A program made the translations under genes and the position numbers. Shown one piece after another: positions 1 through 57,000 of a stretch of DNA of 57,000 bases. Source of the stretch: Chthoniobacteraceae bacterium (GTDB taxonomy: Bacteria; Verrucomicrobiota; Verrucomicrobiia; Chthoniobacterales; Chthoniobacteraceae); the NCBI GenBank assembly GCA_947476045.1, contig CANJNZ010000024.1, positions 1 to 57,000 of the forward strand, read 5' to 3'. The stretch's first letter is position 1; every line of letters starts with the position of its first letter. The notes under the pieces are model-generated. The model made no database searches. It was not told where the DNA came from and saw only the letters and a program-made list of their open reading frames with translations.

Positions 1-246
1 GCAGGCACCGACCCCAACAACGCTGCCAGCAAATTCAACGTCTCCATCTCAGGATCACCCTCAAACCGCACCATCACCTTCACGGCGCAGCCCTACAAAT
101 CTTACACCATCCAATACAAAAACTCCCTCGCCGACACCAATTGGACCACACTCCAATCCTACCCGGCCACCTCCTCCCAACAGACCATTAACTACTCCGA
201 TATCTCGGGCACTAGCAGTAGATTCTACCGCGTCGTCACGCCGTAA
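1..246 (+). CDS. C-terminal fragment of a secreted/surface protein
   Basis: An open frame enters from the left edge in frame 1 and stops at the TAA at 244-246, leaving 81 codons. The residues begin AGTDPNNAASKFNV, followed by a beta-rich stretch and the ending FYRVVTP. The 'GTDPNNAAS' phrase (the end of a calcium-binding thrombospondin-type-3-like or EF-like repeat) before a short beta domain ending in 'FYRV' is common at the C-termini of large secreted Verrucomicrobiota/Planctomycetota proteins. The N-terminus and main domain lie outside the window, so no function can be assigned. It converges on ftsZ with 20 bp between stops and no visible terminator hairpin. Confidence 0.7.
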   Translation, partial: AGTDPNNAASKFNVSISGSPSNRTITFTAQPYKSYTIQYKNSLADTNWTTLQSYPATSSQQTINYSDISGTSSRFYRVVTP

Positions 247-266
247 AATATCTTTCTAATCGGCCT

Positions 267-1568
267 TCACTTCACCTTCAGATTTTTACGCAAAAAGGTG
301 GGAACATCCAAATCCTCGCCGTCCACGATGGTAGGTTCGCCTTTGTCAAAACGCCCGCGGTTGACCGGCTCCAGTGACATTTGCTCCGCCTTTTCCTCCT
401 TCTTCGCAGGAGCAGCTTTCGCCGGCGCAGTTTGCGAAGTGATTTTGGCAGGCGCCTTCACTGGCTGCGGTTCCTCCAATTCCTCAAAGGGCTCCGGCTC
501 TTGATCTGCTTCGAAAACCAGCGCCTGCTCTTTTGCAGGAGGGGCTTCCTTTTTCTCAACGACCACCTGCTTCTGTAGTGCGGGTCTCGATTGTGGAACC
601 ACCACTGCATCGCCCGTTGAACTCAAAATCGAAACACCCAGCCGGCGTCCGTGCCGTGCATCAGTTGTCACACCAAAGTTGATGCGAGTGCCATCGCTGA
701 TGTGACGATTGAACTCTTCCATCATCACACTCACTTCGTTGAGAGTAAGGTCGGGACCGCCGGTCACATGCACCAGCACCGCCTGCGCCTCGGCAAGCAT
801 CCGCCCTTTATCCATCAAAGGACAGCGCAACGCTCGCTCCAGCGCCTCATGTGCACGATTCGCTCCTTCGCTTTCACCATACCCAAAAAGAGCCCGCGCC
901 TGCTGACGCCGCAAAACCACCGCCAGATCATCCAGTCCCACAGCCACCCACCCGCGCTGCCCAACCAAGCCTGCAATCGAACGAATGCTCTGACTTAAAA
1001 TCGCATCCGTCGTCACAAACGCCTGCTGGATTCCCGATGACGGCGACGACGACTCGCCCATGCGATCATTTTCAAAGCACACGACTAAATCTGCCTGTCC
1101 CTCTATCTGCGCCAGTGCCTCCATTGCCTGCGTATTGCGCCGTTTCCCCTCAAACGAAAATGGGAGCGTCACAAACACAATCACCATCGCACCAGCCTTT
1201 CTCGCCAAATGCGCAACAAGCGGTGCCGCCCCGCTCCCCGTTCCACCGCCCAGTCCCGCGCAAATAAAAACCATCTGAGCACCCGAGATTGCCGCTACTA
1301 TTTCGTCGGTGCTCTCCTCCGCCGCAGCATATCCAACCTCCGGATCTCCGCCAGAACCAAGCCCGCGTGATGTAGTGGGCCCAAGGTGAACCTTTTCGCC
1401 TGCCACACTGCCGTTCAACGTTTGCACATCCGTGTTCATCGCCACCGCGCAAGCAGCATCGAAGCCATCGAGCACCAGCCGATCGAGCACGTTTCCGCCG
1501 GCCCCGCCAAGACCGACCACCTTGATCGTGGGTGAAACGTGGGAAGTGGAGCGTGTAATTTCAATCAT
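267..1568 (-). CDS. ftsZ: Cell division protein FtsZ
   Basis: Tubulin-like GTPase that forms the cytokinetic Z-ring; 433 aa. The nucleotide-binding half is canonical: VVGLGGAGGN near residues 17-26, MNTDVQTL near 44-51 and the tubulin signature GGGTGSG at 107-113. A long Pro/Ala/Glu/Lys-rich linker (about 335-410) ends in the conserved FtsA-binding tail DLDVPTFLRK. The T7 synergy loop is unusual: where E. coli FtsZ has NVDFAD, this protein reads AVGLDD (209-214), so the equivalents of N207 and D209 are lost and only the D212 equivalent remains. It is the last gene of the dcw cluster, 12 bp after ftsA. Identity is secure; GTPase behaviour is open because of the loop. Confidence 0.97.
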   Translation of the reverse strand: MIEITRSTSHVSPTIKVVGLGGAGGNVLDRLVLDGFDAACAVAMNTDVQTLNGSVAGEKVHLGPTTSRGLGSGGDPEVGYAAAEESTDEIVAAISGAQMVFICAGLGGGTGSGAAPLVAHLARKAGAMVIVFVTLPFSFEGKRRNTQAMEALAQIEGQADLVVCFENDRMGESSSPSSGIQQAFVTTDAILSQSIRSIAGLVGQRGWVAVGLDDLAVVLRRQQARALFGYGESEGANRAHEALERALRCPLMDKGRMLAEAQAVLVHVTGGPDLTLNEVSVMMEEFNRHISDGTRINFGVTTDARHGRRLGVSILSSTGDAVVVPQSRPALQKQVVVEKKEAPPAKEQALVFEADQEPEPFEELEEPQPVKAPAKITSQTAPAKAAPAKKEEKAEQMSLEPVNRGRFDKGEPTIVDGEDLDVPTFLRKNLKVK

Positions 1569-1580
1569 GAGTTTGCATCG

Positions 1581-2774
1581 TTAAAACCAACGTTTGAACC
1601 AATCCAGCCAGCCGCCTCCCTCATCGCCAATGGTCGCTTGAGCATACTTCACCAGTCCGACCGCTGTAGAATACTGCGGGTTTTCAAAAGCACTCGCGAC
1701 TCCGGAAACATTCTGCGCCCTGCAAAGCTGCACCGGCATTTGGAAAACATCCTCGGCAAGATGCTTGATGCCTCGCAAAGCGGATGTGCCCCCCGTGATC
1801 ACCACTCCAGCCCCGAGATAATCGAGATACGGGCCCTTCTCCAATTCACGCATCAGAAACTCAAAGGTCTCCCGGATTCTCATGTGGATGATCTGATTCA
1901 ACATCTCCCGCTCGATTTCCTTGCCTGCAAAACCATGCTCATCACGCAGCGTAACGTTCTCGCCGGGTAAACTGTTACCCAACACACAGCTCCCCTCCTT
2001 GATTTTTAGCATCTCGGCTTTTCCCATCGGGATGCGCAGCCCGAGAGATAAATCATTCGTGAGGTGATCTCCGCCGATGCCCACGCATCCGCTCTGCACA
2101 ATCGCACCCTTCACATACATCGCGTAACCCGTGGTGCCACCACCAATGTCCAGCATCAGCGCGCCGATATTTTTCTGCCCCTGATCCAGCACCGCCTGCG
2201 CAGCCGCGTAGGGCGTAAACACAATGTCCTCAATTTCAATGTCGAGATCGCACAGACACTGGATGCTGTTTTTGATCCGGTTTGCGACGCCATGCACGAT
2301 ATGAAAATCGGCCTCCAGCTTGCGCCCAAACATCCCCACAGGATTCAAGACGCCATCCTGACCATCCACATAGAAATGCTGAAGCACCGTGTGAATGAAC
2401 ATATTGTGCGCAGGTATCGGCGCAGTCCTGGCCTCCTCCTGCACGCGTCCCACGTCAGCGGATTCAATTTTTTCCCGATCATCCGGCAGAGTAAAAGAGC
2501 CCCGGTTGTTAAAGCTGCGAATGTGTGCGCCCGTGATTCCGAGATACACGTTCTTGATCATTACGTCGCTCTTGTCCTCGGCATCCGCAATCGCTTCGCG
2601 CACGCACTTGCCGCAATTATCAATGTCCACAATCTCCCCCTTGCGCACGCCCACCGAGGGCGCTTCGCCCACGCCGAGAATCTGCACCGTTCCATCGCGC
2701 TTCAACTCACCCACGACGACACACACCTTCGAAGTGCCGATTTCCAATCCAACAACTATGTTTGCCTTTGCCAT
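1581..2774 (-). CDS. ftsA: Cell division protein FtsA
   Basis: Actin-like ATPase that tethers FtsZ to the membrane and recruits later divisome proteins; 397 aa, near the usual family length. Visible are the first phosphate loop (VVGLEIGTSKVCVVVGE, residues 7-23), the SHS2/1C subdomain region, the second phosphate loop (LDIGGGTTGYAMYVKG) and the adenosine-site stretch GVVITGGTSALRGI. The last residues, GGGWLDWFKRWF, form the amphipathic membrane-targeting helix expected of FtsA. The ATG overlaps the ftsQ stop as TAATG, which supports this start and translational coupling. Presence of FtsA together with FtsZ fits Verrucomicrobiota rather than Planctomycetota or Chlamydiota. Confidence 0.97.
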   Translation of the reverse strand: MAKANIVVGLEIGTSKVCVVVGELKRDGTVQILGVGEAPSVGVRKGEIVDIDNCGKCVREAIADAEDKSDVMIKNVYLGITGAHIRSFNNRGSFTLPDDREKIESADVGRVQEEARTAPIPAHNMFIHTVLQHFYVDGQDGVLNPVGMFGRKLEADFHIVHGVANRIKNSIQCLCDLDIEIEDIVFTPYAAAQAVLDQGQKNIGALMLDIGGGTTGYAMYVKGAIVQSGCVGIGGDHLTNDLSLGLRIPMGKAEMLKIKEGSCVLGNSLPGENVTLRDEHGFAGKEIEREMLNQIIHMRIRETFEFLMRELEKGPYLDYLGAGVVITGGTSALRGIKHLAEDVFQMPVQLCRAQNVSGVASAFENPQYSTAVGLVKYAQATIGDEGGGWLDWFKRWF

Positions 2775-3826
2775 TACGCTCGGAATCTTTTTAGCATACC
2801 ATCACCTTCAGGCTTCGGTGTGTCTTTTACCTTCTCGGCCTTCTTAGTATTTGTCGGCGCTGGTTTGGTTCCCTTTTTCGTTTCGGTGCCTATCAATTTA
2901 GGCTTCACGCTGGGAGCCTCCTGCACCGGCTCAGGCTCCGCATCGGGCGGAGTCAGGAATGTCACCGGGATGTTGCGCACGAGCATCAAGTTCGCGGTCT
3001 TCACCTCCTGCGACATCAGCGCGGCTTCACGCTGAACGACTGCAAGACGCCTGAGCTGCGACTCCACATCATCCAGACCAAATACAAGCTGCGCCCTTTT
3101 TTGATCCGTGACTGTGATGCAGTAGCCCTTCGATACATCCATCGAGAGAATCTTGAATTCGCCGGATTCGTTCGTCCGATGCAGCAATTCCAGCGCAGTC
3201 AATATCTCCACCTTGGCTAATGGTTTTCCTGGAACGATATCGCCCATCTCCACGCCTCCAATCACGGGAAGAGGATCATACTCCGGAAGCAAACGCTTAG
3301 GCTTGAAAACAAGTCCTCGTGCATCGAGCAGATGTGAACGCTCGCTCTTCGCAGGATCGTCGGAAACATGAGCCGTCACCCATGCCACGGGTTTGCGTTC
3401 GGTCACCACGATTTCGATGCGATTGGGCAGGTAGCGGCGGACTTCGACACTCTCAACCTGTGGCAGCGCTTTCAGCGCATCGCGTCCAGAGTCCAGCCGG
3501 TAGCCGAAAATATTCCGGCCTTCTTTGAAACCTGTCACAGCAATCGCCATTTCGCGCGTCAGCGACCCATCAGTCGAATAGCGCACATCCTTCAATGAAT
3601 AATCGGGATTCTCCCAAAACAACTTGTGATACCCGATATTCGCGCCGCAACAGAGTGCCGCCAGCAAGGCTACGAAGAACAACCCCTTCAAGACATGCCG
3701 CGCGGTGCGGCCCACCGCTCGGACACGGGGATTTGCCCCGCGTTTCACCACCCCTTTGATGATGTATTTTCTCCGAAGCTCGCGGGCTGTCGTAAGTTTT
3801 TTATTGGTGATGCGGCGTTTGGACAT
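2774..3826 (-). CDS. ftsQ: Cell division protein FtsQ/DivIB
   Basis: Single-pass divisome protein linking cytoplasmic and periplasmic parts of the division machine; 350 aa from the chosen start. It has a basic N-terminus, one membrane helix (GLFFVALLAALCCG), then a POTRA-type domain (DVRYSTDGSLTREMA ... LPNRIEIVVTERKPVAWV) and a beta domain. The C-terminal 60 residues are a Pro/Lys/Glu-rich tail, presumably disordered. An upstream in-frame ATG at 3868 lies inside ddl; I prefer the ATG at 3826 (MSKRRITNKK), two bases after the ddl stop. No Shine-Dalgarno sequence is obvious, and reinitiation after ddl seems likely. The stop overlaps the ftsA start. Confidence 0.9.
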   Translation of the reverse strand: MSKRRITNKKLTTARELRRKYIIKGVVKRGANPRVRAVGRTARHVLKGLFFVALLAALCCGANIGYHKLFWENPDYSLKDVRYSTDGSLTREMAIAVTGFKEGRNIFGYRLDSGRDALKALPQVESVEVRRYLPNRIEIVVTERKPVAWVTAHVSDDPAKSERSHLLDARGLVFKPKRLLPEYDPLPVIGGVEMGDIVPGKPLAKVEILTALELLHRTNESGEFKILSMDVSKGYCITVTDQKRAQLVFGLDDVESQLRRLAVVQREAALMSQEVKTANLMLVRNIPVTFLTPPDAEPEPVQEAPSVKPKLIGTETKKGTKPAPTNTKKAEKVKDTPKPEGDGMLKRFRA

Positions 3827-3828
3827 GG

Positions 3829-4725
3829 CTAAAAACGGGCGAGTGACAGCTCGATAATACGGCGGCACAGTTCGGCGTAGCTGATGCCCACAGCCGCTGC
3901 GGCCTCGGGCAAAAGCGACGACGGTGTCATGCCGGGAATCGTGTTCACTTCGAGCACAAACGGTTCACCCGCGTCGGTGAGCAGAATGTCCACTCGTGAA
4001 TAAATTTCAAGATCGAGCGCGCGATGCGCAGCAATTCCTACGCGTTGCACAAGTGCGGTGATTTCCGGAGACAGCGGCGCAGGACAAAAATGATCCGCGC
4101 CCGCCGCGTTTGGATTAAGAAAGGGATACTTGTTCTCGAAGTTGTAAAAATCCTTCTTCGCCACGATCTCGATCACCGGCAGAGCGAGATCACCCACCAC
4201 GCCCACCGTCAATTCACGCCCGGCAATAAACTGCTCGACGAGCAACTCGCTACCAAATTTCCACGCTTCCGCCAGCGACTTCTCAAGCTCTGCCTCATCC
4301 TTCACGATGTAAATGCCAACGCTGCTCCCCTCTTTTGGCGCTTTGATCACCAGCGGCAGCGGCAACGTCGGCCGTGCCCCATTGCGAATAATTTCAGACT
4401 TCGCCGTCGGCACACCACGCTCAACAAGCCTCTGCTTTGTCGCGATCTTATCAATCGCCAGTTCGCTCCCTCGCGCACCCTCGCCAGTGTAAGGAACACC
4501 GCGCTCGTCGAGTATGCGCTGCAACTGCCCGTCCTCGCCAAATGTCCCGTGAATCACATTGAAGGCAACCTGCGTCCCCGCCGGTAGCGCAAAATTTCCA
4601 TCCGCAACATCCACCGCGCTCACATCCGCACCCATCGAGCGTAGAGCGGAAACAACACCTTCCCCGGACTTGAGCGAAACCTTCCGCTCAGATCCTGGCC
4701 CGCCCATGAGAACGGCGATTTTCAT
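3829..4725 (-). CDS. ddl: D-alanine--D-alanine ligase
   Basis: ATP-grasp ligase making D-Ala-D-Ala for the peptidoglycan stem; 298 aa from MKIAVLMGGPGSE. Family features are visible in order: N-terminal GGPGSERKVS, FNVIHGTFGEDG, the ATP-grasp loop KAPKEGSSVGIYIV, the omega-loop segment FYNFENKY (the final Lys-Tyr matches K215/Y216 of E. coli DdlB, as expected for D-Ala rather than D-lactate specificity), and the metal/phosphate site EVNTIPGMT. An ATG at 4764 would add 13 residues; the ATG at 4725 fits the family N-terminus better. Located between murC/B and ftsQ. Confidence 0.95.
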   Translation of the reverse strand: MKIAVLMGGPGSERKVSLKSGEGVVSALRSMGADVSAVDVADGNFALPAGTQVAFNVIHGTFGEDGQLQRILDERGVPYTGEGARGSELAIDKIATKQRLVERGVPTAKSEIIRNGARPTLPLPLVIKAPKEGSSVGIYIVKDEAELEKSLAEAWKFGSELLVEQFIAGRELTVGVVGDLALPVIEIVAKKDFYNFENKYPFLNPNAAGADHFCPAPLSPEITALVQRVGIAAHRALDLEIYSRVDILLTDAGEPFVLEVNTIPGMTPSSLLPEAAAAVGISYAELCRRIIELSLARF

Positions 4726-4809
4726 GTTGGTAAGATCAAAAGACATCGAATTGGTTTTCATCAAAAGCTGATACGGCGCGCTCGTCAGGTTCTTGCGAAA
4801 AAATGCGCT

Positions 4810-7110
4810 TCATTCGCATAGCCCCCTTTCCTCTCCCACGATCTGCACCTCAGTGTGGAGTTCTATCCCGCGTTCGCGTTTCGCAGTGTCTGTGATTTTT
4901 GCAATGAGCGCCAGCACGTCTGCCGCAGTCGCGCCGCCATCGTTCACGATGAAATTGCCATGCACCTCGGAAACTTTTGCACCACCGATGCGCGCGCCTT
5001 TCAGCCCCAGTTCATCAATTAATTTCCCGGCAGGAATGGGCCCCGGATTTTTGAAAATGCACCCAGCGCTGGATTCCTTTGGCTGCGACGTGCGGCGTTT
5101 TTGCATGGATTCATCCAGCTTCCGCGCAATCTCCTCCGGCGTATCCGGCTGACCACGGAACGTCGCAGCAACCGCGAAGTTGTGGGCAAGCGATGGCACG
5201 TCGCGGTAGTGGACGACCATTTCGTGCGCAGTCCGCGTGTGAAACTCGCCGAATTTGTCCACGTAGCGAACACTAACCACTTGCCGGAACGTCTCCCCGC
5301 CCATCGCGCCAGCATTCATGCGCAATGCTCCGCCAACATTTCCCGGGATGCCCTCAAACCACTCGAAGCCGCCGATCCGTGCATCACGCGCCGCGATTGC
5401 CAGTTCACGCTGCTTCACCCCGACACCGGCGGTGATCAGTTCGCCGTGCACTTCGAGTTTCTTGAATTCCCCACGGGAAAGATGAGCGACCACACCACGA
5501 ATGCCACCATCGCGAACAAGCAAGTTTGAGCCACGGCCCAACACAAAAAGCGGCAGGCCGCGCTCAGTCGTAAATTTTACCAGCCGCGCGAATCCCTCCT
5601 CTGTCTCCGGCTCCGCCCAAAATTGCGCAGGCCCGCCGACACGCATCGTCGTGTGTTTTGCGAGTGGTTCGTAGAGTTTGATCGCGCCTGCACCCATTAC
5701 TCCGAACATCTCGTCGAGCATCGCCACGTCTTCTTTCAACCGCGATGCCTGCTCGTGGATGTTTCCCGCACCGAGACTCAATACGAGGTCGCCGGGTTCC
5801 AGCATCCGTCCGAGATCATACTGAATCTGCTCGCGTTTCGGTTGATAGAAAACCCCATCCTGCCCGGTCTGCCGTGCAATTGCGTCCACAATGGTTTGAC
5901 CACTCACGCCGGGGATCGGCGTCTCACTCGCAGGATACACATCAGCGAGAAAAAGCACATCCGTCCCCGCAAACGCGCGACCAAATTCGTCCTTCAACGC
6001 CTGCGTGCGTGTGTAGCGGTGCGGCTGGAACATCGTCAGCACACGCTTGCGTCCGGTGTCGCGAGCACTCGCGAGTGTGGCGCGGATTTCCGTGGGATGA
6101 TGCCCGTAGTCATCCACGATCATGAAACGTTCGCTGCGATACTTGATTTCAAAACGCCGCCTCGCTCCACGGAAGGTCTCCAGGGCCTCGGCAATCTTCG
6201 CAAACGGAACACCGATTTCCGTAGCGAGCGCGATCACACCGGTCGCGTTGCTCACGTTGTGCCGCCCCGGCACGTTCAGCGTTACCGCGCCGAGCGGTTC
6301 GCCCCCGCGCGACACGACGAAGTGAGACTGGAAGTCCTTCGTATGCAGCGCATCGTAGCGGTAAAAAGCTGCGCGCGACTCACCATACGAAATCGCACCG
6401 TGGTGTTTGGTGCAAAGGCGCGATGCGTTCGGGTCGTCGGCGCAAAAGAAAACCTTCCCGCTGGTCTGCGCGAGCAATTGCTCGAAGGCACGTTCGATGG
6501 CCGCGAGGTCGGCGTAAAAATCCATATGCTCCTCCTCGATATTGAGGATAATCGCATGCTCCGGGTGATAATTCACGATGGTGCCATCACTTTCGTCGGC
6601 CTCCGCCACGAACCACTCGCCCGACGCATCCCACTGCGCATTGACGCCGAGGATAGGTATCTCCGCACCCACATAATGCGAAGGCCGCACGCCGCCGCCG
6701 CGCAAAACATGAGCCGCCATCGCGCTTGTCGTCGTCTTTCCGTGCATTCCTCCAACAACGATTCCGCGTTTTTGCCGCATGATGGCTGCGAGAGCATCCG
6801 CTCGCCGCACCATCGGCACGCCGAGTTTCTTCGCCGCGTCGTAGTCGGGATGTCCCGGTTTGATCGCCGAGGAAAAGATCACGAGTTCCGCATCGCGCAC
6901 TTTCTCGGTGTTTGCTGGCGATGCAAAATCAAGCCCGAGCGTTTGCAGCCGGGCCGTTTCCTCCGTCGTCGCCTTGTCGCTTCCGCTCACCCGATGCTTC
7001 AAAGCGAGACACAGTCCGGCGATGCCACTCATGCCCGAGCCCGCAACCCCGATGAGGTGGATGCGCCGCGCGCTTTGAGTCAGAAATTTGGCGAGCTGTG
7101 AACTGTCCAT
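4810..7110 (-). CDS. murC/murB: Fused MurC-MurB: UDP-MurNAc--L-Ala ligase / UDP-GlcNAc-enolpyruvate reductase
   Basis: One 766-aa chain carries two peptidoglycan precursor enzymes. Residues 1-460 are MurC: GVAGSGMSGIA near 21, the ATP loop GMHGKTTT at 121-128, EADESDGT near 170 and HHPTEI near 337. Residues 475-766 are MurB: the FAD-binding LYEPLAKHTTMRVGG, GRGSNLLVRDGG, GIPGNVGGALRMNAGA and the C-terminal SAGCIFKNP. MurB acts before MurC, so fusion joins consecutive steps making UDP-MurNAc-L-Ala. The usual proton-donor Ser of the 'SAGS.F' motif is Cys684 here. The start abuts the murG stop (TAAATG). No frameshift or linker break is visible, so the fusion looks genuine. Confidence 0.96.
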   Translation of the reverse strand: MDSSQLAKFLTQSARRIHLIGVAGSGMSGIAGLCLALKHRVSGSDKATTEETARLQTLGLDFASPANTEKVRDAELVIFSSAIKPGHPDYDAAKKLGVPMVRRADALAAIMRQKRGIVVGGMHGKTTTSAMAAHVLRGGGVRPSHYVGAEIPILGVNAQWDASGEWFVAEADESDGTIVNYHPEHAIILNIEEEHMDFYADLAAIERAFEQLLAQTSGKVFFCADDPNASRLCTKHHGAISYGESRAAFYRYDALHTKDFQSHFVVSRGGEPLGAVTLNVPGRHNVSNATGVIALATEIGVPFAKIAEALETFRGARRRFEIKYRSERFMIVDDYGHHPTEIRATLASARDTGRKRVLTMFQPHRYTRTQALKDEFGRAFAGTDVLFLADVYPASETPIPGVSGQTIVDAIARQTGQDGVFYQPKREQIQYDLGRMLEPGDLVLSLGAGNIHEQASRLKEDVAMLDEMFGVMGAGAIKLYEPLAKHTTMRVGGPAQFWAEPETEEGFARLVKFTTERGLPLFVLGRGSNLLVRDGGIRGVVAHLSRGEFKKLEVHGELITAGVGVKQRELAIAARDARIGGFEWFEGIPGNVGGALRMNAGAMGGETFRQVVSVRYVDKFGEFHTRTAHEMVVHYRDVPSLAHNFAVAATFRGQPDTPEEIARKLDESMQKRRTSQPKESSAGCIFKNPGPIPAGKLIDELGLKGARIGGAKVSEVHGNFIVNDGGATAADVLALIAKITDTAKRERGIELHTEVQIVGEERGLCE

Positions 7111-8196
7111 TTATGTGCAGAAAGTAAGAATGGTGTCCGCCACGCGCTCAGCGGCCTGCGCAGGCGCGAGCCGGCGGCTGTTTTGCGACATCACTGCGAG
7201 TTGCTCCGGGCTGTCGAGAAGCGATGAAATTTTCTGCGCAAGCGTGTCGCCGGTGGCATCGCTCTCTTTCAACATCACGCCCGCTCCAGCGCGATCAAAA
7301 ATTTGCGCGTTCGCAGTCTGATGATCGTCCGCCGCATATGGAAAGGGAATCAATACACCCGGCAGGCCAAAGTGAGACAGTTCAGTGAGACTCGCAGCGC
7401 CGCTACGTGCGATAGCCATATCCGCAGCGCCATACGCCTCCTGCATCCGATGATAAAACGCTGCAACATAGGCAGGCATTCCCGAATTTGCGTAGGCTTC
7501 GCGAGTGGATTCCTCGCCTCCTTTTCCGGTGAGGTGAATCGCCTGCAAGTCTCGACCTGCAAGCTTGGGAAGCGCGGACGCGACCGCCTTGTTGATGCCG
7601 CTCGCTCCCTGACTGCCGCCCATTACGAGCAGCGTGCTTTTTTTCGAAGAAAGCCCAAATGCCGCACGCGCCGCGCTCTTCTCCACGTGTTGCGTCAGTG
7701 CACTGCGGATGGGTGTTCCTGTGACCTCGCACTGCGATTCTGGAAAATGAGCGCGGCACTCTGCAAAACCCAGCAGAACGCGTGTGACGTAACGTGCATT
7801 GAGCCGGTTTGCCCGGCCCGGAATCGCATTCGACTCATGGACGAACGTGGGCAACCCACGCTTCCGCCCAGTGACAATCGGCGCAAAACAAGTGAAACCG
7901 CCCATTCCAAGAACAGCCGATGGTTTCCAATCCAAAAAAAGCCGCGCACATTGTTTTTTTGCTGTGCGCAAGCCCATCCAAAAACGCCAGAGCGCGAGTG
8001 GTGACTTCGATTGCAGCCCGACGCCCGCAACTTTCTCGATGCGGAATTCTTTCCGCCCCTCAGTGGCAAGCGCATCAATTTCCTTCTCCGAAATCAGAAT
8101 CATCACCTCATGACCGCGCGCGATCAGCACCTCGCCCACGGCCAGGCCTGGAAACAAGTGCCCGCCGGTTCCGCCGGCCGCGATCACGAATCTCAT
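7111..8196 (-). CDS. murG: Lipid II synthase MurG (GlcNAc transferase)
   Basis: GT28 family enzyme that adds GlcNAc to lipid I on the cytoplasmic face of the membrane; 361 aa. The N-terminal glycine loop GGTGGHLFPGLAVGE (residues 8-22), the HESNAIPGRANR stretch, VMGGSQGASGIN and the donor-site segment ARSGAASLTELSHFGLPGVLIPFPYA are all present. The start ATG overlaps the stop of the small upstream ORF (8193-8360) as ATGA. The stop directly abuts murC/B. Confidence 0.96.
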   Translation of the reverse strand: MRFVIAAGGTGGHLFPGLAVGEVLIARGHEVMILISEKEIDALATEGRKEFRIEKVAGVGLQSKSPLALWRFWMGLRTAKKQCARLFLDWKPSAVLGMGGFTCFAPIVTGRKRGLPTFVHESNAIPGRANRLNARYVTRVLLGFAECRAHFPESQCEVTGTPIRSALTQHVEKSAARAAFGLSSKKSTLLVMGGSQGASGINKAVASALPKLAGRDLQAIHLTGKGGEESTREAYANSGMPAYVAAFYHRMQEAYGAADMAIARSGAASLTELSHFGLPGVLIPFPYAADDHQTANAQIFDRAGAGVMLKESDATGDTLAQKISSLLDSPEQLAVMSQNSRRLAPAQAAERVADTILTFCT

Positions 8197-8360
8197 CTTG
8201 GCTTGCTGGTCGGCGTCAGTGGTGTGCGATTCGTTGGAATCTGGGCGACCGGACTCACAAACGGTTCGCCGATGAGTTTGCTGGAACGCTCGGTGAGGCG
8301 TGGTGCGGGCCGCAGGATTTCATCGAGGGTCCGCTGAGTGGGTGTTTGGGTTGTAGTCAT
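8193..8360 (-). CDS. Small 55-aa ORF of unknown function inside the dcw cluster
   Basis: Read by hand on the minus strand between ftsW and murG: ATG at 8358-8360, stop TGA at 8193-8195, 55 residues beginning MTTTQTPTQRTLDEILRP and ending LTPTSKPR. It starts 3 nt after the ftsW stop and its TGA overlaps the murG ATG (ATGA), the same coupling seen elsewhere in the cluster, which is the main argument that it is translated. The product is Pro/Thr/Ser-rich with no hydrophobic segment, so it is probably a disordered cytoplasmic peptide. It could instead be a leader that only couples ftsW to murG. No family recognised. Confidence 0.6.
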   Translation of the reverse strand: MTTTQTPTQRTLDEILRPAPRLTERSSKLIGEPFVSPVAQIPTNRTPLTPTSKPR

Positions 8361-8363
8361 GGA

Positions 8364-9527
8364 TTAAATACGTGGTGTCTTTCGTGATTTTATCTTTGCT
8401 GCGAAAACCCTGCCCTCGGGATCCGGCCTTTCACCAAGTCCGCGCCGGTAAATGCTGATGAGAATGCCAACACCAGCGAGGCAGAATGCGAGGTTCGACC
8501 CGCCATAGCTGATGAACGGCAGCGGCAGGCCCTTGTTCGGGAGAACCATCGTAGTCACTCCGATATTTAACACCGCCTGCAATGCGAGCAGTGCGACGAT
8601 TCCAAAACCGAGCAGTTTTCCAAAGCGGTCACATGCTCGCGTGGCGATGACTGTGCCTGTGACCAGAAGCACGAGAAAGAGCAGCACCACAACAAGCGTC
8701 CACCACAGCCCCAGTTCCTCACCTACCATCGGAAAAATAAAATCCGTATGCGCGTAGGGCAAATACGCGAATTTTTGCATTCCATTTCCTAAGCCGCGCC
8801 CATAGATGCCGCCCGAGCAAAACGCAATCAGCCCCTGCAGCTGTTGGTATGCATCATCTGGATAACGCTCGGGATGCAGGAACGCCAGGAGCCGCCCGGT
8901 GCGCTCAGGCATCATGCGCACTACCAATAAAAGTCCGCCCATCCCGACCACCGCCACAGCACCGAGATACCAGAGTCTCGCTCCTGCTACGAACATCACC
9001 AACAACGCTGACCCAAAGATAAGCGACGAACTGCCCAGATCGACTTCCGGAGCAATGAGTCCCACAAGCGCGCCCACTCCAAGTAAGGGATACAAAAAAC
9101 CTCCGAGGAACGATTTCGTTATTGTCTCCTTTCGCGAATACCACCACGCGAGCGCCACCAGAGCGGCGAGCTTTGCCAACTCGGAGGGCTGCAAAGTCTG
9201 GCCGCCAGCACCAATCCAACGACGCGAACCATTAATCTTTTTCCCGATGCCGGGCACGAAGCAGCAAATTAAAAGAACTGCAGCAAGCGCGTAGAGAACC
9301 CACCAGCGTTTCTCCATCCACCGATAGTCAAAAATAGCCGCAAATATACACAACACAGCGCCAACTCCCAACCATGCGAGCTGACGCCTGAGATAGTATT
9401 GCGGATCTCCGTGATTATCCTGCGCGTAGGCACCCGTGCTTGTAAGCATCACAATGCCAATGCCGGTCAAAACCACTACGGCTACGACCAGTAAAAAGAC
9501 ATTCAAAAAAACGAATCGCTTTTGCAT
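8364..9527 (-). CDS. ftsW: SEDS-family peptidoglycan polymerase FtsW
   Basis: Polytopic SEDS glycosyltransferase that polymerises lipid II at the septum with its partner PBP (FtsI); 387 aa with about ten hydrophobic segments. Diagnostic stretches are NGSRRWIGAGG, LQPSELAKLAALV, the acidic loop PEVDLGSS, the periplasmic YGRGLGNGMQKFAYLPYAHTDFIFP followed by VGEELG, and NIGVTTMVLPNKGLPLPFISYGGS. RodA is the alternative, but the position between murD and murG favours FtsW. It lies 30 bp after the LysM protein gene. Confidence 0.95.
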   Translation of the reverse strand: MQKRFVFLNVFLLVVAVVVLTGIGIVMLTSTGAYAQDNHGDPQYYLRRQLAWLGVGAVLCIFAAIFDYRWMEKRWWVLYALAAVLLICCFVPGIGKKINGSRRWIGAGGQTLQPSELAKLAALVALAWWYSRKETITKSFLGGFLYPLLGVGALVGLIAPEVDLGSSSLIFGSALLVMFVAGARLWYLGAVAVVGMGGLLLVVRMMPERTGRLLAFLHPERYPDDAYQQLQGLIAFCSGGIYGRGLGNGMQKFAYLPYAHTDFIFPMVGEELGLWWTLVVVLLFLVLLVTGTVIATRACDRFGKLLGFGIVALLALQAVLNIGVTTMVLPNKGLPLPFISYGGSNLAFCLAGVGILISIYRRGLGERPDPEGRVFAAKIKSRKTPRI

Positions 9528-9557
9528 CGGTGCTTACGCTGCGTTTGAACAAACCAA

Positions 9558-10301
9558 CTAGCTTTTCTTGACTGCAGGAATCTTGACGGGCTGGCCCGGC
9601 TGAATTTTTTTGGGATCTTTGATATTGTTCAGCTTCACCAGTTCTTCGTAGGTGCACTTGTTATCGCGTGCGATTTTTGCAACGGTATCCCCTTTTTGCA
9701 CCACATAGGTTCTCGGCCCGACAGGGAGGACGGCTGGTGCCGCTTTCACAACAGGCTTGGCCTCGGGTGCCTGGGCCGGTTTTGCAGACTTGCTTTCAGG
9801 AATGGTGAGCACCTGTCCTGCCCGGATATCGTTTTCGTTTTTGAGGCTGTTGGTAGAAACCAAATCGCTGGCTTGTGTGCTAAAAGCGACTGCAATTTTT
9901 GTCAGGTTGTCGCCCGTTTTAACCACATAAGTCTTGCCAGCCGGAACAACTGCGGGAGCAGCTTTGCGCGCTTCTGATTGCCGGGTTTCCGTTGCCGTTG
10001 CACTGGTGGCAGACGAGGCTTTTTGTGTCGCCGCCTTCGTGCCCGCCGCCGGATTTTCCTGAGCGGCGCTCGAAGCGTTTGGCGTAGTCGCAACGCGACC
10101 TTCGTTGATTCGGGAGAATGCGAATACACCGACGATGGCGACAACGTGCAGCAGCAGCACGACGACGAAAGCGCCGGAGAGCCGGCTGCTTCCTTCATCA
10201 TCCTCTTCATAGGTTGTCGGCATCGCGTTGCGCGTTGCGGTGAGATTCAGCTTCTTCGTTCTCACGAAGAAGCGGCGGAGTTGTTGCATTTGCTTTTTCA
10301 T
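9558..10301 (-). CDS. Membrane-anchored protein with two LysM domains
   Basis: A 247-aa bitopic protein: basic cytoplasmic N-terminus (1-40), one membrane helix (about 43-62), an Ala/Thr/Ser-rich low-complexity linker, then LysM domains at about 124-168 (KTYVVKTGDNLTKIA) and 198-243 (RTYVVQKGDTVAKIA). LysM modules bind GlcNAc-containing glycan, so it likely contacts peptidoglycan in the periplasm. It has no catalytic domain. Its ATG overlaps the murD stop (ATGA) and ftsW follows, so it is expressed with the septal synthesis genes; a septum-associated role is inference. LysM proteins are not part of the classical dcw set. Confidence 0.88.
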   Translation of the reverse strand: MKKQMQQLRRFFVRTKKLNLTATRNAMPTTYEEDDEGSSRLSGAFVVVLLLHVVAIVGVFAFSRINEGRVATTPNASSAAQENPAAGTKAATQKASSATSATATETRQSEARKAAPAVVPAGKTYVVKTGDNLTKIAVAFSTQASDLVSTNSLKNENDIRAGQVLTIPESKSAKPAQAPEAKPVVKAAPAVLPVGPRTYVVQKGDTVAKIARDNKCTYEELVKLNNIKDPKKIQPGQPVKIPAVKKS

Positions 10302-11638
10302 GGCTGGTTTTTTGTTGGTTGGAGTTGTTGGACGAGTTGACGGAATTGGTTTCCCCGGTCCGCATAATTGCGGAACATGTCGAAGGACGATGTGCCGGGG
10401 CTGAAGAGGACGATGTCGCCGCTGCGGGCCTGCGAGCGGGCGACCTGGAGTGCACGCTCAAGCGAGCGTCCCGCATTCACGCAGGACACTTTGGATGACC
10501 AGAGACGCTCGATGCGCTCTGCCATTTCGCCAAGCAGCACGGCGCAGCGGCATTTCTCCGCGACGATATCTACGACGCTGTCGAACTCGAATCCCTTGTC
10601 CTTGCCGCCCGCGATGAGAACGACTGGCCGTGTCTCGCCGGCGAGCGCTTTTTCGAGCGAGTCGAGATTTGTCGCCTTCGAGTCATTCACGTAATCCACA
10701 CCGTCGAGTGTGCGGACGAGTTCGCAACGATGCGGCAGTGGCTTGTAGGCGCGGAGTGGAGGGCACATCGCTTCGAACTTGAGTCCAAGCGCAAGCCCGA
10801 CACCTAGAGCAGCCATCAGGTTTTCGGTATTGTGAGAGCCGCGAAGCTGCGTGTCGCTCATCGCCAGAACTGGTTTGCCGTGATAATGAATCACCCCTTC
10901 GCGCAAATCGAAATCACCGCCACTAACGTAGGCGCTGAAGGTAATCGTTTGCGCCTTCAAAGCCGGCAGTTTGTCCCGGAAATTCACAACCGCCCAATCA
11001 TCAGCGGTCTGGTTTTCAAAGATGCGCACTTTTGCGGCGTAGTAAGCATCCATGTCTGGATAACGGTCCAGATGGTCCGGCGCGAAGCCCAGCCAGACAG
11101 CAACACGCGGGCGGAAGCTCCGGATTTCTTCGAGCTGGAAACTGCTGATTTCCACCGTCATCACATCCAGCGTGCGACCTTCGATTACCTTCGCGGAAAA
11201 GGCCGGGCTGATATTGCCGCAGGCGACGGTTTTCACTCCCGCACCCCGCAACATCACATCCACCAATTGCGTCGTCGTCGTCTTACCGTTTGTCCCAGTG
11301 ATCCCCACGACAGGTTTTCCACACAGTTTGTCGGCAATTTCCAATTCGCCGACCAAATCAATCCCCTTTGCGCGGAAATTTTTTACCAGCGGCACTACGG
11401 GATCGATTCCAGGGCTCAGAACACCGAAATCATATTGAGTCGCATCTTCATCGGCAGCGGGACCACCGATGCAAGTGATACCGAGGGCAGCAAGGCCGGA
11501 AAATTTGTCTGCAAGCTTTCCAGGGTCGCCACTGTCCAGCACGCTCACCCGTGCCCCCAGCGCGGCCAGCAACTTCGCGGCACTTTCACCGCTTTCGCCT
11601 GCTCCGAGCACTGCAATATGGAGGTTTTCGATGTTCAT
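10298..11638 (-). CDS. murD: UDP-MurNAc-L-alanine--D-glutamate ligase
   Basis: Mur ligase adding D-Glu in the cytoplasm; 446 aa. N-terminal Rossmann-like HIAVLGAGESGESAAKLL, the ATP loop GITGTNGKTTTTQLVD, the central stretch LGFAPDHLDRYPDMDAY and the C-terminal DGVDYVNDSKATNLDS with GGKDKGFEF are typical of MurD. The open frame extends upstream to 11692, but the ATG at 11638 starts MNIENLHIAVLG and overlaps the mraY stop as ATGA, so I take that start. The stop overlaps the LysM gene start by 4 nt. Confidence 0.95.
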   Translation of the reverse strand: MNIENLHIAVLGAGESGESAAKLLAALGARVSVLDSGDPGKLADKFSGLAALGITCIGGPAADEDATQYDFGVLSPGIDPVVPLVKNFRAKGIDLVGELEIADKLCGKPVVGITGTNGKTTTTQLVDVMLRGAGVKTVACGNISPAFSAKVIEGRTLDVMTVEISSFQLEEIRSFRPRVAVWLGFAPDHLDRYPDMDAYYAAKVRIFENQTADDWAVVNFRDKLPALKAQTITFSAYVSGGDFDLREGVIHYHGKPVLAMSDTQLRGSHNTENLMAALGVGLALGLKFEAMCPPLRAYKPLPHRCELVRTLDGVDYVNDSKATNLDSLEKALAGETRPVVLIAGGKDKGFEFDSVVDIVAEKCRCAVLLGEMAERIERLWSSKVSCVNAGRSLERALQVARSQARSGDIVLFSPGTSSFDMFRNYADRGNQFRQLVQQLQPTKNQP

Positions 11639-12771
11639 CGGAGTTTGAGCGTTGCGAGCCCGAGCAAGGCACAGATGAAACTGACGATCCAAAAACGAAT
11701 GACCACGGCGGTTTCCTTCCAGCCGCTCAACTCAAAATGATGGTGAAGCGGCGCCATTTTGAAAATGCGGCGTCCTTCTCCGAATTTCTTGCGCGTATAT
11801 TTAAAATAGAATCGCTGGATGAGCACCGATGTCGCCTCCACCACAAATACGAAGCCTATGATGAGAAGCAGCAGTTCCTGCTTCACGCAAATTGCCACGA
11901 CGCCTATGGCCCCGCCGATCGCGAGCGAACCTGTGTCGCCCATGAACATTTTTGCAGGATGCGCATTGAACCACAGAAATCCCAGCGATGCGCCGGCCAG
12001 CGCCATGCAAAAAACGGCGAGTTCTCCAGCCTGCGGATAAAACGGAACCTGAAGATAATCGGCGATGACGTGATTCCCTGCGATGTAGGCAAGCACCGCG
12101 TAGGCAAACGTGACGGTGAGCGTGCAGCCGGTGGCAAGACCGTCGAGGCCGTCGGTGAGATTCACCGCGTTCGACGTGCCCATGATGATCCCGCAGAAAA
12201 ACAGGAACGTCAGCACAGGCCCCATGTTGGCGATGAGCACTTTTTTGTAGAAGGGCACGTAAAGCTCGCGCGCCTGCACCTCGATGGATGAATTACCCAG
12301 AAAAAACCACGTCACACCGATGGCAATGGCGAGTTGAACGAGGAGCTTGGTCCGCTCGCGGACGCCGACAGAGTTTTTCTTGGAAACTTTGAGATAGTCG
12401 TCCGCGAAGCCGAGTCCGCCTGCGACAGTCATGGCAGCGAGGACAAGCCACACGAACATGTTGTCTGGTCGCGCCCAGAGCAGCGTCGAAACCACTGTGG
12501 TGCCGAGCAAAAGGATGCCGCCCATTGTTGGCGTGCCAGCTTTTTTGCCGTGCAACTCATAGAGCTTGTTCACTTCGTCAGCGCTGCGGATGGGCTGACC
12601 GAGTTTGAGCGAGAGGAGTTTCCGGATTGTGAAATTTCCCAGCAGTAGCGAGAGCGCAAATGCCGTAAGCGCGGCGAACACTGCCCGAAATGTGATGTAA
12701 TTAAAAACGTTGAACGCCTTCCAAAAGTCGTTCGTTGCACCATCGCTGAGACGTTGGAGATAAAAGAGCAT
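11635..12771 (-). CDS. mraY: Phospho-MurNAc-pentapeptide transferase MraY
   Basis: Integral membrane enzyme that transfers phospho-MurNAc-pentapeptide to undecaprenyl phosphate to make lipid I; 378 aa with about ten membrane spans. Visible motifs are GTPTMGGILLL, the aspartate-rich FADDYLKVSKKNSVG, NAVNLTDGLDGLATG, FMGDTGSLAIGG and the C-terminal histidine motif APLHHHFELSGWKE. The ATG overlaps the murF stop (TAATG), and its TGA overlaps the murD ATG. Confidence 0.97.
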   Translation of the reverse strand: MLFYLQRLSDGATNDFWKAFNVFNYITFRAVFAALTAFALSLLLGNFTIRKLLSLKLGQPIRSADEVNKLYELHGKKAGTPTMGGILLLGTTVVSTLLWARPDNMFVWLVLAAMTVAGGLGFADDYLKVSKKNSVGVRERTKLLVQLAIAIGVTWFFLGNSSIEVQARELYVPFYKKVLIANMGPVLTFLFFCGIIMGTSNAVNLTDGLDGLATGCTLTVTFAYAVLAYIAGNHVIADYLQVPFYPQAGELAVFCMALAGASLGFLWFNAHPAKMFMGDTGSLAIGGAIGVVAICVKQELLLLIIGFVFVVEATSVLIQRFYFKYTRKKFGEGRRIFKMAPLHHHFELSGWKETAVVIRFWIVSFICALLGLATLKLR

Positions 12772-14147
12772 TACGCCACGCCCCCCTTCTCCATCGCCTG
12801 CACGATACGCTCCATTTTCGCGGAACGACTGCCTTTAACCAATACGGTGTCGCCTTCACCAGTCATGCCACGGAGTGCCACGACGGCGTCGTCAACATCA
12901 GAAACATGGATGACTTCGCGAACACCTCCAGTGCGTGCGGCATCAGCAATCCAGCCCGCCTCTTCGCCGACTGCAATGACGCACGAGATGGCGAGTTCGC
13001 CGACTGCCATTCCCACACGGCGGTGACCGCGCTCTGATTCCTCGCCGAGTTCGCCCATGCGCCCGAGGACTGCTATACGACGGCCTTTGCAGGGCATCTG
13101 CGCGAGAGTGGCGAGTCCGGCGATGACGCTATCAGGATTGGCGTTGTAGCTGTCATCGAGAATGGTGATCCCGCCGATTTGCTTTTGCTGAAGGCGCCCC
13201 TTGCTGAGTTGAATCACGCGCAGTCCCTCAGCGCATTCGTCGAGCGTAAGGCCGAATGAAAGACCTGTTGCGCAGGCGAGCAGCGCATTGCGCACCATGT
13301 GCTCGCCTGGAACCGGGAGTTCCGCCTGCACACACTGCCCAGTGGCGTGCAGGCGGAACTGTATCCCGGACGAAAGTGGTTTGAGGTCGGTCGCACGCAC
13401 ATCGCCGCTGCTGATCCCGGCGGTGACGACACGGGCGCTACATCTCCGGGCAATACGCGGAGTAAATTCGTCGTCGGCATTCAGCACGACTGTGCCACTG
13501 CTGTGAATAGCTTCGGCGAGCATCCCTTTTTCCTGCGCGATGGCCTCGCGTGTGCGCATGAACTCGATATGCGCTGTGCCAATATTTGTGATGATTGCAG
13601 CATCCGGTTTCGCCATTGCGGCCAATGGTGCAATTTCACCGGGATGATTCATGCCCATCTCAACAATTGCCATTTCATGTGCGGAATCCAATCCAAGCAG
13701 CGTAAGCGGAACACCGATGTGGTTGTTCAGATTGCCTTCCGTTTTAGCCACGCGGTAGCGCTGTCCCAGCACCGAGGCCGTGAAGTCTTTGGTCGAGGTT
13801 TTTCCATTGCTGCCCGTCACTCCCACAACTTTCAGCGGAAGACTCGTGCGATAGTTTGTGCTGAGTAATTGCAGTGCCCGAAGTGTATCGAGCACTTTGA
13901 TGATGCCAAAGTTTACCGGCAGGCCGAGCGGCGCTTTCTCGACGACGGCACCGATGGCGCCAAGTCTCGCGGCCTCGGGAACAAACGAGTGCCCATCGAA
14001 ATTTTCGCCCCGCAGAGCGATGAAAATATCCCCCGACTTTAGTGAACGGGAGTCGGTGCAGATGCTTGTGACAGTCGCATCGGCACCACCCGCGAGGAGA
14101 TGGCCACCTGACCACTGTGCAACTTTGGAGAGCAGAGTCGCGTTCAT
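12771..14147 (-). CDS. murF: UDP-MurNAc-tripeptide--D-Ala-D-Ala ligase
   Basis: Adds D-Ala-D-Ala to the UDP-MurNAc-tripeptide; 458 aa from MNATLLSKVAQWSGG. It shows the MurE/MurF-type N-terminal domain (ICTDSRSLKSGDIFIALRG), the ATP loop GVTGSNGKTSTKDF, MGMNHPGEI and the MurF-typical ILDDSYNANPDSV. The open frame runs upstream to 14306, but that segment overlaps murE and is low-complexity; the ATG at 14147 sits one base after the murE TAA and aligns with the family N-terminus. It works with Ddl, also in this cluster. Confidence 0.95.
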   Translation of the reverse strand: MNATLLSKVAQWSGGHLLAGGADATVTSICTDSRSLKSGDIFIALRGENFDGHSFVPEAARLGAIGAVVEKAPLGLPVNFGIIKVLDTLRALQLLSTNYRTSLPLKVVGVTGSNGKTSTKDFTASVLGQRYRVAKTEGNLNNHIGVPLTLLGLDSAHEMAIVEMGMNHPGEIAPLAAMAKPDAAIITNIGTAHIEFMRTREAIAQEKGMLAEAIHSSGTVVLNADDEFTPRIARRCSARVVTAGISSGDVRATDLKPLSSGIQFRLHATGQCVQAELPVPGEHMVRNALLACATGLSFGLTLDECAEGLRVIQLSKGRLQQKQIGGITILDDSYNANPDSVIAGLATLAQMPCKGRRIAVLGRMGELGEESERGHRRVGMAVGELAISCVIAVGEEAGWIADAARTGGVREVIHVSDVDDAVVALRGMTGEGDTVLVKGSRSAKMERIVQAMEKGGVA

Positions 14148-14148
14148 T

Positions 14149-15702
14149 TTAGTCGAACTCCCTCCTCTCCCCGCGCTGAAATCGCGCGGGGCGGTTTTCA
14201 TAATCATTTTCTCCGGGCTGTGTGGGACGGCTGATATTTTCCGGGCGCCCGCTGACGGCACTTGCGGCGATTGCGGCATCATCGAAGGGGATCGTGGAGT
14301 CCGCAAACTCCTGGTAGGATTCGTGGCCCTTGCCTGCGAGGAGGATAATGTCGCGCGGTTGCGCCATGGCGATGGCTTTGAAAATGGCCTCTCTGCGATC
14401 GATGATGATCTCGGGCACTAGACGACGAAAGCCGGGTTTGATGTCCTCGATGATTGCGAGCGGATCTTCCTTTCGCGGATTGTCGCTCGTCACGATGACA
14501 TAATCGGCCATCGCATCCACGGCTGCGGCCATCCTTGGACGTTTTGTGACATCACGATTTCCACCGCAGCCAAACATGACAATCAGTCGCGCGGGTTCGA
14601 GTTCGCGCAATGTGCGCATGACGTTTGTGAGCGCGTCATCCGAATGCGCGTAATCCACAAAAACGCGGAAGGGTTTTTTCGCCGGAACCGACTGAAGTCG
14701 TCCGGGCACTGGCGGCGCTTGTTTCAGGGCGTTCACTGCGTCGCGCACATTCAGACCAAGTGCATGCGCTGTGGCGATGGCTGCGAGTGAGTTCAATACG
14801 TTGAACGCACCGATAAACGGCATTTTGACCAAATAACTCCTGCCAAGCGCATCGAGTTGGTAAGTCGTCCCGCTAAAATCCATACGCACACTACTCGCGC
14901 GGAACTGCGCAAGCGCGCCAACTCCGTAGGTGAAAACCTCGGTGTTCTTCCCGATGCGATCCACGAGGCGCGCACCAAATCGGTCGTCGCTGTTGATGAC
15001 AGCACGGGCTTTCTTTTTCTGCGCCGGAAGCTGATCGAAAAGCAACGCCTTCGCTTCGAAGTAGGAGTCCATCGTGCGATGGAAGTCCAAGTGATCCTGT
15101 GTGAGATTGGTGAACACCGCCACGTCGAACTCCACGCCGCGCACACGATCCTGAATCATGGCGTGCGAACTAACCTCCATCGCACAGCTCTTGCAGCCAT
15201 CGGAACGCATCATCCAAAGCAATTCCTGCAAATCAGCGCTCTCGGGTGTGGTCCGCGTTGCCGGCAGCTTTCTGTCGCCGATGACGTAGCTAACCGTGCC
15301 GATGAGACCGCAGCGGAGAAATTGTGTATCGAGGATGTGCTTGATAAGAAAAGCCGTGGTGGTTTTTCCGTTCGTTCCAGTCACACCAGCAATTTTCATC
15401 GCGTGGGATGGATTTCGGTAAAAAGCAGCCGCCGCATCCGCAAGTGCATGCCGCGCATTCTTCACCTGCAAATGCGTTGCGCGTGTGGCGAGGCCGGATT
15501 TTTCGCTCACGACTGCTACTGCACCACGATTAATCGCAGAGTCCACAAACTGTGAACCGTCCGTCTTTTCACCAGGCAAAGCGACAAAGAGGCTACCTTC
15601 TTTTGCCTGTCGGGAGTCGTAACAAATCGCCGTGATGTCGCGATCAAGCTCGCCGGTGATTGCGACCGGCTGGATGACTTTGGATAGCAGTTCAAGGTTC
15701 AT
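14149..15702 (-). CDS. murE: UDP-MurNAc-L-Ala-D-Glu--2,6-diaminopimelate ligase
   Basis: Adds the third stem residue; 517 aa. It has the N-terminal domain (ICYDSRQAKEGSLFVALPG), the ATP loop GVTGTNGKTTTAFLI, EVSSHAMIQDRV and the C-terminal DNPRKEDPLAII. The DNPR motif is the known signature for meso-diaminopimelate rather than lysine, so this bacterium is predicted to have a DAP-type peptidoglycan. The C-terminus carries about 30 extra polar residues (SRPTQPGENDYENRP...) beyond the usual end. The ATG overlaps the ftsI stop (TGATG). Confidence 0.95.
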   Translation of the reverse strand: MNLELLSKVIQPVAITGELDRDITAICYDSRQAKEGSLFVALPGEKTDGSQFVDSAINRGAVAVVSEKSGLATRATHLQVKNARHALADAAAAFYRNPSHAMKIAGVTGTNGKTTTAFLIKHILDTQFLRCGLIGTVSYVIGDRKLPATRTTPESADLQELLWMMRSDGCKSCAMEVSSHAMIQDRVRGVEFDVAVFTNLTQDHLDFHRTMDSYFEAKALLFDQLPAQKKKARAVINSDDRFGARLVDRIGKNTEVFTYGVGALAQFRASSVRMDFSGTTYQLDALGRSYLVKMPFIGAFNVLNSLAAIATAHALGLNVRDAVNALKQAPPVPGRLQSVPAKKPFRVFVDYAHSDDALTNVMRTLRELEPARLIVMFGCGGNRDVTKRPRMAAAVDAMADYVIVTSDNPRKEDPLAIIEDIKPGFRRLVPEIIIDRREAIFKAIAMAQPRDIILLAGKGHESYQEFADSTIPFDDAAIAASAVSGRPENISRPTQPGENDYENRPARFQRGERREFD

Positions 15703-17531
15703 CAGCGTCCGTTTTTTGCGAGAGCTTTTGCCTCGTCCTTCTCCTGCTGGAGTAGGATGGGGTCGGGTTGAATACCAAGATACGCGAGTGATTTTTCGGC
15801 GATCAGCTTGAACACTGGCGCTGCCACCATGCCGCCGACGTCTTCGTGGTTCGGCACCTGCGCCTCGTCAAAAACTACAGCGATGCAAATTGCCGGATCA
15901 TCGGCGGGGACGTAGCCGACAAATGAAGTTATGTGGTCATCTTTCGAATAATGACCGTCTTCAATCTTTTGCGATGTTCCTGTTTTCCCGGCAACGCGAA
16001 AACCCGGGATATGTGCTCGCACCGCTGTTCCTTTCTTTCCGGTCACACGAATGAGCGCCTCGCGAACTTTCCATGCAGTGTCTTCGGTAATGACACGACG
16101 GACTTCCTGCGGCTGGTAATCGACGAGCATGGCACCGCTTTCATCGCGGATATCCTTGAGAATTTGCGGCATCATCAAATGTCCGCCGTTGGCAATCGCG
16201 CTTGTAGCAACCACTACTTGAAGCGGGGTGGCTGCAACTTCGTGACCCATGGCAACACGGCTGATGGAAAGATTCGACCAAAGATGACGCGGGTGCAGCA
16301 TGCCGCGCGCTTCTCCTGGAAGTGCGATTCCTGTGGACTGGCCAAATCCAAAATTGCGCATCCAATTGTAAAATCGCTCTTCTCCCAACTGGACTGCGAT
16401 CTTGGCTGCGCCGATGTTCGACGACTTCTCGATAATCTGACCGACAGTCAGTTCGCCATAAGGATGATGATCGTGTAGTTTGTGTGCGGTCCAGTAGCCG
16501 TTTTCGCAGAATATGCTCGTGTCGGGAGATACCAGATGGTAATTAATGCCGCCAGCGCATGTGACAGCCTTGAAGGTGGAGCCGGGTTCATAAATGCCCG
16601 ACACTACATGGTTAAACCGCTGCTCGGGCCTGGCTTTTCCGGGCTCGTTTGGATCAAAAGTGGGGCGGTTCGAAAGTGCGAGGATGGCTCCTGTTTTTGG
16701 ATCCATCATCACCACGCTGGCTTTAATCGGTTTCAGCCTTTTGCAGGCAGCTTCGAGTTCGGTCTCTACGATTTGCTGGAGGTTTAAATCAATCGTGAGT
16801 CGCACATCCGAACCGTTACGGGGCGCACGCTCATTGCCGCGCGAGCTTACGATTTCGCGGCCTCGTCCATCTTTTACAAAGGAACGGGTCCCGTCCTTCC
16901 CGGCGAGCCAGTCGTCCATCGAGCGCTCGATTCCTTCGATGCCTTTGTATCGTCCAAGTCTGCGATCTTTTTCGTTATCTTCGAAGCCGTAGAATCCAAC
17001 GACGTGACTGGCGATCTGGCCTGCAGGATAAATGCGCTCGAAATTTTGCTCAAAGCGGATGCCCCGGAGATTGACTTTTTCCTTCTTCTGCAACGCCTCA
17101 ATGGCCTCGATGATGCGCTCGTATGTTTCCTCGGTGATTTTCTTTTTGAGAACGATGTATCTGCCTCCTGGAACGATGCGCTTCACGATATCCGCTTCGC
17201 TCATCTGAAGCGGACCGGTGAGGAGTGCGGCAACCTTTGGTCGCAGATCGATTTGCTCGGTTTTTTTGCCGTCCCTCTTGTCGAAAACGAGCAGTGTTGC
17301 ATCCGCGATGACGTTTTTCAGCGGCTCATTACGCGCGAGCATCGTCCCATGCGCATCCTGGATAGCGCCTCGCCGCGCCGGAATGATTTCGCTTCCTTTG
17401 TAATTGTCAAACGCCTTGATGACAAACTCCTCGTGCCTGTCCACTGCCAGATAAACCAGCCGCGCGGAGAGTGCCGTGAATACAGCCGCAAGGCCATAGC
17501 AGGCAATACAAGCGCGCGACGTGAGACTCAT
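15702..17531 (-). CDS. ftsI: Septal class B penicillin-binding protein FtsI (PBP3)
   Basis: Transpeptidase that crosslinks septal peptidoglycan with FtsW; 609 aa from MSLTSRACIACYG. One N-terminal membrane helix is followed by a PBP dimer domain (ARRGAIQDAHGTMLA ... ERIYPAGQIASHVVGFYG) and the transpeptidase domain with the three active-site motifs GSTFK, SSN (in IEKSSNIG) and KTGT (in VAGKTGTSQK). No PASTA domain is seen. The frame opens upstream at 17564, but the ATG at 17531 lies one base after the ftsL TGA. The gene order ftsL-ftsI-murE supports FtsI over other class B PBPs. Confidence 0.95.
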   Translation of the reverse strand: MSLTSRACIACYGLAAVFTALSARLVYLAVDRHEEFVIKAFDNYKGSEIIPARRGAIQDAHGTMLARNEPLKNVIADATLLVFDKRDGKKTEQIDLRPKVAALLTGPLQMSEADIVKRIVPGGRYIVLKKKITEETYERIIEAIEALQKKEKVNLRGIRFEQNFERIYPAGQIASHVVGFYGFEDNEKDRRLGRYKGIEGIERSMDDWLAGKDGTRSFVKDGRGREIVSSRGNERAPRNGSDVRLTIDLNLQQIVETELEAACKRLKPIKASVVMMDPKTGAILALSNRPTFDPNEPGKARPEQRFNHVVSGIYEPGSTFKAVTCAGGINYHLVSPDTSIFCENGYWTAHKLHDHHPYGELTVGQIIEKSSNIGAAKIAVQLGEERFYNWMRNFGFGQSTGIALPGEARGMLHPRHLWSNLSISRVAMGHEVAATPLQVVVATSAIANGGHLMMPQILKDIRDESGAMLVDYQPQEVRRVITEDTAWKVREALIRVTGKKGTAVRAHIPGFRVAGKTGTSQKIEDGHYSKDDHITSFVGYVPADDPAICIAVVFDEAQVPNHEDVGGMVAAPVFKLIAEKSLAYLGIQPDPILLQQEKDEAKALAKNGR

Positions 17532-17532
17532 C

Positions 17533-17880
17533 TCAACGCTCCTCCTTTGCTGCGATGGCCACACTGGAGCGCGGCTGGCTGACGTTCACTACACATTTTT
17601 CGTCAATTTTCACGAGATTGACGAAGCCTTTGCCAACCGCCTTCTGCAGGGCAGGAACGGAGGTAAGCTGATCTTTTTTGGTCTGAAGCGCCTCGTTTTT
17701 ATTGGAAAGTTCGGCGAGTTCTTTTTCGAGTCGTTTAATACGGTCGCCTCCAACAACAACCTGATGCTGCACCATGAGTGTCTTGATGCAAAACCCCGCG
17801 ATGCTCACGACCACAATCACGACCATGAGTATCGCGATGACTGGGACTGCTTGTGCATAGCGGCGGCTATTTTCTGACAT
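17533..17880 (-). CDS. ftsL: FtsL-like divisome protein (DivIC/FtsL family)
   Basis: A 115-aa bitopic protein: short polar N-terminus, one membrane helix at about 12-33 (VPVIAILMVVIVVVSIAGF), then a coiled-coil stretch at about 46-75 (IKRLEKELAELSNKNEALQTKK) and a short periplasmic tail. Sequence similarity to FtsL is weak, as usual for this family; the call rests on topology, size and position between rsmH and ftsI. The ATG at 17880 lies within the rsmH end, giving a 14-nt overlap; a longer upstream frame to 18051 only reads through rsmH. FtsB is the structural alternative. Confidence 0.85.
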   Translation of the reverse strand: MSENSRRYAQAVPVIAILMVVIVVVSIAGFCIKTLMVQHQVVVGGDRIKRLEKELAELSNKNEALQTKKDQLTSVPALQKAVGKGFVNLVKIDEKCVVNVSQPRSSVAIAAKEER

Positions 17881-18874
17881 GGGAAAGACGCTCGGCGACG
17901 CGGAGCTTGGCCGAGCGGGATCGCGGGTTGGTTTTTTGCTCCTCCTCGGTCGCGATGACCGGATGAGGTGTGGTAAGACGAAAAATGTAGTCCGGGTTGT
18001 GGCGGGGCGCCGGCCACTCGGGGCGGTCAAGCCATTCCGTTGCGTGGTCACGGAAGAAATTCTTCACTATGCGATCCTCACCGCTGTGAAATGAAATCAC
18101 TGCGAGACGGCCCCCCGGAGCCAGCAGGCGGGAGAATGACTCCAGCGCTGATGCGAGGACTTCGAGTTCGCTATTCACGGCGATCCGGAGCGCCTGAAAG
18201 CAACGCGTCGCTGGATGAATGCGGCTCTTTTTGGGCAGCACGCCTGCGATGCAATCCGCTAGCTGAAGCGTGCTGGTGAACGTTTTCGTAGCGCGGTCCC
18301 TCGTGATTCGCATGGCCACACGACGCGCAGATGGCTCGTCGCCAAAATCACGGAAAATGCGCGTAAGTTCCTCTTCGCTCGCCGTGTTTACGAGGTCGGC
18401 GGCGCTCACGGGTGTCGTTGGCGACATGCGCATATCGAGCGGCCCGTCGGCTTGCAGCGAAAAGCCGCGCTCTGGCGTATCGAGTTGGTGGCTGCTGACT
18501 CCCAAGTCCAGCAGCGCACCGTCTATCTGTGTGACGCCGAGTTTTTCCAACTCGGCCTCCACGTTTTGAAAATTAGCCTGGACCGGGCGGAACCGCCCAA
18601 GGAAACCGCCCAGCCGCAGGCTCGCGAAATTTGAAAATGCCTCCGGATCTTGGTCGAAGGCGAAAACTGTTGCTCCGTTGTCGAGCAGTGCCGTGGTGTG
18701 TCCGCCGCCGCCGAGCGTTCCATCCACAATCACTTTGCCGGGCGCGGGTGCTAAAAATTCGAGCACTTCGCGCATGAGCACGGGCACGTGGTAGCCACGC
18801 GTGTTGATTTCTGCGGGCATGATATAGTCCTCCGGTTCGATGACGGTTCCGAATGTGTTCGTGAGTCCGATCAT
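17867..18874 (-). CDS. rsmH: 16S rRNA C1402 N4-methyltransferase RsmH (MraW)
   Basis: SAM-dependent methyltransferase acting on C1402 of 16S rRNA; 335 aa. The family N-terminus YHVPVLMREVLEFL, the SAM loop VDGTLGGGGHTTALL, DGALLDLGVSSHQLD, RGFSLQADGPLDMRM and the C-terminal FQALRIAVNSELEVL plus AVISFHSGEDRIVKNFF are all present. The ATG at 18874 overlaps the mraZ TGA (TGATG). An internal ATG at 18820 (MPAEINTRGYHVPVL) is a possible start closer to the usual family length. Confidence 0.95.
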   Translation of the reverse strand: MIGLTNTFGTVIEPEDYIMPAEINTRGYHVPVLMREVLEFLAPAPGKVIVDGTLGGGGHTTALLDNGATVFAFDQDPEAFSNFASLRLGGFLGRFRPVQANFQNVEAELEKLGVTQIDGALLDLGVSSHQLDTPERGFSLQADGPLDMRMSPTTPVSAADLVNTASEEELTRIFRDFGDEPSARRVAMRITRDRATKTFTSTLQLADCIAGVLPKKSRIHPATRCFQALRIAVNSELEVLASALESFSRLLAPGGRLAVISFHSGEDRIVKNFFRDHATEWLDRPEWPAPRHNPDYIFRLTTPHPVIATEEEQKTNPRSRSAKLRVAERLSHVRK

Positions 18875-19323
18875 CAGTCGTAGTCAGCTAAAAGGTTGCG
18901 TCCACGGGCTTGCATCCCGTTGGTGTCGGCGGCGAATGCGTCCTCCGCCCAGATTTCAAATCCATCGATAGTTCCCACGAGCAAAGCTTTGGCGCCCGCC
19001 TTGAGTCCCACTTTTTCCGCCCAATCTTTTGGCAACGTAAGGCGACCTGCGGAGTCAATCTTGGTTTGATCCGTCGTGCTCGCCCATTCGCGACGGGCGG
19101 CCGTGCGATCAGGACCCTGAAGTTTGTTCGCCCACTCCCTGAAGAGCTCGACCTCGGAGCGAGGCAGCACAACGAGGTGGTCTTCCTTCAGTCGGATGTA
19201 GAGTTCTGCGCGTTCCGCAAACCGCCAAGCTGAAGGCACGGTCACACGCCATTGCGCGTCCACCGCATTGCGGTAATCGCGCATGAAAACTGGCGTTTGG
19301 TTCGTGGGTGTATTTTCAGGCAT
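18874..19323 (-). CDS. mraZ: Transcriptional regulator MraZ
   Basis: DNA-binding autoregulator of the dcw cluster; 149 aa. Two SpoVT/AbrB-like half-domains are seen, each with the family D-X3-R motif: DAQWRVTVP near residues 22-30 and DSAGRLTLP near 90-98. MraZ forms a ring-shaped oligomer that binds direct repeats of about one helical turn upstream of its own gene; such a repeat set is present at 19351-19390. It is the first gene of the cluster, and its stop overlaps rsmH. Confidence 0.93.
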   Translation of the reverse strand: MPENTPTNQTPVFMRDYRNAVDAQWRVTVPSAWRFAERAELYIRLKEDHLVVLPRSEVELFREWANKLQGPDRTAARREWASTTDQTKIDSAGRLTLPKDWAEKVGLKAGAKALLVGTIDGFEIWAEDAFAADTNGMQARGRNLLADYD

Positions 19324-19350
19324 GGCACATAGCTGGAATGGCGAACTCCA

Positions 19351-19390
19351 ACTAAGGCCGACTAAGTGCCACTAAGTCTGACTATTCGTC
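19351..19390 (-). promoter_or_regulatory. Candidate MraZ operator: 10-bp direct repeats
   Basis: On the plus strand the sequence reads actaaggccg / actaagtgcc / actaagtctg / actattcgtc, i.e. three exact ACTAAG starts plus a degenerate fourth in strict 10-bp steps at 19351, 19361, 19371 and 19381. In mraZ orientation this is CTTAGT repeated, 28-67 bp upstream of the mraZ ATG. Characterised MraZ operators (for example TGGGN boxes with 5-bp spacers in E. coli) have the same 10-bp period with a different core. No convincing -10/-35 pair was recognised beside it. Confidence 0.6.
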
Positions 19391-19400
19391 AATCACGAAT
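19384..19400. promoter_or_regulatory. Short perfect inverted repeat upstream of the MraZ repeats
   Basis: ATTCGT-CAATC-ACGAAT: 6-bp arms with a 5-bp spacer, touching the last 10-bp repeat. There is no U-tract, so it is more likely a protein-binding site than a terminator for the upstream ABC gene. The binding factor is unknown. The rest of the 19401-19561 intergenic is AT-rich and holds no other recognised feature. Confidence 0.35.
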
Positions 19401-19561
19401 AAGGGTATTTTTAACAAAAATTGCAGATTTTTTTGCACGGACCGTCCACACGCTCAAAAACTGCGGGGTTAGTCGGCTAAAAACGGGGGATCGGCTGCTC
19501 GAAAAATCTTTCGAATCGCCACTAGGGAAACAATTCATGGCGCAGTTTTGAAAACATTCCT

Positions 19562-21298
19562 TCAAACTAAAACCTCCTTTTCACCATCGAGAAAACTGCT
19601 CGCGCAGAGCCGCGCATACACTCCGCCCATCGCTAGAAGGTCGTCGTGTCTTCCACGCTCGACGATGCGCCCACGTTCGAGAACGAGAATTTGATCCGCG
19701 TGGCGAACGGTGCTTAATCGGTGCGCGATGACGAAGGAAGTGCGGCGTTGCATGAGACGGTCGAGTGCCTGCTGAATGAGTCGCTCGGTTTCAGTATCCA
19801 CGGATGCTGTAGCTTCATCAAGAATCAGAATGGGCGGATCTTTAAGCAGCGCACGCGCGATGGATACGCGCTGCTTTTCACCGACGCTGAGTTTCACGCC
19901 GCGCTCGCCAACCACTGTATCCATGCGGTTCGGCAGGCGTTCGACGAAATCACGCGCATTTGCATCCGAGAGCGCCTGCCATAATTCGTCGTCGCTCGCG
20001 GGGGGACGGCCGAGGCGGAGGTTGTCGCGCACGGTGCCGTTAAAAAGAAAGCTCTCCTGCGTGACCATGCCCACCGCCGAGCGCAGTGCAGCCTTCGGCA
20101 AATCGCGGAGTGGCGTGCCGTCCACACGGATTTCCCCATCGTCGTATTCATAAAAGCGCGTGAGCATATTCACGAGCGTCGTTTTCCCCGCACCGGTGGG
20201 CCCGACCAGCGCCACAGTCTCGCCGGGTCGCGCGTGCAGTGTGATGTGACGGAGCGTGGGAACATCGTCGCCGTAGGAAAAAGACACATCCTCGAACTGC
20301 ACATCGCCTTTCACAGAGACTGGAAGATCGCTCTCCACTTCACTCGGCTCCGGCTTTTCATCGAGAATCTCAAAGACACGCTCGCCCGCCGCTCGTCCGC
20401 TTTGGATGAGTTGATTCAGCGAATGCAATTTACCGATGGGCTCGTAGAGCAGCGCGACGAGGAAGAGCAGCCCCGCCAGTTCACCGTGCGTGAGTCGTCC
20501 TGCCAGCACTTCGCCGCCGCCGAAACCGAGCATCAGCACGCCGCCGATTGCGCCGAAGAAACTCATCGAAGGATTGTAAATCGCCCACACACGCATGATG
20601 CGTAAAGCGGCATCGCGCAGTGCGCCACTCACGCCGTCGAAACGCGCGTGCTCCTCCGTCTCGCGCACATAGGTTTTGATTTGCCGGATGCCTGCGAGAT
20701 TGTCGTGCAGTAATGAGTTCATCGCCGACGATGCCTTGCGCTGAATCCGATAGCGGCGCGGCGCGGTGAGCGTGTAGGAGAGCGCCCCCACGACGAGAAA
20801 TGGCACCGGCAACAGCGCAAGCCATGCGAGTTTCGCCTGGCATAAAAAGAGCGCCACGATGGCGAGGATGATTTGCAACACGGCCACCACGCCCTGCTCG
20901 ATGCCATCAATCAACATACGCTCCACCGCCGTCACGTCTTCGAGCAATCGCGTCATGATATCACCGGTCGCACGATCATCGAACCACCTCAGCGGCAGCC
21001 GTTGGATGTGCGAGTAAAGATCGCTGCGTAGATCAAAAATCACGCGCTGCTCGAACGTATTGTTCAAAATAATCCGCCACGCGTTGAACCCGTCGCGACC
21101 GAAATACGCCGCGCCTGCGATGGCCACGAGCGTCCACAGCCGCTCCCCTCGCCCGGCGATGATGTCGTCCATAACAAGCTGCGTGATTTTCGGGAAAACA
21201 AACGCCATCAGCGTGGAGAAAATCGCGCACGCGAGCGTCCCCGTCGCCATCCCGGGATAGCGACGCAAGTAGGCAAAAACGCGGATGACTGTGCGCAT
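19562..21298 (-). CDS. MsbA-like ABC exporter (fused membrane and ATPase domains)
   Basis: A 578-aa half-transporter of the lipid/multidrug exporter type. Residues 1-310 carry a six-helix ABC_membrane domain; 330-578 carry the ATPase with Walker A GPTGAGKTT, Q-loop VTQESFLF, signature LSVGEKQRVSIARAL (LSVGE in place of the common LSGGQ), Walker B ILILDEATASVD and the switch AHRLST. MsbA flips lipid A precursor, but this fold also exports drugs and lipids, so the substrate is not fixed by sequence. It runs toward mraZ on the same strand and is divergent from the class A PBP gene, with 65 bp between the starts. Confidence 0.88.
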   Translation of the reverse strand: MRTVIRVFAYLRRYPGMATGTLACAIFSTLMAFVFPKITQLVMDDIIAGRGERLWTLVAIAGAAYFGRDGFNAWRIILNNTFEQRVIFDLRSDLYSHIQRLPLRWFDDRATGDIMTRLLEDVTAVERMLIDGIEQGVVAVLQIILAIVALFLCQAKLAWLALLPVPFLVVGALSYTLTAPRRYRIQRKASSAMNSLLHDNLAGIRQIKTYVRETEEHARFDGVSGALRDAALRIMRVWAIYNPSMSFFGAIGGVLMLGFGGGEVLAGRLTHGELAGLLFLVALLYEPIGKLHSLNQLIQSGRAAGERVFEILDEKPEPSEVESDLPVSVKGDVQFEDVSFSYGDDVPTLRHITLHARPGETVALVGPTGAGKTTLVNMLTRFYEYDDGEIRVDGTPLRDLPKAALRSAVGMVTQESFLFNGTVRDNLRLGRPPASDDELWQALSDANARDFVERLPNRMDTVVGERGVKLSVGEKQRVSIARALLKDPPILILDEATASVDTETERLIQQALDRLMQRRTSFVIAHRLSTVRHADQILVLERGRIVERGRHDDLLAMGGVYARLCASSFLDGEKEVLV

Positions 21299-21363
21299 GG
21301 CGACATCATTGTTGGTTTAGCGCACAATCGGCGAGCGAGAAAGCAAGCTGGCTTCGCGCAAGC

Positions 21364-23484
21364 GTGGCGATATGCTGCGCGCGATCAGAACCACCCTTGG
21401 CACGCCGCTCTTCAAAAAACTTCACTCGTAGAAAAGAGAACAAGCCTCGCCGGCATTTCCGCTGGCAGCGGTTTTTTTTATTGCTCGTCCTTTGGGGCGT
21501 GCTGCTGGCCGCCATCGTAGTTGGCGTGTATTATTGGCGCGCCTCGAGATTCGACATGAAGGGCGTGGAGGTGATGAAGGAACGCTCGACGGTTTACGAC
21601 ATGGACGGAAAAATATGGGGCCGCCTGCAAGGGGAGAACAGGGTGCCGGTGAGCTCTGGAGAAGTATCGAAATTCTTCATCGCGTCGCTGCTCGCGCGGG
21701 AGGATACGCGATTTTTCACTCATCATGGAGTCGATCCGAAAGGTCTGCTCCGCGCAGTGGTGCGGACTGCACAAGGACAACAACAGGGCGGAAGCACGCT
21801 GACACAGCAGCTCGCAAGAAACAGCTACGATTCGCTCGGGCAGCGGAAGAGTTTTGATAGAAAATTTCTGGAAGTCTTTGTGGCACTGCGGATCGAGCAG
21901 GCGTATTCCAAGGAGCAGATTCTCGAACACTACATGAACCGCATCTATTTTGGCAGCGGGGTGTATGGGATCGAGATGGCGTGCAAAGTGTATTTCGGGA
22001 AAAGCGCTGCAGATTTGTCGCTCAGCGAAGCTGCCATGGTCGCGGGCATCATCCGCGCACCCACCAGGGCTTCGCCTTTTACAAATCCTAAACGCGCCAC
22101 GGCAGAGCGGGACATGGTGCTCGACAGACTGCTGACGAATGACTGCGCGTGGCTGCTGAGGAAATACGGAATCACCTCGCAGCAGATCGAAGTAGCTCGA
22201 AAGCAGGCGCTGAAATTTGCCGCGAAGAAAACGATCTCCACGCAGGAAAATTATGCGATGGATATGATCCTGCGGGAACTGGACACGCTTCTCGATGACG
22301 AACAGCAGGACCAGGGCGGCCTGCGCATTTATACGACGATCGACCCCTCGCTGCAGGAGGAGGCTCAAAAGGCGCTCGACCGCACGCTCACGAAAGTCGA
22401 GCAGCGCGCCAACTATCCCCATCCAAAGAAGGCGGATTTTTCCGACGAAGAGCGCAAGGCGGAGTCGCCGACGGATTATTTGCAGGGCGCTGTGGTGGCG
22501 GTGGACAATCGCAGTGGAGGAATCCGCGCGCTGGTCGGCGGGCGCGATTACCGCGAGAGTAAATTCAACCGCGCCATCGAAGCGCACCGGACAGTGGGTT
22601 CGACTTTCAAGCCGTTCGTTTACGTAGCGGCGTTTGCGAACGGGCTGTCACCCGATGAGGAAATTAGCGACGGGCCGATCCAGCATGGCGAAATCGCGGG
22701 TGCACCGGGATGGAGGCCGGAGAATAGCGATGATAAATTCAACGGCGGACTGCCCGTGGAAGAGGGGCTCATTCGTTCGCGCAATACGATGACGGTGCGG
22801 GTGGGAAATCGCGCAGGCCTCGAAAACGTCGCGAAGGTTGCACAGCAAGCAGGGCTCCCCGGGATTCCGATGAATCCACAAAGCTACATCGGTAATTTCG
22901 GCGCGACGCCAAAGGAAGTGGCGCTGGCCTACACTGTCCTCGCCAACGCCGGTGTGCGGCGGCAGGGCTATCTCATCGAGCGAATAGACAATGCGGACAG
23001 CGAGGTGATTTACCGTGCCGGTCACATCAGCATAAAGGCGCTGGACGCCGCGACATGTGCAACGACGACTGAAATCCTGACAAAAGTCTTTGAGCGCGGA
23101 ACTGCTGCGAGCGCGAAGTCGCTTGGTTGGAACAAGCCCGCCGCAGGAAAAACCGGCACCACCGACGACTACCACGATGCGTGGTTCGCAGGCTATACGA
23201 CGAGCCTCACCTGCGCGGTCTGGGTCGGGCTCGATAAACCCGCCACCATCGTGCCCAAAGGCTACGGAGCCGCACTCGCGCTGCCGGTGTGGGTGGACGT
23301 GATGAAGCGCGCCTCCGCCGACAAATACCCCGCAAACCCCTTTCGCGGCGACCGTGTAAAATCTGGCATCACCGCTTCACCGCCTGGTGATGTAAAAACC
23401 GAGGAGAGCGGGTTGCGGAAAACCGAACCCAAGAAAGATGGCGGTGTTTTGCGTTCGTTTCGCAGGTTTTTTAGCGGTGAATAA
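21364..23484 (+). CDS. Bifunctional class A penicillin-binding protein (PBP1)
   Basis: Peptidoglycan glycosyltransferase plus transpeptidase; 706 aa. A basic N-terminus and one membrane helix (about 38-57) precede the GT51 domain with catalytic-Glu motif REDTRFFTHHGVD, QGGSTLTQQLARN and RIYFGSGVYGIEMA. The transpeptidase domain shows GSTFKPFVYVAAF, a RSRNTMTVRV segment in the SxN position and AGKTGTTDDYHDAWFAGYT. The start is GTG at 21364, with TTG at 21397 as the only in-frame alternative before the membrane helix. The C-terminal 50 residues are a charged tail. Confidence 0.93.
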   Translation: MAICCARSEPPLARRSSKNFTRRKENKPRRHFRWQRFFLLLVLWGVLLAAIVVGVYYWRASRFDMKGVEVMKERSTVYDMDGKIWGRLQGENRVPVSSGEVSKFFIASLLAREDTRFFTHHGVDPKGLLRAVVRTAQGQQQGGSTLTQQLARNSYDSLGQRKSFDRKFLEVFVALRIEQAYSKEQILEHYMNRIYFGSGVYGIEMACKVYFGKSAADLSLSEAAMVAGIIRAPTRASPFTNPKRATAERDMVLDRLLTNDCAWLLRKYGITSQQIEVARKQALKFAAKKTISTQENYAMDMILRELDTLLDDEQQDQGGLRIYTTIDPSLQEEAQKALDRTLTKVEQRANYPHPKKADFSDEERKAESPTDYLQGAVVAVDNRSGGIRALVGGRDYRESKFNRAIEAHRTVGSTFKPFVYVAAFANGLSPDEEISDGPIQHGEIAGAPGWRPENSDDKFNGGLPVEEGLIRSRNTMTVRVGNRAGLENVAKVAQQAGLPGIPMNPQSYIGNFGATPKEVALAYTVLANAGVRRQGYLIERIDNADSEVIYRAGHISIKALDAATCATTTEILTKVFERGTAASAKSLGWNKPAAGKTGTTDDYHDAWFAGYTTSLTCAVWVGLDKPATIVPKGYGAALALPVWVDVMKRASADKYPANPFRGDRVKSGITASPPGDVKTEESGLRKTEPKKDGGVLRSFRRFFSGE

Positions 23485-23625
23485 TCCCCCGAAAACTTCA
23501 AACCCAAAACTCATCACGCCAAATAAATGTTACATTTAGCCAACACTTCTGTTGATTTTTCAGACGGTGGCGAACAAAACATCACCCCTTGATATAGCCC
23601 TTACCGACTAATCCTTCCCTATTTT

Positions 23626-24483
23626 GTGAGTAATCGCCTCGACAGATTTGAAATGAAGTTCGTCATCAACGCCGCGCAACGCGAGGCGCTGATGGAGAGG
23701 CTTGGGCCGCATTTGCGTGCCGATGCCAATGCCGACGAGACGGCCTACTACCCCATTATCTCACTTTACTACGATACACCCGAGCGCGACTGCTACTGGG
23801 AAAAAGCACGCAGCCTAAGCAATAGGCGAAAGTTTCGCGTGCGCGTCTATGGCAGCTTGGATGGCAAACTCCCACCGACCGTTTTCATTGAAGTTAAACA
23901 CAAAGCTGACAATCGCGGAGTAAAGCGCCGCGCGCGTCTTCCTCTCGAAGAAGCCTTACGCGTAGGCGAGGGAAAATGGCCAACCATAGAACTCGATTAC
24001 GCAAGCAAGCGTGTTGTCGCCGAGGTGATTGAAGACCTTGTCCTGCGCCGGGGCTTTGCGCCCACAATGCTAATGCGCTACGACCGCCGGGCTTACGCAT
24101 CCGTAGATCTGGAATCCGACCTCCGCATCACCTACGACACCGACATCCTCTACCGGCTCGATAATCTAATTCCTGTGCCGGACGACCGCCGCTTCGATCC
24201 AAATAACCGATTGCATCCGGAAGGCACGTCGGTGCTTGAGTTGAAAATCAGCGGCTGCGTTCCATATTGGCTGACAAAAATGATCGGTGAGTCAGGATGC
24301 TTGCTCGTAAGTCATTCAAAATACAGTATTGCTCTGGAGCGTTGCGATCCTGTCTTAAGGAAGATGCTCGCGCCCTCTTACTGCGCAAAACTTCCGCCAC
24401 TGGCATACACAAAAGAAATATCCCAAAAGACAAGCAGCGGTTTCGCGCCACAAATACCCATGCTTATCCCTGCCTTCTGCTAA
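23626..24483 (+). CDS. VTC-domain (polyphosphate polymerase-like) protein
   Basis: A 285-aa soluble protein of the VTC/triphosphate-tunnel superfamily. It begins with the family N-terminus DRFEMKFVINAAQ and has alternating basic/acidic beta strands typical of the tunnel: YYPIISLYYDT, KFRVRVYG, FIEVKHKAD, TMLMRYDRRAY, LRITYDTDI and SVLELKISG. In eukaryotes this domain makes polyphosphate from ATP; bacterial copies are mostly uncharacterised. The start is GTG. It is followed after 32 bp by a DUF4956 gene, a recurrent bacterial pairing, and then by a pseudopilin gene, forming a likely operon. The 140-bp upstream region is AT-rich with no clear motif. Confidence 0.85.
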   Translation: MSNRLDRFEMKFVINAAQREALMERLGPHLRADANADETAYYPIISLYYDTPERDCYWEKARSLSNRRKFRVRVYGSLDGKLPPTVFIEVKHKADNRGVKRRARLPLEEALRVGEGKWPTIELDYASKRVVAEVIEDLVLRRGFAPTMLMRYDRRAYASVDLESDLRITYDTDILYRLDNLIPVPDDRRFDPNNRLHPEGTSVLELKISGCVPYWLTKMIGESGCLLVSHSKYSIALERCDPVLRKMLAPSYCAKLPPLAYTKEISQKTSSGFAPQIPMLIPAFC

Positions 24484-24515
24484 ACCAAAATTTATTCAAA
24501 AACTAAACACTCCAC

Positions 24516-25337
24516 ATGATGCACTTTAACGCTCTCGCTGTTGTCGCCCCTACTGATGTTCCAGACGCTGATGAACTCGGGCCGCTTTTGAGCTTTCTAA
24601 ACCAATTCGACTTTTTACAGCCAGTTGTGGACTTCTTTCACACCACGCTGAATTTTCGCGCAGAACAACCCGGCCTCCCGGAAATTTTCTTCGCTACATT
24701 TCTGGCTTTTGGTCTCATGTCGCTTATTGCGGCTGTGTATAAAGCGACGTTCCGTGGTCCCAAACTCTCCCAAGACTACGTCCACACGCTGATCATCTTG
24801 GGCACTGTCGTCACGATGATCGTGATGGTGGTTCGTGGAGGAAACAGTCAAAAAGCACAGGCAACTGCTTTTGGTATGTTTGCGGCGTTTTCCATTATTC
24901 GCTTCCGTGTAACTCTATCCGAGGCTCGCGATATCAGCTTCATCTTCCTCGCCATGGCGGCGGGACTGGCCGTCGGCGCCCGGCAATATGGGCTAGCGCT
25001 GGCAACCACCATACTCATTTCCGCCATAATTTACGCCTTCTCCCGAGCCAATTGGTTCGCCCCGAACCGCGCCAGTCACAACCTCCGCATTCGTGTCACA
25101 AATGACATCAACTACGACTTTGCATTTAAGGAAACCTTCAGCAAGTTCCTTGTCATGTATGATCTCCTCTCCGTCGAATCCATTCAGGCCGGAATGATGA
25201 CCGAACTCCGCTACACCATCAGCCTCAAGCCCGAATTCAGCCCCGGCGAACTCGTCTCTGCGATCCAGCAAATTAACGGCAACAACCGAGTATATCTCAC
25301 CTCAACATCGCCAAATCGCACTTTGAGCAGAGACTAG
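24516..25337 (+). CDS. DUF4956 membrane protein
   Basis: A 273-aa protein with four to five hydrophobic segments between about residues 45 and 185 and a soluble C-terminal domain. The stretch AAFSIIRFR followed by EARDISFIFLAMAAGLAVGA is characteristic of DUF4956. These proteins occur next to VTC-domain genes in many bacteria. A role moving or regulating the VTC product or substrate across the membrane is inference. The start ATG at 24516 gives MMHFNALAVV; 18 bp after its stop the pseudopilin-like gene begins. Confidence 0.85.
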   Translation: MMHFNALAVVAPTDVPDADELGPLLSFLNQFDFLQPVVDFFHTTLNFRAEQPGLPEIFFATFLAFGLMSLIAAVYKATFRGPKLSQDYVHTLIILGTVVTMIVMVVRGGNSQKAQATAFGMFAAFSIIRFRVTLSEARDISFIFLAMAAGLAVGARQYGLALATTILISAIIYAFSRANWFAPNRASHNLRIRVTNDINYDFAFKETFSKFLVMYDLLSVESIQAGMMTELRYTISLKPEFSPGELVSAIQQINGNNRVYLTSTSPNRTLSRD

Positions 25338-25355
25338 CCGCACACCCAAATCCTC

Positions 25356-26186
25356 ATGCATTTTACCACATCTAAATCACGCCATGAGGGCTTCACTCTC
25401 ATGGAAATGCTGGTCGTCATCGCGATCATCACAGTGCTTGCAGCGATAGCCTATCCAGTCATCGGACGCGTGCGCTCCAATGCAAACAAGATGGCTGCCG
25501 TCACCATCATGAAAAACCTCGCGGCAGCATCGAATAACTATGCTGCTGCGCATAATGGAGTAATTGCCGCTGAGGATGCCACCGGTAAAGACGATGATTG
25601 GAACAGCGCAGCGGCAGCGGCTGCCGAAACAGCATGGTATAACGCACTCCCGCGACAAATGCCGGCAAAGTCGGTAGCCGACTTCGTGAAGGAAGGGAAG
25701 ACAGCAGATTTCTACACCAAGCAAAACGTCATCTTCCTTCCCGGCGCTCAATATCCCTCCAAGGAAAAACTTACAAAGCCGCTCTTTGCCATAGCCATGA
25801 ATACCAAGTTGCATCGAAGAGGAATAGACCCAAATACCGGCAAAAAATCCCTGACAGGCCTCAAAGCCGATCTCAACATCAGCACCATCCAACTCCCAAC
25901 ACGGACAGTGCTCTTCCTTGAGCGAGGCCTTCCCGGCGAAAAAAGAGCGCACGCCGCAATCTCGAAAAGCGACTACAGCGGTAGCTGCAAAGGCAACGCT
26001 CAAGCATTCGTTGCTCGCTATACCGGCAAAGGCTCGATCGCGTTTTTCGACGGTCACGTCGAGGAACTGGTGGCAACAAACCTGTTAACAGCGACCGGCT
26101 TGACCATCTGGGACAGCACCATGGTTTCTACCAACCAATCGGCTATTTTCTGGACGGCAGATCCGAAGGAAGATCCGAACAACTGA
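25356..26186 (+). CDS. Type II secretion/type IV pilin-like protein (prepilin N-terminus)
   Basis: A 276-aa protein with a classical prepilin leader: basic 12-residue peptide, cleavage between G12 and F13 of HEGFTLMEMLVVIAII, then a hydrophobic helix to about residue 34. The C-terminal region includes GSIAFFDGHVEEL, resembling the H-X9-DG segment of the large Verrucomicrobiota/Planctomycetota pseudopilin families. Such proteins are abundant in this phylum and mostly of unknown function. It sits 18 bp after DUF4956, so it is probably co-transcribed with the VTC pair. No secretion or pilus machinery genes lie nearby. Confidence 0.85.
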   Translation: MHFTTSKSRHEGFTLMEMLVVIAIITVLAAIAYPVIGRVRSNANKMAAVTIMKNLAAASNNYAAAHNGVIAAEDATGKDDDWNSAAAAAAETAWYNALPRQMPAKSVADFVKEGKTADFYTKQNVIFLPGAQYPSKEKLTKPLFAIAMNTKLHRRGIDPNTGKKSLTGLKADLNISTIQLPTRTVLFLERGLPGEKRAHAAISKSDYSGSCKGNAQAFVARYTGKGSIAFFDGHVEELVATNLLTATGLTIWDSTMVSTNQSAIFWTADPKEDPNN

Positions 26187-26264
26187 TTCTGAATTGCCTG
26201 CTTATAGAGGCGTCCCGAGGACGTCCAGTAAGCGACAGGCCTAAACGGTGCATCTTTTCAGCCC

Positions 26265-27206
26265 TCACTTCGCATCCAGCCAGATACGAAGCGGCATGAG
26301 TGAATGCTTCTTTGCACCACCACTGTCGGCGATAAGCAATAAACTCCGCCACCCGCCTGCGAGCACGGGCCCGAGCGTGATACCCTCGTAATTCGTCGCC
26401 AAAGTGTGGCGCTCATAGAGCAGTTTCTTTTTCACGGGTGTAAACACGGCACCCTCCAGTCTCTGAATACCAGCGGTGTCAGTCGCACCTGCAAAATCCA
26501 CCTGGTAAATCTTCGCAACCAGGCCAATCGAAGTGACCACACGCTCCAGCGCCAGCAATGCGCCGCTCGGAAGCGCGAGTAAATCACTCACACCGGTTCC
26601 GCCTCCTGCCGCCGAACAAGGATCCGTGCGGTAGGCAAATTGGGTTGTCGCACGAAAACTCGCATCGAATTTTTGCAACCGCACCAGCGTCCCCTCCTTC
26701 CCGCTGAGCGGGCCATCGCCATCGAGCGCTCCCTCGTTGGCGGTCCACAAAGCACCTGCTCCAAACGTGAGTGATTCCAAGCTCTTGTTCGGTCGCGCAC
26801 GTGCATAAACCCCGGGAACCTCGACACCAAACGTCGCATCTCCGCGCATATCAAAACCCACAATTCCGTTGCCGGTTTCCGCACTGATATAAATGCGTTT
26901 TTGCTCCGGTAAAAATGCAATGCCCTCCATGTCTCCGAGTTTCGTCTTCACCGGAAGACGCTCCCCAAACTTGTAATCAAGCACCCGTCCAGTTCCGGGA
27001 TCTACCTTTAGCCTTATAGCAAAAATCCCGTTCTCTTTATTGGACACTGCCAGATAACTCTCGCCACTTATCCACGTGATCCCGCTGAAGTCCGTGGCTT
27101 TATCGTAGTCCATCGTCACAGACTGCTGCCCCATGACTGGTTCGATTTTTGTCTCAGAAAATACGGTTCCTGCGAGCAGGATGAAAAATACGGCTGCCAG
27201 TTTCAT
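26265..27206 (-). CDS. Secreted phytase-like (esterase-like activity of phytase) domain protein
   Basis: A 313-aa exported protein: signal peptide MKLAAVFFILLAGTVFS, then a beta-propeller-type domain with the sequence habits of PF13449: DFSGITWISGESYLAVSN, LGDMEGIAFLPEQ, NKSLESLTFGAGALWTANEG and NYEGITLGPVLAGGWRSLLLIADSG. The family is named after a phytase-associated region, but catalysis is unproven for most members. The ATG at 27206 overlaps the dnaE TGA as ATGA, so I prefer it to the upstream ATG at 27215. The short 26187-26264 region between the convergent genes holds no recognisable terminator. Confidence 0.82.
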   Translation of the reverse strand: MKLAAVFFILLAGTVFSETKIEPVMGQQSVTMDYDKATDFSGITWISGESYLAVSNKENGIFAIRLKVDPGTGRVLDYKFGERLPVKTKLGDMEGIAFLPEQKRIYISAETGNGIVGFDMRGDATFGVEVPGVYARARPNKSLESLTFGAGALWTANEGALDGDGPLSGKEGTLVRLQKFDASFRATTQFAYRTDPCSAAGGGTGVSDLLALPSGALLALERVVTSIGLVAKIYQVDFAGATDTAGIQRLEGAVFTPVKKKLLYERHTLATNYEGITLGPVLAGGWRSLLLIADSGGAKKHSLMPLRIWLDAK

Positions 27207-30200
27207 TTTAACCATAAAGCGAGTTCTGCCTTTGCAGCATCTGTGAGATTCAGTCGAAAAGCATCGGCTGGCACGATGCGCAGCGGCTTCTCTCCGCCGA
27301 TAAAGCGCAACTCGATGCGGCGTGTGCCGGGATTGCGGGCGACGATGTCGCGGATAGCGATCAAATCACTCACCGTCGCCTTCGTGCGGTCGAGCTTCAG
27401 GATGATCGGCTTCGCGTCCAGCTTCGTCAGCGGCTCAATTTTGTCGGCTGTGACGCGCGAGCCTTCCTCGCGCAAATCGAGCCTGCCGCTGAGTGCGATC
27501 ACTTTGCCCGCTTCCAGATGCTTTTGAAATTTGGTGAACGCCTCGCTCCACACCATCACTTCGAGTTGGTCGGTGAGGTCTTCGAGGATGACGATGGCGA
27601 AGGGCTTGCCGTCCTTTTTCGTGAACTTCCTCTCCACCGCTGCGAGCTGACCGGCGATGGTCACGGTGCTCTTCGTCTCCTGCTCGGAAAGTTTCGCAAT
27701 CGGCGTGTATTTCGATTTCTCCAGCTCGCCACGATACTCATCCAGCGGATGGCCGGTGACGTAAAAACCGAGCAGCTCTTTTTCAAAAGCAAGTTTCTCC
27801 GACTGCGACCACGGTGGGACGACGATGCTCGCACGCTTGGTCGGCGTCGGCGCACTGCCGGACATCATGTCGCCGAAAAGCGAAACCTGTCCTGCAGCCT
27901 TGTCTCGTTGCGAACTGGCTGCGGCTGCCATCGCGGCTTCGACTTCAGCGAAAAGCTGTGCACGATCCACTCCCACAAAATCAAACGCACCGCATTTGAT
28001 AAGACACTCGATGGCCTTGCGGTTGATCTTCTTCGAGTCCACGCGTGCGCAGAAATCCTCCAGCGATTTGAAAACTCCACTACCTCCCCGCTCAGCAATC
28101 GCCGCCTGCATTGCGGGTCCGCCGACGTTTTTAATCGCCGCAAGTCCATAGCGAATTGCTCCGATGCGCGGTTTTGGTTCTGCCGGAGCTTTGGTAGCAG
28201 TCTCAGCACCGTTGCCTTTCACACTCACCGCAGGGAGATCGTCGAAGTTCGCATCCGGTTCGATGTCTTCGATGGACGCATCCTCGGGCTTCTTCTGCCT
28301 ACGCAATTCCTTCAACGCCGCGACGCCCTCGGCGCTGACTTCGGCGGGCTCAAATTTCAGCCCGGAATAATTGATGTCCGGCGCGAGCAGTTTGATCCCG
28401 AGGCGTTCGCACTCCGTCACGAAAATGCTGATCTTATCCATGTTTGCGACTTCGTTGCTCATCACGGCGGACATGAACTCGACCGGGTAGTTCGCCTTCA
28501 AATATGCCGTCTGGTAACTCACCCACGCATACGCCGCCGAGTGCGAGCGGTTGAAACCGTAGCCCGCGAATTTCTCCAGCGTATCGAAAATCTCGTTCGC
28601 CTTTTCCTCCTTGATGCCGTGGAGCTTCGCGCAGCCTTCGCAGAATTTGATGCGCTCTTTCGCCATCTTTTCCTTGTCCTTTTTACCCATCGCGCGGCGC
28701 AACAAATCTGCGCCGCCGAGCGTGTAGCCTGCGAGGATCTGCGCGGCCTGCATGACCTGCTCCTGATAAATCATCACGCCGTAAGTCTCGCGCGTCATCT
28801 CATTCAGCAGCTCGTGCGGTGCTTTCACCTTCGCCTTTCCGCGCTTGCGCTTGATGTAGTCGCCGATGAGTTCCATCGGGCCGGGACGATAGAGCGCGAG
28901 GATCGCGTTGATGTCTTCGATGTCGGAAATGGCAAACTGTTTGCAGACCCCGACCATGCCGCCGGATTCGAGCTGGAACACTGCAACCGTCTCGCCGCGA
29001 TTCAGCATGTCGAAGACCGGCTGATCGTTCAGCGGTATCGTATCTATGTTGAAATCCGGCGTGTGCTTGCGAATGAGCACCACGGCGTCAGTGATGACGG
29101 TGAGCGTCTTCAGCCCGAGGAAGTCGCACTTCAACATCCCGACCTCCGTGAGTGCGCCCATCTCGTATTGGCTCACGATGCTACCGTCGTTCGCGCGCGA
29201 GAGCGGAATGTAGTCGCTCAAATCGCGGTCGCCGATCACCACGCCTGCGGCATGGACGCCCGTGCCGCGTGTGATTCCTTCGAGCTTCACCGCAGCGTCC
29301 CAAAGTTGCTTGGTCGCCTGCTCGCTTTTCACCGCCGCTGCAAGCTCGGGATTTTTATCAATCGCACCGGCAGTGTGCTCCATCTCGCCCGTGTCCTTGT
29401 TCTTTTTGTCGAAGCCCGCGAGCGTGATTCCCAGTTCGTTCGGGATCATCTTCGCGATGCGATCCGCGTCGTTGTAGCTCCAGCCCAGCACGCGGGCCAC
29501 GTCACGCACGACCGACTTCGCGCCGAGCGTGCCGAAGGTGATGATCTGCGACACGGCGCGCTCGCCGTATTTCTGCCGCACGTATTCGATGACCTCGCTG
29601 CGGCGGTTCACGCAAAAATCCACGTCAATATCCGGCGGCGACACGCGCTCTGGATTCAGGAAGCGCTCGAAGAGCAGCTTGTAAAACAGCGGGTCGATGT
29701 CGGTGATGCCCATCGCGTAGGCGACGATGGAGCCTGCCGCCGAACCACGACCGGGACCGACGGGAATGCCCTGCCTCCTCGCCCAGTCAATGAAATCCCA
29801 GACGATGAGGAAATAGTTCACGAATCCCGCCTTCTCGAGCACGCGAAACTCCAGTTCGTAGCGGCTCTGCACCTTTTCGCTGTCAGCATCCGCGCCGTAG
29901 CGACGCCGCAGACCGGCCTCCGTGATCTCGCGCAGGTATTCGTTCTGAGTCTTTCCCGTCGGCGGCGCGTAGCTGGGATATTTTGGCGAAGTATCCAGCT
30001 CGAAACCGCACCGCTCCGCGATGGCGAGTGTGTTGTCGCACGCATCGGGATGACTGCTCCACAGCGCGCGCATTTCCTCGGGCGTTTTGAAATACACCTC
30101 GGGCACGTAGTGCATCCGCCGCTCGTCCGTGACGTTCACGCCCGTGCCGATGCAGATGAGCACGTCGTGCGCGTCGTGGTCGTCGCGGTTGAGAAAATGC

Positions 30201-30829
30201 ACATCGTTCGTCGCGACCATCCCCACGCCGAGTTCGCGCGCGATTTTAGGCAGCGCGCGATTCACTTTGATCTGCTGCTCGATGCCGTGGTCGCACATCT
30301 CGATGAAATAATTCTCCGGCCCGAGGATGTCGCGATACGCCGCGCCCAGCTCCATCGCCTTCTTCAAATTATCCTCCGCATGAATCGCGTAAGGCACCTC
30401 GCCTTTCAGACATCCGCTCAGGCCGATCAGCCCCTTCGCGTGCGCGGCGAGCAGTTCCTTGTCTATCCTCGGCTTGTAGTAAAAACCATCGAGGTGCGCG
30501 ATGGAGACGAGCTTGATGAGGTTTTTGTAGCCGTCCTCGTTTTGCGCCAGCAGCGTGAAATGAAAGTTTCCCTCCTGCTTCGTCACCGCCGATTTCCTCA
30601 AATGCGAATCCGGTGCCACATACACCTCGCAGCCGATGATCGGTTTGATGCCCTGCTTCTTGCACTCCTGGTAAAACTCCACCGCCCCGAACATCACGCC
30701 GTGATCCGTGATTGCCAGCGCGGGCATCCCGAGCTTCGACGCCTTCTTCACCGCCGCGCCGACACGGCACGCGCCGTCGAGCGTGGAGTATTCGGTGTGG
30801 CAGTGGAGATGGACAAAACTATCGGGCAT
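27203..30829 (-). CDS. dnaE: DNA polymerase III subunit alpha
   Basis: Replicative polymerase catalytic subunit, 1208 aa, DnaE1-type length. Domains in order: PHP (HLHCHTEYSTLDGA at about 8-21, LAITDHGVMFGA), palm with VGPGRGSAAGSIVAYA and the catalytic aspartates in PPDIDVDFCVNRR, then fingers/thumb (AVFQLESGGM, LYRPGPMELI, MIYQEQVMQAAQ, FNRSHSAAYAWVSYQTAYLKANYP), a helix-hairpin-helix region, an OB domain (TIAGQLAAVERK) and a C-terminal tail. The ATG at 30829 gives MPDSFVHLHCHTEYS. The stop is coupled by ATGA to the phytase-like gene. The long antisense frame over this gene is a shadow. Confidence 0.97.
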   Translation of the reverse strand: MPDSFVHLHCHTEYSTLDGACRVGAAVKKASKLGMPALAITDHGVMFGAVEFYQECKKQGIKPIIGCEVYVAPDSHLRKSAVTKQEGNFHFTLLAQNEDGYKNLIKLVSIAHLDGFYYKPRIDKELLAAHAKGLIGLSGCLKGEVPYAIHAEDNLKKAMELGAAYRDILGPENYFIEMCDHGIEQQIKVNRALPKIARELGVGMVATNDVHFLNRDDHDAHDVLICIGTGVNVTDERRMHYVPEVYFKTPEEMRALWSSHPDACDNTLAIAERCGFELDTSPKYPSYAPPTGKTQNEYLREITEAGLRRRYGADADSEKVQSRYELEFRVLEKAGFVNYFLIVWDFIDWARRQGIPVGPGRGSAAGSIVAYAMGITDIDPLFYKLLFERFLNPERVSPPDIDVDFCVNRRSEVIEYVRQKYGERAVSQIITFGTLGAKSVVRDVARVLGWSYNDADRIAKMIPNELGITLAGFDKKNKDTGEMEHTAGAIDKNPELAAAVKSEQATKQLWDAAVKLEGITRGTGVHAAGVVIGDRDLSDYIPLSRANDGSIVSQYEMGALTEVGMLKCDFLGLKTLTVITDAVVLIRKHTPDFNIDTIPLNDQPVFDMLNRGETVAVFQLESGGMVGVCKQFAISDIEDINAILALYRPGPMELIGDYIKRKRGKAKVKAPHELLNEMTRETYGVMIYQEQVMQAAQILAGYTLGGADLLRRAMGKKDKEKMAKERIKFCEGCAKLHGIKEEKANEIFDTLEKFAGYGFNRSHSAAYAWVSYQTAYLKANYPVEFMSAVMSNEVANMDKISIFVTECERLGIKLLAPDINYSGLKFEPAEVSAEGVAALKELRRQKKPEDASIEDIEPDANFDDLPAVSVKGNGAETATKAPAEPKPRIGAIRYGLAAIKNVGGPAMQAAIAERGGSGVFKSLEDFCARVDSKKINRKAIECLIKCGAFDFVGVDRAQLFAEVEAAMAAAASSQRDKAAGQVSLFGDMMSGSAPTPTKRASIVVPPWSQSEKLAFEKELLGFYVTGHPLDEYRGELEKSKYTPIAKLSEQETKSTVTIAGQLAAVERKFTKKDGKPFAIVILEDLTDQLEVMVWSEAFTKFQKHLEAGKVIALSGRLDLREEGSRVTADKIEPLTKLDAKPIILKLDRTKATVSDLIAIRDIVARNPGTRRIELRFIGGEKPLRIVPADAFRLNLTDAAKAELALWLK

Positions 30830-30879
30830 AAAGAGACATCACGCCCGCGCGCTCGCGGCGTCAACGCAAACGTCGCACA

Positions 30880-31296
30880 CTATTGCTTATCCACGCTGTA
30901 TTTTCCGGGGCCGATGAAAATGAGCGCGAAGAAAACGATGCCGAGTTCCCATGCATGCGAAGCCTCCCGCAGCGCGCCGGAGAAAGTTTTTTCCATCAGC
31001 CACATGTGCAGTCCCGCCATCCCCATCGTGAAAGCCACCATCAAACAAGCCGGGCGAAATGCGACGCCGATCATGACGAGCACCAAGCCCAGCGTCTCCG
31101 CCATCGTCGCCATGAAGCCCCAAAACGTCAGCCAGAAATTGATGCCTACATGCTTCATCGCGCCGCCGATGGCGTGCCACATCTCCGTGCCTCCCGTGAG
31201 CTTTGCCCAGCCATGCGCCCACAAAAAGAATCCACCCAGCGCGAGGCGGAGAAAGAGAAGACCGGCGTCACGATTGCGAGAGAGGAATGACCACAT
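30880..31296 (-). CDS. DoxX-family membrane protein
   Basis: A small integral membrane protein, 138 aa from MWSFLSRNRDAGLLFLRLALG, with four hydrophobic segments. The N-terminal LLFLRLALGGFFLWAHGWAKLTGG and the glycine-rich second helix fit DoxX/DUF417-type proteins, which are associated with quinone or thiosulfate oxidation or redox stress in some bacteria. The open frame continues upstream to 31326, but the ATG at 31296 matches the usual N-terminus. It lies 50 bp upstream of dnaE and downstream of the TauE gene on the same strand. Confidence 0.82.
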   Translation of the reverse strand: MWSFLSRNRDAGLLFLRLALGGFFLWAHGWAKLTGGTEMWHAIGGAMKHVGINFWLTFWGFMATMAETLGLVLVMIGVAFRPACLMVAFTMGMAGLHMWLMEKTFSGALREASHAWELGIVFFALIFIGPGKYSVDKQ

Positions 31297-31356
31297 GGCG
31301 CGGAGACTAAGCGTGCCGCCGCGCATTCGGCAAGAATTGCAACCGTCCGCTTTTCC

Positions 31357-32127
31357 TCACCACAGCGACGCCGCCCATGTCCAAAAACCAATCCGCCACA
31401 GCGCCACCAACGCTGCGAAGCCGAGGATCAGCCCGTCGAACCACCGCTGCGAAACGTGCGCGAGCAGCCAGCGCCCGAGGAACAGCCCGACCACAATCGC
31501 CGGAATCAGCGCGAAATTAAACAAGAGCGTATCCGTGCGAATCAGCCCCAGCCACGCGCTGAACGGCAGCTTGTAGAAATTCAGGATCAAAAAGAACCAC
31601 GCACTCGTCCCCGTGAGTTGATACTTCGGCAAGCCCACCGCGAGGAAATACAGCCCCATCACCGGCCCCGCCGCATTCGCCATCATCGTCGTCACCCCCG
31701 CCAGCAATCCCATCGCCGCCGCGAACGGCCACGAATGCGGCACGTGCTCAAACGCCCCCGGCTTCCACATCCGCCAAAGTTGCAGCACCACGAGCGCAAA
31801 CACCGTCCACCCGATGAACGGACGATACGCCCACTCCGGCACCACCGACTTCATCAGCCACGTCCCCAGCGCCACGCCCACACACGCGATGGGCAGCGTC
31901 CGCCACACATGACGCCACACCGCGTGCCGCTTAAAAGCGATCACCGCCCCGATATCCCCGATGCACAACATCGGCAACAACACCCCCGTCGAAACCTTGT
32001 CGCCAAACAGCGCCGCCATCGCCAGCACCGGCACCAGCGTCACCCCCACAAATCCGCTCTTGGACATCCCCACGCCCAGCCCCGCCGCGACGGCGAGCAA
32101 CCATTGGAAAAGCGTGAGATGCGGCAT
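31357..32127 (-). CDS. TauE/SafE-family sulfite/organosulfonate exporter-like permease
   Basis: A 256-aa membrane protein with about eight helices. The N-terminal AAGLGVGMSKSGFVGVTLVPVLAMA and the mid-protein repeat GLLAGVTTMMANAAGPVMGLYFL are the duplicated glycine-rich motifs of the TauE/SafE family. Members export sulfite, sulfoacetate or related anions; the substrate here cannot be read. It is first in a possible operon with DoxX, dnaE and the phytase-like gene. The 142-229 bp upstream, depending on the LRR start chosen, holds no recognised motif. Confidence 0.85.
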   Translation of the reverse strand: MPHLTLFQWLLAVAAGLGVGMSKSGFVGVTLVPVLAMAALFGDKVSTGVLLPMLCIGDIGAVIAFKRHAVWRHVWRTLPIACVGVALGTWLMKSVVPEWAYRPFIGWTVFALVVLQLWRMWKPGAFEHVPHSWPFAAAMGLLAGVTTMMANAAGPVMGLYFLAVGLPKYQLTGTSAWFFLILNFYKLPFSAWLGLIRTDTLLFNFALIPAIVVGLFLGRWLLAHVSQRWFDGLILGFAALVALWRIGFWTWAASLW

Positions 32128-32356
32128 ATTTCAGCCCACCACTAGCGCAACCCCCACGAGAGCGACAAGCGCGCTCGCCGCAACCGAATCGAAACCGGGA
32201 CGCGAACGCTTCTTGAAAAACCACGCGCTCATCGCCGACGCATGAGCAGCGGCGCAGGAGAAGCAAGTCGTGAGTGGCTGTGTTGAAAATGTGAATGCCC
32301 CGCGCTTGCACCACGCTCGCCTTGCCAACACATCCCGCGCGCGGCAGAAGGCCCGT

Positions 32357-33040
32357 GTGAAAGACGGGCACACCACGAAAAGGGAGAGCAGCTTTGGGAA
32401 AAAGCTTTGGTGCGTGATCATTGTCCTCTTCCTCGCCATCATCGGCTGGCAGATGTGGAAGCTCCACCTTTACAACAACGCCGTCCGCGAAGCGAAGGAG
32501 GCGGGGTTTCGTTGGGAGTGCGATGACGCCATCAGCCTCATCCGGCAGGACTGGCACAATGCGTTCAAAAAGGAGACATGGGGCGCGCACCCCCGCGAGC
32601 TTGCTATGGGAGTAATCCCCGACCTTGGTCGCTACCGCGAAATGCTGCACCATCTCCGCCCCACGAGATTGCATGCCTACGGATGTAAGGACGAAAACGT
32701 GGACGCACTCAAGGGCCTCACCGCCCTGCAAACGCTCGATCTCAGCGACTGCACCGCGCTGAAAAACCTAGACGCCCTCAAAGGCCTCACCTTCCTGCAA
32801 ATGCTCAACCTCAGCGGTTGTCGCGCGCTGAAAGACGTGGACGCCCTGAGGAGCCTCACCGCCCTGGAAGTGCTCATCCTCGGTGACTGCACCTCGCTGC
32901 AAAACGTGGACGGACTCAAGGGGCTCGCCAGCCTGCAAATGCTCTACCTCCTCGGCTGCGATAAAATCCCCGCCGCCGCGCTGGACGAACTGCGTGCCGC
33001 CCTTCCAAATCTCCATATCAACCCTAGTCCAGGACTTTAA
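32357..33040 (+). CDS. Membrane-anchored leucine-rich repeat protein
   Basis: A 227-aa protein from GTG at 32357 (GAAGG precedes it); GTG at 32270 would give 256 aa, so the start is uncertain. One membrane helix (LWCVIIVLFLAIIGWQM) is followed by a linker and four to five 23-residue leucine-rich repeats of the pattern NVDALKGLTALQTLDLSDC. The first helix implies a single membrane anchor, with the LRR domain probably outside. Nucleotide identity between repeats is high, suggesting recent internal duplication. The last repeat ends with IPAAALDELRAALPN before the TAA; a second copy of that ending lies just downstream in the same frame. Function unknown. Confidence 0.75.
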   Translation: MKDGHTTKRESSFGKKLWCVIIVLFLAIIGWQMWKLHLYNNAVREAKEAGFRWECDDAISLIRQDWHNAFKKETWGAHPRELAMGVIPDLGRYREMLHHLRPTRLHAYGCKDENVDALKGLTALQTLDLSDCTALKNLDALKGLTFLQMLNLSGCRALKDVDALRSLTALEVLILGDCTSLQNVDGLKGLASLQMLYLLGCDKIPAAALDELRAALPNLHINPSPGL

Positions 33041-33151
33041 CTTCCCGCTACGCTCCCTGCGATCCCCGCCGCTGCGCTGCGCGAACTGCGCGCCGCCCTG
33101 CCGAATACCGACATCACCTTTCCCGACGGCACCAAGAACCCGCCGCAGTAA
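33041..33151 (+). pseudogene. Duplicated C-terminal tail of the LRR gene, in frame after its stop
   Basis: Directly after the TAA at 33038-33040 the same frame stays open for 36 codons and stops at 33149-33151. From 33062 it reads IPAAALRELRAALPN and goes on to TDITFPDGTKNPPQ. The first 15 residues repeat the end of the LRR gene (IPAAALDELRAALPN, coded from 32966), 96 bp or exactly 32 codons earlier. It has no start codon of its own. The simplest reading is an in-frame tandem duplication of the last repeat in which the first copy acquired a new ending and stop; the second copy preserves an alternative C-terminus. Confidence 0.6.
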
Positions 33152-33172
33152 GGCGGTTGCGCGCCCTGAAAA

Positions 33173-33310
33173 TAGCCCAGCACTTTAGTGCTGGGGGGCG
33201 CATCGCCAAAGGAACAAAGTCCCGGCAGGGACGGCAGAACCGTTCTTTCGTCCCTGCCGGGACTGGTGGTCTAGGTGGGGCGTGGTTCCCAGCGTTAAAA
33301 CGCTGGGCTA
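33173..33310. repeat. Composite palindromic REP/MITE-like unit with three hairpins
   Basis: Three perfect hairpins lie within 138 bp: 33176-33195 (8-bp stem CCCAGCAC/GTGCTGGG), 33218-33264 (16-bp stem AGTCCCGGCAGGGACG with its complement at 33249-33264), and 33288-33307 (9-bp stem CCCAGCGTT/AACGCTGGG). The outer ends are themselves complementary: TAGCCCAGC at 33173 and GCTGGGCTA at 33302. This mirror layout is typical of non-coding REP-type or MITE elements mobilised in trans. It encodes nothing and contains no transposase. Confidence 0.7.
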
Positions 33311-33394
33311 TTTCCAGAGCGCAATGGGGGCGCGGAGGTGAAAAGCGCGGTCTTCAGAGGAAATGGGGCATTTTCAGAGGATATTGACTGGGGC

Positions 33395-33600
33395 GGTTGT
33401 TCATCCGGTTGGGCCGGATATTCATCCGGTTGAGCCGGATATTCGTCCGGTTGAGCCGGATATTCGTCCGGTTGGACCGGTTGTTCGTCCGGTTGAGTCG
33501 GTTGTTCATCCGGTTGAGTCGGTTGTTCATCCGGTTGAGTCGGTTGTTCATCCGCTTGAACCGGTTGTTCGTCCGGTTGAGCCGGTTGTTCATCCGGCTA
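33395..33600. repeat. 21-bp tandem repeat (about 9.8 copies)
   Basis: Nine full 21-bp units from 33395 to 33583 plus a partial tenth, with consensus GGTTGTTCATCCGGTTGAGTC and GGATATTCGTCCGGTTGAGCC variants. Unit boundaries fall at 33395, 33416, 33437 and so on without slippage. Because 21 is divisible by three, several frames stay open on both strands, but none has a credible start or joins a real gene. Several junctions contain small inverted repeats such as ATCCGG-TTGAG-CCGGAT, so transcript read from rlmN would form a series of hairpins. Units are contiguous with no unique spacers, so this is not CRISPR. Confidence 0.9.
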
Positions 33601-33619
33601 GGCGGGGGATGCGCGCGGA

Positions 33620-34687
33620 CTAAGCCGGGGCCATCGTCTGCCGGCGGAGCTGGCCGCAGGCGGCGGCGATGTCGTGGCCTTTTTCGCGGCGGATGGTGGC
33701 GGGGACGCGCGCGTTTTCGAGCACGGCCATGAAGGCGTCCTGCCGCTCTTCGCTGGGGCGTTTCCATTCGAGGCCCTCGACGACGTTGTAGGGGATGCAG
33801 TTCACTTTTGCGCCGACGAGCCGGACGAGCCGGGCGAGGTCGGCGGCGTGGGCGGGTTCGTCGTTCACGCCTTCGATGAGGATGTATTCAAAGGTGAGGC
33901 GCTGCTTTTTCCTCGCGGTAAAATACTCGCAAGCCTCGATGAGGACGGCGAGGGGGTATTTGCGGTTCACGGGCATGATTTTCTCGCGCACGGCGTCGGT
34001 GGCGCCGTGGAGCGAGATGGCGAGGCGGAGTTGCTTGGGCTGCTCGGCGAGCTGCTTGATCTGCGGGGCGAGGCCGCTGGTGGAAATGGTGATGTGCCGC
34101 GCGCCGAGGCCGACGCCCCACGGGGCGTTGAGGATTTCGATGGCGCGCATGAGGTTGTTGAAGTTCGCCAGCGGTTCGCCCATGCCCATGAAGACGATGT
34201 TGTTGATGCGCTCGCCGCTCTGCCGCTCGACTTCCATGAACTGCCCGACAATTTCCCCCGCCGAGAGATTGCGCGCCCAGCCATCGAGCCCGCTCGCGCA
34301 GAACTTGCACCCGTAGGCGCAGCCGACTTGGGAGCTGATGCAGATGGTGCGCCGGTCGCTCGCTTCGCCATAAAGCGCGGGCGATGCGGGGATGAGCACG
34401 CTTTCGATCAAGGCGGCATCGGGCAGGCGGAAGAGGAATTTTTGCGTGGTGTCCTTGCTGCCGAGCACGCGGAGGTTTTCCAGCCGGGCGAAGGTGAACG
34501 CCTGCGCGAGATCAGCGCGCAACGCAGCAGGAAGATCGGTCATCGCCTCGAAGGACAGCGCGCGCTTTTCATAAATCCACCGCGCGACTTGCTGCGCACG
34601 ATACTTCGGCTGCCCGCGCGCAATCAGTGCGGCCTCGATTTCAGCGAGGTCGAGTGACTGGATGGCGGGCGGTTGCGGTTGCGACAT
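33620..34687 (-). CDS. rlmN: Dual-specificity 23S rRNA A2503 / tRNA A37 C2-methyltransferase RlmN
   Basis: Radical-SAM methyltransferase; 355 aa, the normal RlmN length. The cluster-binding motif CAYGCKFC (CxxxCxxC) follows RTICISSQVG, in which the Cys seven residues before the cluster corresponds to E. coli Cys118. The second catalytic Cys (E. coli Cys355) is in HDIAAACGQL near the C-terminus. Also present are NIVFMGMGEPLANFNN, HITISTSGLAPQI, LAISLHG and FEYILIEGVND. A Cfr-type resistance enzyme is the relative to exclude; the RlmN-like length favours RlmN. The 21-bp repeat lies immediately downstream. Confidence 0.95.
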   Translation of the reverse strand: MSQPQPPAIQSLDLAEIEAALIARGQPKYRAQQVARWIYEKRALSFEAMTDLPAALRADLAQAFTFARLENLRVLGSKDTTQKFLFRLPDAALIESVLIPASPALYGEASDRRTICISSQVGCAYGCKFCASGLDGWARNLSAGEIVGQFMEVERQSGERINNIVFMGMGEPLANFNNLMRAIEILNAPWGVGLGARHITISTSGLAPQIKQLAEQPKQLRLAISLHGATDAVREKIMPVNRKYPLAVLIEACEYFTARKKQRLTFEYILIEGVNDEPAHAADLARLVRLVGAKVNCIPYNVVEGLEWKRPSEERQDAFMAVLENARVPATIRREKGHDIAAACGQLRRQTMAPA

Positions 34688-34849
34688 GACGGATGAGGAA
34701 TTTCACCAACGGAGGGCGAATGTCGAATGGGTTTATGCGTGGCAGGGATATTCTGCTGCAATATCAGCCGCCAGACGCCTGCCCTGCGACCATGTTGCTC
34801 GTGCCAGCAGAGGCTTGCGAAGCGCGGGAGTTCAGGCATCTTGGCGGAC

Positions 34850-35080
34850 ATGACACACATTGAATCCAATCCGGGTGTGATGATGGGCAAGCCGGTGATC
34901 GCTGGAACGCGCATCACCGTGGAAAACATCCTCGAACGCCTCGGCGCGGGCGAAACCGTGGAAGCAATCGTGGCCGAACATCCGCGACTCACACGCGAGG
35001 CGTTGTTGGCAGCAGTAGAGTTTGGCGCGAAGGCGTTGCGCGCTGACGTTATTTATCCCATCACCGTGCAAGCGGCGTGA
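34850..35080 (+). CDS. DUF433 protein, probable antitoxin partner
   Basis: A 76-aa protein beginning MTHIESNPGVMMGKPVIAGTRITV; the phrase 'GKPVIAGTRI' followed by a helix-turn-helix-like IVAEHPRLTREALLAAV is the hallmark of DUF433 (VapB45-like) proteins. It overlaps the next gene (DUF5615) by 4 nt as GTGA. DUF433-DUF5615 pairs are widespread and usually interpreted as toxin-antitoxin-like modules with a PIN-like partner. An in-frame ATG at 34727 exists, but 34850 matches the family N-terminus. The 34688-34849 region between rlmN and this start holds no other feature I can support. Confidence 0.85.
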   Translation: MTHIESNPGVMMGKPVIAGTRITVENILERLGAGETVEAIVAEHPRLTREALLAAVEFGAKALRADVIYPITVQAA

Positions 35081-35432
35081 TCCTGCTCGCCGACGAGAAT
35101 CTCGACCGGACTGTGGTCGCGCGACTGAGGCAGGACGGTCACGAAGTGCTGGCCGTGGCGGAAATGGAACCCGGCATCGCAGACACAACCGTGCTGGCCA
35201 GAGCGAATGAGCGGCGGGCGCTGCTGGTGACGGAGGACAAGGATTTCGGCGAACTGGTCTTCCGCCAGAGGCTAGTTCATGTGGGGTCATTCTGGTGCGA
35301 CTGGCGGGACTGCGGACAACAGTAAAGGGCGACTTTCTTTGCAGCGCATTGAAAGAACACGGCGAACAAATGGCCGGAGCATTCACTGTGTTGTCGCCCG
35401 GTGCAGTGCGGATTCGCCAAGGCGAAAAATAG
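35077..35432 (+). pseudogene. DUF5615 PIN-like protein interrupted by a frameshift
   Basis: GTG at 35077 overlaps the DUF433 stop. The frame reads MILLADENLDRTVVARLRQDGHEV and LLVTEDKDFGELVFRQRL, the standard DUF5615 N-terminal half with its acidic residues, then breaks after RQRLVHVG and stops at 35323-35325. Adding one G in the GGGG run at 35283-35286 restores VGVILVRLAGLRTTVKG ... AFTVLSPGAVRIRQGEK, ending at TAG 35430-35432 and giving 118 aa, the family length. So the putative toxin half is a one-base deletion pseudogene, a sequencing or assembly homopolymer error, or, less likely, a frameshifted gene. Confidence 0.8.
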
Positions 35433-35447
35433 AGTGTGAATGGCGAA

Positions 35448-35510
35448 TGGTTCGTCATTCGGATTACGGAATTCATTCGTCATGCGACATCCGTCATTCG
35501 TCATTTTTCC
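35448..35510. repeat. Cluster of short TTCGTCAT-type repeats
   Basis: Between the DUF5615 remnant and the next gene, the octamer TTCGTCAT and close variants (TCCGTCAT) recur about four times within 63 bp, ending in a short T-run near 35500. It may be a degraded intergenic repeat or a weak terminator. No coding potential of its own is apparent. Confidence 0.4.
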
Positions 35511-35564
35511 ACCCTGCGCTTGCCCTCTGCGCTTCTGCGCCTAGTCTCCGCGCCCTTTCCCATC

Positions 35565-36062
35565 ATGTATCAGACGAACGAAATCTTTGCCAAAATGCCC
35601 GCCGCCACTGCTGCGAGCCTCTTCACCCATCTTGCCGAAAACGAAAAGGAACTCGTGAGGGCTACGGTTGATTCACTCGCCAAGCAGCGGAATCTGCGCC
35701 CGGTTTTCGTCGAGCGGAAACCGAAGCTGGAACGTTTTGCATGGATGCAGGAGGCACTCGGGCGTCAGAGGAACGCAGCCGTTGCTGCGCATCTGCTGCA
35801 AATCTGGCTTGTGGGCGCGCACGCGAAATTGCTCTGCGATTTCCTCGACGCCCTCGGCATCGCTCACGACGAGAACGGCACCATCGAGGAACTGCCCGCC
35901 GCGCCGGATAAAGCGAAGCTCACCACCGCTGTGGACGCTATTTTTGCGCAGCACGACCCATCGGTCGTTGCGGTTTATCTGCACGCTTTCCAAGCTACGG
36001 ACGAACACGGCTGGCCGAGTCTCGAAGAACTCCTCGCGACGGATGCGCGGCTGAAGCTGTAG
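35565..36062 (+). CDS. Hypothetical protein (helical)
   Basis: A 165-aa protein from ATG 35565 (MYQTNEIFAKMPAATAASLF); the open frame extends upstream to 35436, but that part lies in the repeat cluster. Predicted mainly alpha-helical and soluble, with no signal peptide or cysteine motif. The stretch KLERFAWMQEALGRQRNAAVAAHLLQIWLVGAHAKLLCDFLDALGI resembles a small all-helical fold. I do not recognise a family. Codon usage looks like its neighbours, so it is probably real. It converges on the hydrolase gene 63 bp downstream. Confidence 0.65.
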   Translation: MYQTNEIFAKMPAATAASLFTHLAENEKELVRATVDSLAKQRNLRPVFVERKPKLERFAWMQEALGRQRNAAVAAHLLQIWLVGAHAKLLCDFLDALGIAHDENGTIEELPAAPDKAKLTTAVDAIFAQHDPSVVAVYLHAFQATDEHGWPSLEELLATDARLKL

Positions 36063-36125
36063 TGGCGCTCCGGCATGGACGGGATGCACGGGATGGTCGC
36101 GCTGACCTTTCAAAAAAACGCGCGG

Positions 36126-37001
36126 CTACTTCGCCCAGCCGTTTTGCCTGAACCAAAATAGCACGTCTTTTCCCCACGGATGGACATCGCCTGCGGGCAC
36201 GCCACGACTGCCGACGCTGAGACCGATTCCATGCGGGCCTTTTTGGTAGATATGAAAGTCATAGGGCACTTTTACTGCGCGTAGGGCCTGCACAAACCGG
36301 AAGCTGTTTTCGGGCAGCACCACGGTGTCTTCGCCGGTGCTCCATACGAAGCATGGCGGCGTTTCCTTCGTCACTTGTTTCTCGTTTGAGAGATCTTCCA
36401 CGAGTTTCGGATCGGGGTTGTTGCCGAGCAGGTTTTGTTTCGAGCCGCCGTGCGTCACTCCGTTTTCCATGGAGATGACACCGTAGCAGATGACGCCGAA
36501 ATCGGGGCGGCAGCTCACTTTTTCCACCGCATCTGCATCGTCCGCTTTGCCTGCATCGAAATGTGTAACAACCGTCGTCGCGAGGTGGCCGCCAGCGCTG
36601 CTGCCCATCACCCCCACGCGCTTCACTCCGTATTTCTCCGCGTTTGCACGCACGGTGCGAATAGCGCGCTGGGCGTCCTGCATCATCACGGGATGACGGT
36701 AGCCACGGCTACCAAGCCGGTATTTCAGCACGAAGCACGCGATGCCGTTGTCCGAAAGAAAAGTCGCGTAGCCGTCGCCTTCATGCCCCGCGAGTCCGCC
36801 GTAGCCGCCGCCGGGGCAGATGACGATTGCCGTGCCGCTCGCCTTTTCCGCAGTGGGTAAATACGGCGTGAGCGTGGGGACGTCGCGGTCCTCCTTGCCA
36901 ATCGCGCCGGGCGCGTCGCCCTCCCAAAGTCGGAACGGCGCACCGGCGGGCGCGGCATGCAGTGCGGTAGTGGCGAGGACGAGAGCGGCGAGGAGTTTCA
37001 T
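36126..37001 (-). CDS. Secreted alpha/beta hydrolase, acetyl-xylan esterase-like
   Basis: A 291-aa exported hydrolase of the BD-FAE/endo-xylanase-associated esterase type. Signal peptide MKLLAALVLATTALHA; oxyanion-hole region ICPGGGYGGLAGHEG; nucleophile elbow GSSAGGH; acidic residue in WSTGEDTVV; catalytic His in QKGPHGIGL. The family acts on acetyl or feruloyl groups of plant polysaccharides, though the substrate here is not provable. It is flanked by copies of a short GGACGGGATG-like repeat at 36076-36098 and 37086-37106. It has its own promoter region and no operon partner. Confidence 0.85.
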   Translation of the reverse strand: MKLLAALVLATTALHAAPAGAPFRLWEGDAPGAIGKEDRDVPTLTPYLPTAEKASGTAIVICPGGGYGGLAGHEGDGYATFLSDNGIACFVLKYRLGSRGYRHPVMMQDAQRAIRTVRANAEKYGVKRVGVMGSSAGGHLATTVVTHFDAGKADDADAVEKVSCRPDFGVICYGVISMENGVTHGGSKQNLLGNNPDPKLVEDLSNEKQVTKETPPCFVWSTGEDTVVLPENSFRFVQALRAVKVPYDFHIYQKGPHGIGLSVGSRGVPAGDVHPWGKDVLFWFRQNGWAK

Positions 37002-37098
37002 CGGGTTTTGGTGTGAGTGGAAAAGTTACGCCGCACTTACAGCACTCATCGCCCATCGCTCACAGCGAAAAATGCGAGGGCTCGTGGACAGGATGAAC

Positions 37099-37128
37099 GC
37101 GATGGACTGCGCGCATCGCGTCCATCGC
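37099..37128. repeat. Inverted repeat between hydrolase and coaD
   Basis: GCGATGGAC-12 bp-GTCCATCGC, perfect 9-bp arms, in the 164-bp region between the divergent starts of the hydrolase and coaD genes. The loop contains TGCGCGCA. It resembles the GGA-GATG type short repeats also seen at 36076-36098. Too far from either start, and lacking a U-run, to be called a terminator. Confidence 0.45.
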
Positions 37129-37165
37129 GCTTGCACTCCCCTTCCCGCTCCAGCAATCTCGCCCT

Positions 37166-37645
37166 GTGAAACGCGCCATCTACGCCGGCTCCTTTGATCC
37201 CGTCACCAACGGACACCTCGATGTCCTCGCACGCGCTGCCGCAGTGTTCGACGAAGTCCTCGTCGCCATCGCTCACAACTCCGAAAAGCGCGGACTCTTC
37301 ACGCCCGAAGAGCGCGTCGTGATGATCGGCGAGGCCACCCGCGACATGCCCAATGTGCGTGTCACTCATTTCAACGGCCTGCTCGTGGAGTTCGCCAAAG
37401 CGCAAAATGCCTGTGCAATCATCCGTGGCCTGCGTGCCGTGAGCGACTTCGAGTTGGAATTTCAAATGGCGCTGATGAACCGCCGGCTCGCGCCGGGCCT
37501 CGAAACTTTCTTCCTCATGCCGAAGGAGGAATACAGCTACGTCAGTTCCCGTCTCGTGAAAGAAGTCGCCAGCCTCGGCGGCGACATCACCGCGTTTGTC
37601 CCCGAGGGCGTCGCCCGCGCACTGCGGGGAAAATTTCCCCGCTAA
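37166..37645 (+). CDS. coaD: Phosphopantetheine adenylyltransferase
   Basis: Fourth step of coenzyme A synthesis, transferring AMP from ATP to 4'-phosphopantetheine; 159 aa. The nucleotidyltransferase signature GSFDPVTNGHLDVL (T/HxGH type), FNGLLVEFAK, IIRGLRAVSDFELEFQMALMN and YSYVSSRLVKEVASLGGD are all present. The start is GTG at 37166. A YdcF-like gene follows after 14 bp, so the two may be co-transcribed. Confidence 0.95.
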   Translation: MKRAIYAGSFDPVTNGHLDVLARAAAVFDEVLVAIAHNSEKRGLFTPEERVVMIGEATRDMPNVRVTHFNGLLVEFAKAQNACAIIRGLRAVSDFELEFQMALMNRRLAPGLETFFLMPKEEYSYVSSRLVKEVASLGGDITAFVPEGVARALRGKFPR

Positions 37646-37659
37646 ACTGTAGCGCCAAA

Positions 37660-38238
37660 ATGCGCATCACCCGTCGTCGGCTGCTCATTACGATCTCAAT
37701 CATTGCCGGAGTGATCACGGCGTTTTGTATCCCGATAATATGGGATGGCCTGCACGACGAACTAGTGAAGTGCGATGTCGGCGTCGTGCTCGGCAACAAA
37801 GTCGAACGCAGTGGAGCCCCATCACCAGCGCTGCAGGCCAGACTGGACAAAACGCATCAACTCTACCGCGACGGGTGGTTTCACGATGTGCTTGTGAGCG
37901 GCGGCCTCGGAAAAGAAGGCCACGATGAGGCTCTGGTGATGAAAAACTATCTTGTGGCTCATGGCGTTCCGCCTGAACGCATCATCGTAGATAGCAAAGG
38001 CATTACCTCTCTCGCCACCGCACGAAACACAGCCCGTCTCGCAAGGCAACATGACTGGACCACCGCTTTCATCATTTCACAATACTTCCATATTTCACGC
38101 ACACGCCTCGCGCTGACTCGTTGCGGTGTATCCGCTCCAGGCGCCGCCCATGCAGACTATTGGTCTTGGTGGGACTTTTACTCCGTGCCCCGTGAAGCCG
38201 TCGGCTACGTGAGCTACTGGATCAAAGCGAAACCTTGA
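37660..38238 (+). CDS. YdcF/SanA-like DUF218 protein
   Basis: A 192-aa membrane-anchored protein: N-terminal helix at about 8-28 (LLITISIIAGVITAFCIPII), then a DUF218 domain with DVGVVLGNKVERSGAPSPALQARLD, VSGGLGKEGHDEA, AHGVPPERIIVDSKGITSLATARN and AFIISQYFHISRTRLALTRCGV. SanA-type proteins influence envelope barrier function and vancomycin sensitivity in enterobacteria by an unclear mechanism. It lies 14 bp after coaD and converges on the manganese operon, with 3 bp between the stops. Confidence 0.85.
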   Translation: MRITRRRLLITISIIAGVITAFCIPIIWDGLHDELVKCDVGVVLGNKVERSGAPSPALQARLDKTHQLYRDGWFHDVLVSGGLGKEGHDEALVMKNYLVAHGVPPERIIVDSKGITSLATARNTARLARQHDWTTAFIISQYFHISRTRLALTRCGVSAPGAAHADYWSWWDFYSVPREAVGYVSYWIKAKP

Positions 38239-38241
38239 TTC

Positions 38242-39075
38242 TTACACCGCACGTCGGCGCAACAGGCCGTGACGTGGAGCGAACAGCAGCGCGCAGACAA
38301 AGGCGCACGCTTGCACCAACACGATGCACGCACCGGGTGCCCCATCGAGGAAGTAGCTGAGATACACGCCCAGCAGCGCAGAACCTACGGCAGTGAGCAC
38401 AGCAACGATCAGCATCCTATCGAAGCGGCGCGTGAGCAGCAGCGCCGTCGCACCAGGCGTGACGAGCACCGCAATCACAAGGATAAGTCCTACGGCCTTC
38501 ATCGCGGCAACGATTGTGAGCGAGAGCAGGATAAGTAGAAGGTAAGTGAAACCCTTCACAGAAAGCCCGAGCGCACGGGCGTGCGATGGATCAAAGCACA
38601 CCAGCGCGAGGTCGCGTCGCAGCGCGAGGATACAGCCCAGCACGGCGAGCGAAATGCCGCACGTCTCCTGCATCTGCGCGGTGGAGATTCCCAGGATATT
38701 CCCGAATAGAATGTGATCGAGATGGAGGTCTGATGGTGTTTTGGAAAACAGCACCAACCCGAAGGCAAAGAGGCCTGTGAATACGACACCCATGACTGCG
38801 TCCTCCTTGATGCGACTGTTCGCTTTCACCCAGCCCGTCGCCACTGCGCAGAAGAGCCCGCTTCCAAACGCACCAATCGCTAGCGGAATGCCTGCGATAT
38901 AAGCGACTACGATTCCTGGCAGCACCGCGTGCGATATCGCATCACCCATCAGCGACCACCCGCGCAACACGAGGAAACACGAGAGCACCGCTCCAACAGC
39001 AGCGATGAGCGCACCGATGCCAAGTGCTTGCAGCATGAATCCGTATTGAAAGGGTTCGATTAGCTTCTCGATCAT
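38242..39075 (-). CDS. Manganese/iron ABC transporter permease (second)
   Basis: A 277-aa ABC-3 family permease from MIEKLIEPFQYGFMLQA, with about eight membrane helices. Family features are RGWSLMGDAISHAVLPGI, the conserved FGNILGI loop and GLILVIAVLVTPGATALLLT. The frame reads on upstream to 39333, but that part overlaps the other permease; the ATG at 39075 overlaps its stop as ATGA. It is paired with 39072-39917, so the transporter probably uses a heterodimeric channel, as in SitC/SitD-type systems. Last gene of the operon. Confidence 0.9.
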   Translation of the reverse strand: MIEKLIEPFQYGFMLQALGIGALIAAVGAVLSCFLVLRGWSLMGDAISHAVLPGIVVAYIAGIPLAIGAFGSGLFCAVATGWVKANSRIKEDAVMGVVFTGLFAFGLVLFSKTPSDLHLDHILFGNILGISTAQMQETCGISLAVLGCILALRRDLALVCFDPSHARALGLSVKGFTYLLLILLSLTIVAAMKAVGLILVIAVLVTPGATALLLTRRFDRMLIVAVLTAVGSALLGVYLSYFLDGAPGACIVLVQACAFVCALLFAPRHGLLRRRAV

Positions 39076-39917
39076 ACGACCTCCCTCCGCCGTGCGCGGC
39101 GCATGGCAAGCAGTCCGTGCTTTGGCGCAAGGACGAGCGTGATGACGAAGATCATGGCTTGCAGAGTGACGATGCAGCCGCCGGTCGCGCCGTTGAAAAA
39201 GTAACTCGCATACGCGCCAACGAACGATGTGACAACGCCTAGCGCGGCACCGATGAGCAGCATCACACCGAAGCGATCCGTGAGCAGATAGGCCGTAGCG
39301 CCCGGCGTCACTAGCATGGCAACGACGAGGCACGCGCCGACCGCTTGCAATGCAGCGACAGCGGTGGCCGAGAGCAAAAGCAGCAGCGTGACGTGCAGCC
39401 AGCCCACACGCAGCCCGAGGGCGCGGGCCTGGTTGGGATCAAAACAAAACAACATCAAGTCGCGCCACTTCAGCCCGAGAACGAGCAGGCAAATGCCGGA
39501 AACGATGACGACCTGCACAACATCGCCCGCAGCGATGCCGAGGATGTTGCCGAAGACGATGCTCTTCAAATCCACGCGGCTGGGAAAAATCGAAATCAGC
39601 AGCAGACCCAGCGCAAAGAACGTAGTGAAGACGATGCCGATCACGGCGTCCTCGCGCACTGGTGTTTTTATTTTCACAAAAGCCATCGCCCCCGCCGCGA
39701 GCAGGCCGCTCGTGAATGCGCCCAGCGCGAACGGAAGACCAGCGAGATAAGCGAGCACGACGCCCGGCACGACCGCGTGCGAAAGCGCATCGCCCATGAG
39801 CGACCAGCCCTTCAGCGTGATGAAGCCGGAGAGCAGACCACACACGCCACCGATGAGCGCGCTCGTCCACATCGCGGTGATCATGTAGTGATACTCAAAT
39901 GGAGTGTGCCACGTCAT
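39072..39917 (-). CDS. Manganese/iron ABC transporter permease (first)
   Basis: A 281-aa ABC-3 permease from MTWHTPFEYHYMITAMWTSAL. It shares with its neighbour the motifs KGWSLMGDALSHAVVPGV, FGNILGIAAGD, CFDPNQARALGLR and GACLVVAMLVTPGATAYLLT. The ATG lies one base after the ATPase TGA (TGAGATG), and its stop overlaps the second permease start. The two permeases are related in sequence and probably arose by duplication. Confidence 0.9.
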   Translation of the reverse strand: MTWHTPFEYHYMITAMWTSALIGGVCGLLSGFITLKGWSLMGDALSHAVVPGVVLAYLAGLPFALGAFTSGLLAAGAMAFVKIKTPVREDAVIGIVFTTFFALGLLLISIFPSRVDLKSIVFGNILGIAAGDVVQVVIVSGICLLVLGLKWRDLMLFCFDPNQARALGLRVGWLHVTLLLLLSATAVAALQAVGACLVVAMLVTPGATAYLLTDRFGVMLLIGAALGVVTSFVGAYASYFFNGATGGCIVTLQAMIFVITLVLAPKHGLLAMRRARRREVV

Positions 39918-39918
39918 C

Positions 39919-40818
39919 TCAGCCCTCCTCTTTCTCCCGCTCGGTGATGAGTTCCTCGTGGCCTGCGCGCTCGCGGTATTCGAGGTGGCCTTTTTTGCCG
40001 AGGACAAGCGGGCGCTCATCATCCGTGAACACCGTGACCTGCCGTCCGTCGTGATCATGCACGGTCGAGGCTGCGAGATCGAACTGCCGCAGCGCACCGC
40101 CAAAAGCGCGCGTGAGATTTTCCGCCGTAAAAACTTCCGCCGTCGGACCGCACGCGAGCACGGTGCGATTGATGAGCACGACTTGATCGCAAAACTCCGG
40201 CACCGATCCGAGATTGTGCGTTGAGACAAGGATGAGCCGCCCCTCCGCGCGCAATTCGCGCAGCAACATCACGATGGCCTCCTCGGTCTTCACATCCACA
40301 CCGGTGAAAGGCTCATCGAGCAAAATGACGCGCCCGCTCTGCGCGAGCGCGCGCGCCACGAAGACGCGCTTTTTTTGCCCGCCGGAAAGCTCGCCGATTT
40401 GCCGGTCGCGAAACTCCCACATACCGACGCGGCGCAGGCCGTCCTCGACCGCCGCGCGATCCGCCGCGCGCGGGATGCGCAGGAAATTCATGTAGCCGTA
40501 GCGGCCCATCATCACCACGTCGTGAACGCTGACGGGGAAATTCCAGTCCACCTCCTCGGCTTGCGGCACATAGGCGACCCAGCTTTTTTTTTGCGCAGCG
40601 CGCACCGGTTGCCCATTCACCGAGACACTCCCGTGGCTCGGCGCGATGAATCCCATCAGCGCCTTGAAGAGCGTGGACTTGCCCGAACCGTTCACGCCCA
40701 CGAGTGCGCAGATAGTTCCGCCGCTCAGGCGAAAACTCGCGTCACTCAGCGCGGTGTTGCCGTTCGGATAGGTCACGGCGACTTCGCGGGCTTCGAGCGT
40801 GAATGGTTCAGCGGACAT
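39919..40818 (-). CDS. Manganese/iron ABC transporter ATP-binding protein
   Basis: A 299-aa ATPase from [17 protein letters not shown]. It shows Walker [11 protein letters not shown]-loop [19 protein letters not shown] (the 'VDW.FP' phrase is typical of the Mn/Zn/Fe family), signature [17 protein letters not shown], Walker [13 protein letters not shown] and the switch STHNLG. About 50 residues follow the ATPase core, ending [22 protein letters not shown], which I do not recognise; this C-terminal extension is rich in charged residues and His and might sense metal (inference). The start is 4 bp after the outer-membrane protein stop. Confidence 0.92.
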
Positions 40819-40822
40819 TTTC

Positions 40823-41635
40823 TTAAAAGCGAAGTGAAATTCCGAGGAAGGGCTGCAAATCCGGTGCAGCGCGGGTGATGCCGAAATTGCAACCAGCGTC
40901 GAGTTGCACGTTATCCGTGACGGCGAAGGTAAGCCCGCAGTCAATCTGCCCGACCCACGGCGCACTGCGCTCGGTGCTGACCACGGCGACAAATTCCACA
41001 TAGCCGCCAATGCGCTCGGTGATGTCGTGACTGAAGGTGATCGAATTCAGCCACTCGGAGTGGTGCCCGCGCCCGTCGGCGTCGGCGAGCCAGTCCACCT
41101 CGGTCATCACGCCCATGCCCCAGCCGCCCGGCAGTTCCACCGCAAGCGGGAGGATGATGCCGCCTTCATACTCGCCCTGTCCATGCAGCGGCACTTTTAC
41201 AAAGGGCATCACCGCCGCAGCCGTCGAACCTCCGTCATTGCCCCAGAGATTCACCTTCAGCCGCATCGTTAGGTCTCCCCATCCGCGAGTCGTGATGCCG
41301 CCTTTGCGTTCGCGCGTGTAACTGTCGAATAGCATCTGCAAATCCACGCGATTCGTCAGGCCGAGCTTGAGGTTGATGGGCGCGAAATTCCACGCCTCGG
41401 ATCGCTCGCGGTGGTTGCGTTCGAGCGTCACGTTTAGGAAGTCCAATTCCACCTGCCAGTGCCCGGCATCCACTGTGTAGGGGCTTTCCGTTTGGTCGGG
41501 CCGGTCGGTGCTCAGTTCGCGCATCTGCGCGCGCGGCGTGGGGTGAAAGAGGTCGTAGCCGGATTTGTCCGCTGCCACTGGAGCGCCTGCGAGAGCCGTG
41601 CTTGCAAGGGCGATGAGTGCGAGTGAAGCGCGCAT
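40823..41635 (-). CDS. Predicted outer-membrane beta-barrel protein in the Mn operon
   Basis: A 270-aa exported protein: signal peptide [22 protein letters not shown], then many alternating amphipathic strands and a terminal aromatic (FLGISLRF), the usual barrel assembly signal. The segment [23 protein letters not shown] is characteristic of the 'transporter' / MetA-pathway-of-phenol-degradation-like OMP family (PF13557-like). Its ATG overlaps the stop of the substrate-binding protein gene (TAATG) and the ATPase gene follows after 4 bp, so it is an integral member of the manganese operon. A role as an outer-membrane Mn2+ channel is inference. Confidence 0.85.
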
Positions 41636-42576
41636 TATTTCGCCCCTCCGAGAAATGCCTGCACGATGGTCTCGGCGTTTGTTTCCAAAAGACGCAGATA
41701 AGTCGGCGCTGGGCCGTCGGCATCCGTCAGCGAATCTACATAGAGCACGCCGCCGTAGCGTGCGCCTGCTTCTTTTGCGACCTGCTGCGCGGGCTTGTCG
41801 CTCACGGTGCTCTCGGAAAACACGACGGGGATTTTGTTTTTCCGGACTACATCAATCACGTTTTGCACCTGCTGCGGCGTGCCCTGCGCGTCGGCGTTGA
41901 TCGGCCACAGATAGAGCTGCTGCATCCCGTAATCGCGGCAGAGGTAGGAAAAAGCACCCTCGCTCGACACAAGCCACCGCTGCTCCGCCGGGATGCGCGC
42001 CAGCTTTTCCCGCACGGGAGCTTCGAGTGCGCGGATTTTCGCAGAATAAGCGGCGGCGTTGGCTGCGTAGGCTTCGGCGTGCGCGGGATCGAGTTTGGCG
42101 AGCGCGGCGCGGATGTTTTCCACGTAGCGCACTGCGTTCGCCGGCGACATCCACGCGTGAGGATTCGGCCTGCCCGTGTATGGCCCCTCGGAAATTCCCA
42201 TTGGCTCAATACCCTCGGTAAGCACGGCCTGCGGCACGCCTTTCACGTTTTCAAAAAACTTCTCGAACCAGCGCTCGAGATTCATCCCGTTCCAAAGCAC
42301 CAGGCTGGCCTGCTGTGTCTTCACGATGTCCTTGGGCGTCGGCTCGTAGCCGTGGATTTCCGATCCTGGCTTGATGAGGGATTCCACATCCGCGTGTTCG
42401 CCCGCCACGTTCTTCGCCATGTCCGCGAGGATAGTGAAGGTGGTGAGCACCAGCGGACGACCCAAGTTTTTCCTTGGTTCCGGTGTGCATGCTCCGAACA
42501 GCAGCGCCAGTGCGGCGCACACAAGTGCCGGGATACCGAATCGAAACTGATAGCTTGGCGCAATGTTCTTAGCCAC
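41635..42576 (-). CDS. Manganese ABC transporter substrate-binding lipoprotein
   Basis: Cluster A-I (ZnuA/PsaA/MntA) metal-binding protein, 313 aa from GTG 42576. A lipoprotein signal with lipobox LFGAC is followed by the binding protein. The four likely ligands are His in EIHGYEPTPKD, His in RPNPHAWMSP, Glu in VSSEGAFSYL and Asp in YVDSLTDADG; an H-H-E-D set and the absence of a His-rich loop favour Mn2+/Fe2+ over Zn2+. A TTG at 42612 would give 325 aa, but the candidate operators at 42569-42616 overlap that region, so the start is uncertain. First gene of the operon, divergent from mntR. Confidence 0.9.
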   Translation of the reverse strand: MAKNIAPSYQFRFGIPALVCAALALLFGACTPEPRKNLGRPLVLTTFTILADMAKNVAGEHADVESLIKPGSEIHGYEPTPKDIVKTQQASLVLWNGMNLERWFEKFFENVKGVPQAVLTEGIEPMGISEGPYTGRPNPHAWMSPANAVRYVENIRAALAKLDPAHAEAYAANAAAYSAKIRALEAPVREKLARIPAEQRWLVSSEGAFSYLCRDYGMQQLYLWPINADAQGTPQQVQNVIDVVRKNKIPVVFSESTVSDKPAQQVAKEAGARYGGVLYVDSLTDADGPAPTYLRLLETNAETIVQAFLGGAK

Positions 42577-42582
42577 GACTAA
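42569..42582. promoter_or_regulatory. Candidate MntR operator 1 (TTAG-N6-CTAA)
   Basis: TTAGCCACGACTAA: 4-bp inverted arms TTAG/CTAA with a 6-bp centre (five if the flanking C/G is counted: CTTAG...CTAAG). It shares the layout and part of the centre with site 2, 34 bp away, and resembles DtxR-type palindromes. It lies at the head of the manganese operon beside a divergent mntR gene. Confidence 0.55.
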
Positions 42583-42602
42583 GACTCGTAGCTTCAAGAA
42601 AG

Positions 42603-42616
42603 TTAGACGCAACTAA
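42603..42616. promoter_or_regulatory. Candidate MntR operator 2 (TTAG-N6-CTAA)
   Basis: TTAGACGCAACTAA, the second copy of the TTAG-N6-CTAA palindrome, centred 34 bp from site 1 and 38 bp before the mntR ATG. Its right arm overlaps TAAAAT at 42614-42619, a possible -10 for mntR. Binding here could repress both the operon and mntR itself. Confidence 0.55.
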
Positions 42617-42653
42617 AATCTATCGCAGGGTTGAACTTTTATTTTCTCCCGCC

Positions 42654-43142
42654 ATGCTCCGCGCCGTGCCCCGCACCACCAAGCCAACTCCGAAGACAGC
42701 CAAGACCGCAAAACGCACCAAGGCCAGCCCTGCGCAGTCCACCGTCGCGCGCGAGGACTATCTCGAGTGCATCCTGCAATTGATCCAAAGCAAGGGTCTC
42801 GCCCGGGCCGTGGACATCGCCACCACGCTCGACATCGCCCAGCCAAGCGTCACGGCAATGACGCAGCGCCTGGCAGCCGAGGGCCTGCTGACTTACGAAA
42901 AATACCGGGGCATCACGCTCACCACCGAGGGTGAAAAACTCGCGAGCGCGATTATCCAACGCCATCAAATCCTGACGCGCCTGCTCCGCCACTTCGGCCT
43001 CGATGAAGCGACCATCTACCGCGACGTGGAAGGCATGGAGCACCACATCAGCCGCAAAACGCTAAACGCATTTGACGCCCTCACCGCCGAACTCGATCAC
43101 AGCCCCGCCCTCGTGGCCCGTCTGCGCGCGGCAATGCTATAG
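42654..43142 (+). CDS. mntR: Manganese-responsive transcriptional regulator MntR (DtxR family)
   Basis: A 162-aa metalloregulator: a Lys/Thr/Ala/Pro-rich N-terminal extension (about 30 aa), a winged helix with DIAQPSVTAMTQRLAAEGLLTYEKYRGITLT, and a dimerisation domain. All six B. subtilis MntR metal ligands are matched: Asp8 and Glu11 (here D35, E38 in REDYLECI), His77 (H104 in QRHQIL) and Glu99, Glu102, His103 (E126, E129, H130 in DVEGMEHH). This strongly indicates Mn2+ sensing. It is divergent from the Mn ABC operon, which it presumably represses when manganese is replete. Confidence 0.93.
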   Translation: MLRAVPRTTKPTPKTAKTAKRTKASPAQSTVAREDYLECILQLIQSKGLARAVDIATTLDIAQPSVTAMTQRLAAEGLLTYEKYRGITLTTEGEKLASAIIQRHQILTRLLRHFGLDEATIYRDVEGMEHHISRKTLNAFDALTAELDHSPALVARLRAAML

Positions 43143-43148
43143 CGAACC

Positions 43149-43913
43149 TCACTGCGGCTCGTAGCGCGGGTTCCAGTATCCGTTATCCGCGCTTGGCCCG
43201 AACCAGCCAATTTTCTGTTTAGTATCGTCGCCTCCGTAATAGTTCTGGCCGCCAAGTTTGCTTGGAGGTTCTGCGGAAACATGTCCATCGCACCACGCGA
43301 CATTCGCTTTTCCGCGATGGCGGAAATGAACGCTCGGAGAGAGCGCGCCGGCTAGTTTTCCGATGGGTGAAACCCATTCCCACGGCTCGGCAAAGGGATA
43401 TTCCTGCACTCCGTTGTCTCTGCTCAACGCGCAGTCCGCGAACATCACGGTGCGTGCGGGATTTGGGAGGTTGGCGGTGCTTTCTCCAAGCCATTTATTT
43501 ACGGGCATCCCGCCGACATAGACTGCATTGTAGCCGTAGCCGCCGCTGCCATTTTCAAAACTGTCTGCGCCTTTGACGATGTCACGAAATACGGGGCACA
43601 GCTTCACGCGCGCTTCGGCGCCGAGATACGAAGCGAGCGGGCCTTTGGTGGGATCAAAAGGCGCGCTGCTGCCGGTGCGGACGCCGTGCCAGCGGACATT
43701 GTTGCTTGGCTCCTGCGCTGGGCAAAACCGCCCATCGTGTTCCCCGGCATAGCGCAAATTTGCGGAGGCAAGTTCGCGGAGATTGTTTATGCATTGCACC
43801 GAGTTGCCTTCCTCTCGCGTGCCCTGCATGGCAGCAAAAATCAGCCCGGCCAAAATGGCGATGATGGTAATGACTACAAGCAGTTCGATGAGGGTGAAGC
43901 CGCGTTCTTTCAT
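43149..43913 (-). CDS. Pseudopilin-like protein with H-X9-DG motif
   Basis: A 254-aa protein with prepilin leader MKERGFTLIELLVVITIIAILA (cleavage after G5) and the C-terminal motif HRGKANVAWCDGHVSAEP, the H-X9-DG signature of the large Planctomycetota/Verrucomicrobiota pseudopilin family. The middle contains paired Cys segments. It starts 3 bp after the upstream PEP-CTERM gene's stop, so it belongs to the operon that begins at the cobalamin riboswitch. Role unknown. Confidence 0.85.
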   Translation of the reverse strand: MKERGFTLIELLVVITIIAILAGLIFAAMQGTREEGNSVQCINNLRELASANLRYAGEHDGRFCPAQEPSNNVRWHGVRTGSSAPFDPTKGPLASYLGAEARVKLCPVFRDIVKGADSFENGSGGYGYNAVYVGGMPVNKWLGESTANLPNPARTVMFADCALSRDNGVQEYPFAEPWEWVSPIGKLAGALSPSVHFRHRGKANVAWCDGHVSAEPPSKLGGQNYYGGDDTKQKIGWFGPSADNGYWNPRYEPQ

Positions 43914-43916
43914 CGC

Positions 43917-44720
43917 TCAAAGGGCGCGGCGGCGGCGCGCGAGCAGTGCTCCGCCAAACAGCAATAATGTCGCGGCGCCGGGCTCGGGAATAAGTTGGTT
44001 AAGGACTGCAACTGCATCCAAATCAAAGCCGCCGGTGTCAAAATCCGTCGTCCACGGGTCATTCACTTTGTTGCCCAGAGAATCGTAGGTAGCGTAGGCA
44101 GGATTGATGCATCCGATGACATCTACGACGCGGACAAAATTGATTTGTTCGAGATTGATGCCGGGTTTGCCGATCAAGTCCGCCAGGTCAAACAGCGTGC
44201 CGTAGCCACGGCGATATTTGCCGGCGAGGTTGTGGATGTTGGTCGTATCAATGGAGCCGAAGCTCGGGACCTGCGTATTCGTCTGTGTGAGGGAAACCGC
44301 AGGAAAGCGGACGAACGTGTTGCCGTCCGTGCTGACTTCGACGAAGGCGAGTTCGAGGAATGTGTCGTTGATGCTGTTTTCAAAAACGGCGAAGTCAGCG
44401 CCAGGGCCATTGGTGATGGGATTCGCAAAGGCAACCGTGATTTTTCCGCCATCGCCGAGACTGAGGACATCGAATGAATCCGAGATGTCGGTGTCTGCCA
44501 TACCGAGAACGTCCGCTTCCGTTCCCTGCGATGCGGGCAGGCTGTTTGGGTCGGAACTATTCGTCGGCCCGCGCAAAGTGCCGATGACACTCGTCGCCCA
44601 TCCGACAATACGGAAGTCGTTTTTTGATACCGCCGTAGATCCCATCTGCCCCACGGCAGGCGCGTAAGGGCCTGCGTAGGCAGCAGAGACGACGAAAACG
44701 ACAGATAGGACAAAGCGCAC
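43917..44720 (-). CDS. PEP-CTERM surface protein, possible partner in B12 capture
   Basis: A 267-aa exported protein: signal peptide MRFVLSVVFVVSAAYA, a beta-sandwich-like domain, and a PEP-CTERM sorting tail IPEPGAATLLLFGGALLARRRR. The domain has the phrases GGKITVAFANPITNGPGADF, AVFENS and HNLAGKYRRGYGTLFDLADL. I recall this pattern from surface proteins of Bacteroidota and Planctomycetota encoded near B12 uptake genes; that link is from memory and needs checking. It lies 39 bp downstream of the propeller-like gene. Confidence 0.78.
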   Translation of the reverse strand: MRFVLSVVFVVSAAYAGPYAPAVGQMGSTAVSKNDFRIVGWATSVIGTLRGPTNSSDPNSLPASQGTEADVLGMADTDISDSFDVLSLGDGGKITVAFANPITNGPGADFAVFENSINDTFLELAFVEVSTDGNTFVRFPAVSLTQTNTQVPSFGSIDTTNIHNLAGKYRRGYGTLFDLADLIGKPGINLEQINFVRVVDVIGCINPAYATYDSLGNKVNDPWTTDFDTGGFDLDAVAVLNQLIPEPGAATLLLFGGALLARRRRAL

Positions 44721-44759
44721 GGTGCTAGTGGACTTTATAAAAGGGTGTCCCGCAAGGAC

Positions 44760-45731
44760 TCAGCGACGGCGACGCAGAAAAAGCATCCCCGCGCCCAAGA
44801 GCAGGCACGCGGCGGTGGCTGGTTCGGGCACCACGGCGAAGACCGAGCTGCGGTTTGTCCCGTAGTCTGTGACTGTGGCGAAAACGGTGCCGGATTCCTC
44901 GGCAAGATTGCCGATGAATTGCGAACTGGTAGCCCATTCTTCGGAACTCGGACCTGCTCCCAGCGTATTGCGGATGATACTGGTGAAATCTGTGGAATAA
45001 AGCGCGCCATCGCTGCCGTAGGCGAAGTAGGCGTTGCCGGGGTTTTCGATGTAGTTGTGTCCTGCATCCAGCAGGAGGCCACCTATCGCGATTTCGGCGG
45101 CGGAGTATTTGAAAATGTCACCCCCCGAGCCATACGTCGTAGCACCGTAATAGAGAGTTCCCGCTGCATCCAACGCGACCGGGCCCGAGTAATCATTTGA
45201 AGTCAGCACCGGAGTGGTGGCTCCGCTTGAGAGGTCCAATTTCAGCACCTTATTGAGCGGGTCAAAATTCATGGTTGGTGCATTGGCCGAGAGCCAGCCG
45301 TAGCCACCACCAAAATCGAGATCATAGTTTCCGCCCACCGTCGCGAGTGGATTTACGGATGAGTTCGAGAGATCGAACGTGCGAATCGTGCCCACCGAAT
45401 TTTCACCGAAGTAGAGCTTGCCCGTATTGAGCCGCACAAAGGAGCCATAGACAGACGAGCCGTAGTCAAAAAGCGTGGTCTCCGTAGAATACCCGTCCCC
45501 GGCGCTGCGGCGCATGAGTTTAGTCGAGGCTGGATTAGGAAAGGTAGAATCACTGAGTAAATAATAAATGTTGCCCGAAGCATCCGCTTCGATCCCGCCG
45601 ATGGTCAGACCTGCCGCCGTCTGAAAAAGCTGGGTCGTAGAATGTCCGGCAGTAGGCGTGAGAGATTGCGCCGAGGCGGTAATAGCAATGCCCGCAGCGA
45701 ATACTGCGGTGAGGATGGAGATGGTTTTCAT
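44760..45731 (-). CDS. PEP-CTERM propeller-like surface protein under a cobalamin riboswitch
   Basis: A 322-aa protein from MKTISILTAVFAAGIAITASA (signal peptide). The body has repeated strand-turn units such as GGIEADASGNIYYLLSD, GSFVRLNTGKLYFGEN, GPVALDAAGTLYYGATTYG and FAYGSDGALYSTD, the look of an NHL/SMP-30-type beta-propeller. The tail VPEPATAACLLLGAGMLFLRRRR is a PEP-CTERM sorting signal. The cobalamin riboswitch at 45900-46130 lies upstream on the same strand. BtuG of Bacteroides is a propeller that binds B12 on the cell surface; similar use here is inference. An in-frame extension to 45815 only reads the leader. Confidence 0.82.
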   Translation of the reverse strand: MKTISILTAVFAAGIAITASAQSLTPTAGHSTTQLFQTAAGLTIGGIEADASGNIYYLLSDSTFPNPASTKLMRRSAGDGYSTETTLFDYGSSVYGSFVRLNTGKLYFGENSVGTIRTFDLSNSSVNPLATVGGNYDLDFGGGYGWLSANAPTMNFDPLNKVLKLDLSSGATTPVLTSNDYSGPVALDAAGTLYYGATTYGSGGDIFKYSAAEIAIGGLLLDAGHNYIENPGNAYFAYGSDGALYSTDFTSIIRNTLGAGPSSEEWATSSQFIGNLAEESGTVFATVTDYGTNRSSVFAVVPEPATAACLLLGAGMLFLRRRR

Positions 45732-45899
45732 GGATGTGTTTGTGTTTGGTTTTTCGTTGGTTGTTGGACGAGAGACCAGACACACGACGCAGCGACGACA
45801 AAGCCGTGGCTGCATCCATGTGGAGCGGATCTCTCATGCTTCTTTTTGCGAAGAAGATGCCGCCACGTTTGCACGCGGAGGCGTATGAGAAACGACCGT

Positions 45900-46130
45900 G
45901 GAAATATTCTGACTTCTGGCATCCGGCGCATCGTCTTTTGGAAAATGCACACACCTCGTTCCCGCCTTCGCCTCCGCCGAAACGGAGACTGGCTTCTCGT
46001 AAGAGATGGGAATTTGTATCCAGTCACAGCAGCGCAACTGCCTCCGATTCACACGGAGTTCCTTCACACGGTCACTGCTTTAAAGCTCGCAAAGAACTGC
46101 GTGCTCCGTGTGCCCGCCATGCCTTGCTCC
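45900..46130 (-). ncRNA. Cobalamin (vitamin B12) riboswitch
   Basis: On the minus strand the conserved core is seen in order: GGAACTCCGTGTGAATCGGAG (the GGGAA-CCGGTG-AA-TCCGG element) at about 46046-46066, then GCAGTTGCGCTGCTGTGA (the GCnACTGTnA element), AAGCCAGTC and GGCGAAGGCG segments, and a degenerate B12 box GCCAGAAGTCAGAAT at about 45906-45920. A hairpin GCCTCCGCG-loop-CGTGGCGGC at 45858-45881 and a second, CTTCTT-CGCAAA-AAGAAG, follow as a possible expression platform. About 110 nt of further leader precede the ATG at 45731. Limits are approximate. Confidence 0.85.
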
Positions 46131-46271
46131 GGCAAGCGAAAAATCCTTTATCGGTTAAGAAATTCCGCCTTCCCACAATACTCCTCTAGCTCGCAGTGCT
46201 CATGTATTTATCACATCCAAAGCATTTTCGCCGTTGCCACTGGCGCGCAACTTCCTCTATGTGGAGTAGAA

Positions 46272-46859
46272 ATGATTGCTGGCGTCGTCCTACTCCTCAT
46301 CTCCGCGCTCTACCGGCTCCTCCCGGTTTTCCTCGGCTATACCACCGAGCAGCCGCATTGGTTTTTCAATTTCTCCCCGATGGCTGCGCTCATTCTCTGC
46401 GGGGCCGCCTGCCTGCCTCGCCGCATGGCGATCATTGTCCCGTTCGCATCGCTACTCGTCACCGATTTCATCCTGAACGCGCACTACGGCTGGCCGCTCA
46501 TCAACGCCGAACTCATCGCCAAAACCATTGCCTTCGCCGCAGTCGCTGCGTTTGGCTGGCAGTTCCGCGCACAGCCGCGCGCGAAAGTGATCATCCCCGC
46601 TGTGCTCGGCGCATCCGTCTTCTTTTACTTGGTCACCAATTCCGTCTCGTGGATCTGCGAACCCGGCTACGCCAAAAACATCAGCGGATGGGCGCAGGCT
46701 CTCACGGTCGGTCTTCCAAACTACCAGCCGACTTGGATGTTCTATCGCAACCAATTCGTCAGCGACTTGCTCTTCAGCGTCCTCTTCCTCGCCTTCATCC
46801 GCTCTCGCGCTGAACACCCCGCACAGATCGCAATACGTGCCCAGGCAGCACAGTGGTAG
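46272..46859 (+). CDS. DUF6580 integral membrane protein
   Basis: A 195-aa protein from ATG 46272 (MIAGVVLLLISALYRLLP) with about five to six hydrophobic segments. The phrases FFNFSPMAALILCGAACLPRR, VPFASLLVTDFIL and FFYLVTNSVSW match DUF6580, whose size and topology resemble solitary S components of ECF vitamin transporters such as BtuM; homology to BtuM is not established. It is divergent from the riboswitch-led operon and has no riboswitch of its own on this strand. A longer in-frame extension to 45642 runs antisense through the riboswitch and is not coding. Confidence 0.82.
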   Translation: MIAGVVLLLISALYRLLPVFLGYTTEQPHWFFNFSPMAALILCGAACLPRRMAIIVPFASLLVTDFILNAHYGWPLINAELIAKTIAFAAVAAFGWQFRAQPRAKVIIPAVLGASVFFYLVTNSVSWICEPGYAKNISGWAQALTVGLPNYQPTWMFYRNQFVSDLLFSVLFLAFIRSRAEHPAQIAIRAQAAQW

Positions 46860-46916
46860 CAATTTGCCTGAACGTGGCACTTGGAAAATTCAAACCTGGC
46901 CACATAGCAGCCTGTC

Positions 46917-47315
46917 ATGAAAATCAAACGGCTCATCGCCTTCTTTTTTGTATGGCTGATTGCCTGTTCCCTCAACGCAGCCGACGCAACTGACGCACGA
47001 GAAAAACTCGGAATCATCATCCCCCATGGCATCGCACTGCTGGAGAAGGGCGACCACAAAACGTTTATCCAAACATTTGTCTCGCCGGATGATCTAAAGA
47101 AATTCTCGGACAAGAGTTCGCTGGATGAATTCGTATTGGAATTTGGCAAAGAGAAAGCCGCCGTCCTACTCACCGTCCTAAAATCAATCCAAGGCTCTCA
47201 GCCGAGGATCTGGGGAGATGGTAAAAAGGCGACCTTCGACATTCCTGAAAACATATCGAGCAGCAGGCGGCTGATTTCGTTCACCCTTATCGGTCAACAC
47301 TGGTTCATCAACTGA
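46917..47315 (+). CDS. Small exported hypothetical protein
   Basis: A 132-aa protein with signal peptide MKIKRLIAFFFVWLIACSLNAA, then about 110 polar residues with a helical first half (ALLEKGDHKTFIQTFVSPDDLKKFSDKSSLDEF) and beta-like end (ISFTLIGQHWFIN). The layout resembles small NTF2-like or DUF4878-like periplasmic domains, but I cannot assign a family. It follows DUF6580 after 57 bp on the same strand. The 46860-46916 gap shows nothing specific. Confidence 0.6.
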   Translation: MKIKRLIAFFFVWLIACSLNAADATDAREKLGIIIPHGIALLEKGDHKTFIQTFVSPDDLKKFSDKSSLDEFVLEFGKEKAAVLLTVLKSIQGSQPRIWGDGKKATFDIPENISSSRRLISFTLIGQHWFIN

Positions 47316-47402
47316 CCCGACTGGTTCCCCACGCGATTAATCGGTGCACAGCAAGATGATGTCATGCTTGGCATTTCTGGAATTACACACCACTATTTCC
47401 CG

Positions 47403-49100
47403 ATGCCAACTGAACCATTCTTCATCGCCCAAGGCGCTTCCGAGATTTTCTTCCTGCCGCAGATGGCCAATCGCCACGGCCTCATCGCCGGCGCAACCGG
47501 CACCGGAAAAACCGTGACGCTCCGTGTGCTGGCGGAAAACTTCTCCGCGATTGGCGTCCCCGTTTTCATGGCCGATGTAAAAGGAGATCTCTCCGGACTC
47601 GCGAAACCCGGCGCCGACAATCCCAAGGTGAAAGAGCGCGCTACGCAAATGGGGCTCGAACTGACACCGAATGGATTTCCCGTGGAATACTGGGATGTCT
47701 TCGGTGATAAAGGCCTGCCCGTTCGCACCACAATCTCGGAACTCGGCCCCGTGTTGCTCGCGCGGATGCTCGACTTGAACGACACGCAGGAGGAAGTGCT
47801 TCAAGTCGTCTTCGCCGCCGCCGATGAGGAAAAGCTGCTGCTGCTCGACCTCAAGGACCTTCAGGCAATGCTGCAATACGCGGCGGCCAATGCGACCGAG
47901 CTATCGAGCAAATACGGCAACGTCTCCACCACCACGCTTGCCACCATCCAGCGCTCGCTGCTCTCGTTCACCCGCGAGGGCGGGAAGTTTTTCGGCGAGC
48001 CTGCGCTTTCGCTCGGCGACTTCATCAAGACCGCACCCGACGGACGCGGCGTGATCAACATCCTCGCCGCCGACAAACTCATCACCAGCCCGCGCACCTA
48101 CTCGGCCTTCCTGCTGTGGATGCTCAGCGAACTTTTCGAGCGCCTGCCGGAAAAAGGCGACGTGGACAAACCGGAGCTGGTTTTCTTTTTCGACGAAGCG
48201 CATCTGCTTTTCGACACGCTGCCGCAGGCGTTGCAGGACAAAGTGGAGCAAGTCGTGCGGCTCATCCGCAGCAAGGGCGTCGGCGTCTATTTCGTCAGCC
48301 AGAACCCGCTCGACATCCCGGACAAAGTCCTCGGCCAGCTCGGCAATCGCTTCCAGCACGCGCTGCGCGCATTCACACCGCGCGACCAGCAGGCGGTGAA
48401 AGTTGCCGCGACGACCTTCCGCCAGAACCCGCGTCTCGATGTGGAAAAAGCCATCGGCGAACTCCAGGTCGGCGAGGCACTCGTCTCATTGCTCGATGCG
48501 AAAGGCACGCCGTCCATCGTCGAGCGCGCATTCATCGCACCGCCTGTCAGCTTCCTCCCGCCACTCGGAAACGAAGACCGCAAAGTGATCATCGAAGGCT
48601 CGGAACTTTACGACGCCTACGCCGTCGCCGTGGATCGTGAGTCTGCATACGAAGTGCTCAATCGCACCGCAGCGCCTGCACCCGCACGCACAGTTGCAGC
48701 CACTGCTGGAGCAGCCGGCTTTGACGCCGTCGCCGCCGCACGCGCACGCGCGGAACAACGCCGCACACAGCAATCCGCCTCACCACAAACCGAACCGGAG
48801 CGCCCCGCCAATACAATCAGCCAGCGTCGCGTAGAGGAAGAAGCCGCAGCAGAGCGCGAAGCCCGCGAGCAAGATGAACTCCACGCTGCGCGCATGGAAA
48901 AACTCCGCGCCGAAGCCGCAGAGCGTCAGGCCAAGGCAGCAGCAGCAGAGGCGCTTGCTGCAAAGCGCAGTGAAAAGCCCGGCCTGTTCGCAACACTCGC
49001 CAAGGCTGCCACACAAAGCGCCACACGCTCGATGGCCACACAAGCCGGACGCTCACTTTTCCGCGGAATCTTCGGCACGCTCTTCGGCGGCGGGCGCTGA
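47403..49100 (+). CDS. HerA-like ATPase, DUF853/YjgR family
   Basis: A 565-aa P-loop ATPase of the HerA/FtsK superfamily from MPTEPFFIAQGASEIFFLP. Walker A is GATGTGKTVTL near residue 43 (chosen start), Walker B ELVFFFDEAHLLFD, and the arginine/sensor region VYFVSQNPLDIPDKVLGQLGNRFQHALRAFTP. The C-terminal 130 residues are Ala/Glu/Arg-rich, likely a coiled coil, ending in a Gly/Phe-rich segment (GRSLFRGIFGTLFGGGR). The start could be the upstream ATG at 47364. E. coli YjgR is uncharacterised; a DNA-translocating role is inferred from the fold. It converges on the zinc-ribbon gene with 1 bp between stops. Confidence 0.9.
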   Translation: MPTEPFFIAQGASEIFFLPQMANRHGLIAGATGTGKTVTLRVLAENFSAIGVPVFMADVKGDLSGLAKPGADNPKVKERATQMGLELTPNGFPVEYWDVFGDKGLPVRTTISELGPVLLARMLDLNDTQEEVLQVVFAAADEEKLLLLDLKDLQAMLQYAAANATELSSKYGNVSTTTLATIQRSLLSFTREGGKFFGEPALSLGDFIKTAPDGRGVINILAADKLITSPRTYSAFLLWMLSELFERLPEKGDVDKPELVFFFDEAHLLFDTLPQALQDKVEQVVRLIRSKGVGVYFVSQNPLDIPDKVLGQLGNRFQHALRAFTPRDQQAVKVAATTFRQNPRLDVEKAIGELQVGEALVSLLDAKGTPSIVERAFIAPPVSFLPPLGNEDRKVIIEGSELYDAYAVAVDRESAYEVLNRTAAPAPARTVAATAGAAGFDAVAAARARAEQRRTQQSASPQTEPERPANTISQRRVEEEAAAEREAREQDELHAARMEKLRAEAAERQAKAAAAEALAAKRSEKPGLFATLAKAATQSATRSMATQAGRSLFRGIFGTLFGGGR

Positions 49101-49101
49101 G

Positions 49102-49401
49102 TCACCAGCGCGGAAGTTTATATTTTACCAGCCACCACGCCCATAGCGTAAGAAGACCCAGCGCGACCCAGCGCCAGAGCGGGTTCATGCTGGTGCGTGA
49201 GGGGCGGCGGAACTTCGGGCGCACTACTTTTTCCTCATCGTCCTCGTAGGCCCAGTCGGGCAAATCGAGCGCGTCATTCGAGTAGGCGTCGCCCTTCCAG
49301 CCGCTCTCGTAATCCGCGCCGCAATCCGGGCACGCGACCGATTTCAGCGGCACGTCTTCGCCGCACACGGGGCAGACCTCGGGTGGCTTGCGATGCTTCA
49401 T
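49102..49401 (-). CDS. Zinc-ribbon protein with C-terminal membrane helix
   Basis: A 99-aa protein: an N-terminal zinc ribbon CPVCGED...CPDCGADYESGW, a charged linker and one C-terminal helix (NPLWRWVALGLLTLWAWWLV), so it is probably tail-anchored with the ribbon in the cytoplasm. It starts 9 bp after the oxidoreductase stop, on the same strand, so it may be co-transcribed. No family name recognised beyond 'zinc ribbon domain-containing protein'. Confidence 0.8.
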   Translation of the reverse strand: MKHRKPPEVCPVCGEDVPLKSVACPDCGADYESGWKGDAYSNDALDLPDWAYEDDEEKVVRPKFRRPSRTSMNPLWRWVALGLLTLWAWWLVKYKLPRW

Positions 49402-49410
49402 CGCCGCGCG

Positions 49411-50457
49411 CTAGCTCGTCGCGATCTCGCTGAGCTTCACCGCGCGCCCTTCCTTCGCGGAGAGATCGGCTGCGGCGATCACTCGATGGCTGGCAAAGGC
49501 ATCTGCGAAACTCGTGAGCGGCATCGCCTTTCCGGCATCGAGCGCATCGAAGAACGCCTGGAACTGCGTTTGATACGGATGGTCGCTCACGTCGCCGCTA
49601 TCGAGCATCTTCATGGAAAGCTCCGACCATGCGCCCTTGTTCAGCCCCGCGATTTTCATCGAGTGAAATTTATTGTCGAGGATGCTGCCCTCGCTGCCCA
49701 CGAGATGCGTGTGGAAATAGTAAGGCTGGAAGCAATCCACGACCGCCGCGCATTTTCCCACCGCGCCGCCCTTGAACCGCAACAACGTTGTCGCACTTGT
49801 CTGGTATTCGTATGCGGTGAAAATCGGGTGGCTGCTCTGCGTGGCGTAGCTCGTCACTTCCTCCACCTCGCCGCCCATGCACAAAAGCAGCGCGTCGAGC
49901 GCATGGCATCCCGCCGTGAGCAGTGCGCTGCCACCGAGTTCCTTTTTCGTGTTCCAGCGATACTGCCCATACCACGGGCCGATGCCGTGGTAGTAATCCA
50001 CCTCACCGTAGTGCAATTTCCCCACGAGCCCTTGATCGATCACCGACTTCGTGGCGAGGAACTGCGAGGAGAAGCGGCACTCGAAGCACACGCAGACCTT
50101 CGCCCCGGAACTCTCCGCCGCCTTTTTCATCGCGAGGATTTCGCTCCACTCGATGGCCAGCGGTTTCTCGATGATGATGTGCTTTCCTCCCTTCGCCGCC
50201 GCGATGAATTGCTGCGCGTGCTGGTTCGGGTAGCTCGTGATGTCCACGACATGCACAGTCGGGTCCGCCAGCATCGCCGCGAGGTCCGTGTAGCTCTTGA
50301 TGCGCGAGCCGTGTTTTGCGGAAAGCTCGGCGTCATCCAGCTTGCGCGAAGACCACACCGCAGTGACCTGCGCCTGCGCACTGGCGTTGATGGCGGCGAT
50401 GTGGGCCGTGGCAGCCCAGCCGTAACCGATGATAGCGACGTTGTATTTTTTGCTCAT
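49411..50457 (-). CDS. Gfo/Idh/MocA-family NAD(P)-dependent oxidoreductase
   Basis: A 348-aa oxidoreductase from MSKKYNVAIIGYGWAATAH. It has the Rossmann N-terminus VAIIGYGWAATAHIAAI, TVHVVDITSYPNQHAQ, the catalytic-type EKPLAIEW (EKP motif), and in the C-terminal domain SALLTAGCHALDALLLCMGG. Members oxidise or epimerise sugars, inositols and related polyols; the substrate is not readable. The frame opens upstream at 50559, but the ATG at 50457 is the family start. No signal peptide, so it is probably cytoplasmic. Confidence 0.92.
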   Translation of the reverse strand: MSKKYNVAIIGYGWAATAHIAAINASAQAQVTAVWSSRKLDDAELSAKHGSRIKSYTDLAAMLADPTVHVVDITSYPNQHAQQFIAAAKGGKHIIIEKPLAIEWSEILAMKKAAESSGAKVCVCFECRFSSQFLATKSVIDQGLVGKLHYGEVDYYHGIGPWYGQYRWNTKKELGGSALLTAGCHALDALLLCMGGEVEEVTSYATQSSHPIFTAYEYQTSATTLLRFKGGAVGKCAAVVDCFQPYYFHTHLVGSEGSILDNKFHSMKIAGLNKGAWSELSMKMLDSGDVSDHPYQTQFQAFFDALDAGKAMPLTSFADAFASHRVIAAADLSAKEGRAVKLSEIATS

Positions 50458-50638
50458 TGGGAAAAAGAAGACCGCAGCGGTGTATCCCCCCTCCCCTCCT
50501 TTGACAGTAACTTTTCGCAGCACAGTCGCATTTTCATGCCGCTTGCAAGGAGTGCTCAATAGCCATGGCCTGCAATCTTCGCCTTGCCCAATTTGAAGGC
50601 GGACATCTCACGACCACGAATACGTGCTCCGCTGCTTT

Positions 50639-50684
50639 AAAAAGCCAAGACGCCTGCAGATTTGAAAATGCTACCCGGCTTTTT
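50639..50684. terminator. Possible terminator downstream of the receiver gene
   Basis: AAAAAGCC (50639-50646) and GGCTTTTT (50677-50684) are perfect inverted arms separated by 30 bp. On the minus strand, the direction of the receiver gene, the final arm ends with a T-run. The loop is long, so this is a weak call. The rest of 50560-50687 holds nothing else I recognise. Confidence 0.35.
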
Positions 50685-50687
50685 CTC

Positions 50688-51140
50688 TTAATTGACCGCC
50701 ATCCGCACTTGGATGAATGCGATCATTTCGAGCAAGTCATCCACTTGGAATGGCTTGGCAAGCATCGTGCCGCTCACGTTACGGATGAAGTCGTTCACCT
50801 TGGGATTACCGCGATGGCCTGTCATGAAAATGAAGCGGTCGCAAAGATGAGGGCGCATCCGCTCTACGGCGCGGAAAAACATATCTCCCGGAAGTGTAGG
50901 CATCATCATATCGCAGAGGATGACTTCAAAATCGCTGGCGAGCACCTCATGCACGCCTTCCACTCCATTTTGCACGGCCACGACCTCAAATCCGTGAGCA
51001 AAAAGAAAATCACGCATGATATCCTTGAATTGAGGATCGTCCTCAAGGAGGAGGACTTTGCCTCTGATGTTTCCTGTTTCAACAGAGTAATTATCTGCGA
51101 TATCGATTGTTGCGCTTGAGTGGTCGGTGATGCGTTGCAT
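50688..51140 (-). CDS. Single-domain response regulator (receiver only)
   Basis: A 150-aa protein with one REC domain at about 27-145: acidic pair LLLEDDP, phospho-acceptor Asp in VILCDMMMP, the Thr switch in IFMTGHR and Lys in MLAKPF. No output domain follows, so it acts through another protein (CheY-like or phosphorelay). The N-terminal 25 residues are polar. No histidine kinase lies nearby in the window. It is divergent from marR. Confidence 0.88.
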   Translation of the reverse strand: MQRITDHSSATIDIADNYSVETGNIRGKVLLLEDDPQFKDIMRDFLFAHGFEVVAVQNGVEGVHEVLASDFEVILCDMMMPTLPGDMFFRAVERMRPHLCDRFIFMTGHRGNPKVNDFIRNVSGTMLAKPFQVDDLLEMIAFIQVRMAVN

Positions 51141-51168
51141 TGGGTTTGAGGATTACAGATTGTATAAT
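51140..51168 (+). promoter_or_regulatory. Candidate sigma70 promoter for the MarR-TolC pair
   Basis: TTGGGT at 51140-51145, a 17-bp spacer and TATAAT at 51163-51168, facing the MarR gene. The -10 is consensus; the -35 matches only its TTG. It would start transcription at about 51175, upstream of a short palindrome and about 80 nt before the MarR ATG. Confidence 0.55.
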
Positions 51169-51181
51169 AGCACCCCCCATG

Positions 51182-51197
51182 CCTGAGATGATTCAGG
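51182..51197. promoter_or_regulatory. Candidate MarR operator
   Basis: CCTGA-GATGAT-TCAGG, 5-bp perfect arms, just downstream of the candidate promoter -10 and upstream of marR. The placement suits autorepression by a MarR dimer. There is one copy only. Confidence 0.4.
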
Positions 51198-51254
51198 ATT
51201 AAAAATTTGACCTTTGGGGGAAGAATCGTGTCTCTAACGACCTTTAATTTCACC

Positions 51255-51713
51255 ATGCAGAATAAATCCACGGAAACGAACTTGCGCGCTGGCGCAGAAA
51301 AACTGACAGACATTTTCACGCAATTGCAACGCGGCTTCGTGCTCCACCTCTCGAAAGAACTCACACGCGGTCAGGTGTCGTTTGCCCAATATCTACTACT
51401 CAGCATCCTCGATCAAATTGCAGAGCCTCTGACGATGACGAAGATTGCAGAGCGAATGAGGCACACCACGGCGGCGGCAACAGGGCTTGTGGACCGGCTG
51501 GAAAAACTCGGCTACATCCGCCGGAACAGCACGCCGGAAGACCGCCGCAAGGTGCTTGTTGTGATCACCGCCAAAGGCAAGGAACTCGTGAAGTTCGTGC
51601 GCGAGGACATGATCGGCAGCGTGACTGGTCTGATGCAGCAGCTCACCCCTGCGGAACAAAATTCGTGGGTGAGCATCTACGAGAAGATTTTCCCTTTCTG
51701 CAAAGACAAATGA
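51255..51713 (+). CDS. MarR-family transcriptional regulator
   Basis: A 152-aa regulator from MQNKSTETNLRAGAEK. The winged helix is clear: MTKIAERMRHTTAAATGLVDRLEKLGYIRR followed by the wing NSTPEDRRKVLVVITAKGKEL, typical of MarR. The frame opens upstream at 51207, but the ATG at 51255 is preferred. Its TGA overlaps the TolC-like ATG (ATGA), so the two form a unit; MarR proteins often repress linked efflux genes and are released by small aromatic ligands. Confidence 0.88.
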   Translation: MQNKSTETNLRAGAEKLTDIFTQLQRGFVLHLSKELTRGQVSFAQYLLLSILDQIAEPLTMTKIAERMRHTTAAATGLVDRLEKLGYIRRNSTPEDRRKVLVVITAKGKELVKFVREDMIGSVTGLMQQLTPAEQNSWVSIYEKIFPFCKDK

Positions 51714-53215
51714 GTCGCGCACTCCTCGCTGCAGCGTTCGCTTTTCTACCGCTCGCCAATGCGGCTGAGCCGGCTGGAAAGACGACCATGGCGATCGGCC
51801 AACTGTCGCTCGAACGCGCCGTCACGATTGCGATTCAACAGAATCCCGACGTGCTCCGTGCGAAGCAGGAAATCGAACGCACACGGGGGCAGGTGCTCGA
51901 AGTCCGCGCACAGGCGCTGCCGCGTGTGGCGGTCAATGCGCGCTACCACCAGCAGGACAAGGATCTTCTCGAACGCACCGGCGGCAGTTCTGCGTTTGGA
52001 ACTACCGGGACCACAGGGACCGGTGACACCACCACCGATGCGGCGAACAATACCAGCAGCGGTTTTTCCAGCGCACTCGGGCAGCAGATTGGCGGGGATA
52101 AAAGCTGGCTCGTCACCATCGAGGCGAAGCAACTCATTTACTCCGGCGGGCAGGTGAAGGCGGCGCTGAAAATCGCGCGCATCACTGAAGACCAGAGCCT
52201 GCTCATCCTCCGCGACACGGTGGACAAAGTGATCGCGCAGACGCGCCAGCAATTTTATGCCGTGCTGCTGAATCGTAAACTCATCACCGTCGCAGAGGAG
52301 AGCCTGCGACTGCTCGGCGATGAGTTGAAAGACCAGCACAACCGCTTCGATGCCGGCACCGTTCCGAAATTCAACGTGCTGCGCGCCGAAGTCGCGGTGG
52401 CAAACGCGCAACCCGACCTCATTCGCGCCAAAAACAACTATCTCATCGCGCATCTTGAACTCGCAAAAACACTCGGCCTCGATGCTGACAAAAGCGCGAC
52501 AGGAAAACCTGCTTTCTACGTCATTGGCGATCTGCGCACACGGATGAGCGAATCGAATTTGCAGCAGGCACTCGCGATGGCAAAGGAGCGTCGCGCTTCG
52601 CTGAAGGCGCAGAAGCAAACCATCCTCAACGACGAGCAGCAAATCAACATCGCCAGAGCCAACGGCAGACCGCGCGTCGAAGCTAGCACTGGCTGGCAAT
52701 TGAACAATTCACGCCGCACCGATGATCTCTCGAAGGAGGCAAACGGCTGGTATTTTGGCGTGAATGGAAGCTGGAACGTCTTCGACGGCTTCGAGACCAA
52801 AGGTAAAGTCATCCAGGCCAACGCGCGGCTGGAGTCCTCACGCATCGCCTATGAAGACGCCCTGCACGTCGTGGAACTCGAAGTGCAAAAAGCATTCGCA
52901 CGTCTCAACGAGGCGAAAGAGCTGATTGCCAGTCAGGTCAAAGTCGTCGAGCAAGCCGCCGAAGCCCTTCGCCTCGCCCGCGAACGCCTCGCCGCCGGTG
53001 CAGGCACACAGCTCGATTTGCTCGACGCCCAGGTCGCACTCACCAAAGCCCGCACCACGCAGCAGCAGGCGCTCTACGACTACAATGTCGCGCTCGCCGA
53101 GTTCGACCGGGCGACCGGTGCGGACACCGTTTACGACGATACTTTCAAAGACCCAGCCGCCGAGCGCGCGAAGAAAGATCTACGCAAAGGCAAAGCCGCC
53201 CTGCGCGAAGAGTAG
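51710..53215 (+). CDS. TolC-family outer-membrane efflux protein
   Basis: A 501-aa protein from MSRALLAAAFAFLPLANA (signal peptide). It has the duplicated TolC architecture: SLERAVTIAIQQNPDVLRAKQEIERT at the start, helical hairpins with AGTVPKFNVLRAEVAVANAQPDLIRAKNNYLIA in the first half, and LAAGAGTQLDLLDAQVALTKARTTQQQALYDYNVALAEFDRATG in the second. A Gly/Thr-rich insertion (GGSSAFGTTGTTGTGDTTTD) lies in the first outer-loop region. The ATG overlaps the MarR stop. No membrane-fusion protein or inner pump follows, so its partners must be encoded elsewhere. Confidence 0.92.
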   Translation: MSRALLAAAFAFLPLANAAEPAGKTTMAIGQLSLERAVTIAIQQNPDVLRAKQEIERTRGQVLEVRAQALPRVAVNARYHQQDKDLLERTGGSSAFGTTGTTGTGDTTTDAANNTSSGFSSALGQQIGGDKSWLVTIEAKQLIYSGGQVKAALKIARITEDQSLLILRDTVDKVIAQTRQQFYAVLLNRKLITVAEESLRLLGDELKDQHNRFDAGTVPKFNVLRAEVAVANAQPDLIRAKNNYLIAHLELAKTLGLDADKSATGKPAFYVIGDLRTRMSESNLQQALAMAKERRASLKAQKQTILNDEQQINIARANGRPRVEASTGWQLNNSRRTDDLSKEANGWYFGVNGSWNVFDGFETKGKVIQANARLESSRIAYEDALHVVELEVQKAFARLNEAKELIASQVKVVEQAAEALRLARERLAAGAGTQLDLLDAQVALTKARTTQQQALYDYNVALAEFDRATGADTVYDDTFKDPAAERAKKDLRKGKAALREE

Positions 53216-53225
53216 CCGCCGCGCC

Positions 53226-53876
53226 ATGCGCCCGTGCCCTCACGAAACTTTCCCCGCGCTGTCAGCGTTGCCCGTCATCCACGCGTTCACGCAACGTGTG
53301 CCGGGACTGGATGTGAAGACCGACCGCGAGACCGCACTCGCACGGCTGGGAAATCCACACACGGAATTGCGCGCCTCGCTCGGACTCGGTGCACGGCATT
53401 TCATTACCGCAGAACAAGTCCACAGCGCAAACGTCGCCATCGTGCGCACCGATACGCCCACACCCATGCCGGGAGTGGATGCCCTCATCACCGACGACCC
53501 GCGCGTCTGCCTCGGCATCTACGTCGCCGACTGCGCCCCCGTCTGGCTTGCGGACCCCGTTCGCCGCACCATCGGCTGCGTGCACAGCGGAAAAAAAGGA
53601 ACGGAACTCGGCATCGTCACCGCCACGATAGCGCGCATGGTCGTCGAGTTTGGCTGCGAACCCGCGCGCATGGTCGCCCAAATCGGCCCCTGCATCCGCC
53701 CGCCCCACTACGAAAACGATTTCGCCGCAGAAATCCTGCGCCAGTGCCGTGCGGCAGACATCGGACAAATCCATGATTGCGGCACCTGCACCGCAGAGAA
53801 CGTCGCCCGCTACTACAGCTACCGCCTCGAAAAGGGAGAGACCGGGCGGATGCTCGCGCTCATCTCACTGACGTAA
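53226..53876 (+). CDS. pgeF: PgeF/YfiH-type multicopper-oxidase-fold (purine nucleoside phosphorylase/laccase domain) protein
   Basis: A 216-aa protein from ATG 53226, 10 bp after the TolC stop. The three metal ligands of the YfiH fold are visible: His in ITAEQVHSAN, Cys in VADCAPVWLAD and His in GCVHSGKKGTE; IGPCIRPPHYE and the C-terminal ENVARYYSYR also fit. Family members were first called laccases; later work assigns purine nucleoside phosphorylase or peptidoglycan-editing (UDP-MurNAc-L-Ser) activity. The GKKG replaces the more usual GWRG after the last His. A longer frame back to 52926 overlaps TolC. Confidence 0.85.
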   Translation: MRPCPHETFPALSALPVIHAFTQRVPGLDVKTDRETALARLGNPHTELRASLGLGARHFITAEQVHSANVAIVRTDTPTPMPGVDALITDDPRVCLGIYVADCAPVWLADPVRRTIGCVHSGKKGTELGIVTATIARMVVEFGCEPARMVAQIGPCIRPPHYENDFAAEILRQCRAADIGQIHDCGTCTAENVARYYSYRLEKGETGRMLALISLT

Positions 53877-53979
53877 ACTCGCTCAGCATCCCCCCTTTCG
53901 TTGCATTGCCTGCTAACATAAGAATGCACAGATGTGGACGAGCAATGTGCTGCTTGCTTAAAGTCCCTGCCGCTTGACT

Positions 53980-55212
53980 ATGAAATCTACACAGCGCTTC
54001 TCCCTAGTGATCAAAGCATCCGCAGTCTCTCTGTTCGCCATTTCCTCAGCGGATGCAAAGACAGGCGAAACGACATCGAACAGCGACTGCTGTCCATTGA
54101 ATTTACTCACCGGCGGCGGCGTCAGCCTCGGTGGCTGGCTTTATCCCGAGGTGAATTTCCAAACCGCATTCGGCACTTCCTCCGCGGAGGAAGGCGCACT
54201 CGCCGTCGGGCACCACGATCCGGATCGAAACGGCTTCACCATTCAAAACGTCGAATTCTCACTCTCGGCAAAGTTCGGATCGAATGTCACCGCCTTCGCC
54301 ACCTATGCCGCAAAAGTGGATCTCGATGATCGCTGGGCGGATGAATTCGAGGAATACTACGCAACCTTTCACTCCCTCCCGCTCGAGTCCCAACTGAAAG
54401 CAGGCCGCTTTTACCCTCGCTTTGGCTACCAGCAGACACTGCATCCGCACGACTTCACCTTCATTGATCAGTATCTGGCAAACGGCCGCATGATTGGCGA
54501 CGACTCGCTTGCTCTCTACGGTGGCGAATTTTCCCTCCCCGTGCTGCGCCGCCTGCCTGCCGGCTGGGAAGATCGGCTCAGCGTAGCTTTCGGCGCTGTG
54601 CCGGACAAAAACGAAGAGGGCGAGGAGGAAGAGGAGGCTCCCTTCTCTGCTGAGGGCGCACTTTTTCAAGACTGGGCGGCAGTCGCCGACTACACACTCA
54701 GCTACGTTCCCAAAAGCAACACACGCTATGAAATCGGTGCATCCGGCGCGTGGGGCCGCAACAACGCCGAACGACAAACCCAACTCTACGGCCTGCACAC
54801 CGAGTATTTCTGGCGACCCGATGGCGTGCTGAAGTTCAACCCCCATGCAAACCCCGGCCAATACCTCCGCTGGCGCACCGAACTTTTCCTCCGCCAATAC
54901 GGCACCGCAAACGAAACCGGAGCGCGTCGCGACTTCACCGACTTCGGCGCCTACACCGAAATCACCTACGGCCTCCCCTCCGGGAAAGTGCAGACACATC
55001 TGCGCGGCGAATACATCAGCGGCACAGCGGAAACCGGCCAGAGCGAACGCTGGCGCATCTCCCCCGCCATCACATGGCGCCCGACCGAAGCCCTGCCCGT
55101 CCGCTTTAAAATCCAATACAACTACGACCACTCCGCAGCCTTCGGCGACGAACACTCCGTGTGGGCGCAGTTCAGCCTCACGTGGGGCGACTGCTGTGCG
55201 CTTGTTCACTGA
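53980..55212 (+). CDS. Porin-like outer-membrane beta-barrel protein
   Basis: A 410-aa protein from ATG 53980; signal peptide about 1-26. The mature part is rich in alternating strands (GVSLGGWLYPEVNFQ, VEFSLSAKFG, LSVAFGAVP, RYEIGASGAWG, YLRWRTELFL, FGAYTEITYGL, RFKIQYNY, WAQFSLTWG), typical of a 16-18-strand barrel. An acidic Glu-rich loop (EEGEEEEEAPF) lies mid-protein. Vicinal cysteine pairs occur near both ends (CC at 37-38 and 405-406), unusual for a barrel, and the last residues ALVH lack the usual terminal Phe. Substrate unknown. Confidence 0.78.
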   Translation: MKSTQRFSLVIKASAVSLFAISSADAKTGETTSNSDCCPLNLLTGGGVSLGGWLYPEVNFQTAFGTSSAEEGALAVGHHDPDRNGFTIQNVEFSLSAKFGSNVTAFATYAAKVDLDDRWADEFEEYYATFHSLPLESQLKAGRFYPRFGYQQTLHPHDFTFIDQYLANGRMIGDDSLALYGGEFSLPVLRRLPAGWEDRLSVAFGAVPDKNEEGEEEEEAPFSAEGALFQDWAAVADYTLSYVPKSNTRYEIGASGAWGRNNAERQTQLYGLHTEYFWRPDGVLKFNPHANPGQYLRWRTELFLRQYGTANETGARRDFTDFGAYTEITYGLPSGKVQTHLRGEYISGTAETGQSERWRISPAITWRPTEALPVRFKIQYNYDHSAAFGDEHSVWAQFSLTWGDCCALVH

Positions 55213-55279
55213 GGCAAAAAAAACACTCGCCATTCCATTGCAGATCGGCATCTTCCGCCCGCCAGTCTTAGTCTTACTC

Positions 55280-55403
55280 GTTCAGTCAGTGACGTGGTGG
55301 ACGCCCTATCGGTCAGCCGAGGGTGCGTCTGAAACCCGATAGTCGGGAACAGTCCGCAGAGCGTCAGTCAGTCTATCGGCAGTAAAAAAACCACACACAG
55401 CAA
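55280..55403 (+). promoter_or_regulatory. Structured 5' leader of the RRM gene with alternative stems
   Basis: CTATCGG occurs at 55306-55312 and 55373-55379, and its complement CCGATAG at 55336-55342 lies between them, so the middle element can pair with either copy. It can also form a local hairpin, CCCGA-TAG-TCGGG, at 55335-55347. CAGTCAGT is repeated at about 55283 and 55366. Mutually exclusive stems in front of a cold-shock-type RNA-binding protein suggest a regulatory leader or thermosensor (inference). No known riboswitch class recognised. Confidence 0.45.
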
Positions 55404-55898
55404 ATGAACAACAAACTATTCGTCGGCAACCTCTCCTGGACAACCACCGACGGTCTACTCCAAGAAGCCTTCTCGGCCTATGGCACCGTCACGGAAGCAA
55501 CCGTGATGATGGATAAATTCACCGGCAAATCCCGCGGATTTGCCTTCGTCACCATGAGCTCGGCAGAAGAAGCCGAAGCAGCCGCTCGTGAAATGGACAA
55601 CAAAGAAATCGACGGGCGTCCCGTCCGCGTCAACATCGCGCGTCCTCGTGAAGATCGTCCCGCCGGCGGCGGCGGCGGATTCCGTGGCGGCGGCGGTGGT
55701 GGAGGCGGCGGCTATCGTGGCGGCGGCGGCGGCGGCGGCGCGGGTGGCGGTGGCTATCGCGGCGGCGGCGGTGGTGGCGGCTATCGTGGCGGTGGCGGCG
55801 GTGGTGGCGGCTATCGTGGCGGTGGCGGTGGCGGCGGCGGCTACAAAGGCGGCGGCGGCGGAGGCCGCAGCGACTTTGGTGGCGGCGAAGGCTACTAA
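55404..55898 (+). CDS. Glycine-rich RRM RNA-binding protein
   Basis: A 164-aa protein: one RRM at about 1-80 with RNP2 LFVGNLSW and RNP1 SRGFAFVTM, followed by an 80-residue Gly/Arg/Tyr tail built from YRGGGGGGG-type units. This is the layout of bacterial and plant glycine-rich RNA-binding proteins, often cold-induced and acting as RNA chaperones or in RNA localisation. Its mRNA has a structured leader and a strong intrinsic terminator, so it is probably monocistronic. GC-rich repeats in the tail can vary in length between strains. Confidence 0.93.
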   Translation: MNNKLFVGNLSWTTTDGLLQEAFSAYGTVTEATVMMDKFTGKSRGFAFVTMSSAEEAEAAAREMDNKEIDGRPVRVNIARPREDRPAGGGGGFRGGGGGGGGGYRGGGGGGGAGGGGYRGGGGGGGYRGGGGGGGGYRGGGGGGGGYKGGGGGGRSDFGGGEGY

Positions 55899-55938
55899 CA
55901 CCCGCGCAACGCAAACCGCGTTGCCATATTAAGAATTA

Positions 55939-55975
55939 CAAAAACCCTGTGGTGCAAAACTCCACAGGGTTTTTT
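55939..55975 (+). terminator. Intrinsic terminator of the RRM gene
   Basis: AAAACCCTGTGG (55941-55952), a 9-nt loop and CCACAGGGTTTT (55962-55973), continuing as a T-run to 55975. A perfect 12-bp stem with a strong GC core; the adjoining A-run and T-run make it work on either strand. It lies 40 bp after the RRM stop. Confidence 0.92.
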
Positions 55976-56189
55976 GTTCATCCCCAAAAAGGGGACCGTA
56001 GAAATCGGAACCTCATCCATCCCTCCGGCTTCCAATCCCCCGCAAAAAAATCCCGCCCCCGCAAAACACCTCCCCCGCCGCGAACCCCGTGTCCGCCGTG
56101 CGAGGCAATATTTCCTCGCGCAAAGCCGCAAAGGCGCAAAGTCCCACACAAGGTGCAAAAACAAGGTGGCCACGAAAACGCGGGGGACG

Positions 56190-56350
56190 CCTTGTAGTGC
56201 GGTGGCAAGCGAAGCGCGACACCGCCTTGGAAGCGCCGCGTCCGGGCAAGGGCGCGCGAGGTTTTCCAAGGAAAGGTTGATGGGTAATTTGCTCCGCCGC
56301 CCTGCTTGCGAAGGCGGCGTGGCGCTGCCGCTTCCCGCCGCACTACAAGG
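56190..56350. mobile_element. MITE-like element with imperfect terminal inverted repeats
   Basis: The left arm from 56190 (CCTTGTAGTGCGGTGGCAAG...) and the right arm ending at 56350 (...CCGCCGCACTACAAGG) are inverted copies over about 37 bp, with mismatches and small indels. The outer 13 bp (CCTTGTAGTGCGG) are perfect. Inside are further nested palindromes: TTGGAA/TTCCAA and CGCCGCC/GGCGGCG. No ORF of any length fits, so it is a non-autonomous element. 55976-56189 between the terminator and this element is C-rich and shows no gene. Confidence 0.65.
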
Positions 56351-56436
56351 TCGCGCCTCTCAAGAACATTCGTGTTGCCCAATCCCGAGATTTCCGCAAA
56401 AAACCGCGCCCATGCACTTCCCACCCCGTGATATCC

Positions 56437-56450
56437 CAACAGATCTGTTG
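56437..56450. promoter_or_regulatory. 14-bp perfect palindrome
   Basis: CAACAGATCTGTTG, perfect over 14 bp, 68 bp before the small gene at 56518. The size suits a dimeric regulator's operator. The factor is unknown. Confidence 0.4.
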
Positions 56451-56464
56451 CCCATAAAGGCCCT

Positions 56465-56489
56465 CACAAACACAACGATTCTGTTTGTG
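56465..56489. repeat. 8-bp inverted repeat upstream of the small gene
   Basis: CACAAACA-9 bp-TGTTTGTG. It lies between the palindrome at 56437 and the GTTAGGCCGC arm at 56498. It could be an operator, or a short hairpin in a longer structured element. Confidence 0.4.
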
Positions 56490-56497
56490 ATCCACTA

Positions 56498-56507
56498 GTT
56501 AGGCCGC
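56498..56507. repeat. Left arm of inverted repeat bracketing the small gene
   Basis: GTTAGGCCGC, exactly complementary to GCGGCCTAAC at 56849-56858. It begins with GTTAGGC, which fits the integron core pattern GTTRRRY, and sits 10 bp before the gene's ATG. Confidence 0.6.
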
Positions 56508-56517
56508 TTCACACGCC

Positions 56518-56844
56518 ATGCTCGATTTGAATCATCCACAGACAGAGCATATCTTCGCCGCCGCTCGGTTACAGGATGCGGTGATGGACGGCGCGAAGCG
56601 CATCATCGCTGCACAGCCATCAGAGCGTCAGGAGTTGCTGGCTTTGTGTGAGCAGAGCATCGACTCCATGCGCACGCTCCATTCCGAGCACTTTCGCAGT
56701 TCTGGTTCTCTTGCGACGGTCATCGACGAGCTTCACGCCGCATTGCGTGCTCTCGCGGCGAGCGCTTCGCCACACTGGGACATCGTTCGTGCGGCGTTTA
56801 CGCGATTGGAATCAGACGAGGGATTTGGCACGGTCTGGATATGA
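56518..56844 (+). CDS. Small hypothetical protein bracketed by inverted repeats
   Basis: A 108-aa soluble, mostly helical protein starting MLDLNHPQTEHIFAAARLQD. No signal peptide, cysteine or known motif. The gene is isolated, starts 10 bp after GTTAGGCCGC and stops 4 bp before GCGGCCTAAC, giving a compact one-gene unit with little flanking sequence, as in integron cassettes. I do not recognise the family. Codon usage is less GC-biased at third positions than in the dcw genes by eye, compatible with acquired DNA but not proof. Confidence 0.6.
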   Translation: MLDLNHPQTEHIFAAARLQDAVMDGAKRIIAAQPSERQELLALCEQSIDSMRTLHSEHFRSSGSLATVIDELHAALRALAASASPHWDIVRAAFTRLESDEGFGTVWI

Positions 56845-56848
56845 CAAC

Positions 56849-56858
56849 GCGGCCTAAC
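56849..56858. repeat. Right arm of inverted repeat bracketing the small gene
   Basis: GCGGCCTAAC, complement of the left arm at 56498-56507. It contains GCCTAAC, matching the integron RYYYAAC pattern. The following 140 bp to the window end hold no gene, and I could not find clear internal attC boxes; GTTGAAT at 56985 fits GTTRRRY but is weak. Confidence 0.6.
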
Positions 56859-57000
56859 CCCTATGAAAGGTGTCAAGGTGGAGCGTAGGAAAAGTTAAAA
56901 TTGGATTGTTGTTTTTGAGTGTTACATACGGGGATGCGGTGGGACTTTGGGGCTTTTGCGAACGTTTCCGCTTCCAAGGAATGTGTTGAATGCCTTCAAC

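Follow-up and report, generated by a model that had tools for sequence, protein, structure and literature searches.

In E. coli K-12 (NC_000913.3), the MraZ boxes are direct repeats with a 10-bp step located just upstream of mraZ (AGTGGGAAATTGTGGGGCAAAGTGGG); they read CAGTGGG, TTGTGGG and AAGTGGG, with GTGGG kept in all three. According to the excerpted part of PMC7761207, the boxes of E. coli and B. cenocepacia sit downstream of the −10 element, and a GTG core is described there as conserved in B. subtilis, E. coli and mycoplasmas. The MraZ boxes of Mollicutes are given, in excerpts of PMC5282649 and PMC8475190, as (AAAGTGKN3)3, a 10-bp unit in three copies. The literature matches listed, drawn from a collection that lacks most subscription journals, included no study of MraZ boxes in Verrucomicrobiota and no publication for the recent MraZ PDB entries.

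The locus described here lies in a window of 57,000 nucleotides from a Chthoniobacteraceae bacterium, in which 10-bp-step direct repeats likewise stand directly before mraZ. The window array shares AGT with two of the three E. coli boxes and has GTG in one of its four boxes, whereas GTGGG is present in all three of E. coli. It starts one base past the presumed −35, in contrast to the location downstream of −10 stated for E. coli and B. cenocepacia in the excerpt. Compared with the Mollicutes motif as excerpted, the phylum consensus AAAGTGG is nearly the same word as AAAGTGK, while the window clade carries TT for AA before AGT and has mostly lost the following G. The number of boxes, four, is the one named in the title of an M. 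genitalium entry ('4 box promoter'). As the first dcw gene, mraZ is followed by rsmH, a candidate ftsL (without a Pfam match), an ftsI-like gene and murE (Table 1).

Table 1. Coordinates of the mraZ promoter array and the adjoining dcw genes in the window.
Feature	Position	Strand	Remarks
murE	14149..15702	-	NF001126, 567.6 bits (cut-off 373)
ftsI-like penicillin-binding protein	15702..17564	-	PF00905, 256.9 bits
candidate ftsL	17533..18051	-	by position; weak NF053549 match, 27.1 bits, below the cut-off of 55
rsmH (mraW)	17867..18874	-	TIGR00006, 303.5 bits (cut-off 154.3)
mraZ	18874..19323	-	divergent MraZ, 149 aa; Pfam PF02381, 40.3 bits (cut-off 23)
codons for Q24-W25	19249..19254	-	replace K and (mostly) N of the DxKxR hairpin
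box 4	19347..19356	-	CTTAGTTGGA
box 3	19357..19366	-	CTTAGTCGGC
box 2	19367..19376	-	CTTAGTGGCA; the sole box in the window with the classical GTGG
box 1	19377..19386	-	AATAGTCAGA; relative L007 has AAGTGG at the same place
inverted repeat ATTCGT-N5-ACGAAT	19384..19400		6-bp arms 19384-19389 and 19395-19400, over the −35
TTGAC	19388..19392	-	presumed −35 of the mraZ promoter; identical in seven clade members

The forward strand bears exact ACTAAG at 19351, 19361 and 19371, with a step of exactly 10 bp, and a fourth copy at 19381 that reads ACTATT and matches in four of six bases; the four 10-bp repeats reported in the initial annotation are therefore real. As mraZ is on the minus strand, the array reads CTTAGT and spans the stretch from 63 to 24 bp before the ATG (19323). 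In this direction TTGAC (19392-19388) is followed by one base and then by the four 10-bp boxes (19386-19347). ACTAAGN4ACTAAG with at most one mismatch matched twice in the window, both times exactly, against 0.02 matches expected, and none of 1000 dinucleotide shuffles reached either the best three-copy or the best four-copy 10-bp block before mraZ. Scanning periods of 5-20 upstream of mraZ gave 0.77 for period 10, followed by 0.53 for 20 and 0.50 for 6. Across the 4.37-Mb genome, CTTAGTN4CTTAGT occurs at the mraZ site only, as two overlapping matches (control, 0). A chance origin of the array is ruled out by the shuffles, the window expectation and the single occurrence in the genome. We also searched the same genome for a second array, using a longer pattern with up to three mismatches: three of the five matches were the mraZ array and the other two equalled the control count of 2. 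This search for an MraZ regulon thus gave no second genome site above control level.

A 6-bp inverted repeat had also been reported as touching the array, and is present: one arm shares three bases with box 1 and two with TTGAC. Judged by eye, its arms are 5 bp long in L003 and L004 and about 4 bp in L005; none was seen in the alignment of L006-L008. Since it is not conserved in the wider clade, we dropped it as a functional part, and its placement over the −35 is probably incidental.

MraZ was matched in 39 of the 40 family genomes, in 192 of 213 order genomes and in 361 of a sample of 387 phylum genomes. We collected 161 loci, 160 with an MraZ match and 136 differing in the last 100 residues, and examined 134 of them for arrays, omitting L044, from E. 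coli, and L134, whose start is unclear. This set comprises 39 family, 66 order and 29 phylum loci; the order sample combines 60 individually retrieved regions with some returned by search, and the phylum sample, taken from the 30 best-scoring loci of the 361 matching genomes, is biased to canonical MraZ. With 200 shuffles for each locus, 10-bp arrays upstream of mraZ reached p<0.05 in 123 of the 134 loci and p<0.01 in 93, and 10 was the best of periods 6-15 in 109. The eleven loci at p≥0.05 were L005, L014, L023, L070, L071, L082, L083, L140, L145, L156 and L160; L023 was counted although its start falls on the edge of a contig, so that the sequence taken as 'upstream' is not genuine, and the start calls of L145, L156 and L160 may be wrong. 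Of 133 loci, 118 have TTGAC within an interval that reaches from 60 nt before the start of the 10-bp chain to 5 nt past it; the reversed control CAGTT falls there in 5. Among 111 non-clade loci that have TTGAC and one or more recognisable boxes (12 of them a single one), the first box begins no later than the expected −10 position in 108. These arrays thus occupy the presumed promoter itself, unlike the placement stated for E. coli and B. cenocepacia. The initial annotation had named the window repeats an MraZ operator; gene context, 10-bp geometry, close relatives and these phylum-wide arrays all point the same way. Within the window clade, the hexamer 17 bp from the −35 is GCACTT in six of seven members (19364-19369 in the window), with no good −10, and a scan for a sigma-70-type consensus promoter gave no match. 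GCACTT is far from the −10 consensus; TTAAAA-like sequences are common at this place in relatives.

Boxes of the window type (TTAGT) occur in seven of the ten genomes of the genus (G000, G025, G029-G033), in one of them in decayed form. Footprinting of the upstream regions, as proposed at the outset, showed the repeats kept in the six close relatives found, so that the window and six others have four alignable boxes, those of L005 being decayed; a contig scan seeded with peptides of the clade, its patterns being of limited reach, returned six relatives that are the other six members of this clade. An alignment of the closest three species has identical bases in 43 of 45 columns of the array, against 44 of 94 columns before the −35 region and 15 of 21 leader columns; for all seven members the counts are 22 of 45, 8 of 94 and 5 of 21. 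In L005-L008 the final spacer measures 11 bp. Although L005 has the QW hairpin described below, boxes 3 and 4 there do not resemble TTAGT, and the periodicity of its array is not significant (p=0.09). Three other loci of the genus, L030, L031 and L035, carry TTTGGG-type boxes in nearly the same phase as the window boxes. Genera g2 and g4 of the family retain K24 and their boxes have drifted too (to TTGGG, TCGGG and similar words), so box drift in the family is wider than the K24 change. The clade is a single lineage, so its box and residue changes are not countable as independent events.

The window unit, TTAGTGGCAC, can be placed in the same register as the E. coli and phylum unit, AAAGTGGGGC, in which TTAGTGG of the window aligns with the classical AAAGTGG. 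Relative L007 has AAGTGG in box 1 and TTTAGTGG in box 2. AGT words of the clade stand at phase 9 from TTGAC in 22 of 31 cases, and [AG]GTGG words of the other loci at phase 8 (181) or 9 (73), together 254 of 287. The L007 boxes and the phasing of the whole set thus favour AGT on AGT, with a 1-nt shift relative to the −35 allowed. On the same two grounds we dropped a register counted from the −35 that placed the GTG of the window on the GGG of L030.

A matrix of 375 non-clade boxes (126 loci taken, 125 above score and L012 below) has AAAGTGGGGC as its consensus, with a centre of T (96%), G (99%) and G (96%); AGT is present in 199 of these boxes, GTG in 304 and TTAGT in none. Of 28 clade boxes, by comparison, 26 contain AGT, 24 TAGT, 19 TTAGT and 11 GTG, and the most invariant base of the phylum, the G of GTG, is G in 12. 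With the GTG core mostly missing (it is found in one of four window boxes), we filed the array as a variant MraZ operator and not as a plain member of the class. The proposal of a novel core consequently holds in part. The ACTAAG/CTTAGT hexamer is, as read in this register, the left part of the known unit, offset from the classical box, and does not amount to a new core at a new site; AGT and part of the GG are retained. What did change is that T or TT replaces A or AA before AGT, and that the G after AGT is lost in 16 of the 28 clade boxes; in the aligned clade boxes conservation now centres on TAGT instead of GTGG.

The predicted product of mraZ scores above the PF02381 gathering threshold (Table 1). 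With TIGR00242 it reached 34.7 bits (E 1.5e-8) against a cut-off of 98.35, and a genome search with this profile listed no match for the window genome; only 3 of 387 phylum genomes pass this cut-off, which therefore does not fit the phylum. In G007, a second weak MraZ-like match (L043, G007:C32) lies on a contig other than that of the dcw cluster and was not found by the family MraZ profile. An AlphaFold2 model of the window protein from a 7-row alignment (pLDDT 81, pTM 0.74) predicts two AbrB-like halves, as in the MraZ fold. All 16 PDB matches of the model at E≤0.001 were MraZ chains (1n0e and 1n0f, titled UPF0040 in the fold search, are named Protein mraZ elsewhere), and they include entries whose titles give MraZ with 'its promoter' and '4 box promoter'. 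The matches to 9R4J and 9SZ7, by title cryo-EM structures of M. genitalium MraZ with DNA, had TM scores of 0.64-0.73 by query and 15-19% identity in the fold alignments; in the window protein the hairpin K24 is replaced by Q and the residue next to it by W.

The N-terminal half of MraZ contains a hairpin with the pattern DxKxR, a criterion derived from our alignment and not a published definition; by analogy with AbrB-like proteins, this hairpin would face and read the DNA. The window protein has DAQWR instead. We compared it with 128 non-clade MraZ sequences, including E. coli and omitting L134. Residue 24 is K in 125 of them, E. coli among these and all 125 from outside the genus, and the exceptions, L030, L031 and L035, belong to the same genus and have A24-L25; Q24-W25 is found in all seven clade members. 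At position 19, 109 of the 128 sequences have H and 18 have R, and the clade has N (6) or I (1); position 15 is G in 116 of 128, and R (6) or L (1) in the clade. The hairpin of L030, L031 and L035 reads DSALR, and these are the sole other examined MraZ proteins lacking the hairpin lysine.

An RsmH tree joined the two halves of the genus with support 100/99 and had the window half as one clade in just 34% of bootstrap trees. Identity between the halves is 26% for MraZ and 62% for RsmH (with L030 and L031 as the other half), compared with 24-44% and 56-67% between other pairs of groups; the value for MraZ is among the lowest but not unique. In a 67-row MraZ tree each half formed a clade (100/100) on a long stem (1.42 changes per column for one, 2.07 for the other), and the halves were apart, with the window half beside g2 and g4 (98/97). 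A single MraZ clade for the genus was not rejected by the AU test on 33 rows (p 0.287), so that a transfer of MraZ from elsewhere is not needed, though it may have occurred. The simplest history would be that K24 was lost once, at the base of the genus, which then gave a Q-W/TTAGTnG half and an A-L/TTTGGG half.

We regard the array, its setting at mraZ and its conservation as firmly established, and binding by MraZ as very likely. We favour, at a probability of about 0.85, a single reading of the locus as a variant MraZ operator with a drifted code, in which an MraZ ring would cover the promoter and repress its own cluster. An ordinary MraZ operator in decay, with control weakening and repeats drifting toward no new specificity, would account for the degraded boxes 3 and 4 of L005 and its periodicity at p=0.09, for the retention of GTG in just 11 of 28 clade boxes and for the long stem branch of the clade MraZ (1.42 changes per column). 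It sits poorly with the closest trio, where 43 of 45 array columns are identical but just 44 of 94 columns upstream, and does not predict AGT in 26 of 28 boxes with a preceding T in 24; the mraZ frame, moreover, has no internal stops in any of the ten genus members. We consider decay unlikely. That some regulator other than MraZ reads the repeats might be suspected from the absence of the published GTG core from three of the four boxes, and is made quite improbable by a position and step shared with the phylum arrays and a phase close to theirs, by the AAGTGG box kept in L007, and by an MraZ hairpin that differs, within the genus, between the two box types.

Least credible of all is that the array is a dispersed intergenic repeat of the order, ATTAGTGNNN three times and then GTT, with no relation to MraZ. 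Exact TTAGTN5TTAGTN5TTAGT does occur in 10 of 213 order genomes, with 20 matches listed against 7 for the reversed control: several sites in each of G079, G081 and G084, single ones in G153 and G175, a tandem one in G006 and four in the genus. The arrays of G079, G081, G084, G153 and G175, however, belong to other families and have another unit (ATTAGTG-like, ending in GGTT), whereas the window genome has its array at mraZ only and four genus members have one copy each, at mraZ. The dispersed element itself is seen in L167-L171, L173-L175 and L177-L181, near locus position 1500, with several copies each in three f10 genomes (G079, G081, G084) and single copies in two of f11 (G153, G175); it is phased at 10 bp like MraZ boxes, yet its unit is different. 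Separately, L162:1500-1550 in G006, a genome of the same family, holds five tandem 10-bp copies of the CACTAAGTCT/CACTAAGGCT type, a unit that resembles the window array. These precede an ORF starting MKIHTLQIPPEGKHFEG on a contig other than that of the G006 mraZ, and Pfam gave no match for 97 residues of this ORF.

For the variant MraZ operator, the geometry suggests how it might work. Its four boxes, one per helical turn, run from one base past the −35 across the expected −10, and in an MraZ ring neighbouring subunits would each meet one box, all from one face of the DNA. The ring would hide the promoter, and blocking of RNA polymerase is the likely mode of action, so that MraZ may repress its own cluster; the covered promoter suggests repression and not activation. 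In the genus of the window, the box would have changed from AAAGTGG to TTAGTnG while MraZ lost its near-universal hairpin lysine 24. A joint change of specificity in regulator and operator is a good hypothesis, drawn from one lineage, and residues 24-25, perhaps with 15 and 19, may be the cause of the box change. The simple model in which K24 reads the G is weakened by the A24-L25 species: they retain TGGG, and loss of K24 alone is therefore no explanation for loss of the G. L007 has a mixed array of one classical and three new boxes. We suggest tentatively, at somewhat short of even odds, a natural change of code in which, after loss of K24, Q24-W25 would read TTAGTnG and A24-L25 would read TTTGGG, with L007 as a living intermediate and residues 24-25 (perhaps 15 and 19) setting the specificity.

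Despite the conservation described for it, the GTG core is mostly gone in one half of this genus, where the hairpin of MraZ is changed as well. Since cryo-EM entries of MraZ on DNA exist, to judge by their titles, the residue predictions are directly checkable. AAAGTGG, the mixed array, TTAGTnG and TTTGGG would form a natural series for studying how a ring regulator and its boxes change jointly, a series of interest because every one of the four boxes must stay readable during the change.
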